Assembly (NCBI GenBank): GCA_945897795.1
Contig: CAMDFT010000018.1
Span: 1-42,391, forward strand
Source of the DNA: Limnohabitans sp. Rim8
GTDB taxonomy: Bacteria > Pseudomonadota > Gammaproteobacteria > Burkholderiales > Burkholderiaceae_C
Reading direction: 5' to 3'
Length of the DNA: 42,391 nucleotides
Shown: positions 1 through 42,391 of the stretch, in pieces
How the letters are laid out: each line of letters begins with the position of its first letter
Numbering within the stretch: position 1 is the first letter of the stretch
Program-made: the position numbers and the translations under genes
Notes under the pieces: generated by a model
The model's database searches: none
The model's input: the letters and a program-made list of their open reading frames with translations, nothing else
What the model was told of the DNA's origin: nothing

Positions 1-602
1 GGGTATTTCAGCTCTACACTGGGCCAGACGCTGCTCTGCGTCAGGGCCTGGGCCTGGTTTTGCCACTGCGCCACATCCGCTTGCAACCCGGTTTGCCCAC
101 CCAGCGCCTCGGCCAGCGATTTGGTGGACAGGACCTCAATGCGCTGGGCCAGCAATACCGCCGCTTCGCGCTGCACCATCACTTGGTGCTGCAGGTCCTC
201 CACGCCCTTGACCACTTCGGTCAAGCGATGTTTGAGGCCCGCCAAGGGGTCTCGCGACAGGGGCGCTCCGGCTTTGGCGGCATCTCGCTGCCAGGCCAGC
301 GCATCGGCCATGTTCAGACGCGGCGCTTGGAGCAACTGCTCGGCTTTTTGGGCCCACTCGGTGGCCAAGGCTTCCTGACCATGCAGGCGCTTGAGTTCGT
401 CGAGTTTTTCCTTGAGTACCTTGGCCACACCCTTGTCACGGCCCGACAGTTCGCGATAGACCTCGGCCATCAAATCATCAGAAGGCTCGGTCAGCAACCA
501 ATCGCGCAAGCGGGCACTGCGCTCGCTTGAAGTAGGGGCATTGAAAAGCCCTGCGGTCAAAGGGTCCAGGGCGGCGATGTCGAAAGGCTTGGAAGAGGTC
601 AC
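1..602 (-). CDS. DUF349 domain-containing protein, 5' part only
   Basis: Reading the minus strand from a GTG at 602 gives an open frame of 200 codons that runs off the left edge of the window. The N-terminus (MTSSKPFDIAALDPL) is followed by a mostly helical, charged region with blocks such as ELSGRDKGVAKVLKEKLDEL, LNMADALAWQRDAAKAGAPL and VQREAAVLLAQRIEVL. I recognise this pattern from DUF349 proteins of Comamonadaceae, large coiled-coil proteins of unknown biochemical role. The DUF349 repeats themselves would lie beyond the window. An in-frame ATG at 635 is an alternative start; neither has a strong ribosome binding site, although AAAG lies just before the GTG. It is transcribed away from the transglycosylase gene. 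The family name rests on recalled similarity; the reading frame is secure because it stays open throughout with typical composition. Confidence 0.7.
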   Translation of the reverse strand, partial: MTSSKPFDIAALDPLTAGLFNAPTSSERSARLRDWLLTEPSDDLMAEVYRELSGRDKGVAKVLKEKLDELKRLHGQEALATEWAQKAEQLLQAPRLNMADALAWQRDAAKAGAPLSRDPLAGLKHRLTEVVKGVEDLQHQVMVQREAAVLLAQRIEVLSTKSLAEALGGQTGLQADVAQWQNQAQALTQSSVWPSVELKY

Positions 603-1005
603 GGTGCAAACTTTAAAAACACGGTGTCTGCCCATGGGGCAAACAGGCCGAAACGGCGGTACTTGACTGTGCAAGCTGCCAATCGGGCGTCAATCTTCTA
701 TTTTCGCCGTAATTTGGACAACGCCGCCGCTTGGCCCGTTTTCAAACGCAATCTCTGATGAATTACACACACAGGACGTCCTTATATACCTAAAAATAGT
801 TTTAATTTAGCTTGTTATACTTGACTGGTTATGAAAAGTTCCTAGAATTCGCCCCAACCTGCGACCATCAGGGATAACCCGATACCGCTGCCGAATCTGG
901 CTCAACCCGCAAAAGTGCTTGCCGCTTGTTGCGGGTCGCGTACCCCCAACCCATCAAGTGCCTGCGGCAGACGCCACTGGGCCTTGGCATGAGAGGAGAA
1001 GTGCT
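603..1005. other. Intergenic region between divergent genes, with inverted repeat
   Basis: This 403-bp gap separates the divergent DUF349 and transglycosylase genes. Besides the promoter at 821-848 it holds an inverted repeat, ACCCGCAA at 905-912 and TTGCGGGT at 929-936, in the predicted leader. The repeat has no following T-run, so it does not look like a standard terminator. I see no convincing small gene; the frame open from 919 is only the upstream extension of the transglycosylase frame and lacks its own ribosome binding site. Confidence 0.45.
821..848 (+). promoter_or_regulatory. Predicted sigma-70 promoter for the transglycosylase gene
   Basis: TTGACT at 821-826 and TAGAAT at 843-848 are separated by 16 bp. 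Each hexamer matches the sigma-70 consensus at five of six positions. The site lies in an AT-rich patch (about 775-850) that contrasts with the GC-rich surroundings. A transcript would start near 855 and carry a leader of about 150 nt before the ATG at 1006. Confidence 0.5.
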
Positions 1006-1797
1006 ATGACAGCGACTTTGACTTGGACCCACCTCAAACTGGCTATGGCCACCTTGGCCTGCGATGTGCGTGAAGGCTTTGTAGAAATCACCCGGCACAG
1101 TCTGGCGGTGATTGGCTTGGCCGTGGTCGGTATAGCCTTGACACTCTTGGCCCGCCCCGGCTTGCAGCAGCAGGCCAGCGAAACACTGATGGGCTGGCTT
1201 GAGCTGCGCCAAGTGGAGCAAACTGCGTTTGTGGAAACGCCAACGCCCTCAGCAGCTGACCGATCAACAGCCGCGCCGATGCAGGACCTGAGCAGCGATC
1301 AAGTGGCTGTGGCCCGTTGGCTCAGCAGCAAATACAAAGTCTCACCAGAGCCCTTGGCCGCCTTGGTTGCCGAGGCTTGGGCCTTGGGTGAGCGCAGCCG
1401 GATCTCCCCCACCTTGATCCTGGCCGTGGTGGCCATCGAGTCCCGCTTCAATCCTTTTGCCTCCGGCAACCAAGGGGGCTTGGGTCTGATGCAAATTGAA
1501 CCTGAAGCCCACATCAGCGCACTGTCCTCTTTTGGCGGCCGCTTGGCTGCTTTTGACCCACTGACCAACCTGCGGGTAGGCACACGCCTGCTTCAGGGCT
1601 TGATCCAAGACACAGGTACGCTTGAAGATGCGCTGCGCCAATATGCGCTCGCATCCGGGCAAGGCAATAACGACCAGTATGTGGACCGTGTGCTGGCCGA
1701 ACAAAAGTTGCTCGACAAGATCAGCAAGGGTCAAAAAACGGCCTTGTCTAACAAAAGCAACGGGGAGTTACCCAAATTCCCGCAAGCCCAAATGTGA
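1006..1797 (+). CDS. Membrane-anchored lytic transglycosylase (SLT domain)
   Basis: A 263-residue protein predicted to cleave the MurNAc-GlcNAc bond of peptidoglycan. A single hydrophobic segment near residues 30-50 (SLAVIGLAVVGIALTLLA) should anchor it in the inner membrane with the enzyme domain in the periplasm. The C-terminal half carries the Slt/MltE-type signature: AIESRFNPFA, where the Glu is the expected catalytic acid, then GGLGLMQIEP, and later ALRQYALASGQ where related enzymes have a substrate-binding Tyr. The start at 1006 is chosen because GAGAGGAG lies at 991-998; an upstream in-frame start at 919 has no such site. The N-terminal 100 residues are poorly conserved in this family. 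The gene is transcribed toward glyA, but the glyA riboswitch implies a separate transcript for that gene. Confidence 0.85.
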   Translation: MTATLTWTHLKLAMATLACDVREGFVEITRHSLAVIGLAVVGIALTLLARPGLQQQASETLMGWLELRQVEQTAFVETPTPSAADRSTAAPMQDLSSDQVAVARWLSSKYKVSPEPLAALVAEAWALGERSRISPTLILAVVAIESRFNPFASGNQGGLGLMQIEPEAHISALSSFGGRLAAFDPLTNLRVGTRLLQGLIQDTGTLEDALRQYALASGQGNNDQYVDRVLAEQKLLDKISKGQKTALSNKSNGELPKFPQAQM

Positions 1798-1840
1798 GTG
1801 CATGGCCCGGACTGCGCAACAGGCTGGGCTACACTCCAAG

Positions 1841-1997
1841 GGTGCGCGACTGGCGATAGGAGCCTGTTTTCAAAGCAAAACAGAGCACTCTGACGTGGAG
1901 CGTGGTGACCCGAGTCACTGCCGAACCACTGGGAAGCGCACAGCCTGACCGACTGCCTTGCATGCCGGACCAGGTTTTAAGCCGTTCGCCTGGGCAG
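1841..1997 (+). promoter_or_regulatory. ZTP riboswitch (pfl motif) upstream of glyA
   Basis: The leader of glyA fits the ZTP/ZMP-sensing pfl RNA. The closing stem P1 pairs GTGCGC (1842-1847) with GCGCAC (1936-1941). It is followed by the conserved GACTGGCGA (1848-1856) and on the 3' side by CCACTGGGAAGC (1926-1937). The second subdomain ends in GCCGTTCGCCTGGGCA (1981-1996), the most conserved signature of the class. Between them are two extra hairpins, CTGTTTT/AAAACAG (1864-1870, 1877-1883) and GTGAC/GTCAC (1905-1909, 1914-1918). ZTP riboswitches are known to switch on one-carbon and purine genes such as glyA when 10-formyl-THF is short. A hairpin (CCTTG 1999-2003 with CAAGG 2026-2030, inner arms GAACC/GGTTC) lies between the aptamer and the ribosome binding site. 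It has no U-run, so control at translation is more likely than termination; that part is inference. Confidence 0.85.
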
Positions 1998-2053
1998 CCC
2001 TTGTCAATGAACCGCCGGTTCGGGTCAAGGTCACCGCCATCCAAAGGACTGCC

Positions 2054-3298
2054 ATGTACCACCGCAACCACCTGATTGAACAAACCGACCCTGAAATTTT
2101 CGCCGCCATCCAAGCCGAAAACGCCCGCCAAGAGCACCACATCGAGCTGATTGCCAGCGAAAACTACGCCTCGCCCGCCGTCATGGCTGCCCAAGGCAGT
2201 CAACTCACCAACAAATACGCTGAAGGCTACCCAGGCAAGCGCTACTACGGTGGCTGCGAGCACGTGGACGTGGCCGAGCAGTTGGCCATTGACCGCATCA
2301 AACAAATTTTCGGTGCCGAAGCTGCTAATGTGCAGCCGCACTGCGGCGCATCGGCCAACGAAGCCGTGTTCTTGGCTTTCTTGAAGCCCGGCGACACCAT
2401 CATGGGCATGAGCCTGGCCGAAGGCGGTCACCTGACGCATGGCATGCCGCTGAACATCTCAGGCAAATGGTTCAACGTCGTGTCCTACGGTCTGGACGCG
2501 CAAGAAGCCATCGACTACGAGGCCATGGAAGCCAAGGCCCGCGAAACCAAACCCAAGCTGATCATTGCTGGCGCGTCGGCTTACAGCCTGCACATCGATT
2601 GGGCCCGTTTTGCCAAAGTGGCCAAAGAAGTTGGCGCGATCTTTTTGGTGGACATGGCCCACTATGCGGGTCTGATTGCTGCAGGCGTCTACCCCAACCC
2701 CGTGCCCCACGCCGACGTGGTCACCTCCACCACCCACAAGAGCCTGCGCGGCCCCCGTGGCGGCATCATCTTGATGAAGGCCGAGCACGAGAAAGCCATC
2801 AACAGCGCCATCTTCCCCGGCCTGCAAGGTGGCCCGCTGATGCACGTCATCGCGGCCAAAGCCGTGGCTTTCAAGGAAGCCATGGCACCCGAGTTCAAGG
2901 CCTACCAAGCCCAGGTGATCAAGAACGCGCAGATCATTGCCGAGACCTTGACCCAGCGCGGCCTGCGCATCGTGAGCGGCGGCACCCAAAGTCACGTCAT
3001 GCTGGTGGACCTGCGTGCCAAGGGCATCACCGGCAAAGTGGCCGAAGCCGCTTTGGGCAGCGCCCACATGACCATCAACAAAAACACCATCCCCAACGAC
3101 CCTGAAAAGCCGTTTGTCACCAGTGGCGTACGCATCGGCACCCCGGCCATGACCACCCGCGGCTTCAAGGACGAAGAAGCCCGCGCCACGGCCCACCTCA
3201 TTGCCGATGTGCTGGACAACCCGATGGACGAAGCCAACCTGGCCGCTGTGCGCGCCAAGGTGCACGCCCTGACCAGCCGCTTCCCGGTTTACGGCTGA
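2054..3298 (+). CDS. glyA: Serine hydroxymethyltransferase
   Basis: A 414-residue PLP enzyme that interconverts serine plus tetrahydrofolate with glycine plus 5,10-methylene-THF, the main supply of one-carbon units. The family signatures are clear: [13 protein letters not shown] near residue 30, [11 protein letters not shown] near 55, and the PLP-lysine motif [14 protein letters not shown] with Lys229. The length agrees with E. coli GlyA (417). AAAGGA at 2043-2048 places the start at 2054; the frame is open from 1958, but that stretch is the riboswitch leader. nrdR follows after 12 bp and is probably in the same transcript, a common arrangement in proteobacteria. Expression is likely controlled by the ZTP riboswitch directly upstream. 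Confidence 0.98.
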
Positions 3299-3310
3299 TC
3301 GGCCCGCACG

Positions 3311-3760
3311 ATGAAATGCCCGTTTTGCAGTCACCTTGAAACCCAAGTGGTGGAGACACGCCTGGCCGAAGACGGGGATTTCATTCGGCGTCGCCGCCAA
3401 TGTGGCGCGTGTGAAAAACGCTTCACCACTTACGAAAAGCCGGAAGTCAACTTTCCGGCCATCGTCAAAAAAGACGGCAGGCGGATCGAATACCAGCGGG
3501 ACAAACTGCGCGGCAGCCTGAATTTGGCTTTGCGCAAGCGGCCCGTCAGCATCGAGCAAGTGGACAGCGCCATCGAACGGATTGAGGAAAACCTGCTGAA
3601 CCTGGGCATCCGCGAAGTGGCCTCGCACCGCATTGGCGAGCTGGTCATGCGCGAGTTGAAAAAGCTCGACAAAGTGGCCTATGTGCGCTTTGCCAGTGTG
3701 TACCGCAACTTTGAAGACATCGACGCATTCAAGACACTGGTCGACGAAGTGCAGCGGTAA
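3311..3760 (+). CDS. nrdR: Transcriptional repressor NrdR
   Basis: A 149-residue regulator of ribonucleotide reductase genes. It opens with a zinc ribbon built from CPFC (residues 3-6) and CGAC (about 31-34) with the basic stretch RRRRQCG between. An ATP-cone domain follows ([15 protein letters not shown] and the rest), which in this family binds ATP or dATP and sets oligomeric state and DNA binding. Length and both domains match NrdR proteins. It lies 12 bp after glyA, linking one-carbon and dNTP supply. No ribonucleotide reductase gene or obvious NrdR box is in this window, so its targets are elsewhere. Confidence 0.96.
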
Positions 3761-3861
3761 TAAACCACCCCAAGCCAGCGCTGGTGCGCAGTTTCAAAAT
3801 TGCCCTGCACTTGGGCTTGCGCCATGCTTTTAAGCACTGGTTTCAAGCCCTTGCACCGCCC

Positions 3862-4413
3862 TCAGCAATTCGCACCGTCCTGGCGATCGGCTTTTTCCAA
3901 CCGGGGCTTGCCCACCGCGTTGATCACCACCCGCCAGACATGGGCTTGCCCTGCCCCACACAGGGTCAAGGTGCCGGCCTGAAAAGCACCCGATGTGCTT
4001 TGGCTGCGGCCTTGTGGGCCGTAAGAGACGTAGCGGTCCACCGTGGCATTGCCTTGCAGCGTCAAAAAGCCAGGCAAGGGCTCTTTCACCTGCAACACGG
4101 TCTCAGCCGCCTCGCGGCGAGCGCTGTCGTTGCCGTCGACAAACACCACCCAGCCTTGCGACCAAGATCCGGACAGCGCACAGTCCTCTCCCGCACCCAC
4201 GGCTGACGCACGCACACACAGGGTCACCCGCTGCTGGCGCCTCAAGGCCTCAGAACGCGCCAGCATCAAGCTGGCCTGCAGTTGCTCAGCCTGGCTTTGC
4301 ATCTGGTGCTTTTGCCGCAAGCCTTTCAGGCTGGGGGCTGCCAAAGACAGCAGCACGGCCAACAAGGCCAACACCACCAGCGCTTCGAGCAGCGTGAAAC
4401 CCCGGTTGCGCAT
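3862..4413 (-). CDS. Type IV pilus minor pilin, GspH/FimT family
   Basis: A 183-residue prepilin-like protein. It starts with the short leader MRNRG and the class III signal G|FTLLEALVVLALLAVL, with Phe at +1 and Glu at +5, as expected for cleavage and methylation by PilD. The helix then continues into LKGLRQKHQMQSQAEQLQ and a GspH-type domain, in which LARSEALRRQQRVTLCVR and the closing residues are typical. Cysteines in the C-terminal half may form a disulfide. AGGAGG (complement of 4421-4426) lies just before the ATG at 4413 and decides this start over the frame extension to 4497. The gene is divergent from the other pilin genes of the locus. FimT-type minor pilins prime pilus assembly, and some bind DNA during natural transformation; whether this one does cannot be read from sequence. 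Confidence 0.88.
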   Translation of the reverse strand: MRNRGFTLLEALVVLALLAVLLSLAAPSLKGLRQKHQMQSQAEQLQASLMLARSEALRRQQRVTLCVRASAVGAGEDCALSGSWSQGWVVFVDGNDSARREAAETVLQVKEPLPGFLTLQGNATVDRYVSYGPQGRSQSTSGAFQAGTLTLCGAGQAHVWRVVINAVGKPRLEKADRQDGANC

Positions 4414-4539
4414 GTTCTGGCCTCCTGTTTGATCCATGAAAACCTGCAGCCGGTTGGGCTTGCCCAAACACCCAACTGGCTCGGCTGTACAAGTCATTAT
4501 TAAGTATTCACAATGTCAATCTTCCAACAGGAGAGGGAC

Positions 4540-5001
4540 ATGAAGATGCCCGCAAGCTGCCAAACCAGGGGTGCTGCTGCCCAGTCCTCAGGCTGGACCT
4601 TGAGCGAGCTGCTGGTCAGCCTGGCATTGATGGCCGTCTTGGCGGCAGTGGCCTTGCCCACATTTCAGGCTCAACAGCGGCAAGCCCGACGCAGCGATGC
4701 GCAAAGCGCCTTGCAGCAACTGCAGCTGGCCCAAGCCCGCTGGCGTGGCACCCAAAGCAGCCACGCCAGCGATTTGGCCAACTTGGGCTGGGCCAGCAAC
4801 TTGTCCGCTGGCGGTCATTACCGCCTCGCGATTGAAGACGCCAGTAGCGAGGGTTACGTCTTGGTCGCCACCCCCATCGGAGCGCAAGCGCGCGACAGCG
4901 CCTGCGTCCCCATGCGCCTGCAACTGCGGCATTTGGCCACCGTGGTGCTCAGCAGCGGAACCGATCTTGCGGGCGATCCAGGTCGCTGCTGGCGGCAATG
5001 A
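4540..5001 (+). CDS. Type IV pilin-like protein (PilE-type)
   Basis: A 153-residue prepilin. After a leader of about 17 residues comes G|WTLSELLVSLALMAVL, with Glu at +5 but Trp instead of the usual Phe/Met at +1. The helix continues through QQRQARRSDAQSALQQLQLAQARWR, the alpha1 pattern of PilE minor pilins. Two C-terminal cysteines (SACVPMRL and GRCWRQ) could close a D-region loop as in major and minor pilins. AGGAGAGG at 4529-4536 fixes the ATG at 4540; the frame is open from 4513. It is the first gene of a tightly packed plus-strand pilin run, with the next start only 7 bp after its stop. The PilE-type label is a family-level call; it need not be the major pilin. Confidence 0.8.
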   Translation: MKMPASCQTRGAAAQSSGWTLSELLVSLALMAVLAAVALPTFQAQQRQARRSDAQSALQQLQLAQARWRGTQSSHASDLANLGWASNLSAGGHYRLAIEDASSEGYVLVATPIGAQARDSACVPMRLQLRHLATVVLSSGTDLAGDPGRCWRQ

Positions 5002-5008
5002 GTCGCTC

Positions 5009-5722
5009 ATGTCTGCGCCTCGCATACCCAACCCCTGCAAACCCATGACGGGTAGCCCGGCGGCTGATTTTGGCGTGGGCAAGATTGATGGCTGTACAGC
5101 CCGAACGCAGCAGGGCGAAACCCTGGTGGGCTTGCTGGTCGGCTTAGGCGTAGGCTTGGTGGTGCTGGCCGCAGGCAGCCAAATGCTGGCTCAGCACCTG
5201 CAGGGGCATCGGCTGGCCTTGCAAGACAGCCACATGCACCACGACCTGCGCTCGGCGCTGGACACCATCACCCGGGAATTGCGCCAAGCACAGGCGCTTG
5301 GGCAAGCTTGGCGTGGGCGTGCCACAGCCCATTGCGCGGACGCCTTTTGCGCAGGCCAGGCCGACTTGCTGGTGCAGGGCCAGCGCATCAGCTTTGGCCA
5401 AGACAGAAACCACAACGGCCAGCTGGACAACAACGAGTGTTTGGGCTTCCGATTGAAAGACCATGAGTTGCAGATCCGCACCGCCTGCACACCTGAGGTC
5501 TGGACCGATTTGACCGATGCAGGCAGCCTGAAAATGACCGACTTGGCTTGGCAGGTGCACTGCGAAAAGCGCGGGCGCTGGGTGGCGCGTTGGGTCACGG
5601 TGCAACTGAGTGCACAGTGGCCGCGCGACGCCACACGCGCATTGAGTCTCTCGCAAACCGTGTCGCTGCGCAACGATGTGCCCGCCTCGCCTTGGCCTGC
5701 CGTTTGTGGAGCCGCCCCGTGA
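5009..5722 (+). CDS. PilW-like type IV pilus minor pilin
   Basis: A 237-residue protein with a 40-residue N-terminal extension, then QQG|ETLVGLLVGLGVGLVVLA, which resembles the PilW signal (usually G|xSLVELMVGLxIG). Here Glu sits at +1 and Gly at +5, so the near-universal Glu5 is missing. After the helix, DLRSALDTITRELRQAQALG is typical of PilW. A stretch with DRNHNGQLDNNECLGF reads like an EF-hand-type acidic loop. The chosen start is the ATG at 5009, shortly after the upstream stop; an in-frame ATG at 5045 would give a shorter leader. The stop overlaps the GTG start of the next gene. PilW is part of the minor-pilin priming complex with PilV and PilX. Confidence 0.72.
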   Translation: MSAPRIPNPCKPMTGSPAADFGVGKIDGCTARTQQGETLVGLLVGLGVGLVVLAAGSQMLAQHLQGHRLALQDSHMHHDLRSALDTITRELRQAQALGQAWRGRATAHCADAFCAGQADLLVQGQRISFGQDRNHNGQLDNNECLGFRLKDHELQIRTACTPEVWTDLTDAGSLKMTDLAWQVHCEKRGRWVARWVTVQLSAQWPRDATRALSLSQTVSLRNDVPASPWPAVCGAAP

Positions 5723-6858
5723 TACGGCAAAGCAAACTGTGCACCCAAAGCAGTCCGTCGGAGCCCAAGGCTCAAGGCGGTGCCATCAGCTTGTTGGTGG
5801 CGATCAGCCTGGGGCTGCTGGCGAGTCTGGCCAGTTTCTACAGCGCCCGCAGCGTGCTGGTGGACCGCTTGGCCAGCCACAACCAAAGACAGGCGGCTCA
5901 GGCGCGACTGGCTGCCGAAGCCGCCTTGGCCTGGGCGCGGGCCGACTTGCAGCGGCAATACACGGGCGGCTCGACGCCGCCCATATGGGGCGCTGCCCCC
6001 AGCACCACGCCCTGCCCTGCGCCCCACAGCGGGCCGCGTTGGCAGTGCGTGGCGATGCAGCCGTCTGCACACCCGGGCTTGCCTGACGCGGTGGTCCAGG
6101 TAATGGCGGTGCGTGACCTGATCAGCTCGCCCCATGTGGCCCAGTTGCTGGCCAGCGCCAGCCTGAAAGATGGCACCAGCCGCGCGCAACTCCAGGCCCA
6201 GCTGTTCATCCCCACTATCGCTCCTGCCCCAAGCCCTCCCAACACAGCAGCCGTGGTGCTAAATGCTTGCGCTTTGGCGGCCAACAATGGGGCAACCCTT
6301 GCGTCCACCAGCGGGACCAGCGGCACGGCGGTGAGCGTTTGCCCCACCAGCAGCAGCACCAACAACACCCCCGGCACCTGCACGCCATCTGCATGGACCA
6401 GCGTGCTGGGCAACATCACCCCCGAACAGATCCGCGCCTGGTCTGAGGCGCAAGCGCACAACGGCTTGAGCGCCCTGAGCCAACCCGCGCGCAGCGTCTA
6501 CTGGGTGGACAGCCCCGCCACCTGGAGCCAAAGCCTGGGCACCCCAGAGGCCCCGGTGCTGCTGGTGTTTTCAGGCCAAGCCTGTGCCCATCGCTGCCCG
6601 TCCCTCGCCCCGGGTGTGCACGTGGTGGGCACAGTGGTTCTGCAAACCCAATGCCAGGACGACAAAGCCAGGGCCTGGAACGCGGGACACATTCAAGGGC
6701 AGCTGGTGGTGGAATCGGGCTTGCCCGAGCTGCAAAGCGGCAGCCACATCGAGGCCCGCGAACTGACCGCAAGCCCTCACCGTCTGCCCTGGCCCCCGGG
6801 CATCGACCCGCGTCAGGTACAGCGCGTGCCTGGCAGCTGGCGCGAGGGGGGGCCATGA
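5719..6858 (+). CDS. PilX-like pilus assembly protein
   Basis: A 379-residue protein starting at a GTG that overlaps the stop of the pilW-like gene by four bases. Around residues 20-60 it has QGGAISLLVAISLGLLASLA followed by RSVLVDRLASHNQRQAAQARLAAEAALAWARADL. This is the PilX N-terminal pattern: a Gly-Ala cleavage site, no Glu5, and a long helix ending in the AAEAAL motif. The rest is rich in Ser, Thr, Pro and Ala with scattered cysteines and no recognisable domain. At almost twice the length of PilX from Pseudomonas it is large for the family. The stop overlaps the start of the pilV-like gene. Context and N-terminus support the call; the C-terminal role is unknown. Confidence 0.68.
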   Translation: MIRQSKLCTQSSPSEPKAQGGAISLLVAISLGLLASLASFYSARSVLVDRLASHNQRQAAQARLAAEAALAWARADLQRQYTGGSTPPIWGAAPSTTPCPAPHSGPRWQCVAMQPSAHPGLPDAVVQVMAVRDLISSPHVAQLLASASLKDGTSRAQLQAQLFIPTIAPAPSPPNTAAVVLNACALAANNGATLASTSGTSGTAVSVCPTSSSTNNTPGTCTPSAWTSVLGNITPEQIRAWSEAQAHNGLSALSQPARSVYWVDSPATWSQSLGTPEAPVLLVFSGQACAHRCPSLAPGVHVVGTVVLQTQCQDDKARAWNAGHIQGQLVVESGLPELQSGSHIEARELTASPHRLPWPPGIDPRQVQRVPGSWREGGP

Positions 6859-7367
6859 AAATCCGGGCCTCCAAACGAAGCGTGCTTGGCCAGCCACCCC
6901 ACGCCAACCCAGCGCGCAAGGCCCAAGGCATGGCACTGATCGAGGCCCTGGTGGCCTCTTTGGTGCTGGCCGTGGGTCTGACCGCTGCCACGCGCCTGAC
7001 CCTGCACACCTTGTACATCGCCAGCGACACCCGACAACTCACCGTGGGCCTCGCGCTGGCCCTGGATGCCATGGACTGCCACCAGTCCGACCGCGCAGGC
7101 TGCCCCCTGCAGACATCCACCACAGTGCAGGGCACAACCTACAGCCTGCAAAGCCAGTTGCAAACGCGCCCCGGCTTGGCCTTGGAGGATCTGCAGGTGC
7201 GCGTTCAGTGGCCCACCATGGGGCCCGCTTTGGGCGCAGCGGGTGTCAGTTTGGGTGGAGGGTCCGGAGGGGGATCGCCCGGGCAGACTCAGCCGCGCGT
7301 GGGCGAACTCGTCCTGCACGGCAGCCGCGATGCGGTGCCCGCTTGGCTTGGCGTATCCTTGCCATGA
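6855..7367 (+). CDS. pilV: Type IV pilus minor pilin PilV
   Basis: A 170-residue prepilin with a leader of about 28 residues and the signal QG|MALIEALVASLVLAVGL, keeping Glu at +5. PilV proteins characteristically read G|xxLIEVLVAxxVLAxG, which this matches closely. Downstream are TLYIASDTRQLTVGLALALD and a short glycine-rich turn (GVSLGGGSGGGSPG). Its ATG overlaps the TGA of the pilX-like gene (ATGA at 6855-6858), so translation is probably coupled. It is the last pilin gene of the run; ribD follows within about 25-50 bp without a visible terminator. The usual next genes, pilY1 and pilE, are absent. Confidence 0.82.
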   Translation: MKIRASKRSVLGQPPHANPARKAQGMALIEALVASLVLAVGLTAATRLTLHTLYIASDTRQLTVGLALALDAMDCHQSDRAGCPLQTSTTVQGTTYSLQSQLQTRPGLALEDLQVRVQWPTMGPALGAAGVSLGGGSGGGSPGQTQPRVGELVLHGSRDAVPAWLGVSLP

Positions 7368-7389
7368 TTTGTTGCACCCGACCATCGAC

Positions 7390-8523
7390 GTGACCCTCTC
7401 GAACCCGACACCCCAAGCCATGAACCTGGCCCTGAACCTGGCCCACCAGGCCCTGTGGCTGACCTCACCCAACCCGCGTGTGGGCTGCGTCATCACCGAC
7501 GCCGACGGCAACGTGCTGGGCCAGGGCCACACGCAACGCGCAGGCGGACCGCATGCCGAAATCATGGCGCTGCGCGACGCCGCTGCACGCGGGCACAGCG
7601 TCCAAGGGGCCACGGCCTGGGTCACGCTGGAGCCCTGCGCCCACCAGGGCCGCACCGGACCTTGCTGCGATGCGCTGGCGGCAGCTGGCATTGGGCGCGT
7701 GGTCGCGGCGCTGACCGATCCCAACCCCCAAGTGGCGGGCCAGGGCATGGCGCGGCTGGCGGCTGCGGGTGTGCAGACCCACATCTTGGATGCGCAGGAT
7801 GACACCGCCGTTCAGGCCCGTGAATTGAACATCGGCTTTTTCAGCCGCATGGAACGGGGCCTGCCCTGGGTGCGCATGAAGGTGGCCGCCTCTTTGGACG
7901 GCCAAACCGCCCTGCAAAACGGCAAAAGCCAGTGGATCACTGGCCCCGAAGCCCGTGCCGACGGCCATGCCTGGCGCGCCCGCGCCTGCGCCATCCTGAC
8001 CGGCATCGGCACCGTCCTAGAAGACGACCCTCAACTGAACGTGCGCGGCGTGGACACCCCACGCCAGCCGCACTTGGTGGTGGTGGACAGCCGCCTGGAC
8101 ATGCCCCTGAACGCCAAGCTGCTGAACACGCAAGGAACGGGCGATCAGGCGCGGCAAATCTGGGTTTACACCGCCACCACAGAAAACTTGGACAAACGCG
8201 CCGCGCTGACGAAACGCGGCGTGACCGTGATCGACATGCCCGGCCCCGGTGGCAAGGTCGATCTGGCGGCGATGCTGCGCGACCTGGCCCGCCGCGAGAT
8301 CAACGAGATGCATGTCGAGGCCGGGCACAAGCTCAACGGCTCGTTCATCCGCGAAGGGCTGGTAGACGAATTTCTGGTTTACCTGGCCCCACAGCTGCTG
8401 GGCCCAGGCCAGGGCCTGGCCAATTTGCCTGCGCTCACCGAGTTGCGTGGTGCGGTCCAACTGGCCTTTCATGCGGTGGACCGCATCGGACCCGATTTGC
8501 GCCTGTTGCTGCGCCGGGCTTGA
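7390..8523 (+). CDS. ribD: Bifunctional riboflavin biosynthesis deaminase/reductase RibD
   Basis: A two-domain cytoplasmic enzyme of about 377 residues for steps 2 and 3 of riboflavin synthesis. The N-terminal deaminase has TSPNPRVGCVI, the zinc/catalytic HAE (His55-Glu57) and EPCAHQGRTGPCC (Cys83, Cys92). The C-terminal reductase begins near MKVAASLDGQTAL and includes WITGPEARADGHAWRARACAILTGIGT in two adjacent stretches, as in RibD. The start is uncertain: GTG 7390 gives the usual short N-terminal extension, ATG 7420 would begin just before the conserved core, and neither has a clear ribosome binding site. It may be read through from the pilin genes. The other rib genes are not in the window. 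A long hairpin follows the stop. Confidence 0.93.
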   Translation: MTLSNPTPQAMNLALNLAHQALWLTSPNPRVGCVITDADGNVLGQGHTQRAGGPHAEIMALRDAAARGHSVQGATAWVTLEPCAHQGRTGPCCDALAAAGIGRVVAALTDPNPQVAGQGMARLAAAGVQTHILDAQDDTAVQARELNIGFFSRMERGLPWVRMKVAASLDGQTALQNGKSQWITGPEARADGHAWRARACAILTGIGTVLEDDPQLNVRGVDTPRQPHLVVVDSRLDMPLNAKLLNTQGTGDQARQIWVYTATTENLDKRAALTKRGVTVIDMPGPGGKVDLAAMLRDLARREINEMHVEAGHKLNGSFIREGLVDEFLVYLAPQLLGPGQGLANLPALTELRGAVQLAFHAVDRIGPDLRLLLRRA

Positions 8524-8529
8524 GGCTCA

Positions 8530-8577
8530 CTCCCACAAAAGCACTCGCACTGTGGCTAGGCGTGGATTTTGTGGGAG
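8530..8577. repeat. Inverted repeat with REP-like ends
   Basis: CTCCCACAAAA at 8530-8540 and its perfect reverse complement TTTTGTGGGAG at 8567-8577 lie between ribD and rpiA. TTTTGTGGGAG is also the head of the REP-like sequence at 13168, so this may be a worn REP pair. No protein is encoded here. Confidence 0.5.
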
Positions 8578-8624
8578 GCTGCCCCTGCGGCCGAATCTCC
8601 GTTCCGCATTCGGCTTGGGGAGCC
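8577..8624. terminator. Hairpin between convergent ribD and rpiA
   Basis: GGCT-G-CCCC at 8577-8585 pairs with GGGGAGCC at 8617-8624 (one bulged G), and GCCGAA (8590-8595) pairs with TTCGGC (8609-8614). The stem is long and lies between converging genes, which suggests a shared terminator. There is no T-run, so the assignment is tentative. Confidence 0.45.
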
Positions 8625-8629
8625 GAAAC

Positions 8630-9301
8630 TCAAAAGTTCAGCGTCTTCACACCCGTTGATGTGCCCAGCAAACACACCTGCGCTTTTTGCAGAGCGAAGA
8701 CGCCCACGGTGACCACGCCAGGCCACTGGCTGACTTCGGTTTCAAACGCCACCGGGTCGGTGATCGTCAAACCCTTCACATCGACGATCTGCTGGCCGTT
8801 GTCGGTCACGAGCGGCTGGCCGTCTTTCAAGCGAACCACCGCGCTGCCGCCCATGGCCACAAACTGGCGCATCACGCGTGCCGTGGCCATGGGGATCACT
8901 TCAACGGGCAATGGGAACGCACCCAAGGCATCCACCAGCTTGCTTTCGTCGGCGATGCAGACAAACTGCTTGGACTGGGCCGCCACGATTTTTTCGCGGG
9001 TCAGGGCCGCACCGCCGCCCTTGACCATGTGGCCCTGGTGGTCGATTTCGTCCGCGCCGTCGATGTAGACCGACAAGCTCTCGACCTCGTTGCTGTCAAA
9101 CACCGGAATACCCAGGGCCTTCAGACGCACGGTGGAAGCCTCGGAGCTGGACACCGCGCCTTTGATCTGGTCTTTCATCGTGGCCAAGGCGTCGATGAAT
9201 TTGTTCACCGTGGAGCCGGTGCCCACGCCAACGATTTCGCCGGGAACAACGTATTTCAGGGCGGCTTGGCCCACCAGGGCTTTGAGTTCGTCTTGGGTCA
9301 T
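8630..9301 (-). CDS. rpiA: Ribose-5-phosphate isomerase A
   Basis: A 223-residue enzyme interconverting ribose 5-phosphate and ribulose 5-phosphate in the pentose phosphate pathway. [15 protein letters not shown] and [20 protein letters not shown] are almost the E. coli RpiA sequence. [25 protein letters not shown] (with the catalytic Asp) and [12 protein letters not shown] follow in the usual order. The start at 9301 is chosen by homology; the frame extends to 9349 but those 16 residues are not part of the family. It is convergent with ribD and divergent from pyrD. Confidence 0.97.
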
Positions 9302-9393
9302 GGGGTTGGGTGTGGGTAAAAAATAGAAGTACGCCGGGGTTTGAGACAATCAGGTCAATTGTTGTCAACGCCTTTGCTGCACGGAATTATCCA

Positions 9394-10437
9394 ATGTCCC
9401 TGATCCCCTACGCCTTCGCCCGCCCCTTTTTGTTCAAGATGGACCCCGAGGCGGCCCACGACCTGACCATCGAAGGCCTGGCCCGTACCCAAAACACCCC
9501 TCTCGACTGCGCTTACCGCCAGCCCTTTGTGGCGCAACCCATCACACTGGCAGGTCTGCATTTCCCAAACCGCGTCGGCATGGCCGCAGGTCTGGACAAA
9601 AACGCCCGCTGCATCGACGGCCTGGGTGCCATGGGTTTTGGCTTTGTCGAAGTCGGCACCGTCACGCCCAAGGCGCAAGCTGGCAACCCCAAACCACGCA
9701 TGTTCCGCCTGCCCGAGGCCAATGCGCTGATCAACCGCTTGGGTTTCAACAACGACGGGCTAGACGCCTTCATCGCCAACGTCAAGCGCTCCAAGTTTCG
9801 CCAGCAAGGTCGCCTGCTGGGCCTGAACATCGGCAAGAACGCCGCCACACCGATTGAAAACGCTACGGACGATTATTTGATCGCCTTGGCAGGTGTGTAC
9901 CCGCATGCCGACTACGTGACGGTGAACATCTCCAGCCCCAACACCAAGAACCTGCGCGCCCTGCAAAGTGACGAGGCGCTCGACGGCCTGCTGGGCGCCT
10001 TGGTGGCGCGGCGCGAAGAACTGGCCTCAGAACACGGCCGCCGCGTGCCCATGTTCCTGAAAATCGCCCCCGATCTGGACGAGACCCAAGTGGGCGTGAT
10101 CGCCGCCACCTTGCAAAAGCACGGCATGGACGGCGTGATCGCCACCAACACCACCCTGGCCCGTGACGCCGTGAGCGGCCTGCCCCATGCCGAAGAAATG
10201 GGGGGCCTGTCTGGCGCTCCTGTGCTGGCTGGCAGCAACCGGGTGATCCGTCAATTGCGCGCCGCATTGGGCAAAGACTTCCCCATCATCGGCGTGGGCG
10301 GCATCCTTAGCGGACACGACGCGATTTCAAAAATCGAAGCCGGCGCTGACGTGGTTCAGATTTACACAGGCCTCATCTACAAAGGCCCGGCGCTGGTGAC
10401 CGAGGTGGCGAGTGCGCTGCAGCAGATGAAACGCTGA
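9394..10437 (+). CDS. pyrD: Dihydroorotate dehydrogenase (quinone), class 2
   Basis: A 347-residue flavoenzyme that oxidises dihydroorotate to orotate in pyrimidine synthesis and passes electrons to quinone at the inner membrane. The N-terminal helices ([20 protein letters not shown]) are the membrane/quinone-associated part that defines class 2. The FMN barrel shows [60 protein letters not shown] with the class 2 catalytic Ser, and [20 protein letters not shown]. The ATG at 9394 fits the family N-terminus; the in-frame extension from 9310 does not. No strong ribosome binding site is visible. It converges on the thioesterase gene 18 bp downstream. Confidence 0.97.
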
Positions 10438-10455
10438 TCACTGAAGCCTGAACGC

Positions 10456-11283
10456 TCAATCCTTGAAATACACCAGCTGGTGCGTGCTCGCCAGCAACTG
10501 CCCATCTGGGCTCCACAGCTCGCCGGTCTGGTCAAAGTAGCCGTGGCGGTAGTTGAGCGCCTTGGCCACGCCCAGCACATGGCGCGTGCCGACTTGCGCC
10601 AGCAAGGCGCTGTCGGCGTGGAAATAGGTGGTGAGGGACACCGTGCCGATCATGGCCCGGCGGCGGCGACGGATGTAGATGCGCGGGAAAAAGCTGTCGC
10701 TCAAGGCGGCCAAAGAGGCGAAGTCCAGCACCCGCTCGGGCTCGTCGCGCATCCACAAGGTCGAGCGCGAATGGGCTTGTTCTTGCTCATCGAAGGCAGC
10801 GGGGAATGCGCCTTCGACAAAACGCATGTCGTAACGCTGTGGCCAGACGGGCATGCCTTTAACGGGCATGCGGGGAACAGCATCGGGTGCGGGCATGTTG
10901 GCGGGCATGACGGCCTCCACGTCTGACCAGGTTTCGCGCCGCACGGCAAACACGGCTGTGGCGGTGGCCACTACGCCTTCCATCTGATGGGCTTCGATGA
11001 TCCAGTGCTGGGTCGATCGGTTGGTGCGCACAGGTCGGGCCACAAAACGGATCGCACCATCCGCGACCGGGGCCGCAAAGTTGACTGTCAATGCCACAGG
11101 TTCACCGAGGCGCTCGGGGTGCAGCATGGCCGACTGCAGCAACTGCGCAGAAGTGGTGCCGCCGAACGGCCCGATCATGTTGGCGTAGGCCGGGTGGGTC
11201 GCGCCCGTGAATTCGTGGGGCGTATCCGCAAGTGCTGATGCGCGCAGGTCAATGGCTTCGTCGAAAGGATGCATGCGGGTCAT
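10456..11283 (-). CDS. Acyl-CoA thioesterase family protein (double hotdog)
   Basis: A 275-residue protein with the layout of TesB-like double-hotdog thioesterases. The N-terminal half has YANMIGPFGGTTSAQLLQSAM and EPVALTVNFAAPV, the C-terminal half has LASLAALSDSFFPRIYIRR and TVSLTTYFHAD. PGAP-style names for such proteins are 'thioesterase family protein' or 'acyl-CoA thioesterase domain-containing protein'. Such enzymes hydrolyse acyl-CoA to free acid and CoA; the substrate cannot be deduced here. ATG 11283 and ATG 11274 are both possible starts, without a strong ribosome binding site. It is in the same orientation as the membrane protein gene 61 bp upstream. Confidence 0.75.
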   Translation of the reverse strand: MTRMHPFDEAIDLRASALADTPHEFTGATHPAYANMIGPFGGTTSAQLLQSAMLHPERLGEPVALTVNFAAPVADGAIRFVARPVRTNRSTQHWIIEAHQMEGVVATATAVFAVRRETWSDVEAVMPANMPAPDAVPRMPVKGMPVWPQRYDMRFVEGAFPAAFDEQEQAHSRSTLWMRDEPERVLDFASLAALSDSFFPRIYIRRRRRAMIGTVSLTTYFHADSALLAQVGTRHVLGVAKALNYRHGYFDQTGELWSPDGQLLASTHQLVYFKD

Positions 11284-11344
11284 GATAGGTTCGCTTGGTC
11301 ACCCTGCGTTGTCTCTCAAGCGATAAAAAACACAGAAATGCTCA

Positions 11345-11998
11345 TCAGGAATTCCTTGGGAATGTCCAAGTGCCCTGGTTGAGGCATCTCGCCCGCCTGC
11401 GGATTCGGCGGCAATAGGCGACAAAGCGGCTCGCTCGGCGCTGCAGCCAACTCACCCAGAATGGCCCAACGCCTCGCCACCTGCCCACCCTGGATGGCAG
11501 GTGATGGATCAACAACAACAGCGCGGTGTAGAGCATCAGTTTGCCGATGAACACCATCGCGCAGATCGACTCGGGTGACACCCCACTCAAGGCGAACAGC
11601 GCAATGGCCGAACGCGGAGAGTCTGGGAAGACCGAAAAAAACACCATGCTGACCGGTCCCCAGTCCCTCATGGCGGCCAGTAGTTCAGGCCCTTGTGACC
11701 CCATCAGCTTTTGGCTCAACGATTCGGCAGACTCGGTCAGCGTCCCCATGCCCAAGGCCAATAAAAAAGCACTCAATGCAGAAGCCAATGCAAAGACCAC
11801 CACAGTGACTTTGCCTTTTTGCGGCTGAAGAACACACAAGGCCAGCACAAACATTTCTGCGGGCAACATGGGCAAAAACCCATCCAAAACAGACAATACT
11901 GCCAGCAAAAAGATGGTTTTGGGCTCTGAGCCGTGGCGCAAAAGCGAGGTTTCTACCCGTTGAAACAAACGCTGAAAGAATGAAGGCGAAGCGTGCAT
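11345..11998 (-). CDS. YqaA/DedA-like membrane protein (VTT domain)
   Basis: A 217-residue protein with several hydrophobic segments: IFLLAVLSVLDGFLPMLPAE, VVVFALASALSAFLLALGMG, VSMVFFSVFPDSPRSAIALF and MVFIGKLMLYTALLLLIHHL. The FPDSPR loop followed by a small-residue helix resembles the SNARE-associated (VTT/DedA) superfamily, in particular YqaA-type proteins. DedA proteins move lipids between membrane leaflets, but for this branch the role is unproven. The last 40 residues are strongly basic (RRASRFVAYCRRIRRRARC) and should face the cytoplasm. It lies just downstream of the LhgO-like oxidase on the same strand, 28 bp apart. Confidence 0.65.
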   Translation of the reverse strand: MHASPSFFQRLFQRVETSLLRHGSEPKTIFLLAVLSVLDGFLPMLPAEMFVLALCVLQPQKGKVTVVVFALASALSAFLLALGMGTLTESAESLSQKLMGSQGPELLAAMRDWGPVSMVFFSVFPDSPRSAIALFALSGVSPESICAMVFIGKLMLYTALLLLIHHLPSRVGRWRGVGPFWVSWLQRRASRFVAYCRRIRRRARCLNQGTWTFPRNS

Positions 11999-12026
11999 GA
12001 AGGGCTAGCGGTGGGTAACGATGGCA

Positions 12027-13145
12027 TTAGGCCAACCGAGCACAGACCTCGTCCGCCATCGCCAGCGAGCTGGTCAAGCCCGGTGACTCGATGCCCAGCA
12101 GGTTCACCAGACCGGGCACGCCGTGCTCGGCCGGGCCCTGGATCATGAAGTCGGCTGCCGCTTCGTGCGGGGCGTTGATCTTGGGGCGCATGCCCGCATA
12201 ACCCGCCTGCAAAGCGCCGTCGGCCAAACCCGGCCAATATTTGCGCACCTCGGCATAAAAGGCATCGCCCCGGCGCGGGCCCACTTGCAAGTCCGTGGGG
12301 TCCTCGACCCATTGCACGTCAGGCCCGAACTTGGCTTGCCCGCCCAGGTCGAGCGTGAGGTGCACGCCCAAACCGGCTTTTTCGGGCACGGGGTAGATCA
12401 GGCGCGAAAACGGGGCTTTGCCCGCCAACGTGAAGTAGTTGCCTTTGGCGTAATGGGCTTGGGGCAACAGACTTTGATCCAGCCCATCCATGCGCCGTGC
12501 GATCGCCACAGCGCTCAGCCCAGCGGCGTTGACCAACACCTTGCACGCCAGCTCGGTGCCGTCTTGTGTGGTCACACGAATCGGATGTGTGGCGGTGCCC
12601 TGCCGCACGCCAATGTGCTGCACAGGCGAGACCAACGCCAGCAAACCGCCTGCGTTTTCCATGTCGCCTTGCAAGGCGAGCATATAGCCATGACTGTCAA
12701 TCACCCCGGTGCTGGGCGAGAGCAGCGCCGCTTCACAAGCCAGTGCAGGCTCCAGCGCCTGGGCCTGAGCGGCCGTGAGTTTTTGCAAATCGTGCACACC
12801 GTTGGCAGCGGCCTTGGCCATGATGCCGTCCAGCGCCAGCAATTGCTCAGGCGTCGTGGCCACGATCAGCTTGCCCAGCTGCCGGTGCGCCACACCGCGC
12901 TCGGCGCAATAGGCGTAGAGCATTTGCTTGCCTTGCACACACAGCCGCGCCTTGAGCGAACCCGCGGGGTAATAAATGCCCGCGTGGATGACCTCGCTGT
13001 TGCGCGAGCTGGTGCCGGTGCCAATGGCGTTTTCCGATTCGAGCACCAGCACCTCGCGGCCTGACAGCGCCAGCGCCCGACCCACAGCCAGGCCGACCAC
13101 GCCGGCCCCGATCACAACAGCATCAACTTGTTCCATGGCCAGCAT
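12027..13145 (-). CDS. FAD-dependent oxidoreductase, LhgO-like
   Basis: A 372-residue flavoprotein of the DAO family. The dinucleotide-binding motif [20 protein letters not shown] lies near residues 7-26, followed by [20 protein letters not shown] and the short signature [19 protein letters not shown]. That signature is typical of L-2-hydroxyglutarate oxidase/dehydrogenase (LhgO) and its relatives, which also keep [10 protein letters not shown] and the C-terminal [17 protein letters not shown]; both are present. LhgO oxidises L-2-hydroxyglutarate to 2-oxoglutarate and feeds electrons to the membrane. Substrate within the family varies, so only the family is firm. ATG 13145 and ATG 13136 are both possible starts. 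A solo REP-like sequence lies shortly upstream. Confidence 0.82.
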
Positions 13146-13167
13146 TGTGGCTCAGGCTGCGCTATTT

Positions 13168-13193
13168 TGTGGGAGCGGTGTCCTCACCGCGAT
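13168..13193. repeat. Solo REP-like element
   Basis: TGTGGGAGCGG at 13168-13178 is followed by a hairpin in which GCGGTG (13175-13180) pairs with CACCGC (13185-13190), ending in GAT. Head, stem and tail match the left REP half at 41176 inside recD almost exactly. It sits in the gap between the divergent oxidase and SDR genes. REP elements of this head type are common in gammaproteobacteria and Comamonadaceae and are moved by RAYT transposases; none is seen in the window. Confidence 0.7.
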
Positions 13194-13332
13194 AGGGCTT
13201 TAGCAGACCACTGGCCCTCGACTGGAGGTGGCATTCACAACCAGTGCAGGCCCCACAGGCTGACACCCGCAAGACAGACACCTGAGGCGCACACGGGCAG
13301 ACTGACAAACATCTAACAAGGAGAGTTTTTTC

Positions 13333-14094
13333 ATGTCGCTGTTCAACCTCAAAGGCAAAGTCGCTGTGGTGACTGGTTCTAGCCGGGGCATCGGCCGGTC
13401 GATTGCGCACCAGCTGGCCATCGCCGGGGCCAAGGTGGTGGTGTCCAGCCGCAAGCTTGACGCCTGCGAAGTGGTGGTCAAAGAGATCCAGGCCGCAGGC
13501 GGCGAAGCCATGGCCATTGCGGCCAGCATCTCTAGCAAAGAGCAGCTGCAAAACCTGATCGCGCAGACCCGCCAAACTTGGGGGGTGATCGACATTTTGG
13601 TGTGCAATGCAGCCACCAACCCTTATTACGGTCCGGCCACGGGCATGAGCGACGAGGTGTTTGACAAGGTGATGCGCAACAACGTGCTGTCGAATGCCTG
13701 GTTGTGCAACTTGGTCTACCCCGACATGAAGGCCCAAAAAGACGGGGCCATCGTGATCGTGTCGTCTATTGGTGGGCTGCACGGCTCCTCGGTCATCGGT
13801 GCCTACAACCTGTCCAAGGCGGCCGACATGCAGTTGGCGCGCAATCTGGCGGTGGAATGGGGCCCAGACAACATCCGCGTCAACTGTATCGCCCCGGGCT
13901 TGATCAAGACCGACTTTGCCAAGGCGCTTCACGAAGACCCGGTGCTGAGCGCCAAGTACAACAGCCAAGCGCCTTTGCGGCGCATGGGTGAGGCCGATGA
14001 CATTGGCGGCATCGCGGTGTTTTTGGCGAGCCCAGCGGCCAATTATGTGACCGGCCAGACGGTGGTGGCCGATGGCGGGATGATGATTCGCTGA
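13333..14094 (+). CDS. SDR family oxidoreductase
   Basis: A 253-residue classical short-chain dehydrogenase. The NAD(P)-binding motif TGSSRGIGRSIA lies near residues 15-26, VCNAATN near 90, the catalytic Ser in IVIVSSIGGLHG and the YxxxK pair in AYNLSKAADM. The C-terminal GQTVVADGGMMIR is typical of FabG-like enzymes. AAGGAGAG directly before the ATG at 13333 fixes the start. In related genomes, as I recall, SDRs of this type often sit beside a phosphotransferase and an acyl-CoA dehydrogenase like those at 26669-29056 here. It may therefore act on a hydroxyacyl- or oxoacyl-CoA; the substrate is inference. Confidence 0.88.
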   Translation: MSLFNLKGKVAVVTGSSRGIGRSIAHQLAIAGAKVVVSSRKLDACEVVVKEIQAAGGEAMAIAASISSKEQLQNLIAQTRQTWGVIDILVCNAATNPYYGPATGMSDEVFDKVMRNNVLSNAWLCNLVYPDMKAQKDGAIVIVSSIGGLHGSSVIGAYNLSKAADMQLARNLAVEWGPDNIRVNCIAPGLIKTDFAKALHEDPVLSAKYNSQAPLRRMGEADDIGGIAVFLASPAANYVTGQTVVADGGMMIR

Positions 14095-14124
14095 CTTGCT
14101 GGTTTGCTGGTTTGTGCGAGGTCC

Positions 14125-14200
14125 GCTGAGAACGGTGTGGGGCCGGGCGCCGCATGCTGGGGTACCAGAAATCGGCGCCCGGCCCCACCCCGTTCTCAGC
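14125..14200. repeat. Long hairpin element, copy 1 (sodB flank)
   Basis: The arms at 14125-14152 and 14173-14200 are 28 bp each and complementary at 27 positions; the core is GTGGGGCCGGGCGCCG. The loop, CATGCTGGGG through CCAGAAAT (14153-14172), contains its own small palindrome CTGG/CCAG around GGTACC. The loop plus the next base is identical over 21 bp to 15044-15064 on the other side of sodB. The element is non-coding and lies downstream of both the SDR gene and sodB. Confidence 0.8.
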
Positions 14201-14288
14201 TCCGTGGTTGATCGCAGGATTGTCAAAGAGCATTTCGAAAGCGGCGATTTGTCAAAGTGCCCCGCTCACCTTCGGCCCCTCAAAGCAC

Positions 14289-14310
14289 AAAGCCCGCATC
14301 AGCGGGCTTT
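14289..14310. terminator. Bidirectional rho-independent terminator after sodB
   Basis: AAAGCCCGC (14289-14297) and GCGGGCTTT (14302-14310) form a perfect 9-bp stem with loop ATCA. The A-run on one side and T-run on the other let it act on either strand. It lies 22 bp beyond the sodB stop. Confidence 0.85.
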
Positions 14311-14331
14311 GTGACTTGAAGCTTGGCTCGA

Positions 14332-14913
14332 TCAGCCGAAGTTCTTCTCAGCGAAAGACCAGTTCACTAGGTTATTGAGGAAAGTCTCAACGAACTTGGG
14401 ACGCATGTTGCGGTAGTCGATGTAATAAGCGTGTTCCCACACGTCCACAGTCAACAAGGCGGTGTCGCCAGTGGTCAGGGGGGTGCCAGCAGCGCCCATG
14501 TTGACGATGTCCACCGAGCCGTCGGCTTTCTTGACCAGCCATGTCCAGCCAGAGCCGAAGTTGCCCACGGCGCTCTTGACGAAGGCTTCTTTGAAAGCGG
14601 CGTAGCTGCCGAACTTGGCGTTGATGGCTGTGGCCAAAGCGCCTGTGGGCTCGCCACCACCGTTGGGCTTCATGCAGTTCCAGAAGAAGGTGTGGTTCCA
14701 GATCTGGGCCGAGTTGTTGTACACGCCGCCGCTGGATTTTTTGATGATCTCTTCGAGGCTCATGCTCTCGAATTCAGTGCCTTTTTGCAGGTTGTTCAAG
14801 TTCACGACGTAAGCGTTGTGGTGCTTGCCGTGGTGAAACTCCAGGGTTTCCTGGCTGTAATGAGGAGCCAAAGCGTCGATAGCGTAAGGCAGTGCGGGCA
14901 AAGTGTGTTCCAT
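14332..14913 (-). CDS. sodB: Superoxide dismutase (Fe type)
   Basis: A 193-residue cytoplasmic superoxide dismutase with the size of E. coli SodB. All four metal ligands are in place: His27 (LEFHHGKHH), His74 (IWNHTFFW), Asp157 and His161 ([11 protein letters not shown]). Gln69 in the SAQIWNH context, before the second ligand, is the pattern of the iron enzyme rather than the manganese one. Metal use cannot be proven from sequence. The gene stands alone between two copies of a hairpin element and has a good terminator. No Fur box was identified upstream by eye. Confidence 0.96.
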
Positions 14914-15013
14914 GAGGGGTCCTTTTGTCGTTGCAGGTTGAAAAAATGGTTGACGTATTTTAGGGGAGCGCGATGCCCCTTACCGTATTCAGGGTCACTG
15001 CCGTGTTCGCGGT

Positions 15014-15093
15014 GCGTTCGGACAGGGTGGGGCCGGGGCTCCTCATGCTGGGGTACCAGAAATCGTCGCCCCGGCCCCACCCCGCCCGAACGC
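15014..15093. repeat. Long hairpin element, copy 2 (sodB flank)
   Basis: The arms at 15014-15042 and 15065-15093 pair over most of 29 bp; the shared core is GGGTGGGGCCGGGGC. The loop at 15044-15064 is identical over 21 bp to the loop of copy 1 at 14153-14173 and in the same orientation. The arms differ between the copies except for the GGGGCCGGG core, so stem ends have changed while loop and core stayed. It lies between the sodB start and the end of xseA. Confidence 0.8.
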
Positions 15094-15102
15094 GCTGGCG
15101 TC

Positions 15103-16458
15103 TCAGACTTTCACGACCAAAGGCACCTGGCCATCGGACAAAGTGGCCTGAACGTTCTGACCGGGTTGAAACTGGTCGGCATGGGTCAGGGCCTGGCCCT
15201 GGTCGTCACTCAGCCAGGCATAACCACGCTCCAACACCCGGTGCGGGTCCACCGATGACAAGCGCAAAGCGGCACGTTCCAGTCGCTGCACGCGTTGCGG
15301 CACCTGCTGAGCCCGGTTGAAACCCAAACGGTCATGGAGGCGCTCCAATTTGTGGCCGCTGTCCCTCAAATCGCTTTGCGTACCGGCTTGTAAACGGTGC
15401 GCCAGTTGATCGAGCCACTGGCGGTGCTGGCCCAGCAAGGCCTGGGGGCGGCTCAAGCGGCTGGCGATAGCGCTCAGGCGTTGAGCTTGCCGATCTTGCT
15501 GGCGAGCCAGCCCTACACCCAACCGAGCTGCCACGCTGTCCAAACGCTGTGCCTGCCGATCTTGCTGACGAATCAAGCCCCGACTCAGGCGGTGCTCAAA
15601 CACACTCAAAGCTTCCAAACCCACACCTCGGTCGGTCGCAGCCATCTCAGCGGCAGCCGTGGGCGTCGGGGCTCGCACGTCGGCCACAAAGTCGGCAATG
15701 GTGAAGTCGGTCTCGTGGCCCACACCGCAAATCAGCGGCACCGGACTTTGGGCGATCAAGCGAGCCAGATTTTCATCGTTGAACGACCACAGGTCTTCCA
15801 TCGAGCCGCCACCGCGCACCAGCAAAATCACATCCACGGGCGGGCACAGCGGGTTGTCTTCGGCCGTTAGGGCGTACATGTTTTGCAAGGCCTGCGCCAG
15901 CGTGGCGGCAGCCCCTGCCCCCTGTACCAAGGCTGGGGCCATCAAAACCGGAATGTGTGGCACGCGCCTCTGCAAAGCGGTCACCACGTCGTGCCAAGCG
16001 GCAGCACCCAAAGACGTCACCACCCCAATGGCGCGCGGTTGCGCGGGCAATTCGCGCTTGAGTGCCGGATCAAACAGCCCCTCAGCTTCAAGCTTGGCCT
16101 TCAGACGCAAAAACTGCTCAAAAAGCGCGCCCTGCCCTGCGCGTTCCATGGATTCGACGATCAGCTGCAAATCACCCCGGGCTTCGTAAACACCCAAGCG
16201 ACCCCGAACCTCGACCAATTCGCCATCGCGCGGGACGAAGTCCATCAAACTGGCGGCACGCCGAAACATGGCGCAACGAATCTGGCCCGTCTCGTCCTTG
16301 ATGGAAAAATAACAATGTCCACTGGCGGCACGCGAAAACCCCGAAACCTCACCGCGCACGCTCACCGGGTTGAACTGGGCATCCAGGCTATCGGCCACCG
16401 CGCGGCACAGCGCTGACACCGTCCAGGCTCGGGTTTTTTTCATCTCTGAAGAAATCAT
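15103..16458 (-). CDS. xseA: Exodeoxyribonuclease VII large subunit
   Basis: A 451-residue subunit of the single-strand nuclease ExoVII. It begins with an OB-fold that binds DNA (TVSALCRAVADSLDAQFNPV, VRGEVSGFSRAASGHCYFSI, IRCAMFRR). The catalytic domain follows, with VVTSLGAAAWHDVVTALQRR, ILLVRGGGSMEDLWSFNDE and CGVGHETDFTIADFVADVRAPTP given here in parts: GVGHETD and RAPTPTAAAE. The C-terminal part is a coiled coil in which RQQDRQAQRL occurs twice, 27 residues apart. The start at 16458 is preferred since AGGAG lies upstream and the family N-terminus begins close by; ATG 16443 is possible. ExoVII needs XseB, which is not in the window. It ends 10 bp before the second hairpin element. Confidence 0.95.
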   Translation of the reverse strand: MISSEMKKTRAWTVSALCRAVADSLDAQFNPVSVRGEVSGFSRAASGHCYFSIKDETGQIRCAMFRRAASLMDFVPRDGELVEVRGRLGVYEARGDLQLIVESMERAGQGALFEQFLRLKAKLEAEGLFDPALKRELPAQPRAIGVVTSLGAAAWHDVVTALQRRVPHIPVLMAPALVQGAGAAATLAQALQNMYALTAEDNPLCPPVDVILLVRGGGSMEDLWSFNDENLARLIAQSPVPLICGVGHETDFTIADFVADVRAPTPTAAAEMAATDRGVGLEALSVFEHRLSRGLIRQQDRQAQRLDSVAARLGVGLARQQDRQAQRLSAIASRLSRPQALLGQHRQWLDQLAHRLQAGTQSDLRDSGHKLERLHDRLGFNRAQQVPQRVQRLERAALRLSSVDPHRVLERGYAWLSDDQGQALTHADQFQPGQNVQATLSDGQVPLVVKV

Positions 16459-16813
16459 GACCTCGATTCTCCTACAGCCGAAAGGCGCCTCGCCACCAGC
16501 ACGGTCAGCCAGTCTTCCACAGACCGCGACAAGGTCTTCGGCCAAGAAACAAGACCCACTTCATTTCTCGGCAAAAACACAAGCCCTTGATTTAATTAAT
16601 TATTTTTACCTTTATTTTGCATATATATCAATATATATCAAACTTAACAATTCAAAAAAATTCAAGCAGATCGAAACTTATTCACAAAGTTATCCACAAC
16701 CCAAACAACCCATTGAATGCGTGCTGGCCATGTTCTGAGCACGGGCCAGCAACGCAAGTCATCGTCCATAATCACGTGCTTTTGGCACTTTGTCTCCACA
16801 AGAAGGAACTGTT
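16459..16813. other. Intergenic region with AT-rich island
   Basis: This 355-bp gap separates the divergent xseA and exbB genes. From about 16588 to 16670 it is almost only A and T, with two identical tandem 10-mers ATATATATCA (16621-16630, 16631-16640) and runs such as TTTAATTAATTATTTTT. Two DnaA boxes follow (see 16678-16698). Given the GC-rich genome this patch stands out. I see no gene: the open frame 16370-16738 overlaps xseA and has no ribosome binding site or family likeness. Confidence 0.6.
16678..16698 (+). promoter_or_regulatory. Two tandem DnaA boxes beside an AT-rich island
   Basis: TTATTCACA (16678-16686) and TTATCCACA (16690-16698) both match the DnaA consensus TTATNCACA exactly and lie in the same direction, 12 bp from start to start. 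Together with the AT-rich DNA just upstream they resemble the layout of a duplex-unwinding region. No dnaA, rpmH or gidA genes are near, so this is more likely a DnaA-controlled or titration site than the chromosomal origin. Confidence 0.6.
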
Positions 16814-17431
16814 TTGTTATCCATCATTCAAGCCGCTGGATGGCCCATCTGGCCGCTGATCTTGTGCTCCATTTTGGCTTTGGCCTTGATCCTCGAGCGG
16901 CTGTTCCAGTTGCGCGAGCACAAAGTCATACCCCCACAAACCTTGGAACAGGCTTTTGAGATCACCCGACGTGGTTTTGCGCCCGAAGAATCCATCTTGC
17001 TGCTTGAGAAAAATGGGGTCTTAGGTCCCGTTCTGGCCAGTGGCCTGCGATGTCTGCAAAAAAATCCCGCCGCCTCGGATGAGGACCTCCGAGCGCACAT
17101 GGAAATGGCTGGCCGCTTGGCGGGTCAACAACTGGAGCGCTATCTGACGGCCCTGGGCACCATCGCTTCAGCTGCCCCCTTGCTGGGCTTGCTCGGGACC
17201 GTCATTGGAATGATCGATATTTTCGCGGCCCAGACGGCCGGCAGCAGTCAACCGGCCCAACTGGCCTACGGCATCTCCGTGGCCTTGTACAACACCGCAT
17301 TTGGATTGATCGTGGCCATTCCAGCGCTGATGTTCTGGCGCTACTTCAGAACACGGGTGGACAATATGCTGCTGTCGATGGAGGTGGCCAGTGAGCAATT
17401 TGCCCGCCACTTGACGCATCTGCGCCACTGA
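16814..17431 (+). CDS. exbB: ExbB/TolQ/MotA-type proton channel protein
   Basis: A 205-residue inner-membrane protein of the ExbB/TolQ family, which uses the proton gradient to energise TonB- or Tol-like partners. The first membrane helix is IWPLILCSILALALILERLF. The conserved pair of helices near residues 115-180 contains APLLGLLGTVIGMIDIF and ALYNTAFGLIVAIPALMFW. The start is TTG at 16814 because AAGGA at 16803-16807 is six bases upstream, giving (M)LSIIQAAGWPIW. A second TTG at 16790 lies before that site. exbD follows after 11 bp. No tonB or tolA gene is adjacent; its place before lpxK suggests an envelope role. Confidence 0.9.
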   Translation: MLSIIQAAGWPIWPLILCSILALALILERLFQLREHKVIPPQTLEQAFEITRRGFAPEESILLLEKNGVLGPVLASGLRCLQKNPAASDEDLRAHMEMAGRLAGQQLERYLTALGTIASAAPLLGLLGTVIGMIDIFAAQTAGSSQPAQLAYGISVALYNTAFGLIVAIPALMFWRYFRTRVDNMLLSMEVASEQFARHLTHLRH

Positions 17432-17442
17432 ACGAGTCCGCC

Positions 17443-17865
17443 GTGAACTTTCGCAAACGCACCCCCTCGGCCGAACCCGAGATCAACCTCATCCCCTTCA
17501 TCGATGTTTTGTTGGTGGTGCTCATCTTTTTGATGCTCACCACCACTTGGTCTCGCCTGACCGAAATCAACATGACCTTGCCCTTGGCGGATGCCCAAAA
17601 GCAAAAAGATCGGCCCCAGCAGATTGTGCTCACGGTCAGTGCGCAAGGCCAATATGCCGTGAACAAATCCCCCATCGATGGCACCTCGGTGGGCGCTTTG
17701 GCTGCCGTTTTGGGGCCATTAGCCTCCAAGGAGGCAACCTTGGTGATCAGCGCTGATGCGCAGGCCAGTCACCAATCGGTGGTCAATGCCATGGAAGCGG
17801 CTCGCCGCACGGGGCTGTCGCAAATCACCTTTGCCACCCAATCGCCCGAGCCCTCGGGCTCCTGA
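17443..17865 (+). CDS. exbD: ExbD/TolR family protein
   Basis: A 140-residue partner of ExbB with one N-terminal membrane helix and a periplasmic domain. EPEINLIPFIDVLLVVLIFL carries the conserved aspartate (IDVLLV) that takes up protons in this family. The periplasmic part ends in VISADAQASHQSVVNAMEAA, as in other ExbD/TolR proteins. The start codon is GTG. It lies 11 bp after exbB and 6 bp before lpxK, so the three genes are very probably one transcript. Confidence 0.93.
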   Translation: MNFRKRTPSAEPEINLIPFIDVLLVVLIFLMLTTTWSRLTEINMTLPLADAQKQKDRPQQIVLTVSAQGQYAVNKSPIDGTSVGALAAVLGPLASKEATLVISADAQASHQSVVNAMEAARRTGLSQITFATQSPEPSGS

Positions 17866-17871
17866 CAGCTC

Positions 17872-18864
17872 ATGCGCCTGACCGCCTGGCTCCACCAGCA
17901 CTTGCCACATGTCTGGACTTCGCGGGGCCTGTTCGCAAGGCTGCTGCGGCCCATCGCCTGGGTGCATGCCGTCCTGCTGACCGCCCGAGGTCTGGTCTGG
18001 CGCATGGGCTGGCGGCAAGCCCATCGGCTGCCCGTGCCGGTGATTGTCGTGGGCAATGTGGTGGCCGGCGGTGCAGGCAAAACCCCACTCACCATCGCCG
18101 TGGTGAAACATTTACAACAACAGGGCTGGAAAGCAGGCGTGATTTCACGCGGCCATGGCCGCCTGTCCAATGACACCCGTGCGGTCTTGCCGGCCAGCTC
18201 GCCCACCGAGGTGGGGGATGAGCCCTTGCTGATCCAGCAAAAAACCGGTGCGCCTGTCTGGGTGGCGGCCCAGCGCGCCGAAGCTGGGCGTGCCTTGTTG
18301 CAAGCGCACCCCGAGGTCAATATTTTGGTGTGCGACGACGGCCTGCAGCACTGGGCCCTGGCGCGGGACCTGGAAATTTGCGTCATGGACGAGCGCGGCG
18401 TGGGCAATGGTTGGCTGCTGCCGGCCGGGCCTTTGCGCGAACCTTGGCCCCGGTCAGTGGACTTGCTGCTGCACACCGGCCCCAATGACTTGCCGGGCGG
18501 CTTTCAGGCGCAGCGCCACTTGGCCCCGATGGCCCACGATGCGCAAAGCCGCAGCCTGGCTTTGTCCAGCCTGATCGGTCAGCCCGTCGATGCGGTCGCC
18601 GGTCTGGCCCACCCAGAGGCATTTTTTGCCATGCTGCGCGCCTGCGGTCTGCAACTGCAGCAGACCACCGCCTTGCCCGACCATTTTGACTACGCGCAGG
18701 GCGCGCCAGCGGTCACAGACCGCCCCTTGCTGTGCACCGAAAAAGACGCTGTCAAACTCTGGCAGCACCAGCCCCGGGCCTTGGCTGTGCCCTTGGTGCT
18801 GACGCCCGAAGCCGCGTTCTGGCAGGCGCTGGACCAGCGCCTGGCCGAAAAACCCTTTCAATGA
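17872..18864 (+). CDS. lpxK: Tetraacyldisaccharide 4'-kinase
   Basis: A 330-residue inner-membrane-associated kinase that phosphorylates the 4' position of the lipid A precursor. An N-terminal hydrophobic/amphipathic segment is followed by the P-loop [12 protein letters not shown] (residues 61-72), which is the variant seen in Lpx[18 protein letters not shown] and [10 protein letters not shown] follow in family order. The length agrees with E. coli LpxK (328). It sits between exbD and a Trm112-like gene, then kdsB, an arrangement common in proteobacteria that groups lipid A and Kdo synthesis. Confidence 0.96.
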
Positions 18865-18937
18865 AAGCCCCCAAGCAAACAGCTTGCGGGCAACTGAAGC
18901 GCCTGCCTGGCGCGTCTTGCGCCGTTATCATTGGCCC

Positions 18938-19144
18938 ATGGACACCAAACTGCTTGAACTGCTGGTCTGCCCGGTCACCAAAGGACCGCTGGACTTTGAC
19001 CGCGAGACCCAGGAGCTGCTCTCGCGCAGCGCCCGACTGGCTTACCCCGTACGCAAGGGCATTCCCATCCTGCTCGAAAACGAAGCGCGCACCTTGAGCG
19101 ACGAAGAAATCGAGAAACTGGCCACTTTGCGCCCCCCGCTCTGA
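18938..19144 (+). CDS. Trm112/YcaR family protein
   Basis: A 68-residue protein. It starts [21 protein letters not shown] and ends [19 protein letters not shown], both typical of the Trm112/YcaR (UPF0434) family. Bacterial members are small; the eukaryotic homologue activates methyltransferases, while the bacterial role is not settled. Only one cysteine of the usual zinc-binding set (CPVTK in place of CPxCK) is present here, so zinc binding is doubtful. The ATG at 18938 is chosen by family alignment over a start at 18884. It lies between lpxK and kdsB, its usual place, with kdsB starting 10 bp later. Confidence 0.9.
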
Positions 19145-19154
19145 AAGACCGCGC

Positions 19155-19958
19155 ATGCGTCTGGCCCCTCCCCACCGCGACTTCAGCGTCCTGATCCCCG
19201 CGCGCATGGCGTCCAGCCGCCTGCCGAACAAACCCCTGGCCGACATCGCCGGACTGCCCATGGTGGTGCGGGTGGCCCAGCGCGCCATGCTGTCAACCGC
19301 CGCCCAAGTGGTGGTGGCTGCCGATGACGAACGCATCGTGGCCGCCTGCGCGGCCCACGGCGTGCAAGCCCTCTTGACCCGCCAAGACCATCTCAGTGGC
19401 AGCGACCGCTTGGCCGAAGCTTGCCAACTGCTGGGCCTGAGCCATGAGGCCGTGGTGGTCAACGTGCAAGGCGACGAGCCGCTGATCGAGCCCGCACTGA
19501 TTGACCAGGTGGCGCAGTTGCTCATCGACCGGCCAGAAGCCAGCATGAGCACAGCCGCCCACGCCATCAGCCAGCTGGCCGACTTCTGCAACCCGAATGT
19601 GGTCAAAGTGGTCACGGACGCCCGCCAGATGGCTCTGTACTTCAGCCGCGCACCTATTCCCTGGTGGCGCGACGGGCAAAGTGCCCCTCCAAGCTCGGAC
19701 CAGGGCAACACCCCCTTCACCGAACTGCCCAGCCCCCCTCCACTGCGACATGTGGGTATTTACGCCTACCGCGCCGGTTTTTTGGCGCAATTTCCCCTGC
19801 TTCCCCCTGCCCCCATTGAGCAGCTGGAGTCGTTGGAGCAGCTGCGCGCCCTGTGGCACGGGCACCGGATTGCCGTACACACCACCGAGCAGGCCCCCGG
19901 TCCTGGGATCGACACGCCAGAAGATTTGCAGCGCGTTCGCACATTGCTTGGGGCGTAA
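19155..19958 (+). CDS. kdsB: CMP-Kdo synthetase (3-deoxy-manno-octulosonate cytidylyltransferase)
   Basis: A 267-residue enzyme that activates Kdo with CTP for LPS inner-core assembly. The nucleotide-binding opening [20 protein letters not shown] is textbook Kds[19 protein letters not shown] holds the metal-binding Asp-Glu pair, and [24 protein letters not shown] and ESLEQLRAL follow. It is slightly longer than E. coli KdsB (248) because of an insertion after WWRDGQ. It ends 106 bp before adk and closes the envelope gene block. Confidence 0.96.
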
Positions 19959-20055
19959 GCCTGGTTTGAGCCTCGCGTGATATTCTTACCGCAGTTGTCT
20001 GCCATACCATGGGCCCCTTCGAGGCTTGGCAGACCCACTCCATGACAAGCGATAA

Positions 20056-20721
<666 letters not shown>

Positions 20722-20753
20722 GCCACCGCTCGCAGCAACAGGCTGCACGCATA

Positions 20754-20783
20754 CAACAAAGCCCCTTTTCAGGGGCTTTGTTG
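20754..20783 (+). terminator. Rho-independent terminator after adk
   Basis: CAACAAAGCCCC (20754-20765) and GGGGCTTTGTTG (20772-20783) form a perfect 12-bp stem with the loop TTTTCA. It begins 33 bp after the adk stop. Confidence 0.9.
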
Positions 20784-20961
20784 TTGGTGCACGACACACC
20801 GTGGCGCCAGGCATTCCCGCTGGCTGGAGATGGCCACGCGCCTATGCACGGCTGTTCTTTCCACCTTCGGCCTGCCGTGAAAACCGCGAGTCTCGCACTC
20901 GGCTGCATTGCGTCGGCCTCGCCTGTTCATCTTGAATTTCTGGCTTTTTTTCACAGCAAGC

Positions 20962-20996
20962 TTGCACAACCAGTAAAACTGGTTAAAAATACAGCT
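20962..20996 (+). promoter_or_regulatory. lexA promoter with SOS box
   Basis: CTG at 20979-20981 and CAG at 20992-20994 are ten bases apart, giving aaCTGGttaaaaatACAGct, which fits the CTG-N10-CAG LexA box of beta- and gammaproteobacteria. It overlaps a possible -10 TAAAAA (20984-20989) that lies 16 bp from TTGCAC (20962-20967). A second perfect repeat, AACCAG-TAAAA-CTGGTT (20968-20984), overlaps the left half. Binding here would block lexA transcription. The rest of the 316-bp gap before lexA (20784-20960) shows no gene or clear signal. Confidence 0.75.
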
Positions 20997-21037
20997 ACTG
21001 GATGAAAAAACAGCCCAATCCCCACCAGGAGACCGCC

Positions 21038-21709
21038 ATGACCGACAGCCCCAAGCTCACCGCCCGCCAACAAGAAATTCTGGAACTGATCCAGAACACC
21101 ATTGCCAACACCGGCGCGCCCCCTACCCGCGCCGAAATCGCCAACGTGCTGGGTTTCAAATCACCCAACGCCGCAGAAGAACACCTCAAGGCCCTGGCCA
21201 GAAAGGGCGCGATCGAATTGGTCAGCGGCACCTCGCGCGGCATTCGCCTCAAAGGCAGCTCGCGCAGCAGTTTGCGCGCACCTTCTGATTTGTTCAGCCT
21301 GAGCCTGCCCGGCCTGGGTCAGCTGTGTTTGCCTTTGGTGGGGCGCGTGGCTGCGGGCTCACCCATCCTGGCGCAAGAACACGTCGACCGAACCTACCAA
21401 CTCGAAAGCAGCCTGTTTGCCCAGCAACCCGACTACCTGCTGCGCGTACGCGGCATGTCCATGCGCGATGCGGGCATCATGGACGGCGACTTGTTGGCCG
21501 TCAAATCAACCAAAGAGGTGCGCAACGGCCAGATCGTGGTGGCCCGCTTGGGCGATGAAGTCACGGTCAAACGCCTGCACAAGACCGCTACCGGCATCGA
21601 ACTGCTCCCAGAAAACCCCGATTACCCGACCATCGTGGTGCACCCCGGCGAGCCCTTTGACATTGAAGGCCTGGCCGTAGGCCTGATCCGCAACAGCTTC
21701 GTCATGTGA
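21038..21709 (+). CDS. lexA: LexA repressor
   Basis: A 223-residue SOS repressor and self-cleaving protease. The N-terminal winged helix has [16 protein letters not shown] and [20 protein letters not shown]. The cleavage site Ala106-Gly107 lies in VGRVAAGSP. The catalytic pair is Ser141 (RGMSMRDAG) and Lys178 (DEVTVKRL), spaced 37 residues as in E. coli. It is some 20 residues longer than E. coli LexA because of a longer linker. The start at 21038 follows GGAG and agrees with the family; the frame is open from 21002. The SOS box upstream implies self-regulation. Confidence 0.97.
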
Positions 21710-21821
21710 CATTTTTCAGTCGCGGCCTCAGGTGGCGGGCGCTGTTCTTCAGCCCTGAATCCGACGACTTCCTCCATCAATCCTGCCTGTGTCCAACCTC
21801 CATGCTTTTGAAAGGTTTCAC

Positions 21822-22145
21822 ATGGGAATCGCTCTGCTTGCCCTTTCAGGTCTGTTCAAGAACCTGACCTCCTTCACCACCAGCACCCCCGTGCAGGTTT
21901 TGCCCAAAAGACAGCCTGTACGCCCGCACCCCGAATGGGCCATTCGGTCCACACCTTGTGCCATGCCGTCCCAAGGCAAGACACCAGTGACCCAACGCCA
22001 ACCCAGCTTGCGCGTGCTGCGCGTCCATGAAAGTGGTCAACACACAACCGGGGCCGGGCGAATGGTGATCTCCGGACGCATGGCCGACGTCTGCGCCGAA
22101 CTCGATCGACTGGTGGCCATGGAAGCGCGGCACCGCCACTCCTGA
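21822..22145 (+). CDS. Conserved hypothetical protein downstream of lexA
   Basis: A 107-residue protein I do not recognise functionally. The N-terminus (MGIALLALSGLFKNLTSFTT) is mildly hydrophobic. A basic, proline-rich middle leads to a C-terminal block RMVISGRMADVCAELDRLVA that looks like a conserved core; similar C-termini occur, as far as I recall, in small unnamed proteins of Comamonadaceae. AAAGG six to seven bases before ATG 21822 favours this start over GTG 21789. It lies 112 bp after lexA on the same strand with no clear terminator between, so it might be co-transcribed and SOS-linked, which is only inference. Confidence 0.55.
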   Translation: MGIALLALSGLFKNLTSFTTSTPVQVLPKRQPVRPHPEWAIRSTPCAMPSQGKTPVTQRQPSLRVLRVHESGQHTTGAGRMVISGRMADVCAELDRLVAMEARHRHS

Positions 22146-22254
22146 AGCTGATCGCTGGCTTGTGCCCACAAGCAATCCGCAAGATCCAAGTTCGGATTGA
22201 TGTGGCATCCATCGATTCACAACCGCACGCATCAAAGCACCACTCATCTGGGCC

Positions 22255-22274
22255 TGACTGACGAAAGTCAGTCA
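22255..22274 (+). promoter_or_regulatory. Perfect hairpin with GAAA loop before the dehydrogenase gene
   Basis: TGACTGAC (22255-22262), GAAA (22263-22266) and GTCAGTCA (22267-22274) form an 8-bp stem closed by a GNRA tetraloop, 14 bp before the ATG at 22289. There is no T-run, so it is not a normal terminator. As RNA it would sit at the 5' end of the gene, and as DNA it is a palindrome that could bind a regulator. Confidence 0.45.
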
Positions 22275-22288
22275 CTTGACAAGGCACA

Positions 22289-23305
22289 ATGTCGAGCATG
22301 AACATTGTGATCCTTGACGACTACCAAGATGTCGTGCGCAAACTCGACTGCGCAGCCAAACTCGAGAACTACCCAGCCAAGGTCTACACCAACACGGTCA
22401 AAGGCATTGGCCAGTTGTCGGTTCGGCTCAAAGACGCCGATGTGATTGTCTTGATCCGCGAACGCACCAGCCTTAACCGCGCCCTGATCGAGAAGCTTCC
22501 CCGGCTCAAAATGATCGCCCAAACCGGCCGCGTGGGCAGCCACATCGACTTGGCGGCCTGCACCGAGCGCGGCGTGGCCGTGGCCGAAGGTGTGGGCTCG
22601 CCCACTGCCCCGGCTGAACTCACCTGGGCACTGGTCATGGCGGCCACCCGAAGGTTGCCCCAGTACATCAGCAACCTCAAGCACGGTGCATGGCAGCAAT
22701 CGGGCCTCAAATCCAGCTCCATGCCGGCCAACTTTGGCCTGGGCACACTGCTCAAAGGCAAAACCCTGGGCATCTGGGGCTACGGAAAAATAGGCCAACT
22801 GGTGGCCGGGTACGGAAAAGCTTTCGGCATGAGTGTGCAGATCTGGGGCAGCGACGAATCTCGCGTGCGCGCGGTCAAGGACGGGCATGCCGCTGCCACC
22901 AGTCGGGAAGCTTTTTTTCAGACCACGGATGTGCTGAGCTTGCACCTTAGGTTGAATGAAGCCACCACCGGCATTGTCACCAGCGATGACTTGGGGTTCA
23001 TGAAATCCACGGCCCTGCTGGTCAACACCTCGCGTGCCGAACTGATCGAAACCAATGCCCTGATTGGCGCCCTCAACCGGGGTCGACCCGGTATGGCGGC
23101 CGTCGACGTGTTCGAGTCCGAGCCGATTTTGCAAGGCTCAGCCTTGCTGCGGCTCGAAAACTGCATCTGCACCCCCCACATTGGCTATGTCGAAAAAGAC
23201 AGTTACGAACTGTATTTCGGCTCAGCTTTCGACAACGTCATCAACTTCATCAAAGGCACACCCACCAACATCGTCAATCCGGGCGCCTTGCAGGTTCGAC
23301 GCTGA
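22289..23305 (+). CDS. D-2-hydroxyacid dehydrogenase family protein
   Basis: A 338-residue NAD-dependent dehydrogenase of the formate/glycerate dehydrogenase family. The Rossmann motif is LGIWGYGKIGQLVAGYGKAF near residues 160-180. The substrate-binding Arg lies in LLVNTSRAELI, the catalytic Glu probably in FESEPI and the His in CTPHIGYVE. Family members reduce 2-oxo acids or oxidise D-2-hydroxyacids such as glycerate or phosphoglycerate; the substrate is open. AAGG five bases before ATG 22289 supports that start, with ATG 22298 as an alternative. A short perfect hairpin lies just before it. Confidence 0.85.
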   Translation: MSSMNIVILDDYQDVVRKLDCAAKLENYPAKVYTNTVKGIGQLSVRLKDADVIVLIRERTSLNRALIEKLPRLKMIAQTGRVGSHIDLAACTERGVAVAEGVGSPTAPAELTWALVMAATRRLPQYISNLKHGAWQQSGLKSSSMPANFGLGTLLKGKTLGIWGYGKIGQLVAGYGKAFGMSVQIWGSDESRVRAVKDGHAAATSREAFFQTTDVLSLHLRLNEATTGIVTSDDLGFMKSTALLVNTSRAELIETNALIGALNRGRPGMAAVDVFESEPILQGSALLRLENCICTPHIGYVEKDSYELYFGSAFDNVINFIKGTPTNIVNPGALQVRR

Positions 23306-23433
23306 ACCGTCTGGCCCAAGTCGCATTGACTGAGGACATAATCGGCGCTTGCCGTCCGGCCCACCTGTCCTTTCCCCCAACGATTCAACACGTTTTTTGA
23401 CCCGGCCTTGCGCCTCGTATTCATACTTTCAAC

Positions 23434-24954
23434 ATGACTATCGCATTTTCCAAAGTGGCCATCATCGGCGCCGGCGCCATGGGCCGGGGCATTGCCCAAA
23501 TCGCCGCGCAAGCAGGCAGCCAAGTCTGGCTGTACGACACGCAAGCCGAAGCCATTCAAAAAGCCCGCGATGCGGTGTTTCAGCAATGGGACAAGTTGCA
23601 AGAAAAAGGCAGATTGAGTGCCGAAGCCGTGGCCGGCCACAAAAGCCGCCTGCTGGGCGCTGCCAGCCTGCAAGACCTGGCCGACTGTGATCTGGTGGTC
23701 GAAGCCATCGTCGAAAGGCTCGACATCAAGAAAAGCCTGTTCACCGATCTGGAAAAAGTGCTGGCACCCAGCGCCGTGTTGGTCACCAACACCTCGTCGC
23801 TCTCGGTCACGGCCATTGCCGCCGCCTTGCAGCGGCCAGCCCAGTTTGCCGGTTACCACTTCTTCAACCCCGTGCCCCTGATGAAGGTGGTCGAGGTAAT
23901 TGCAGGCCTCAAAACCGACCCTGCGGTGTGCCAACGCCTGACCGAGTTTGCTCGCCAAATGGGCCACACACCCGTTCAAGCACAAGACACGCCGGGTTTC
24001 ATCGTCAACCACGCGGGTCGCGGTTATGGCACCGAAGCGCTGCGCATCGTGAGCGAAGGCATTGCCGATTTCGCCACCATCGACCGCATCCTGCGCGATC
24101 AGGTGGGCTTCAAACTCGGACCCTTTGAGCTGTTTGACCTCACGGCCCTCGATGTGTCGCACCACGTCATCGAAGCGATCTACCACCAGTACTACGAAGA
24201 GCCCCGCTACCGCCCCAACGTCATCACCGCCCAGCGCCTGGCTGGGGGCGTGGTCGGCAAAAAAGTAGGCGAAGGCTTTTACAAATACGTGGATGGCGCA
24301 GCCCAAGTGCCCGCCGAGCCAGCGGTGCCCGTGGTGGACAGCATCCCGCCCGTGTGGGTCTCGCCACGCGCAGCCCGCCGAATGGAACTGCTGCAGCTGC
24401 TCAGGGACCTGGGTGCCACCATCGAAACCGGCGCATCGCCCTCACCCGATGCCTTGACCCTCGTCGCCCCGTTGGGCTTTGACATCACCACCGTGGCCGT
24501 GGTCGAGCGCCTGGACCCAGCCCGCACCGTGGGCATCGACATGCTGTTTGAGGACGCTTCCACCAAGCGGCGCGTGCTGGCCACCAATCCGGCCACGCGC
24601 ATCGACATGCGCGATGCGGCCCATGCCTTGTTTGCCAGAGACGGCAAAGCCGTCTCGGTCATCCGCGACAGCGGCGGTTTTGTCACCCAACGCGTGGTGG
24701 CGTCCATCGTCAACATCGCGTCCGACATGTGCCAGCAACGCATTTGCAGCCCGCAAGATCTGGAAACCGCCGTCACCCTGGGCCTGGCCTACCCCATGGG
24801 CCCCTTGGCCATGGGCAACCGCTTGGGACCCGACAGCATCTTGGAAGTGCTGTTCAACCTGCAAACGGTTTATGGTGACCCCCGATATCGCCCCAGCCCC
24901 TGGCTGCGCCGCCGCGGTGCGATTGGCCTGTCGCTGATGCACACCGAAGAATAA
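23434..24954 (+). CDS. 3-hydroxyacyl-CoA dehydrogenase
   Basis: A 506-residue NAD-dependent enzyme that oxidises 3-hydroxyacyl-CoA to 3-oxoacyl-CoA. AIIGAGAMGRGIAQIAAQAG near residues 9-28 is the NAD-binding motif. VVEAIVERLDIKKSLF, TNTSSLSVTAIA, FAGYHFFNPVPLMKVVEVI (with the catalytic His) and DTPGFIVNHAGRGY follow in order. A second, degenerate HAD C-terminal domain makes it longer than a simple HAD and similar in size to PaaH/PaaC-type enzymes of phenylacetate breakdown. No paa genes are nearby, so a general beta-oxidation role is more likely. The crotonase gene follows after a tandem repeat. Confidence 0.92.
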   Translation: MTIAFSKVAIIGAGAMGRGIAQIAAQAGSQVWLYDTQAEAIQKARDAVFQQWDKLQEKGRLSAEAVAGHKSRLLGAASLQDLADCDLVVEAIVERLDIKKSLFTDLEKVLAPSAVLVTNTSSLSVTAIAAALQRPAQFAGYHFFNPVPLMKVVEVIAGLKTDPAVCQRLTEFARQMGHTPVQAQDTPGFIVNHAGRGYGTEALRIVSEGIADFATIDRILRDQVGFKLGPFELFDLTALDVSHHVIEAIYHQYYEEPRYRPNVITAQRLAGGVVGKKVGEGFYKYVDGAAQVPAEPAVPVVDSIPPVWVSPRAARRMELLQLLRDLGATIETGASPSPDALTLVAPLGFDITTVAVVERLDPARTVGIDMLFEDASTKRRVLATNPATRIDMRDAAHALFARDGKAVSVIRDSGGFVTQRVVASIVNIASDMCQQRICSPQDLETAVTLGLAYPMGPLAMGNRLGPDSILEVLFNLQTVYGDPRYRPSPWLRRRGAIGLSLMHTEE

Positions 24955-25036
24955 TGACTTTGTGGGACAGATCTTTGGCGCTGTCCCGAACTGAATGACT
25001 TTGTGGGACAGATCTTTAGCTCTGTCCCCAACTAAT
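24955..25036 (+). repeat. 41-bp tandem duplication of a REP-like hairpin
   Basis: Two copies start at 24955 and 24996 with TGACTTTGTGGGACAGATCT. Each contains the perfect stem GGGACAG/CTGTCCC (24964-24970 with 24981-24987; 25005-25011 with 25022-25028). They differ at a few loop and tail bases. The TTTGTGGGA head resembles the REP-like sequences elsewhere in the window. They fill the gap between the dehydrogenase stop and the crotonase start. Confidence 0.85.
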
Positions 25037-25047
25037 TAAGAAACAAG

Positions 25048-25827
25048 ATGACCGCCCAACTGCTCAGCACCAGCGAAGGCCGGACCCTGGTCCTGACCCT
25101 CAGCAACCCGGAATTTCGCAACGCCCTTGGCCCCGAGATGTACGCCGCAGGCGTGGAAGCCCTGAGCGTGGCCGAATCGAACCCAGATGTGCGCAGCGTG
25201 GTGATCACCGGGGCCAACAACATCTTCAGCGCAGGCGGCAATTTGCAGCGCTTGCAAAACAATCGGCAACTTCCGCCCGAACACCAAGCGCAAAGCATCG
25301 AAGGCCTGCACAACTGGATCGAAGCCATCCGCACCTTCCCCAAGCCCGTGATCGCCGTCGTGGAAGGCCCGGCGGCTGGCGCCGGTTTTTCGTTGGCGCT
25401 GGCCTGCGACATGATCGTGGCCGCGCGCAACAGCGTGTTCGTGATGGCCTACAGCTCCATTGCTTTGTCACCCGATGGTGGCGGCAGCTGGAGCCTGTCG
25501 CGCGCCGTGCCGCGCCAGTTGGCCACCGAGTTGTTGATGTGCGGCGAGCGCATCGGTGCCGAACGCCTGCAGCAACTGGGCGTGGTCAACCGCCTGGCCG
25601 ATGCGGGTCAGGCATTGCAGCAAGCCCTGCAACTTTGCGAGCAACTCAACGCCCGCGCCCCCAATGCCTTGACCAGCATCAAGGATTTGCTGGCCGACGC
25701 CGATGGCAGCAGCTTGACAACGCAACTGGCCCGCGAACGCGACCACTTTGTTAAAAACCTGCACCACCCCAACGCCGGTATTGGCATTGGTGCGTTTTTG
25801 AACAAGCAAAAACCCGAATACGAATAA
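25048..25827 (+). CDS. Crotonase family enzyme ('oxepin-CoA hydrolase, alternative type'-like)
   Basis: A 259-residue enoyl-CoA hydratase/isomerase family protein. The CoA-binding region has NPEFRNALGPEMY and IFSAGGNLQRL with the oxyanion-hole pattern AGGNL. VEGPAAGAGFSLALACDMIV supplies the second oxyanion NH. At the position of the usual second catalytic Glu it has Asp (SPDGGGSWSLSR), as in PaaG-type isomerases. I recall very similar Burkholderiales proteins named 'oxepin-CoA hydrolase, alternative type'. With no phenylacetate genes around, the exact reaction is open; hydration or isomerisation of an unsaturated acyl-CoA fits the neighbours. Confidence 0.82.
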   Translation: MTAQLLSTSEGRTLVLTLSNPEFRNALGPEMYAAGVEALSVAESNPDVRSVVITGANNIFSAGGNLQRLQNNRQLPPEHQAQSIEGLHNWIEAIRTFPKPVIAVVEGPAAGAGFSLALACDMIVAARNSVFVMAYSSIALSPDGGGSWSLSRAVPRQLATELLMCGERIGAERLQQLGVVNRLADAGQALQQALQLCEQLNARAPNALTSIKDLLADADGSSLTTQLARERDHFVKNLHHPNAGIGIGAFLNKQKPEYE

Positions 25828-25884
25828 AGCGACTGGTCCCCCAGGCGACAAAAACCCGATCATCAGTCACTCAAAGGACAGAGC

Positions 25885-26604
25885 ATGGACGAACCGATTC
25901 TGACAATGGAGGAAAGAGAGGCGATCAACAATGGTCGCTGGTTCTCAAGCCTTTCACCTTCACTACGACACGACATACTTCGATGCGCTTACGTCAAACG
26001 ACACAAAGATGGCGACATGCTCGCGGCACGGGGCGACCCGCCCGAGCAGTGGATCGCCTGTGCCAAGGGCGCAGTGCGCGTGAGCTCCACCTCGGTGTCG
26101 GGCAAACAGATCACCTTGACCTATGTGGAGCCGGGCATCTGGTTTGGCGATGTGTCGATCTTCGACGGAGACCGGCGCACACACGACTGCTATGCACACG
26201 GCGAGACGACCACGCTCAACGTGGCCAAGGCCGACTTCAAAAAAATCCTGACGCAGCACGTCGAGTTTTACGACGCCATGCTGCGCCTGCATGCACGGCG
26301 CATTCGCCAGCTCTACGGCTTGGTGGAAGACCTCAACACCCTGCCCTTGCGAGCGCGCTTGGCCAAACAGCTCAACCACCTGCTGCGCAGCTACGGTGTG
26401 CCCAGCTTGTCGGACGCCAAGGCGATCCGCATCAGCTTGCAACTGGCGCAAGAAGAGCTGGCGCAATTGCTGGGCGCATCACGCCAACGCGTGAACCAAG
26501 AACTCAAGCAAATGGAGCGCGAGCTGATCATCCGCATCGAGCCGGGCGGCCTGGTGGTGTTGGACCGCGACGCACTGTTGTTGATCGTGAACGCGGACCA
26601 CTGA
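25885..26604 (+). CDS. Crp/Fnr family transcriptional regulator
   Basis: A 239-residue regulator with an N-terminal cyclic-nucleotide-binding-type beta barrel (about residues 20-135) and a C-terminal winged helix. YVEPGIWFGDVSIFDGDRRT corresponds to the effector loop; it lacks the RxS pattern of cAMP-binding Crp, and there is no N-terminal cysteine cluster as in Fnr. The recognition helix is in LAQEELAQLLGASRQRVNQE. AAAGGA about eight bases before the ATG fixes the start. It lies between the crotonase gene and the kinase/acyl-CoA dehydrogenase pair on the same strand, so it may control them. The effector is unknown. Confidence 0.88.
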   Translation: MDEPILTMEEREAINNGRWFSSLSPSLRHDILRCAYVKRHKDGDMLAARGDPPEQWIACAKGAVRVSSTSVSGKQITLTYVEPGIWFGDVSIFDGDRRTHDCYAHGETTTLNVAKADFKKILTQHVEFYDAMLRLHARRIRQLYGLVEDLNTLPLRARLAKQLNHLLRSYGVPSLSDAKAIRISLQLAQEELAQLLGASRQRVNQELKQMERELIIRIEPGGLVVLDRDALLLIVNADH

Positions 26605-26668
26605 CGCGTTCGAATTTACCTCTCCCGTCGGCCGCTTGGTGCGACCGACCCACAGCCCGGGTCAACCC

Positions 26669-27754
26669 ATGAGTGCATTTGATCATTTCGTGGGGACCCG
26701 GCCTGTCACGGGCACCCATGCCTTCGACATCCCCGCCTTGGAAAGCTGGCTCAGCGCCAGACTTCCCGGATTTGCGGGCCCCTTGAGCGTTGAAATGTTC
26801 AAAGGCGGACAGTCCAACCCCACCTACAAACTCATCACGCCCACTTGCCAATACGTGATGCGTGCCAAGCCCGGCCCAGTGGCCAAGCTGCTGCCTTCAG
26901 CCCACGCCATCGAGCGCGAGTTCGCGGTCATGAAAGGCCTGCACGGCACCGACGTGCCCGTGGCCCAAATGCATGTGCTGTGCGACGACGAAGCGGTGAT
27001 TGGCCGCGCGTTTTACGTCATGGAGTTTGTGCAAGGCCGCGTGCTGTGGGACCAATCCTTGCCTAGCATGACACCTGCAGAGCGCGGCGCAATTTACGAC
27101 GAAATGAACCGCGTGCTGGCCGCGCTGCACAAGGTCGATGTGGCCAAACAAGGCCTGTCCAGCTATGGCAAACCCGGCAACTACATTGAGCGCCAAATCG
27201 GCCGCTGGAGCAAGCAATACGCCGCCTCCATCACCCAGCCTATTCCCGAGATGGACCAGCTGATCGAATGGCTGCCGAAAAACATTCCGGACAGCGCCAA
27301 AGACGAATCGATGGTCGGCGTTGTGCATGGCGACTACCGGCTGGACAACCTGATGTTTCACCCCACCGAAGCCCGCGTGCTGGCCGTGCTCGACTGGGAA
27401 CTGTCCACACTGGGCCACCCGCTGGCCGACTTCAGCTACCACTGCATGGCCTGGCACATCAGCCCCGGCACCTTCCGGGGCATTGGTGGGCTTGATCTCG
27501 CCAGCCTGGGCATCCCATCAGAGGCCGATTACATCCGCCGCTATTGCGAGCGCACCGGGTTCACCACACCAGAGGTTTTGGCCAAAGACTGGAACTTTTA
27601 CCTCGCCTACAACATGTTCCGCATCGCGGCCATCTTGCAAGGCATTGCCAAACGCGTCGAAGACGGCACTGCCTCCAGCGACCAGGCCAAAACATCGGGC
27701 GCTGGCGCCAAGCCCATGGCCGAACTGGCCTGGCGTTTTGCCTGCCAAGCCTGA
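26669..27754 (+). CDS. APH-family phosphotransferase (LvaA/ACAD10-11 kinase-like)
   Basis: A 361-residue protein kinase-fold enzyme of the aminoglycoside phosphotransferase family. The glycine-rich start region is FKGGQSNPTYKL, the ATP-binding Lys is probably in YVMRAKPG, the catalytic loop is VVHGDYRLDNLMFHP and the metal-binding motif VLDWELSTLGHPLADFSY. This subfamily matches the kinase half of animal ACAD10/11 and bacterial LvaA, which phosphorylates the 4-hydroxyl of 4-hydroxyacyl-CoA. The neighbour 42 bp downstream is an acyl-CoA dehydrogenase, the other half of that fusion. Drug resistance is therefore unlikely. The start at 26669 is chosen by family alignment, since the extension from 26636 has no ribosome binding site. 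Confidence 0.85.
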   Translation: MSAFDHFVGTRPVTGTHAFDIPALESWLSARLPGFAGPLSVEMFKGGQSNPTYKLITPTCQYVMRAKPGPVAKLLPSAHAIEREFAVMKGLHGTDVPVAQMHVLCDDEAVIGRAFYVMEFVQGRVLWDQSLPSMTPAERGAIYDEMNRVLAALHKVDVAKQGLSSYGKPGNYIERQIGRWSKQYAASITQPIPEMDQLIEWLPKNIPDSAKDESMVGVVHGDYRLDNLMFHPTEARVLAVLDWELSTLGHPLADFSYHCMAWHISPGTFRGIGGLDLASLGIPSEADYIRRYCERTGFTTPEVLAKDWNFYLAYNMFRIAAILQGIAKRVEDGTASSDQAKTSGAGAKPMAELAWRFACQA

Positions 27755-27796
27755 GCTTTTTTTAACACCGAATCACCAACCCACAGGAGATAGACC

Positions 27797-29056
27797 ATGG
27801 ATTTTGAATACACCCCCAAGGTCAAGGACATGCAGGCCCGCTTGTTGGCCTTCATGGACGAGCACATTTACCCGAATGAAGCACGGTTCTTCGAAGAGAT
27901 CGCCGAAAACCGCGCCAAAGGCAACGCCTGGGTGCCCACCAAAATTGTCGAAGAACTCAAACCCAAAGCGCTGGCCGCCGGTTTGTGGAACCTGTTTTTG
28001 CCCAAGTCCACTCGCGCCCCGCAAGGCCTGTCCAACCTCGAATACGCCCCCCTGTGCGAGATCATGGGTCGCGTGCCCTTTGCAGCTGAAATCTTCAACT
28101 GCTCGGCACCCGACACCGGCAACATGGAAACGCTGGAGCGCTATGCCAGCGAAAGCCTCAAAGACGAATGGCTCGAGCCCTTGCTGCGCGGCGAAATCCG
28201 CTCGGCCTTCTTGATGACCGAGCCCGATGTGGCCTCGTCCGACGCGACCAACATCGAATGCGAAATCCGCCGCGACGGCAACGATTACGTGATCAATGGC
28301 CGCAAGTGGTGGTCTTCCGGCGCGGGCGACCCACGCTGCACGATCTACATCGTCATGGGCAAGACCAACCCCGATGCAGGCCGTCATCAGCAGCAGTCCA
28401 TGATTGTGGTGCCCGCCAACTCGCCCGGCATCACCGTGGTGCGCGCCCTGTCGGTGTTTGGCTACGACGATGCCCCGCACGGCCACATGGAAGTGCTGCT
28501 CAAAGACGTGCGCGTGCCAGCCGAGAACATTTTGTTGGGCGAAGGCCGTGGCTTTGAAATCGCACAAGGCCGCTTGGGCCCTGGCCGCATTCACCACTGC
28601 ATGCGCACCATCGGCATTGCCGAGCGCGCCCTAGAGCTGATGTGCAAACGCCTGAACGAGCGCGTGGCCTTTGGCCGCGAAGTGGCCCGCCAGACCGTGT
28701 GGCAAGAACGCATCGCCGAATCGCGCTGCATGATCGAGCAAGCGCGCTTGCTGACCCTCAAAGCTGCCCACATGATGGACACCGTGGGCAACAAAGTCGC
28801 CAAAGCAGAAATCGCCATGATCAAGATCGTGGCCCCCAACATGGCCTGCCAGATCATCGACTGGGCGATTCAGGCCCACGGTGGCGGCGGTGTGTCGCAA
28901 GACTTCCCGCTGGCCTATGCCTACGCCCACCAGCGCACCCTGCGCCTGGCCGATGGTCCTGACGAAGTGCACCGCAACTCGCTGGCCAAACTGGAGCTGG
29001 CCAAGCAACTGGCTTTGCCCGGTGATTTGGGCATGCCCATCACCCGGGGCAGCTGA
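27797..29056 (+). CDS. Acyl-CoA dehydrogenase family protein (ACAD10/11, LvaC-like)
   Basis: A 419-residue FAD enzyme with the full acyl-CoA dehydrogenase fold. [20 protein letters not shown] and [15 protein letters not shown] are the FAD- and substrate-binding signatures of the middle domain. [35 protein letters not shown] and [19 protein letters not shown] belong to the C-terminal helical domain. The WWSSGA and DGPDEVH motifs are those of the ACAD10/11 branch. GGAGATAGACC before the ATG supports the start. Paired with the kinase gene upstream it could remove phosphate from a phosphorylated hydroxyacyl-CoA to give an enoyl-CoA; this is inference from the fused animal enzymes and LvaC. A hairpin follows at 29075-29096. 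Confidence 0.9.
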
Positions 29057-29074
29057 TTGCGCCATCCCAAATCA

Positions 29075-29096
29075 GCAGCGTCTTTGACGACGCTGC
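29075..29096 (+). terminator. Hairpin after the acyl-CoA dehydrogenase gene
   Basis: GCAGCGTC (29075-29082) and GACGCTGC (29089-29096) form a perfect 8-bp stem with loop TTTGAC, 18 bp after the stop codon. No T-run follows, so termination strength is uncertain. Confidence 0.5.
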
Positions 29097-29216
29097 CGAG
29101 TTCCATTTGGGGACCGGTGAGCAACTGGTTTGTCAGGACGACGGTCTGTTGATGGTGACCTGAGAAGCAGCTGTCGGGCCTGAAGGCACCGACCTACAAA
29201 ATGCACAAGAGTGCGC

Positions 29217-30203
29217 TCAGTGCACCGAACCTGCAGGCAAATCGGGTGGCAAGCCGGTAAACAAGGCGGCTGCGTCCACCGGGTCAAATCGGTATTGCGC
29301 ACCGCAAAAATCGCAGCCCACTTCCACCTGGCCCTGCTCGGCGATGATGCCTTCGACCTCTTCGCTGCCCAAGCTGCGGATCATGCGGCCCACGCGTTCG
29401 CGGTTGCAGCGGCAAGCAAAGCGCGGACCTGTCTCGCCGATGAAGGGCTCAAAACGCGCCAGCGGCTCCTCCCAATACAAGCGGTGCAGGATGGTTTCAG
29501 CGTCCAGCCCCAGCAGCTCTTCGCGCTTGAGGCTCTTGGTCAAAATCGAAATGCGGCTGAAGTCTTCGCTCTGACCCAACACCGATTCGCGCAGGAGTGA
29601 ATCGGTTTGACCGGCCAAATTGCCCTCGCCCTCAATGGGCAAACGCTGAATCAGCAGGCCCGCCGCCACCTTGTCATCGGCCGCCAGCACCAGTACGGTG
29701 TCCAGTTGCTCGGACTGCAGCATGTAGTGCTCCAGCACCTCGCTGATGTTCTCCAGTTTTTCGCCCCGGTCACCAAACAGCGGCACCACGCCCTGGTAAG
29801 GCTGCTGACCCGGCAAGCGGTCTTGCGGGTCGAGCGTGATGGCACAGCGCCCCTCGTTGTTCACGTTGACCATCTGGCTCAGGGTGGCACTGTCGGCGAC
29901 CTCGCCGACCTGGGTGCAGGTGGCGCGCAAGCTCAGGTCGGGTTGCACCTCGACCACGCCCAATTTCACGGGGCCGTCACCAAAAATCTGCAGCACCAAA
30001 GCGCCGTTGAACTTGATGTTGCCCTGCATCAACACGCCCGCCGCCGCCATCTCGCCCAGCAACTGGCGCACGGGCGCGGGATAAGCGCCGGTCTCGGAGT
30101 TGGCAGCGCGACGCGCCAAGATATCTTGCCAAGCGTCGGTCAGGCGCACCAGCATGCCGCGCACCGGCAGGCCTTCGAAAATGAATTTATGGAGTTCGGA
30201 CAA
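29217..30203 (-). CDS. hslO: Redox-regulated chaperone Hsp33
   Basis: A 328-residue cytoplasmic holdase switched on by oxidation. The N-terminal domain begins with LHKFIFEGLPVRGMLVRLTD, as in HslO. The C-terminal switch carries the zinc-binding cysteines as a CxC pair (FACRCNRERV) and a CxxC pair (VGCDFCGAQYRF), both intact. Length and domain order agree with the family, with a slightly longer tail. It is convergent with the acyl-CoA dehydrogenase gene. The carbonic anhydrase gene lies 79 bp upstream on the same strand. Confidence 0.96.
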   Translation of the reverse strand: MSELHKFIFEGLPVRGMLVRLTDAWQDILARRAANSETGAYPAPVRQLLGEMAAAGVLMQGNIKFNGALVLQIFGDGPVKLGVVEVQPDLSLRATCTQVGEVADSATLSQMVNVNNEGRCAITLDPQDRLPGQQPYQGVVPLFGDRGEKLENISEVLEHYMLQSEQLDTVLVLAADDKVAAGLLIQRLPIEGEGNLAGQTDSLLRESVLGQSEDFSRISILTKSLKREELLGLDAETILHRLYWEEPLARFEPFIGETGPRFACRCNRERVGRMIRSLGSEEVEGIIAEQGQVEVGCDFCGAQYRFDPVDAAALFTGLPPDLPAGSVH

Positions 30204-30282
30204 AGTTCAATCAACAGCCCCGTGGGGCCGATCCTCAAAAGTTAAAAAGCGTTCGGTCAGGCCAACAAGATGATCGAAAACA

Positions 30283-30807
30283 TCAGCTGATTTTTTTCAG
30301 ACCCGCCTTGAATCGGCGGGCGTTTTCTACATAGTGGCGAGCGCTTTGGCGCAAGCCCTCGATCTGCTCGGGGCTGAGCTCACGCACCACTTTGGCGGGC
30401 GTGCCCATGATCATGGAGCCATCGGGGAACTCTTTGCCCTCGGTCACCAGCGAACCGGCCCCCACCAGACAGTTCTTGCCGATTTTGGCGCCATTGAGCA
30501 CCACCGCGCCAATGCCAATCAGCGACTCGTCGCCAATCGTGCAACCGTGCAGCATGACCATGTGGCCCACCGTGACGTGCTTGCCCACCTTGATCGGTTT
30601 GCCGTGGTCGGCGTGCATCACGCTGCCGTCCTGGATGTTGCTGCCCTCGCCAATCTCGATGGTCTCGGTATCGCCACGCACCGTCACGCCAAACCAGATG
30701 CTGGCGTCCGCTGCGATCTTGACCGCGCCCATGACCTGTGCGTTGTCGGCCACCCAGGCGCTGTCGGCCACGTTGGGGGTTTGATCATCCAGTTGGTAAA
30801 TGGCCAT
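30283..30807 (-). CDS. Gamma carbonic anhydrase family protein
   Basis: A 174-residue left-handed beta-helix protein of the YrdA/PaaY type. The hexapeptide repeats run from about residue 10 to 130. The three metal-binding histidines are seen in SVMHADHGK and [10 protein letters not shown]. Many members of this family have weak or no carbonic anhydrase activity and some act as thioesterases, so only the family is firm. AGGAGAC before the ATG supports the start. It is divergent from the DUF455 gene across a promoter region with two perfect palindromes. Confidence 0.92.
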
Positions 30808-30826
30808 GGCGGTCTCCTGTCGGTTG

Positions 30827-30854
30827 GGTTTTCATGAAAACCTACAATTGTAGG
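30827..30854. promoter_or_regulatory. Two abutting perfect palindromes in a divergent promoter
   Basis: GGTTTTCATGAAAACC (30827-30842, 16 bp) and CCTACAATTGTAGG (30841-30854, 14 bp) are both perfect and share two bases. They lie between the divergent carbonic anhydrase and DUF455 genes. The second contains TACAAT on each strand, which would serve as a -10 element in both directions. A regulator dimer at either palindrome could control both genes. Confidence 0.55.
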
Positions 30855-30893
30855 GATGCCCACCACCTGCCGTGGGCGCTGCCAGCGATCACC

Positions 30894-31670
30894 ATGCACA
30901 CCCTGCGCACCGCCGCCCTGCTCCCTTGGGCGCAAACCGACCCGAACCTGAAGGCCCTGGCCACTTTGGCACTGGACCTGAACCTGCCCGTGGGCGCGCA
31001 CGACAGCCTGAGCGCCCCCACTGCTTGCCCCGGCCGCGCCGCGCGCCCACTGTTGGTGCCGCACACGCAACTCAAAGCCAAATCCATGGCCACGCTCGAG
31101 GGTCGGGCCATGCTGGTGCACTCGATCGCCCACATCGAGCTCAACGCCATCGACTTGGCCTTGGATGTGGTCTGGCGCTTTGCGGGCATGCCCGAGGCTT
31201 TTTACACCGACTGGGTGCGCATCGCCCAAGAGGAAGCGAAGCACTTCACCCTGCTGCGCCAGCATTTGGTCAGCTTGGGTTTTGACTACGGCGATTTTCC
31301 GGCCCACAACACCTTGTGGGACATGGCCGAGCGCACCCAGGGCGACATCCTCGCGCGCATCGGCATCGTGCCGCGCACCATGGAGGCGCGGGGCCTCGAC
31401 GCTTCACCGGGTGTCAAAAACAAACTCGTCAGCGTGGGGGACCACCGGGCGGGCGAGATTTTGGACATCATCCTGGAAGACGAAATCGGCCATGTGGCCG
31501 CAGGCAACCGCTGGTACCGCTACCTGTGCGAAGAGCGCGGCCTGGACCCGGTCAGCACCTATGCCGACTTGATCGCGGAATACGACGCGCCCAAATTGCG
31601 CCCACCGTTCAACATGGCGGCGCGTCGGTTGGCAGGTTTTGAAGAAGCGGAATTGACAGCCTTGAACTAG
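30894..31670 (+). CDS. DUF455 ferritin-like protein
   Basis: A 258-residue protein of the ferritin-like superfamily. Carboxylate/His motifs typical of a di-iron four-helix bundle are seen in EGRAMLVHSIAHIELNAIDL, RIAQEEAKHFTLLRQHL and LEDEIGHVAAGNRWYRY. The reaction of DUF455 proteins is unknown, although the motif set suggests oxygen- or iron-related chemistry. ATG 30894 agrees with the family N-terminus; an upstream ATG at 30834 lies inside the promoter palindrome and is less likely. The stop shares the palindromic bases CTAG with the stop of xerD on the other strand. Confidence 0.87.
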   Translation: MHTLRTAALLPWAQTDPNLKALATLALDLNLPVGAHDSLSAPTACPGRAARPLLVPHTQLKAKSMATLEGRAMLVHSIAHIELNAIDLALDVVWRFAGMPEAFYTDWVRIAQEEAKHFTLLRQHLVSLGFDYGDFPAHNTLWDMAERTQGDILARIGIVPRTMEARGLDASPGVKNKLVSVGDHRAGEILDIILEDEIGHVAAGNRWYRYLCEERGLDPVSTYADLIAEYDAPKLRPPFNMAARRLAGFEEAELTALN

Positions 31671-32575
31671 CCCCGCGGGTGGTGCTGTGCATGCAGCGTC
31701 TTAAGCCGTTCCCGCGCCACATGCGTGTAGATGGTGGTGGTGGAAATGTCGGCGTGGCCCAGCAGCATCTGCACGGCGCGCAAGTCGGCCCCATGGTTGA
31801 GCAAATGCGTGGCAAAGGCGTGGCGCAGCGTGTGGGGTGACAGCGGCGCGGTGATGCCCGCATCGATCGCGTAGCGCTTGACCAAGCTCCAGAACATGAC
31901 GCGCGACATGGCTGTGCCCGGTGTGGTGCCGCTGGTGGTGACAAACAGATCTTGCGTTTGTCGCTGGCCCAACATGGCCGGTCTGGCCTGGCCCATATAG
32001 CGCTGCAACCATTCACGCGCCTCTTCGCCAAAAGGCACCAGGCGTTCTTTGCTGCCCTTGCCCATGATACGCAGCACCCCCTCATTGAGCGAGACATGCA
32101 GGGTTTTGAGGCTCACCAACTCGCTGACACGCAAACCACTGGCGTACATCATCTCCAGCATGGCGCGGTCACGCAGGCCCAACGGAGTGGTGATATCGGG
32201 CGCAGACAACAACGCATCGACCTGCGCCTCGCCCAAAGTTTTGGGCACGCGCAAGGCCTGTTTGGCGGCCAGCATGCGCAAGGTGGGGTCGGATTGAACC
32301 AGTTGTTCGCGCAGCGCCCACCTGAAAAACCGTTTGAACACCGTGAGCCTGCGGTTGGCCGATGTGGCCTTGGTCTGGCCATGGCGCTCGGCAAAGTAAG
32401 CCTGCAGGTGGTGCTCTTGGGTCGCCTCCAGCGCCAGCCTGTGGGTTAAAAACAGCCAGGTGGCGTAGAGCGACAAATCCAGACGGTAAGCCGCCAAGGT
32501 GTTGGCAGCCAGTCCGTCCTCCAGCCAGAGGGCCTCGGCAAAGCGGTCGATGGCGTTCTGGCTGGCCTCGTGCAT
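31667..32575 (-). CDS. xerD: Tyrosine recombinase XerD
   Basis: A 302-residue site-specific recombinase with the size of XerC/XerD. The N-terminal SAM-like domain (NAIDRFAEALWLEDGLAANT) is followed by the catalytic domain with Arg in ASGLRVSELV, His-x-x-Arg in SPHTLRHAFATHLLNHGAD, His in LLGHADISTT and the nucleophile Tyr in TTIYTHVA. I call it XerD rather than XerC because LRHAFATHLLNHGADLRAVQ is closer to XerD; the two are hard to separate by eye. It acts with its partner at dif to resolve chromosome dimers. No dif-like site is seen next to it, and nothing suggests a mobile element. It starts 9 bp after the Bug gene. Confidence 0.93.
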   Translation of the reverse strand: MHEASQNAIDRFAEALWLEDGLAANTLAAYRLDLSLYATWLFLTHRLALEATQEHHLQAYFAERHGQTKATSANRRLTVFKRFFRWALREQLVQSDPTLRMLAAKQALRVPKTLGEAQVDALLSAPDITTPLGLRDRAMLEMMYASGLRVSELVSLKTLHVSLNEGVLRIMGKGSKERLVPFGEEAREWLQRYMGQARPAMLGQRQTQDLFVTTSGTTPGTAMSRVMFWSLVKRYAIDAGITAPLSPHTLRHAFATHLLNHGADLRAVQMLLGHADISTTTIYTHVARERLKTLHAQHHPRG

Positions 32576-32584
32576 GGACTGAAA

Positions 32585-33559
32585 TCAGTCCAGCTTGAGT
32601 TTTTGCTGGTCCACGACTTTCTTGTACACCTCGAACTCGGCCTTGATCTGGGCCGTGAACTCTTCAGGCGTGTTGGCTACCACCAAAGAGCCGGTGTCGT
32701 TGATGCGCTTGGTCACGCCCGGCTCTTGCAGGGCTTTTTTCACGCCCGCACTGATCTTGTCCACCACCTCTTTGGGCAGATTTTTAGGGCCCATGATGCC
32801 GTAGTACGCCATGCGGTTGACAGGTTCCAAACCGATTTCCTTGAAGGTCGGCACGTTGGGCAACTGAGGCAAGCGCTGAGGCGCAGCCAGCACAATGGCC
32901 ACCAACTTGCCCGACTGGATGAAGGGCAACGCCGAGGGCAGGTTGTCAAAAATGATCGGCACCTGGCCGGCCACGGTATCGTTCAGGGCCGGACCCGCGC
33001 CGCGGTAAGGAATGTGGGTGATGAACACACCTGACAAGCTCTTCCACAACTCGGTTTGCAGGTGACCAATACCGCCCGTGCCGGACGAGGCGTAGGAATA
33101 TTTGCCGGGGTTCTTCTTCAGCTCGGCCACAAAACCCGCGTAATCCTTGGCCGGGAAGCTGGGGTGTACCGCGATCACGTTGGGCGTGGCGGCAATGTTG
33201 ATGATGGGCGTGAAGTCGGTCAGGACGTTGTACGGGATCTTGGGGTTGATGGCCGGGTTGGCGGCCGTGGTCGACACGGTGGCCATGCCCAGGCTGTAGC
33301 CATCGGGCGCAGCGCGGGCGGTCTCCAACGCACCCACCACGCCGCCGCCGCCGGCTTTGTTCTCCACAATCACGCTTTGGCCCAAGGCTTTGCCCAAGGG
33401 CTCAGAGATCACGCGGGCCACGATGTCGGTCGTTCCACCCGGTGCAAAAGGCACTTGAAGTTTGATTACTTTGTTGGGATAGGCCTGCGCCCACACCGAA
33501 CCACTGGCCAAAACGGTGGCAGCCAAACCAGCTGCCGAAACCAAACTGCGACGCTTCAT
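32585..33559 (-). CDS. Tripartite tricarboxylate transporter substrate-binding protein (Bug family)
   Basis: A 324-residue periplasmic binding protein of the Bug/TctC family. The signal peptide MKRRSLVSAAGLAATVLASG ends at SVWAQA. PFAPGGTTDIVARVISEPLG and VENKAGGGGVVGALETARA are family signatures, as are YASSGTGGIGHLQTELWKS and HIPYRGAGPALNDTVAGQV. Comamonadaceae carry many such genes without TctAB partners, and none is beside this one, so the ligand is unknown. AAGGAG before ATG 33559 fixes the start; the frame runs back to 33583. It lies directly upstream of xerD on the same strand and is divergent from the AEC transporter. Confidence 0.92.
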   Translation of the reverse strand: MKRRSLVSAAGLAATVLASGSVWAQAYPNKVIKLQVPFAPGGTTDIVARVISEPLGKALGQSVIVENKAGGGGVVGALETARAAPDGYSLGMATVSTTAANPAINPKIPYNVLTDFTPIINIAATPNVIAVHPSFPAKDYAGFVAELKKNPGKYSYASSGTGGIGHLQTELWKSLSGVFITHIPYRGAGPALNDTVAGQVPIIFDNLPSALPFIQSGKLVAIVLAAPQRLPQLPNVPTFKEIGLEPVNRMAYYGIMGPKNLPKEVVDKISAGVKKALQEPGVTKRINDTGSLVVANTPEEFTAQIKAEFEVYKKVVDQQKLKLD

Positions 33560-33670
33560 CGAAAACTCCTTAAAAGAGGGCACATGATAAGCAAAAACGG
33601 GCCCCTGTCGTGAGGGGGAAAACCCATAAAACCGTCAAAAAAGCATGAACCCCAGGTGACAAAACCCCGC

Positions 33671-33698
33671 TTGGACCACCTGAAAGGTCAGCTATCCT
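33671..33698 (+). promoter_or_regulatory. Predicted promoter for the AEC transporter, possibly leaderless
   Basis: TTGGAC (33671-33676) and TATCCT (33693-33698) are 16 bp apart. The start codon GTG is at 33705, six bases beyond the -10, close to where transcription would begin. No ribosome binding site precedes the GTG. This suggests a leaderless or near-leaderless message. Confidence 0.4.
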
Positions 33699-33704
33699 AG
33701 TCAA

Positions 33705-34613
33705 GTGAACTTTGCCCAACTCCTCTTCCCCGATTTTTCCCTGATTTTGTGCGGCTATCTGATCTGCCGCTTCACCGCCTTGAACCGCCCCGTGTGGCAA
33801 CAGGTGGAAAGTCTGGTCTATTTTTTCCTTTTCCCAGTTTTGTTGTTTCACTCCATCGTGAAAAGCCCGTTGGACCTGACGGCCGCCTCCAGCCTGATCG
33901 GCGCGGGCCTGAGCTTGGCGCTGGGGGCCATTGCTCTGACCTATAGCCTGCCCTACTGGCCTGTGCTGGGCCGCTACCTGGACCGGCGCGACCATGCTGC
34001 AGCGGCGCAGGTGGGCTTTCGCTTCAACTCCTTCATTGGCCTTGCGCTGGCCGAACGCCTGGCCGGGCCCGAAGGCTTGTTGATGATTGCGGTGCTGATT
34101 GGTTTTTGCGTGCCCCTGTTCAACATTGGCGCGATCTGGCCCATGGCCCGACAAGCCCAAACTGGCTTATTGCGCGAGCTGGTGCGCAACCCCCTGATCA
34201 TCGCCACCGTTTCAGGTCTAACAGCCAACTTGCTGGGCTTTCGCATGCCCGATGTGCTGGAGCCCAGCGTCAGCCGCATCGGTGCAGCCTCATTGGCGCT
34301 GGGTTTGATGGCGGCCGGCGCCGGCATGCAGCTGGGCAGCTTGCGCCAAGGCAAACTGCTGGGCACCACGGTGCTGCTGGTCAAACATGTGTTGATGCCC
34401 CTGATGGCGCTGGGCCTGTCGCGGCTGTTTGGCCTGAACCCCACCCAAACCACCATCTTGCTGGCCTTTTCAGCGCTGCCCACTGCCTCCACCTGCTATG
34501 TGCTGGCCGCCCGCATGGGCTACAACGGGCCGTATGTGGCGGCCTTGGTCACACTGTCCACCTTGGCCGGTATGTTGAGTTTGCCGTTTGCATTGGGTGT
34601 GCTGCGCGGCTGA
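33705..34613 (+). CDS. AEC family transporter
   Basis: A 302-residue membrane protein with about ten hydrophobic segments, the layout of the auxin efflux carrier family. LFPDFSLILCGYLICRF, VESLVYFFLFPVLLFHSIV and FNSFIGLALAERL in the first half and VRNPLIIATVSGLTANLLGF, ASLALGLMAAGAGMQLG and ALPTASTCYVLAARMGYN in the second half show the typical inverted repeat. Bacterial members export or import small organic acids such as malate; the substrate is unknown. The start is a GTG at 33705 without a ribosome binding site. It is divergent from the Bug gene and convergent with queG 49 bp away. Confidence 0.88.
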   Translation: MNFAQLLFPDFSLILCGYLICRFTALNRPVWQQVESLVYFFLFPVLLFHSIVKSPLDLTAASSLIGAGLSLALGAIALTYSLPYWPVLGRYLDRRDHAAAAQVGFRFNSFIGLALAERLAGPEGLLMIAVLIGFCVPLFNIGAIWPMARQAQTGLLRELVRNPLIIATVSGLTANLLGFRMPDVLEPSVSRIGAASLALGLMAAGAGMQLGSLRQGKLLGTTVLLVKHVLMPLMALGLSRLFGLNPTQTTILLAFSALPTASTCYVLAARMGYNGPYVAALVTLSTLAGMLSLPFALGVLRG

Positions 34614-34661
34614 ACAAAATTTGCGCTGCCAACCAAAGCTCGGTTTTGCAGGTCTGTGCCT

Positions 34662-35792
34662 TCAGGTTCGACTTATTGGCGCAAGGCGGGCCGCATTTTG
34701 GGCTTGCGACCAAGCCACCTGCTCTTGCACCACCGGGTCCGGATGCCCTGTGTGCACAGCCAAAGCCTGCAGCAAAACCTGACGTTCACTTTCAGGCAAG
34801 GCCGACGAGGCCAAGGCATTGCCCGCCGCCAAAGCCAAATTGCGCAGCCAGCGGGCGTGTCCGATGCGGCGGATGGCGCTGCCTTCGGTGCGGCGCAAAA
34901 ACTCGGCTTCATTCCAGGCCATAAGCTCAGCGATGCTGCCCGCGCCCAAACCGCCGCGCGCTTGCCAATCGGGCAAAGGGCTGACTTGCGCGAACTTGTT
35001 CCAAGGGCAAGCCAGTTGACAGTCGTCGCAGCCATAAATGCGGTTGCCGATCAGCGGGCGCAGGGCCTCATCGATCGGCCCGGCGTGCTCAATCGTCAGG
35101 TAAGAAATGCAGCGCCGCGCATCCAACTTGTAGGGGCCAACGATGGCCTGCGTAGGGCACAGGTCCATGCACGCGGTGCACTGGCCACAATGCGCCGACA
35201 CCGCTGGCGTTGCAGTCAGGGCAAAGTCGACAAACAACTCCCCCAGAAAAAACATCGACCCTGCCTCGCGTGAGAGGACCAAGGTGTGTTTGCCGCGCCA
35301 ACCCAAGCCGCTGCGGGTGGCCAGCTCGGCCTCCAGCACCGGCGCCGAATCGGTGAACACGCGGTGGCCAAAGGGGCCAATCGCCAGGGCGATGCGGTCC
35401 TGCAGTTTTTGGAGGCGCGAGCGCAAAACCTTGTGGTAATCACGCCCCCGGGCATAGAGCGACACCACCGCCTCGCCCGGCTGCAAGCTGCGGGCGGTTT
35501 CACGCGCCAACCAGTCTGGCGGGGTGCCTTGCGGCAAGTAGTCCATGCGGGCGGTGATCACGCTCACCGTGCCCGGCACCAGCTCGGCTGGGCGGGCGCG
35601 CTTCATGCCGTGGCTTGCCATGTAGCCCATGCTGCCGTGAAAACCTGCAGCCAACCAGGCTTGTAATCCGGGCTCTGCCGAGAACAAATCGATGCCCGTC
35701 ACGCCAATTTGGGACAATCCCGACTCACGCGCCCAGATCTGGATCTGGGGCCACAGTTCAAGAAGGTCGATTTGAGTACGTTGAGCAGTCAC
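34662..35792 (-). CDS. queG: Epoxyqueuosine reductase
   Basis: A 376-residue iron-sulfur and cobalamin enzyme for the last step of queuosine synthesis in tRNA. The N-terminal part has SQIGVTGIDLFSAEPGLQAW and GSMGYMASHGMKR. Two 4Fe-4S clusters are seen in CGQCTACMDLCPTQAI and the second set CDDCQLACPWNKF, joined by KLDARRCISYLTIEH. The C-terminal HEAT-like part (RTEGSAIRRIGHARWLRNLA) is as in QueG. The frame is open far upstream to 36419, but this lies over tsaE; the start is GTG 35792 by family alignment. Its 5' end overlaps that of the divergent tsaE by 21 bp. Confidence 0.94.
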   Translation of the reverse strand: MTAQRTQIDLLELWPQIQIWARESGLSQIGVTGIDLFSAEPGLQAWLAAGFHGSMGYMASHGMKRARPAELVPGTVSVITARMDYLPQGTPPDWLARETARSLQPGEAVVSLYARGRDYHKVLRSRLQKLQDRIALAIGPFGHRVFTDSAPVLEAELATRSGLGWRGKHTLVLSREAGSMFFLGELFVDFALTATPAVSAHCGQCTACMDLCPTQAIVGPYKLDARRCISYLTIEHAGPIDEALRPLIGNRIYGCDDCQLACPWNKFAQVSPLPDWQARGGLGAGSIAELMAWNEAEFLRRTEGSAIRRIGHARWLRNLALAAGNALASSALPESERQVLLQALAVHTGHPDPVVQEQVAWSQAQNAARLAPISRT

Positions 35793-36329
35793 CCGACGAT
35801 TGTAGAAAGCCCCGCCGCCCCAGCGCATTGGGAGGGCTTGTGGCTGGATGAAGCTGCCACCCAAGCCTTTGCCGAGCAGCTGGCGCAAGGCCTGCAAAGC
35901 TGGCCTGGCGGGCGCGATGCACGCATCGAGCTGCGCGGCAATCTGGGCGCGGGCAAGACCACCCTGGTGCGCCACCTGCTGCGCGCCGCCGGGGTCACGG
36001 GGCGCATCAAAAGCCCGACCTACGCTGTAGTAGAACCCCACCAAACGGGCACAGGCGACGCAACCTGGCCCATCTGGCATTTTGACTTTTACCGTTTCAA
36101 CGACCCCCAGGAATGGGAAGATGCGGGCTTTCGCGACATCTTTGCCGGGCCGGGCCTGAAACTCATGGAGTGGCCCGACAAAGTGGCCGGGCAACTGCCC
36201 CCGCCCGATTGGGTGATCGCGCTCGACGCCATCGACGAAGACCAGCGCCAAGTGCGCATCAGCACAGGCACAGAGCGCGGGCGCATGTGGCTGCAAGTCT
36301 GGATCCAAGGTGCAGACCATGCGAAGTGA
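35772..36329 (+). CDS. tsaE: tRNA threonylcarbamoyladenosine biosynthesis ATPase TsaE
   Basis: A 185-residue P-loop ATPase needed, with TsaB and TsaD, to make t6A at position 37 of tRNA. The Walker A motif RGNLGAGKTTLVRHLL spans residues 55-70. IKSPTYAVVEPH, WHFDFYRFNDPQEWEDAGF and LKLMEWPDKVAG follow in family order. The start is TTG 35772, supported by AGAAGG at 35761-35766; a second in-frame TTG is at 35781. amiC begins inside its 3' end, an arrangement found in many proteobacteria. The 5' end overlaps queG on the other strand. Confidence 0.93.
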   Translation: MSTLSSHPTIVESPAAPAHWEGLWLDEAATQAFAEQLAQGLQSWPGGRDARIELRGNLGAGKTTLVRHLLRAAGVTGRIKSPTYAVVEPHQTGTGDATWPIWHFDFYRFNDPQEWEDAGFRDIFAGPGLKLMEWPDKVAGQLPPPDWVIALDAIDEDQRQVRISTGTERGRMWLQVWIQGADHAK

Positions 36330-37713
36330 CCGCCGTCGCCTGATCAAAGCGGGTTTTATGGTGCTGAGCCTGGGCGCTGCACAGATCGCTCGGGGCGCCA
36401 ACATGCTGGCGGTGCGCATTTGGCCCGCAGCCGATTACAGCCGCGTCACCCTCGAATCGGACGCGCCGATCCAGAGCACCCAGACCTTCATCGCCTCGCC
36501 ACCGCGCCTGGCGGTGGACATCCAAGGTCTGCAACTGAACGCCGCATTGCGCGAGTTGGTGGGCAAGGTGCAAGCGTCTGACCCAAACATTGCCGGCATC
36601 CGCGTGGGCCAGTTCAGCGCCAACGTGGTGCGCCTGGTCATCGACCTCAAGCACCCCATTGCGCCGCAGGTCTTCAGCCTGCAACCCGTGGCCCCTTACG
36701 CACACCGCTTGGTGCTCGACCTCTACCCCAGCCAGGCCATTGACCCTCTGGAGCAACTGATCCAGGAGCGCACCGCGGCCAAAACCCCGTCTGCCGTGGA
36801 CAGCTTGCCCGGAGCCTCGGCCGCAGTGAATGACCCCTTGGGCGATCTGATCGCCCGGCAAACCCAGCCCGGCGCAGTTGCCATGCCTTTGCCCGCGCCA
36901 ACGACCCGCCGGCCCGAACTGTCCCGCAGCGAAGGCCCCTTCATGGACAACCCGAGCCGCCCGGGCCGGGCACCCGAGCCACCCCGCACCGACCGGCTGA
37001 TCGTGGTCACGTTGGACCCGGGCCATGGCGGAGAGGACCCGGGGGCCATTGGCCCAGGCGGCACGCGCGAAAAAGACGTGGTCCTCAAAATCGCCAAAAT
37101 GTTGAGCGAGCGCATCAACGCCAGCAGCGTGGGCGGCAGCCCCATGCGGGCGCTCCTGACACGCGATGCCGACTTTTTTGTGCCCCTGCATGTGCGCGTC
37201 CAAAAAGCCCGGCGCGTGCAATCTGACTTGTTTGTCAGCATCCACGCCGATGCTTTTTACACCCCGCGCCCGCAAGGCGCCAGCGTGTTCGCGCTCAGCC
37301 AGGGTGGGGCCACCAGCGCTGCGGCGCGCTGGATGGCACAAAAAGAAAACAAGGCCGACGACATCGGCGGCGTGAACTTGGGCGGGCAAGATGCACAAGT
37401 GCAACACGCCTTGCTCGACATGAGCACTGCAGCGCAAATCAAGGACAGCCTGTCTTTGGGCAGCAGCTTGCTGCGCGAAATCGGCAGTGTGGGCAAGTTA
37501 CACAAACCCCGCGTCGAGCAAGCCGGTTTTGCGGTGCTCAAAGCCCCAGACATCCCCAGTGTGCTGGTCGAGACCGCCTTCATCAGCAACCCGGAAGAAG
37601 AAGAAAAACTGCGCAGCGAGGCGTACCAGAAGCAACTGACCGACGCCCTGCTGCGCGGCATCCTGCAATACTTCTCACGCAACCCACCGCTGGCGCGCAA
37701 CCGGGGCCTGTGA
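36319..37713 (+). CDS. amiC: N-acetylmuramoyl-L-alanine amidase AmiC
   Basis: A 464-residue periplasmic amidase that splits septal peptidoglycan during daughter-cell separation. The N-terminus MRSDRRRLIKAGFMVLSLGA has the twin-arginine pattern RRRLIK, so export by Tat is likely, as for E. coli AmiC. An AMIN domain (about residues 30-135; VRIWPAADYSRVTLESDAPI) should direct it to the septum. The Amidase_3 domain has zinc ligands in LDPGHGGEDPG, GTREKDVVLKIA and FVSIHADAF, and the catalytic Glu in VLVETAFISN. CCAAGG eight bases before ATG 36319 favours that start over GTG 36310. It overlaps tsaE by 11 bp. Confidence 0.95.
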   Translation: MRSDRRRLIKAGFMVLSLGAAQIARGANMLAVRIWPAADYSRVTLESDAPIQSTQTFIASPPRLAVDIQGLQLNAALRELVGKVQASDPNIAGIRVGQFSANVVRLVIDLKHPIAPQVFSLQPVAPYAHRLVLDLYPSQAIDPLEQLIQERTAAKTPSAVDSLPGASAAVNDPLGDLIARQTQPGAVAMPLPAPTTRRPELSRSEGPFMDNPSRPGRAPEPPRTDRLIVVTLDPGHGGEDPGAIGPGGTREKDVVLKIAKMLSERINASSVGGSPMRALLTRDADFFVPLHVRVQKARRVQSDLFVSIHADAFYTPRPQGASVFALSQGGATSAAARWMAQKENKADDIGGVNLGGQDAQVQHALLDMSTAAQIKDSLSLGSSLLREIGSVGKLHKPRVEQAGFAVLKAPDIPSVLVETAFISNPEEEEKLRSEAYQKQLTDALLRGILQYFSRNPPLARNRGL

Positions 37714-37871
37714 TGCGGCTGATTGTTGGGCTGAGCTTGTGACGCTACTCTCCGTCAATCCGGGCTGGTTCCACCGCATGTGCCGCCAACGCAAAAAGCT
37801 CGAGCTTGCGGCCTTGCGCGGGGAAACCTGACGCAATGCCACATGCCCGCCCACACCTAATCAAAAAAACA

Positions 37872-37920
37872 AAATGACACCCAACAAGATAAATGACATA
37901 CTTATAAAAATATGTCATTT
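37872..37920. promoter_or_regulatory. Operator of the VapBC-like module
   Basis: AAATGACATA (37891-37900) and TATGTCATTT (37911-37920) form perfect 10-bp arms around a 10-bp AT-rich spacer. An extra half site AAATGACA lies at 37872-37879, 19 bp from the left arm. The spacer holds a -10-like TATAAA (37903-37908). AbrB-type antitoxins commonly bind such repeats to repress their own operon. The rest of the gap from 37714 has no recognised gene. Confidence 0.65.
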
Positions 37921-37941
37921 TCAACCGAAATGGATCATCTC

Positions 37942-38199
37942 ATGTACGAAATGAAAATATCTGAAGGCGGGCGCGTGGTCATACCCGCACCCATACGCCG
38001 CAGCCTTGACCTGAACGAGGGCGACACCGTGGTGTGGGACATCCTCAACGGCGAAGTCCACCTCAGCACCCGAAAAAAACAACTCGAAAAAGCCCGTGCT
38101 TTGTTTCAGAAAAGCACCCCACCGGGCACTCAACCGCAACTGGTAAAAGATTTTTTGAATGAACGGCGCAGCGAAACCGAACGCGATGAACCCGCATGA
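37942..38199 (+). CDS. AbrB/MazE-type antitoxin (VapB-like)
   Basis: An 85-residue swapped-hairpin DNA-binding antitoxin. The AbrB-type core MKISEGGRVVIPAPIRRSLD is followed by LNEGDTVVWDILNGEVHL, the standard pattern. The charged C-terminal tail should wrap the toxin. Start choice is uncertain: ATGs at 37912, 37930, 37942 and 37951 are in frame. The first lies inside the operator palindrome and is unlikely; 37942 has GGATC upstream. Its stop overlaps the toxin start as ATGA at 38196-38199, which implies coupled translation. Base composition of the upstream region is more AT-rich than its neighbours, as often seen for mobile toxin-antitoxin modules. Confidence 0.85.
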   Translation: MYEMKISEGGRVVIPAPIRRSLDLNEGDTVVWDILNGEVHLSTRKKQLEKARALFQKSTPPGTQPQLVKDFLNERRSETERDEPA

Positions 38200-38669
38200 C
38201 CAGCCGCAAAACCACGCACACACCAGCCACAGTGATCACTGCCCATGACCCTGAGGGCACCCCCTGCTACGTGCTGGACGCATCCGCATTGCTGGCCTAC
38301 TTAAATGGCGAGCTGGGTGCCGAGCGAGTCCAGCAATGCATTGAGCAAGGGCAAGCCATCATGAGCAGCGTCAATTTGGCCGAAGTGCTCAGCAAATGTG
38401 CAGACCAAGGCATGAGCAGCGCCGACCAAGCCGCCCTTTGCGCTGCCTTACCCCTCGAAATTACGGCTTTTGACACCGCACTGGCTATGACCAGCGCTGC
38501 CCTGCGAAGCACCACCCGCTCACAAGGCTTAACGCTTGGGGATCGCTGTTGCCTGGCACTGGCGCAATCACGCAGCGCCACCGCATTGACCGCAGACCAA
38601 GCTTGGTCACACCTTGGACGGGCAGACATTGGTGTCCAACAGATACGGCCGGACAACCAGCGCGCATGA
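38196..38669 (+). CDS. PIN-domain toxin (VapC-like ribonuclease)
   Basis: A 157-residue protein with a PIN domain starting near residue 24 after an unusually long N-terminal tail. The acidic residues that bind metal are visible: Asp in YVLDASALLAYL, Glu in NLAEVLSK, Asp in LTLGDRCCLALAQ and a further Asp in ALTADQAW. VapC toxins cut tRNA or rRNA; the target here is unknown. The start overlaps the antitoxin stop by four bases. An in-frame start nearer YVLDASA is possible, which would remove the tail. Some 170 bp follow before the convergent aminotransferase gene; they hold no clear gene. Confidence 0.85.
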   Translation: MTSRKTTHTPATVITAHDPEGTPCYVLDASALLAYLNGELGAERVQQCIEQGQAIMSSVNLAEVLSKCADQGMSSADQAALCAALPLEITAFDTALAMTSAALRSTTRSQGLTLGDRCCLALAQSRSATALTADQAWSHLGRADIGVQQIRPDNQRA

Positions 38670-38836
38670 AGCGGCTCATTCCGTCCAGGCCCTGACCCAG
38701 CAACTGCGCCTGCGCCACTACCTGCGCGGCTACGGCTACACCTTGGGCAAAGGCATCGCGCGGGCCACACCCAAGCCCCGAAAATCTCTGGCCCTTGAAG
38801 TCGTCGTTGTCTAAAGCGTTTTCAAAGTTGGCCGAC

Positions 38837-40036
38837 TCAGATGGCAGCCGATGGGTTAAGACTCAGCCAGGTTTTGAGTCGGTCCACGCCTTGCGCCAGC
38901 CGCACCAAGTCTTTGGACGCAAAGCACCAGCGCAGCCAGCCCGCCGCTTCAGGGGCAAAGGCTTCACCGGGGGCCAGGCCCAGACCGGCTTCGGCTACCA
39001 GTCGCTTGGCAGTCTGCACCGCATCGGGATGGCCGTCGAGCCTGAAAAACGCGTACATGCCGCCCTTGGCGGGGGCCACTTGCACGCCCGGCACGGCTTG
39101 CAACAGCGGCACCAGGGTGTCGCGGCAGGCTTTGAGGTGCGCTACCACTCTCGGCGTGATGTCGGCGGTGTTTTGCAAAGCCACCACCCCCGCCTTTTGG
39201 GTGAACACCGAAGCGCACGAGGTGTTGAATTCGATCAGTTTGCCCATGTGCGGCGTCATGGCGGCGGGCATGACCAGCCAGCCCAAGCGCCAGCCGGTCA
39301 TCAAAAAGCTCTTGGAAAAGCTGTGCACCACGACCAGACGATCATCCGACTCGACCACATCCAGAAAGGACGGGGCGCAGCCGTTGGGTGTGTCGGTTTC
39401 GTAATACAGGCGCTCATACACCTCGTCGGCCAGCACCCAGGTGCCGGTGTTGCGGCAGTGCGCCAGAATCTCGGCCTGCTCGGCGCGGCTGAGTGTCCAG
39501 CCCGTGGGGTTGTTGGGCGAGTTGACGATCAGCATCCGCGTGGCGGACGTGATCGCGGCTTTAAGCGCCGCCATGTCGAGCTGCCACTGGCCGTCCACCG
39601 GGCGCAGCGACACGCACTTCAAATCCGCGCCCATCACCAAGGCCTGCGCCGTCAGGTTGGGCCACACGGGCGTCACGGCCACCACTTCGTCGCCCGCGTC
39701 GATCAGGGCTTGCGCGGCCAGCATCAGCGCATTCACGCCACCCGAGGTGATGGCGAGGCGCTCCACCCCAATGGGGCCATGCAGGGCCGACATGTAAACC
39801 GACACGGCCTCGCGCAACTCCGGCAGGCCCAGGTTGTGCGAATAAAAAGTCTCGCCTTTTTGCAGCGAATCGGTGGCGGCTTGGCGCACGATGTCGGGCG
39901 TCACTTCGTCAGATTCACCAAACCAAAAGGCCAATACATCGGGGCGTCCCATGCCCGCGTTGGCGACTTCACGGATGCGGGATTCTTCCAGGTCCATGAC
40001 GGCCTGGCGCATGAAAGGGGCGGTGTTTTTGTTCAT
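38837..40036 (-). CDS. PLP-dependent aminotransferase class I/II
   Basis: A 399-residue fold-type I aminotransferase. AITSGGVNALMLAAQALIDA forms the PLP phosphate-binding region, NSPNNPTGWTLS and VLADEVYERLYYE follow, and the Schiff-base Lys is in VVHSFSKSFLMTGWRLGW. The closing Arg that binds the substrate carboxylate is probably in GWLRWCFASK. Such enzymes cover aspartate, aromatic, alanine and other amino donors; the substrate cannot be told. The start at 40036 is followed by a short family-like N-terminus (PFMRQAVMDLEESRIREVAN). It is divergent from the small secreted protein gene. Confidence 0.9.
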   Translation of the reverse strand: MNKNTAPFMRQAVMDLEESRIREVANAGMGRPDVLAFWFGESDEVTPDIVRQAATDSLQKGETFYSHNLGLPELREAVSVYMSALHGPIGVERLAITSGGVNALMLAAQALIDAGDEVVAVTPVWPNLTAQALVMGADLKCVSLRPVDGQWQLDMAALKAAITSATRMLIVNSPNNPTGWTLSRAEQAEILAHCRNTGTWVLADEVYERLYYETDTPNGCAPSFLDVVESDDRLVVVHSFSKSFLMTGWRLGWLVMPAAMTPHMGKLIEFNTSCASVFTQKAGVVALQNTADITPRVVAHLKACRDTLVPLLQAVPGVQVAPAKGGMYAFFRLDGHPDAVQTAKRLVAEAGLGLAPGEAFAPEAAGWLRWCFASKDLVRLAQGVDRLKTWLSLNPSAAI

Positions 40037-40112
40037 CCCAACATCCTAATGCTTGACGCGTTTTGAACGAGTCACCTCTTGCACAGTGTTGGCTGCCCGT
40101 TTGAATTTGTGT

Positions 40113-40140
40113 TTGCAGAAGGGCCGGGCTTGCCTATGAT
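40113..40140 (+). promoter_or_regulatory. Possible promoter of the small secreted protein gene
   Basis: TATGAT at 40135-40140 matches the -10 consensus at five of six positions; TTGCAG (40113-40118) 16 bp upstream is a weak -35. The ATG follows 31 bp later after GGGGGAA. Confidence 0.35.
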
Positions 40141-40171
40141 CCACAACACAACAAAAGACAGGGGGAACGCC

Positions 40172-40444
40172 ATGAAGACTGGGCATTTAGCGTCCACGCT
40201 GGCCAGCGTGGTTTTGGGGCTGGGCTGGCTGGCGGCTGTGCCCGCCAGCGGGGCCACAGACAACTTCACCGCCGTGACCGCCGCCGACAAACCGGCCAAG
40301 GGCAAAAAACCCAAACAGGCCAAAGCCCCAAAGGTCCCCACAGACAAAGGCTCGGCAGAAAGCAAGCCCGAGCGCGACAAACGCCTGATGCGCGAATGCC
40401 GGGGCCGACCCAACGCCGGGGCGTGCGAGGGCTACGCCAGCTGA
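40172..40444 (+). CDS. Small secreted lysine-rich protein, unknown function
   Basis: A 90-residue protein I cannot assign to a named family. It has a clear signal peptide, MKTGHLASTLASVVLGLGWL then AAVPASGA, with cleavage likely after SGA. The mature part of about 60 residues is rich in Lys, Ala and Pro (AKGKKPKQAKAPKVP) and ends in a compact block RLMRECRGRPNAGACEGYAS. The two cysteines, eight residues apart, could form a disulfide in the periplasm. Similar short proteins with a C-terminal RECRGxxNAGACxGY block seem to occur in related bacteria, by recollection only. GGGGGAA before ATG 40172 supports the start. It is convergent with recD, only 5 bp away. Confidence 0.65.
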   Translation: MKTGHLASTLASVVLGLGWLAAVPASGATDNFTAVTAADKPAKGKKPKQAKAPKVPTDKGSAESKPERDKRLMRECRGRPNAGACEGYAS

Positions 40445-40449
40445 GTGCT

Positions 40450-42391
40450 TCAGGCGCCGGACTTTACAAGCGGCTGCGCCCACCTCTGCGCCAAACCGCT
40501 GGCGCGCGCACTGGGGCGGTGGATGGCCGCTTCGAGCAAACCGGCTTCGGCCTCGATCAGGGTGAACTGCTCGCGAGCCCTTGTGATGCCGGTGTAGACC
40601 AGCTCGCGGCTAAGGACCTCGGCACCGCCCGGGGGCAACACCAGCGCGGTGTGCTCGAACTCCGAGCCTTGGCTTTTGTGCACCGTCATGACAAAGGCGG
40701 TGTCGACCTGGGCCAAGCGCATGACGCTCACCGAGCGCAAGGCTTCACCGTCCAAAAACCAGACCTTGGGCTTGCCTTCGGTGTTGGGCAACACCACGCC
40801 CACGTCGCCGTTGAACACGCCCAGCTGCGCGTCGTTACGCGTGACCATGACGGGCCGCCCCTCGTACCATTCGCCTTTGACTTGCAGCAGGCCCGCATCG
40901 GCCAGAGCTTTTTGCACCGCCGCATTAAGCGCTTGTGTGCCCCAATCGCCCTGATGCACCGCGCACAAAATGCGAAAGCGATCGAAGGCCTTGAGCACGC
41001 TGCGCACCCAGTTGGCGTGGCTTTCGCTGGACACCTCAGCGCCCTGATTTGCCGGGCCGGTTTGCATAAGGCGCAGGTAATCGGCATACGAAGGCTTGCC
41101 CGCTGCGCCCAGCGCCAAGGCGCACACGGCCTGGGGGCTGCTCGGCTGCAAGGCCAGCAGGGCAGAAGCTTGCCCTGTAGGAGCGGTCTCCGACCGCGAT
41201 AAATCGCCAACCAAACCATCGCGGCCAGAGGCCGCTCCTACAAAAACGTCGCGGGCTGCAACGGCATCGCCCCGGTTCACCGCCAGCGCCAACTGGCCAA
41301 TGGCGCCTTTGAAGCGGCGGCTTTGGCGCAGCATCACGGTTTGCTGGGCCAGCACGGGGGCTGGATCGTTCACGACAAATTCCGCATCCAGGGACTGACC
41401 CGCTGTGTGCTGCACAAACTGCCCAGTGGCCGCGCTGTAGCGGCCCGCTGCAGCGTCTTGGCACAAGTCGCCCAGCACCGCACCGGCTTCGACCGAGGCG
41501 AGCTGGTCTTTGTCACCCAACAGCACCAAGCGCGCGGTAGGCGGCAAGGCCTGCAGCAGCGCGTCCATCATTTCCAGGTGGACCATCGAGGCTTCGTCGA
41601 CGATCAGCACATCCACATCGAGCGGGTTGGCGGCGTGGTGTCGAAACTGGCGTGTGTCGGGCCGCGCCCCCAGCAACGAATGCAGCGTGCGCGCCGGGCC
41701 CATGCGGGCGATCAGCGCGCTCAGGTCCAGCCCTGCATCGGCAGGCACGGGCAAGCGGGTCAGGGCATCGTCGATCGACTGCTTCAGACGCGCCGCCGCC
41801 TTGCCGGTGGGCGCAGCCAACGCCACGCGCAAGGGGCTGCCATCGGGGTGCAGCGCCAACAGCAGGGCCAGCAAGCGGGCGGCGGTGTAGGTTTTGCCGG
41901 TGCCAGGCCCACCGGTGATGACCGACAGGCGGGCGCGCAGCGCCACGGCGCAGGCCACTTTCTGCCAGTCGGTGAGGTTGTGGGCTTGGGGATTGGGCGC
42001 TTCGGGGTTGGGCACAAAGAAACGGTCCAGCCATTCGCGTGCCGCTGCTTCGGGCACGGCCAGTGGCTCGCTGGCGCGCAGCAGCAAGCTCTGGCCCACG
42101 CGCTGCTCATAGCCCGCATAGCGGCGCAGGTACAAAAGCGACGCATCGGCCGATCCACCCAGCACCAGCGGTTGGCCTTGGTCGGGGGCATCGGCCAGGC
42201 GCACACAAGCACTGGGCGAGTGGCCTTGCAAAGCGACTTGCCAGTCGGCCAGCGTGGCGGGCATGTGCGCCCACAAAGCCTTGAGACCCTGATCGCCCTC
42301 CACGGCTGGCGCAGGCCAGCCCAGCAAGGCCACGGGCGGCTGGCACAGTTCGGCCACGGACAGGCAGGTGTGTCCGCGCCCTTCCATGTGG
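40450..42391 (-). CDS. recD: Exodeoxyribonuclease V alpha subunit RecD, 5' end cut by the window
   Basis: At least 646 residues of the RecD helicase of RecBCD, which with RecB and RecC processes double-strand ends. Walker A is GGPGTGKTYTAARLL, Walker B is VLIVDEASM, and QTVMLRQSRRFKGAIGQLA, VMTVHKSQGSEFEHTALVLP and ELVYTGITRAREQ are further helicase motifs. The first residue in view (EGRGHTCLSVAEL) is normally preceded by about 80 residues, and the frame stays open to the window edge, so the start is outside. An internal stretch of 22 codons (41176-41241) is a complete REP pair read in frame between the QLALAVNRGDAVAARDV region and ASALLALQPS; it adds FVGAASGRDGLVGDLSRSE and a few more residues. 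recB and recC should lie beyond the right edge. Confidence 0.95.
   Translation of the reverse strand, partial: HMEGRGHTCLSVAELCQPPVALLGWPAPAVEGDQGLKALWAHMPATLADWQVALQGHSPSACVRLADAPDQGQPLVLGGSADASLLYLRRYAGYEQRVGQSLLLRASEPLAVPEAAAREWLDRFFVPNPEAPNPQAHNLTDWQKVACAVALRARLSVITGGPGTGKTYTAARLLALLLALHPDGSPLRVALAAPTGKAAARLKQSIDDALTRLPVPADAGLDLSALIARMGPARTLHSLLGARPDTRQFRHHAANPLDVDVLIVDEASMVHLEMMDALLQALPPTARLVLLGDKDQLASVEAGAVLGDLCQDAAAGRYSAATGQFVQHTAGQSLDAEFVVNDPAPVLAQQTVMLRQSRRFKGAIGQLALAVNRGDAVAARDVFVGAASGRDGLVGDLSRSETAPTGQASALLALQPSSPQAVCALALGAAGKPSYADYLRLMQTGPANQGAEVSSESHANWVRSVLKAFDRFRILCAVHQGDWGTQALNAAVQKALADAGLLQVKGEWYEGRPVMVTRNDAQLGVFNGDVGVVLPNTEGKPKVWFLDGEALRSVSVMRLAQVDTAFVMTVHKSQGSEFEHTALVLPPGGAEVLSRELVYTGITRAREQFTLIEAEAGLLEAAIHRPSARASGLAQRWAQPLVKSGA
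41176..41241. repeat. Complete REP pair (BIME-like) inside recD
   Basis: TGTAGGAGCGG (41176-41186) and CCGCTCCTACA (41231-41241) are perfect inverted ends. Each half has its own hairpin, GCGGTC/GACCGC on the left and GCGGCC/GGCCGC on the right, and carries GCGAT or ATCGC inward. The unit is exactly 66 bp, or 22 codons, and contains no stop in the recD frame. The left half closely matches the solo copy at 13168. Confidence 0.85.

Follow-up and report, generated by a model that had tools for sequence, protein, structure and literature searches.

An in-frame REP pair in recD of a Limnohabitans genome and the recurrent occupation of the same RecD loop by palindromes in its relatives

Repetitive extragenic palindromes (REPs) usually lie outside genes, whereas the copy described here is coding. 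The window, i.e., the whole stretch of 42,391 nucleotides analysed, corresponds to contig C18 of a draft genome (G000; 3.26 Mb in 164 contigs, 87% complete) of Limnohabitans sp. Rim8. Its last gene, an open frame on the minus strand (40450-42387), codes for RecD, the exodeoxyribonuclease V alpha subunit (TIGR01447, 492.5 bits versus a cut-off of 310), of which 645 amino acids are seen, the 5' end being truncated by the end of the contig. Within this frame, two inverted arms of 25 nt each (41176-41200 and 41218-41242), 88% complementary and separated by a 17-nt spacer, make up a head-to-head pair of GTAG-type REPs (41176-41242) of a subtype that we call C (GGAGCGGYC..GRCCGCGA), with one core on the plus strand (GGAGCGGTCTCCGACCGCGA, 41180-41199) and the other on the minus strand (GGAGCGGCCTCTGGCCGCGA, 41219-41238). 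The palindrome itself measures 67 bp and ends at 41242; by codon arithmetic, positions 41176-41241 amount to 66 bp or exactly 22 codons, which encode on the minus strand the peptide V383-T404 (VGAASGRDGLVGDLSRSETAPT). The arms, the TIGR01447 frame and the 22 codons together confirm the preliminary description of this DNA, according to which a whole inverted REP pair is inserted in frame in recD.

The pair carries at both ends TGTAGGAGCGG, the head of GTAG-type REPs, beside a short stem-loop (TGTAGGAGCGG..CCGCGA), as is typical of the GTAG REP superfamily, and like other members of this superfamily it has many dispersed genomic copies; extragenic location, the usual though not absolute habit of these elements, is the trait from which it departs. 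TGTAGGAGCGG occurs with at most one mismatch at 3 places in the window versus 0.50 expected; the core GGAGCGG..CCGCGA occurs 3 times there versus 0.06 expected. The further copies that the preliminary description had proposed to look for are present at the genome scale, with 16 exact occurrences of TGTAGGAGCGG (versus 1 for a reversed-pattern control) and 27 exact subtype-C cores (versus 0 for controls). So is the RAYT transposase, encoded on contig C5 by a gene of 147 amino acids (L001:1742-2185; G000:C5:39439-39666; NF047646, 135.6 bits versus a cut-off of 80) that has REP pairs of the recD subtype on both sides. The paired inverted REPs, separated by a short spacer, and the RAYT with matching REPs on either side recall the REPIN/RAYT systems, as described in the available text of PMC2817692. 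Genes for Y1 transposases are found in 58 of the 60 genomes of the genus searched. An Rfam search of positions 40000-42391 gave no match. Elsewhere in the window, a single GTAG-type REP (head GTGGGAGCGG, 13168-13192) is located just upstream of a minus-strand gene (12027-13145), outside any clear gene.

The history of the insert can be read from the hypervariable loop that surrounds it (N371-Q414; 41146-41277, minus strand), which we compared across the genus. RecD was aligned first for 30 loci, including that of the window, and then for 50 named loci plus the window, 47 of the 50 having a usable loop (L104 and L109 have no loop and L102 is misaligned). These 50 loci, matched by RecD protein, come mostly from Limnohabitans or from metagenome bins of Comamonadaceae/Burkholderiales, plus three from Rubrivivax and one filed as Akkermansia; the latter (L067, Akkermansia muciniphila) has a Limnohabitans-like recD, 84% identical to that of the window, and is probably a mislabelled metagenome bin. 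The REP pair is shared by the window and four other species (L061, L062, L064, and L077), in which the copy is partly decayed; their records belong to different accession series, and the RecD proteins of L061 and L062 are 91% identical. The presence of the insert in these independent genomes argues against an assembly error. Since a copy is also found in four other species, the insert is no product of assembly and not of recent date in the species of the window, for which the suggestion of a recent insertion is therefore not supported. Eight near relatives (L063, L065-L068, L073, L092, and L101) have no insert and a loop of 27 residues, close to the 26 residues of the outgroups L087, L091, and L096, and because of this similarity in length the short loop is probably the ancestral state, as judged from the aligned sequences. 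The empty loops do not differ from the occupied ones by exactly the 22 REP-encoded residues: the loop has 44 residues in the window and 52 in L064 and L077, and a stretch beside the insert, ACLxGPNNA, is kept in L064 and L077 and mostly lost in the window, L061, and L062, which explains why the gap is not exact. About eight residues adjoining the insert in L064 and L077 are absent from the window. The preliminary description had also named a non-REP loop of similar length in relatives as evidence against an insertion. Such loops do exist in two distant members of the genus (L050 and L051, 53-55% identical, whose compared stretch is 51 and 53 residues long, with no REP recognizable by eye); taken together with the eight short loops, they fit a permissive site rather than a refutation.

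The predicted structure of the protein points in the same direction. An AlphaFold model of RecD (mean pLDDT 80.4) matches the RecD subunit of the Escherichia coli RecBCD complex (8b1t_D) with a TM-score of 0.73 by query length. Between a helix (375-386) and a strand (410-413), it places a coil in which pLDDT falls below 50 at residues 387-406 and to about 29 at 391-400, although the underlying alignment is shallow (33 sequences) and the low confidence may partly reflect this shallowness. Most of the REP-encoded peptide lies within this low-confidence coil. In sequence comparison, the two conserved blocks end and restart at residues 386 and 402 of the E. coli protein, so that a stretch of 52 residues in the window corresponds to 15 in E. 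coli. When the five sharing sequences are compared two by two, the dN/dS ratio is higher in the insert (0.18-1.13) than in the rest of the gene (0.13-0.20) for each of the ten pairs, the changes being few and the pairs non-independent. The idea of a tolerated loop, presumably at the surface, is supported by the very low-confidence coil of the model and by the shortness of the loop in relatives without insert.

A function envisaged for the insert concerns the message: a hairpin that would slow the ribosome or protect the recD mRNA, and that would have been retained for that reason. The predicted fold is indeed very stable in the window, with a z-score of -5.4 for 101 nt of the plus strand around the pair and of -6.1 for the coding strand against codon shuffles. 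However, the coding-strand fold is ordinary in the four other sharing species (z-scores of -0.1, -0.2, -1.8, and -1.2 in L061, L062, L064, and L077, respectively), so the pairing is not maintained; with an exceptional fold only in the window's copy among the five, a hairpin role finds no support as a conserved function and is extremely improbable as the cause of retention, a role in the species of the window alone being conceivable. We consider it very likely, by contrast, that recD harbors an old and tolerated in-frame, REPIN-like REP pair which belongs to the genome's own subtype-C family, was presumably mobilized by a RAYT, and occupies a permissive RecD loop. A REP pair would have inserted in recD of the ancestor of several Limnohabitans species, presumably with the help of the REP-flanked RAYT. 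As the insert kept the frame and brought no stop in the frame used, it would have added a disordered segment of 22 residues between two helicase segments, presumably neutral and compatible with retained RecD activity. The loop would have tolerated this insert, so that selection would not have removed it, and the encoded peptide would now be drifting faster than the remainder of RecD.

The same loop appears to have been filled repeatedly and by different palindromes. In 13 other loci (L069-L072, L074-L076, L078-L081, L099, and also L042), REPs with other stems, GCGAGC..GCTCGC (subtype A) or GCGRCG..CGYCGC (subtype B), occupy approximately the same RecD site as single REPs, as a tail-to-tail pair (L074), or as decayed remains, most of them in the VGA frame. 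Exact REPs of the subtypes A, B, and C were counted in 29 genomes, every control count being 0 or 1. Several genomes were assigned to their recD loci on the basis of identical loop DNA (G023, G028, G025, and G013 to L062, L077, L076, and L080; G034, G022, and G024 to L072, L074, and L099, respectively). Of the 13 genomes whose loop subtype could be identified, 12 have this subtype as the commonest of the three in the genome (p = 4.5e-5 with shuffled labels, kinship being ignored); the comparison covers these 13 of the 29 genomes, the other 16 having decayed loops (5), empty loops (8), or the status of outgroups (3), it scores G034 and G032 as type A despite their imperfect copies, and its counts include the recD copy itself whenever this is exact. 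G085 (L064) is the exception, with a C loop but 2 exact C copies versus 4 of B. Loop occupancy also follows REP abundance: the 13 genomes have 7-138 exact REPs, and the eight genomes with empty loops have 0-4 (Mann-Whitney p = 9e-5, or 9e-4 if the five decayed loops are counted as occupied, in both cases with kinship ignored). The relationship is imperfect, as G004 has 16 B REPs yet no recD insert, and the genome G088 lacks exact REPs of all three subtypes although its RecD loop (L069) is A-like.

How many insertions these patterns represent is less certain. In a tree of RecD sequences from which the loop had been excluded (49 rows, after removal of L102, L104, and L109), type A requires six changes, and loop occupancy also six; A and B appear three times as sister rows, two of these groups being starred, while the one formed by L070 and the decayed L099 has values of 99/74. 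The gene itself is, in addition, a mosaic. The sequence of L077 resembles that of L071 and its relatives as far as residue 300 (85-93% identity with L071) but that of L064 beginning with the loop (79-91%). Between L069 and L063, identity reaches 89-97% in nine of the twelve windows along RecD but is 78% at residues 300-340 and 52-68% at 376-450. The switches of ancestry in L077, L064, and L069 are situated in recD at or near the REP loop. These mosaics imply that the loops also move by homologous recombination and that changes counted on the tree are not insertion counts. The number of independent insertions is therefore uncertain, because recD is mosaic and because the tests of subtype match and occupancy ignore kinship. 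An alternative that takes this mosaicism further is that one old RecD insert was spread by homologous recombination between species, its REP being later converted by other genomic copies. The mosaics of L077 and L069 speak for it, as does the approximately identical junction, with mostly the same VGA frame, that is seen by eye for different subtypes within one clade. The flanks downstream and the loop lengths differ, however, among the subtypes, and the REPs of MutL and RfbB, in other frames and orientations than in RecD, point to the occurrence of independent insertions within the genus. We thus regard a single insert as possible, if somewhat unlikely. Under our preferred reading of repeated landings in a permissive loop, homologous recombination between species would also move the RecD loop.

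The RecD loop is, in fact, one of several protein segments that receive REPs. The genome of the window has in-frame REP pairs in mutL, in the linker between the N- and C-terminal domains, and in rfbB, in the loop that precedes FRFLHVSTDEVYG. We searched both genes in 29 genomes and read the subtypes by eye. About a dozen of the 29 genomes have REPs in the MutL linker, of subtype C, A, or B or with yet another stem; the linker is truncated in G092 and partial in G088. In 27 aligned loci (those of G087 and G092, which are distant matches, were excluded, and the second copies of G089 and G028 lie outside the comparison), the RfbB loop by eye contains three C pairs, three type A REPs, one B-like remnant, three copies of a different palindrome (GTCATTGCGAGCG...), and one third palindrome; it is short in 15 and ambiguous in one. 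The third palindrome, GATCCCCGCGTTCGCGGGGATGAC, is that of rfbB of G090 (L161). The RfbB loop is short despite a REP-rich genome in G025, G091, and G013. RecC carries REPs in three genomes. At least 8 of 222 distinct exact REP sites in seven genomes (covering 340 of their 413 exact elements) lie clearly in genes, namely recD (3), recC (3), mutL (1), and rfbB (1), a minimum in which the scorer missed the MutL REPs of G028 and skipped one cluster near a fragment edge. Several other candidates were discarded: the open frames L018, L019, L021, L008, L029, and others, with REPs near their ends or no Pfam family, the weak candidates L209, L213, and L299, with no NCBIfam family match, and a peptide match in G000:C66 that corresponds to ribosomal protein S1 by reading of its sequence.

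Of the four gene families in which our survey found GTAG REPs, three (recD, recC, and mutL) function in recombination or repair, and the available text of PMC3733652 describes many REPs in such genes of other bacteria. It could be argued, as speculated in 2013, that REPs in RecD, RecC, and MutL have been selected for modulating recombination or mismatch repair, leading for instance to mutator-like states. We judge this to be very unlikely. The sample consists of four gene families from 340 of the 413 exact elements of seven genomes, the RecD insert is less constrained than the rest of RecD, and a second family of palindromes enters genes outside recombination and mismatch repair. The palindrome of this family, GTCATTNCGAGCGNAGCGNGGCAATCC, has 44, 36, and 23 copies in G028, G086, and G093, the three genomes with the copy in the RfbB loop, 19 in the genome of the window, and at most 9 in each of the other 25 genomes. 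In 31 of 38 inspected copies it is preceded by C, which completes a CGTC tag shared with the CGTC repeats in the available text of PMC3733652. In G000 it encodes VIASEARQS and occurs in frame in Lpd (L345), AceF (L351), and twice in HrpA (L347). Among 32 clusters inspected, it is located in a gene in 4 of 14 in G000, 0 of 13 in the fetched stretches of G028, and 3 of 5 in the three rfbB loci. Table 1 of PMC3733652 ties GTAG repeats, but not CGTC repeats, to transposase genes. Because GTAG- and CGTC-type families share one loop, the simplest common cause is that the loop tolerates inserts, and not that a single enzyme targets it. Mobile palindromes would thus land widely and, within genes, survive only in permissive loops; those of RecD, RecC, MutL, and RfbB would have been filled repeatedly, that of RecD nearly always by the genome's commonest subtype.

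Coding palindromes of this kind have precedents. The available text of PMC3733652, published in 2013, reports GTAG and CGTC REPs, some of them intragenic; replication and repair genes, recBCD among them, contain many of the intragenic ones, and in two Xanthomonas different REPs occupy nearly the same site of recB. The recD pair resembles these intragenic REPs in its GTAG tag, its head-to-head arrangement, the 20-30 residues encoded, and its location in recBCD and repair genes. Our study differs from that work, whose main text is without Limnohabitans, in comparing one loop in 47 of 50 loci, with short sites and a match to the genomic subtype. The classical precedent, known from the available text of PMC10969869, is that of the RPEs of Rickettsia, palindromes lying in frame inside many genes. 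As judged from the alignment, dN/dS, and model, the recD pair works like an RPE, a palindrome in frame and tolerated in a protein gene; we do not class it as one, since it is set apart by its length (66-67 bp versus about 150 bp for RPEs as first described in PMC10969869) and by its GTAG head versus a CGTC tag, some CGTC repeats of R. conorii being RPE-4 and RPE-6 according to the available text of PMC3733652. Searches of the literature found nothing linking Limnohabitans with repetitive extragenic palindromes, the matches for Limnohabitans and palindromes being off topic as far as their available text goes; they found no occurrence of the first twelve letters of the CGTC palindrome and, among the matches listed, no closer case than the REPs of PMC3733652 and the RPEs. 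In-frame REPs in recBCD and repair genes have thus been known since 2013, and RPEs for longer; what is new is the recurrent, family-matched use of one loop.

This recurrence amounts to a natural experiment in the lengthening of proteins by mobile palindromes: in dozens of related and partly cultured freshwater bacteria, the same loops can be compared while empty, freshly filled, decayed, or filled anew, and one loop can host palindromes of different families. The speculation of 2013 about REP-tagged repair proteins becomes directly testable. Such loops also call for caution, as they can mimic species-specific protein segments. In a more far-reaching and, in our opinion, unlikely scenario, a few linkers of Limnohabitans proteins, above all those of RecD, RecC, and MutL, would be standing landing sites, their peptide being rewritten time after time by whichever palindrome family is currently amplified by a RAYT or an analogue; the resident mobile palindromes could then be read from the repair machinery, and recombination or mismatch repair might be affected. 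GTAG REPs of further stem types also lie between recB and recD, and not within either gene, clustered in Limnohabitans planktonicus (L105:1693-2133) and single in Limnohabitans sp. DM1 (L093:2113-2133).
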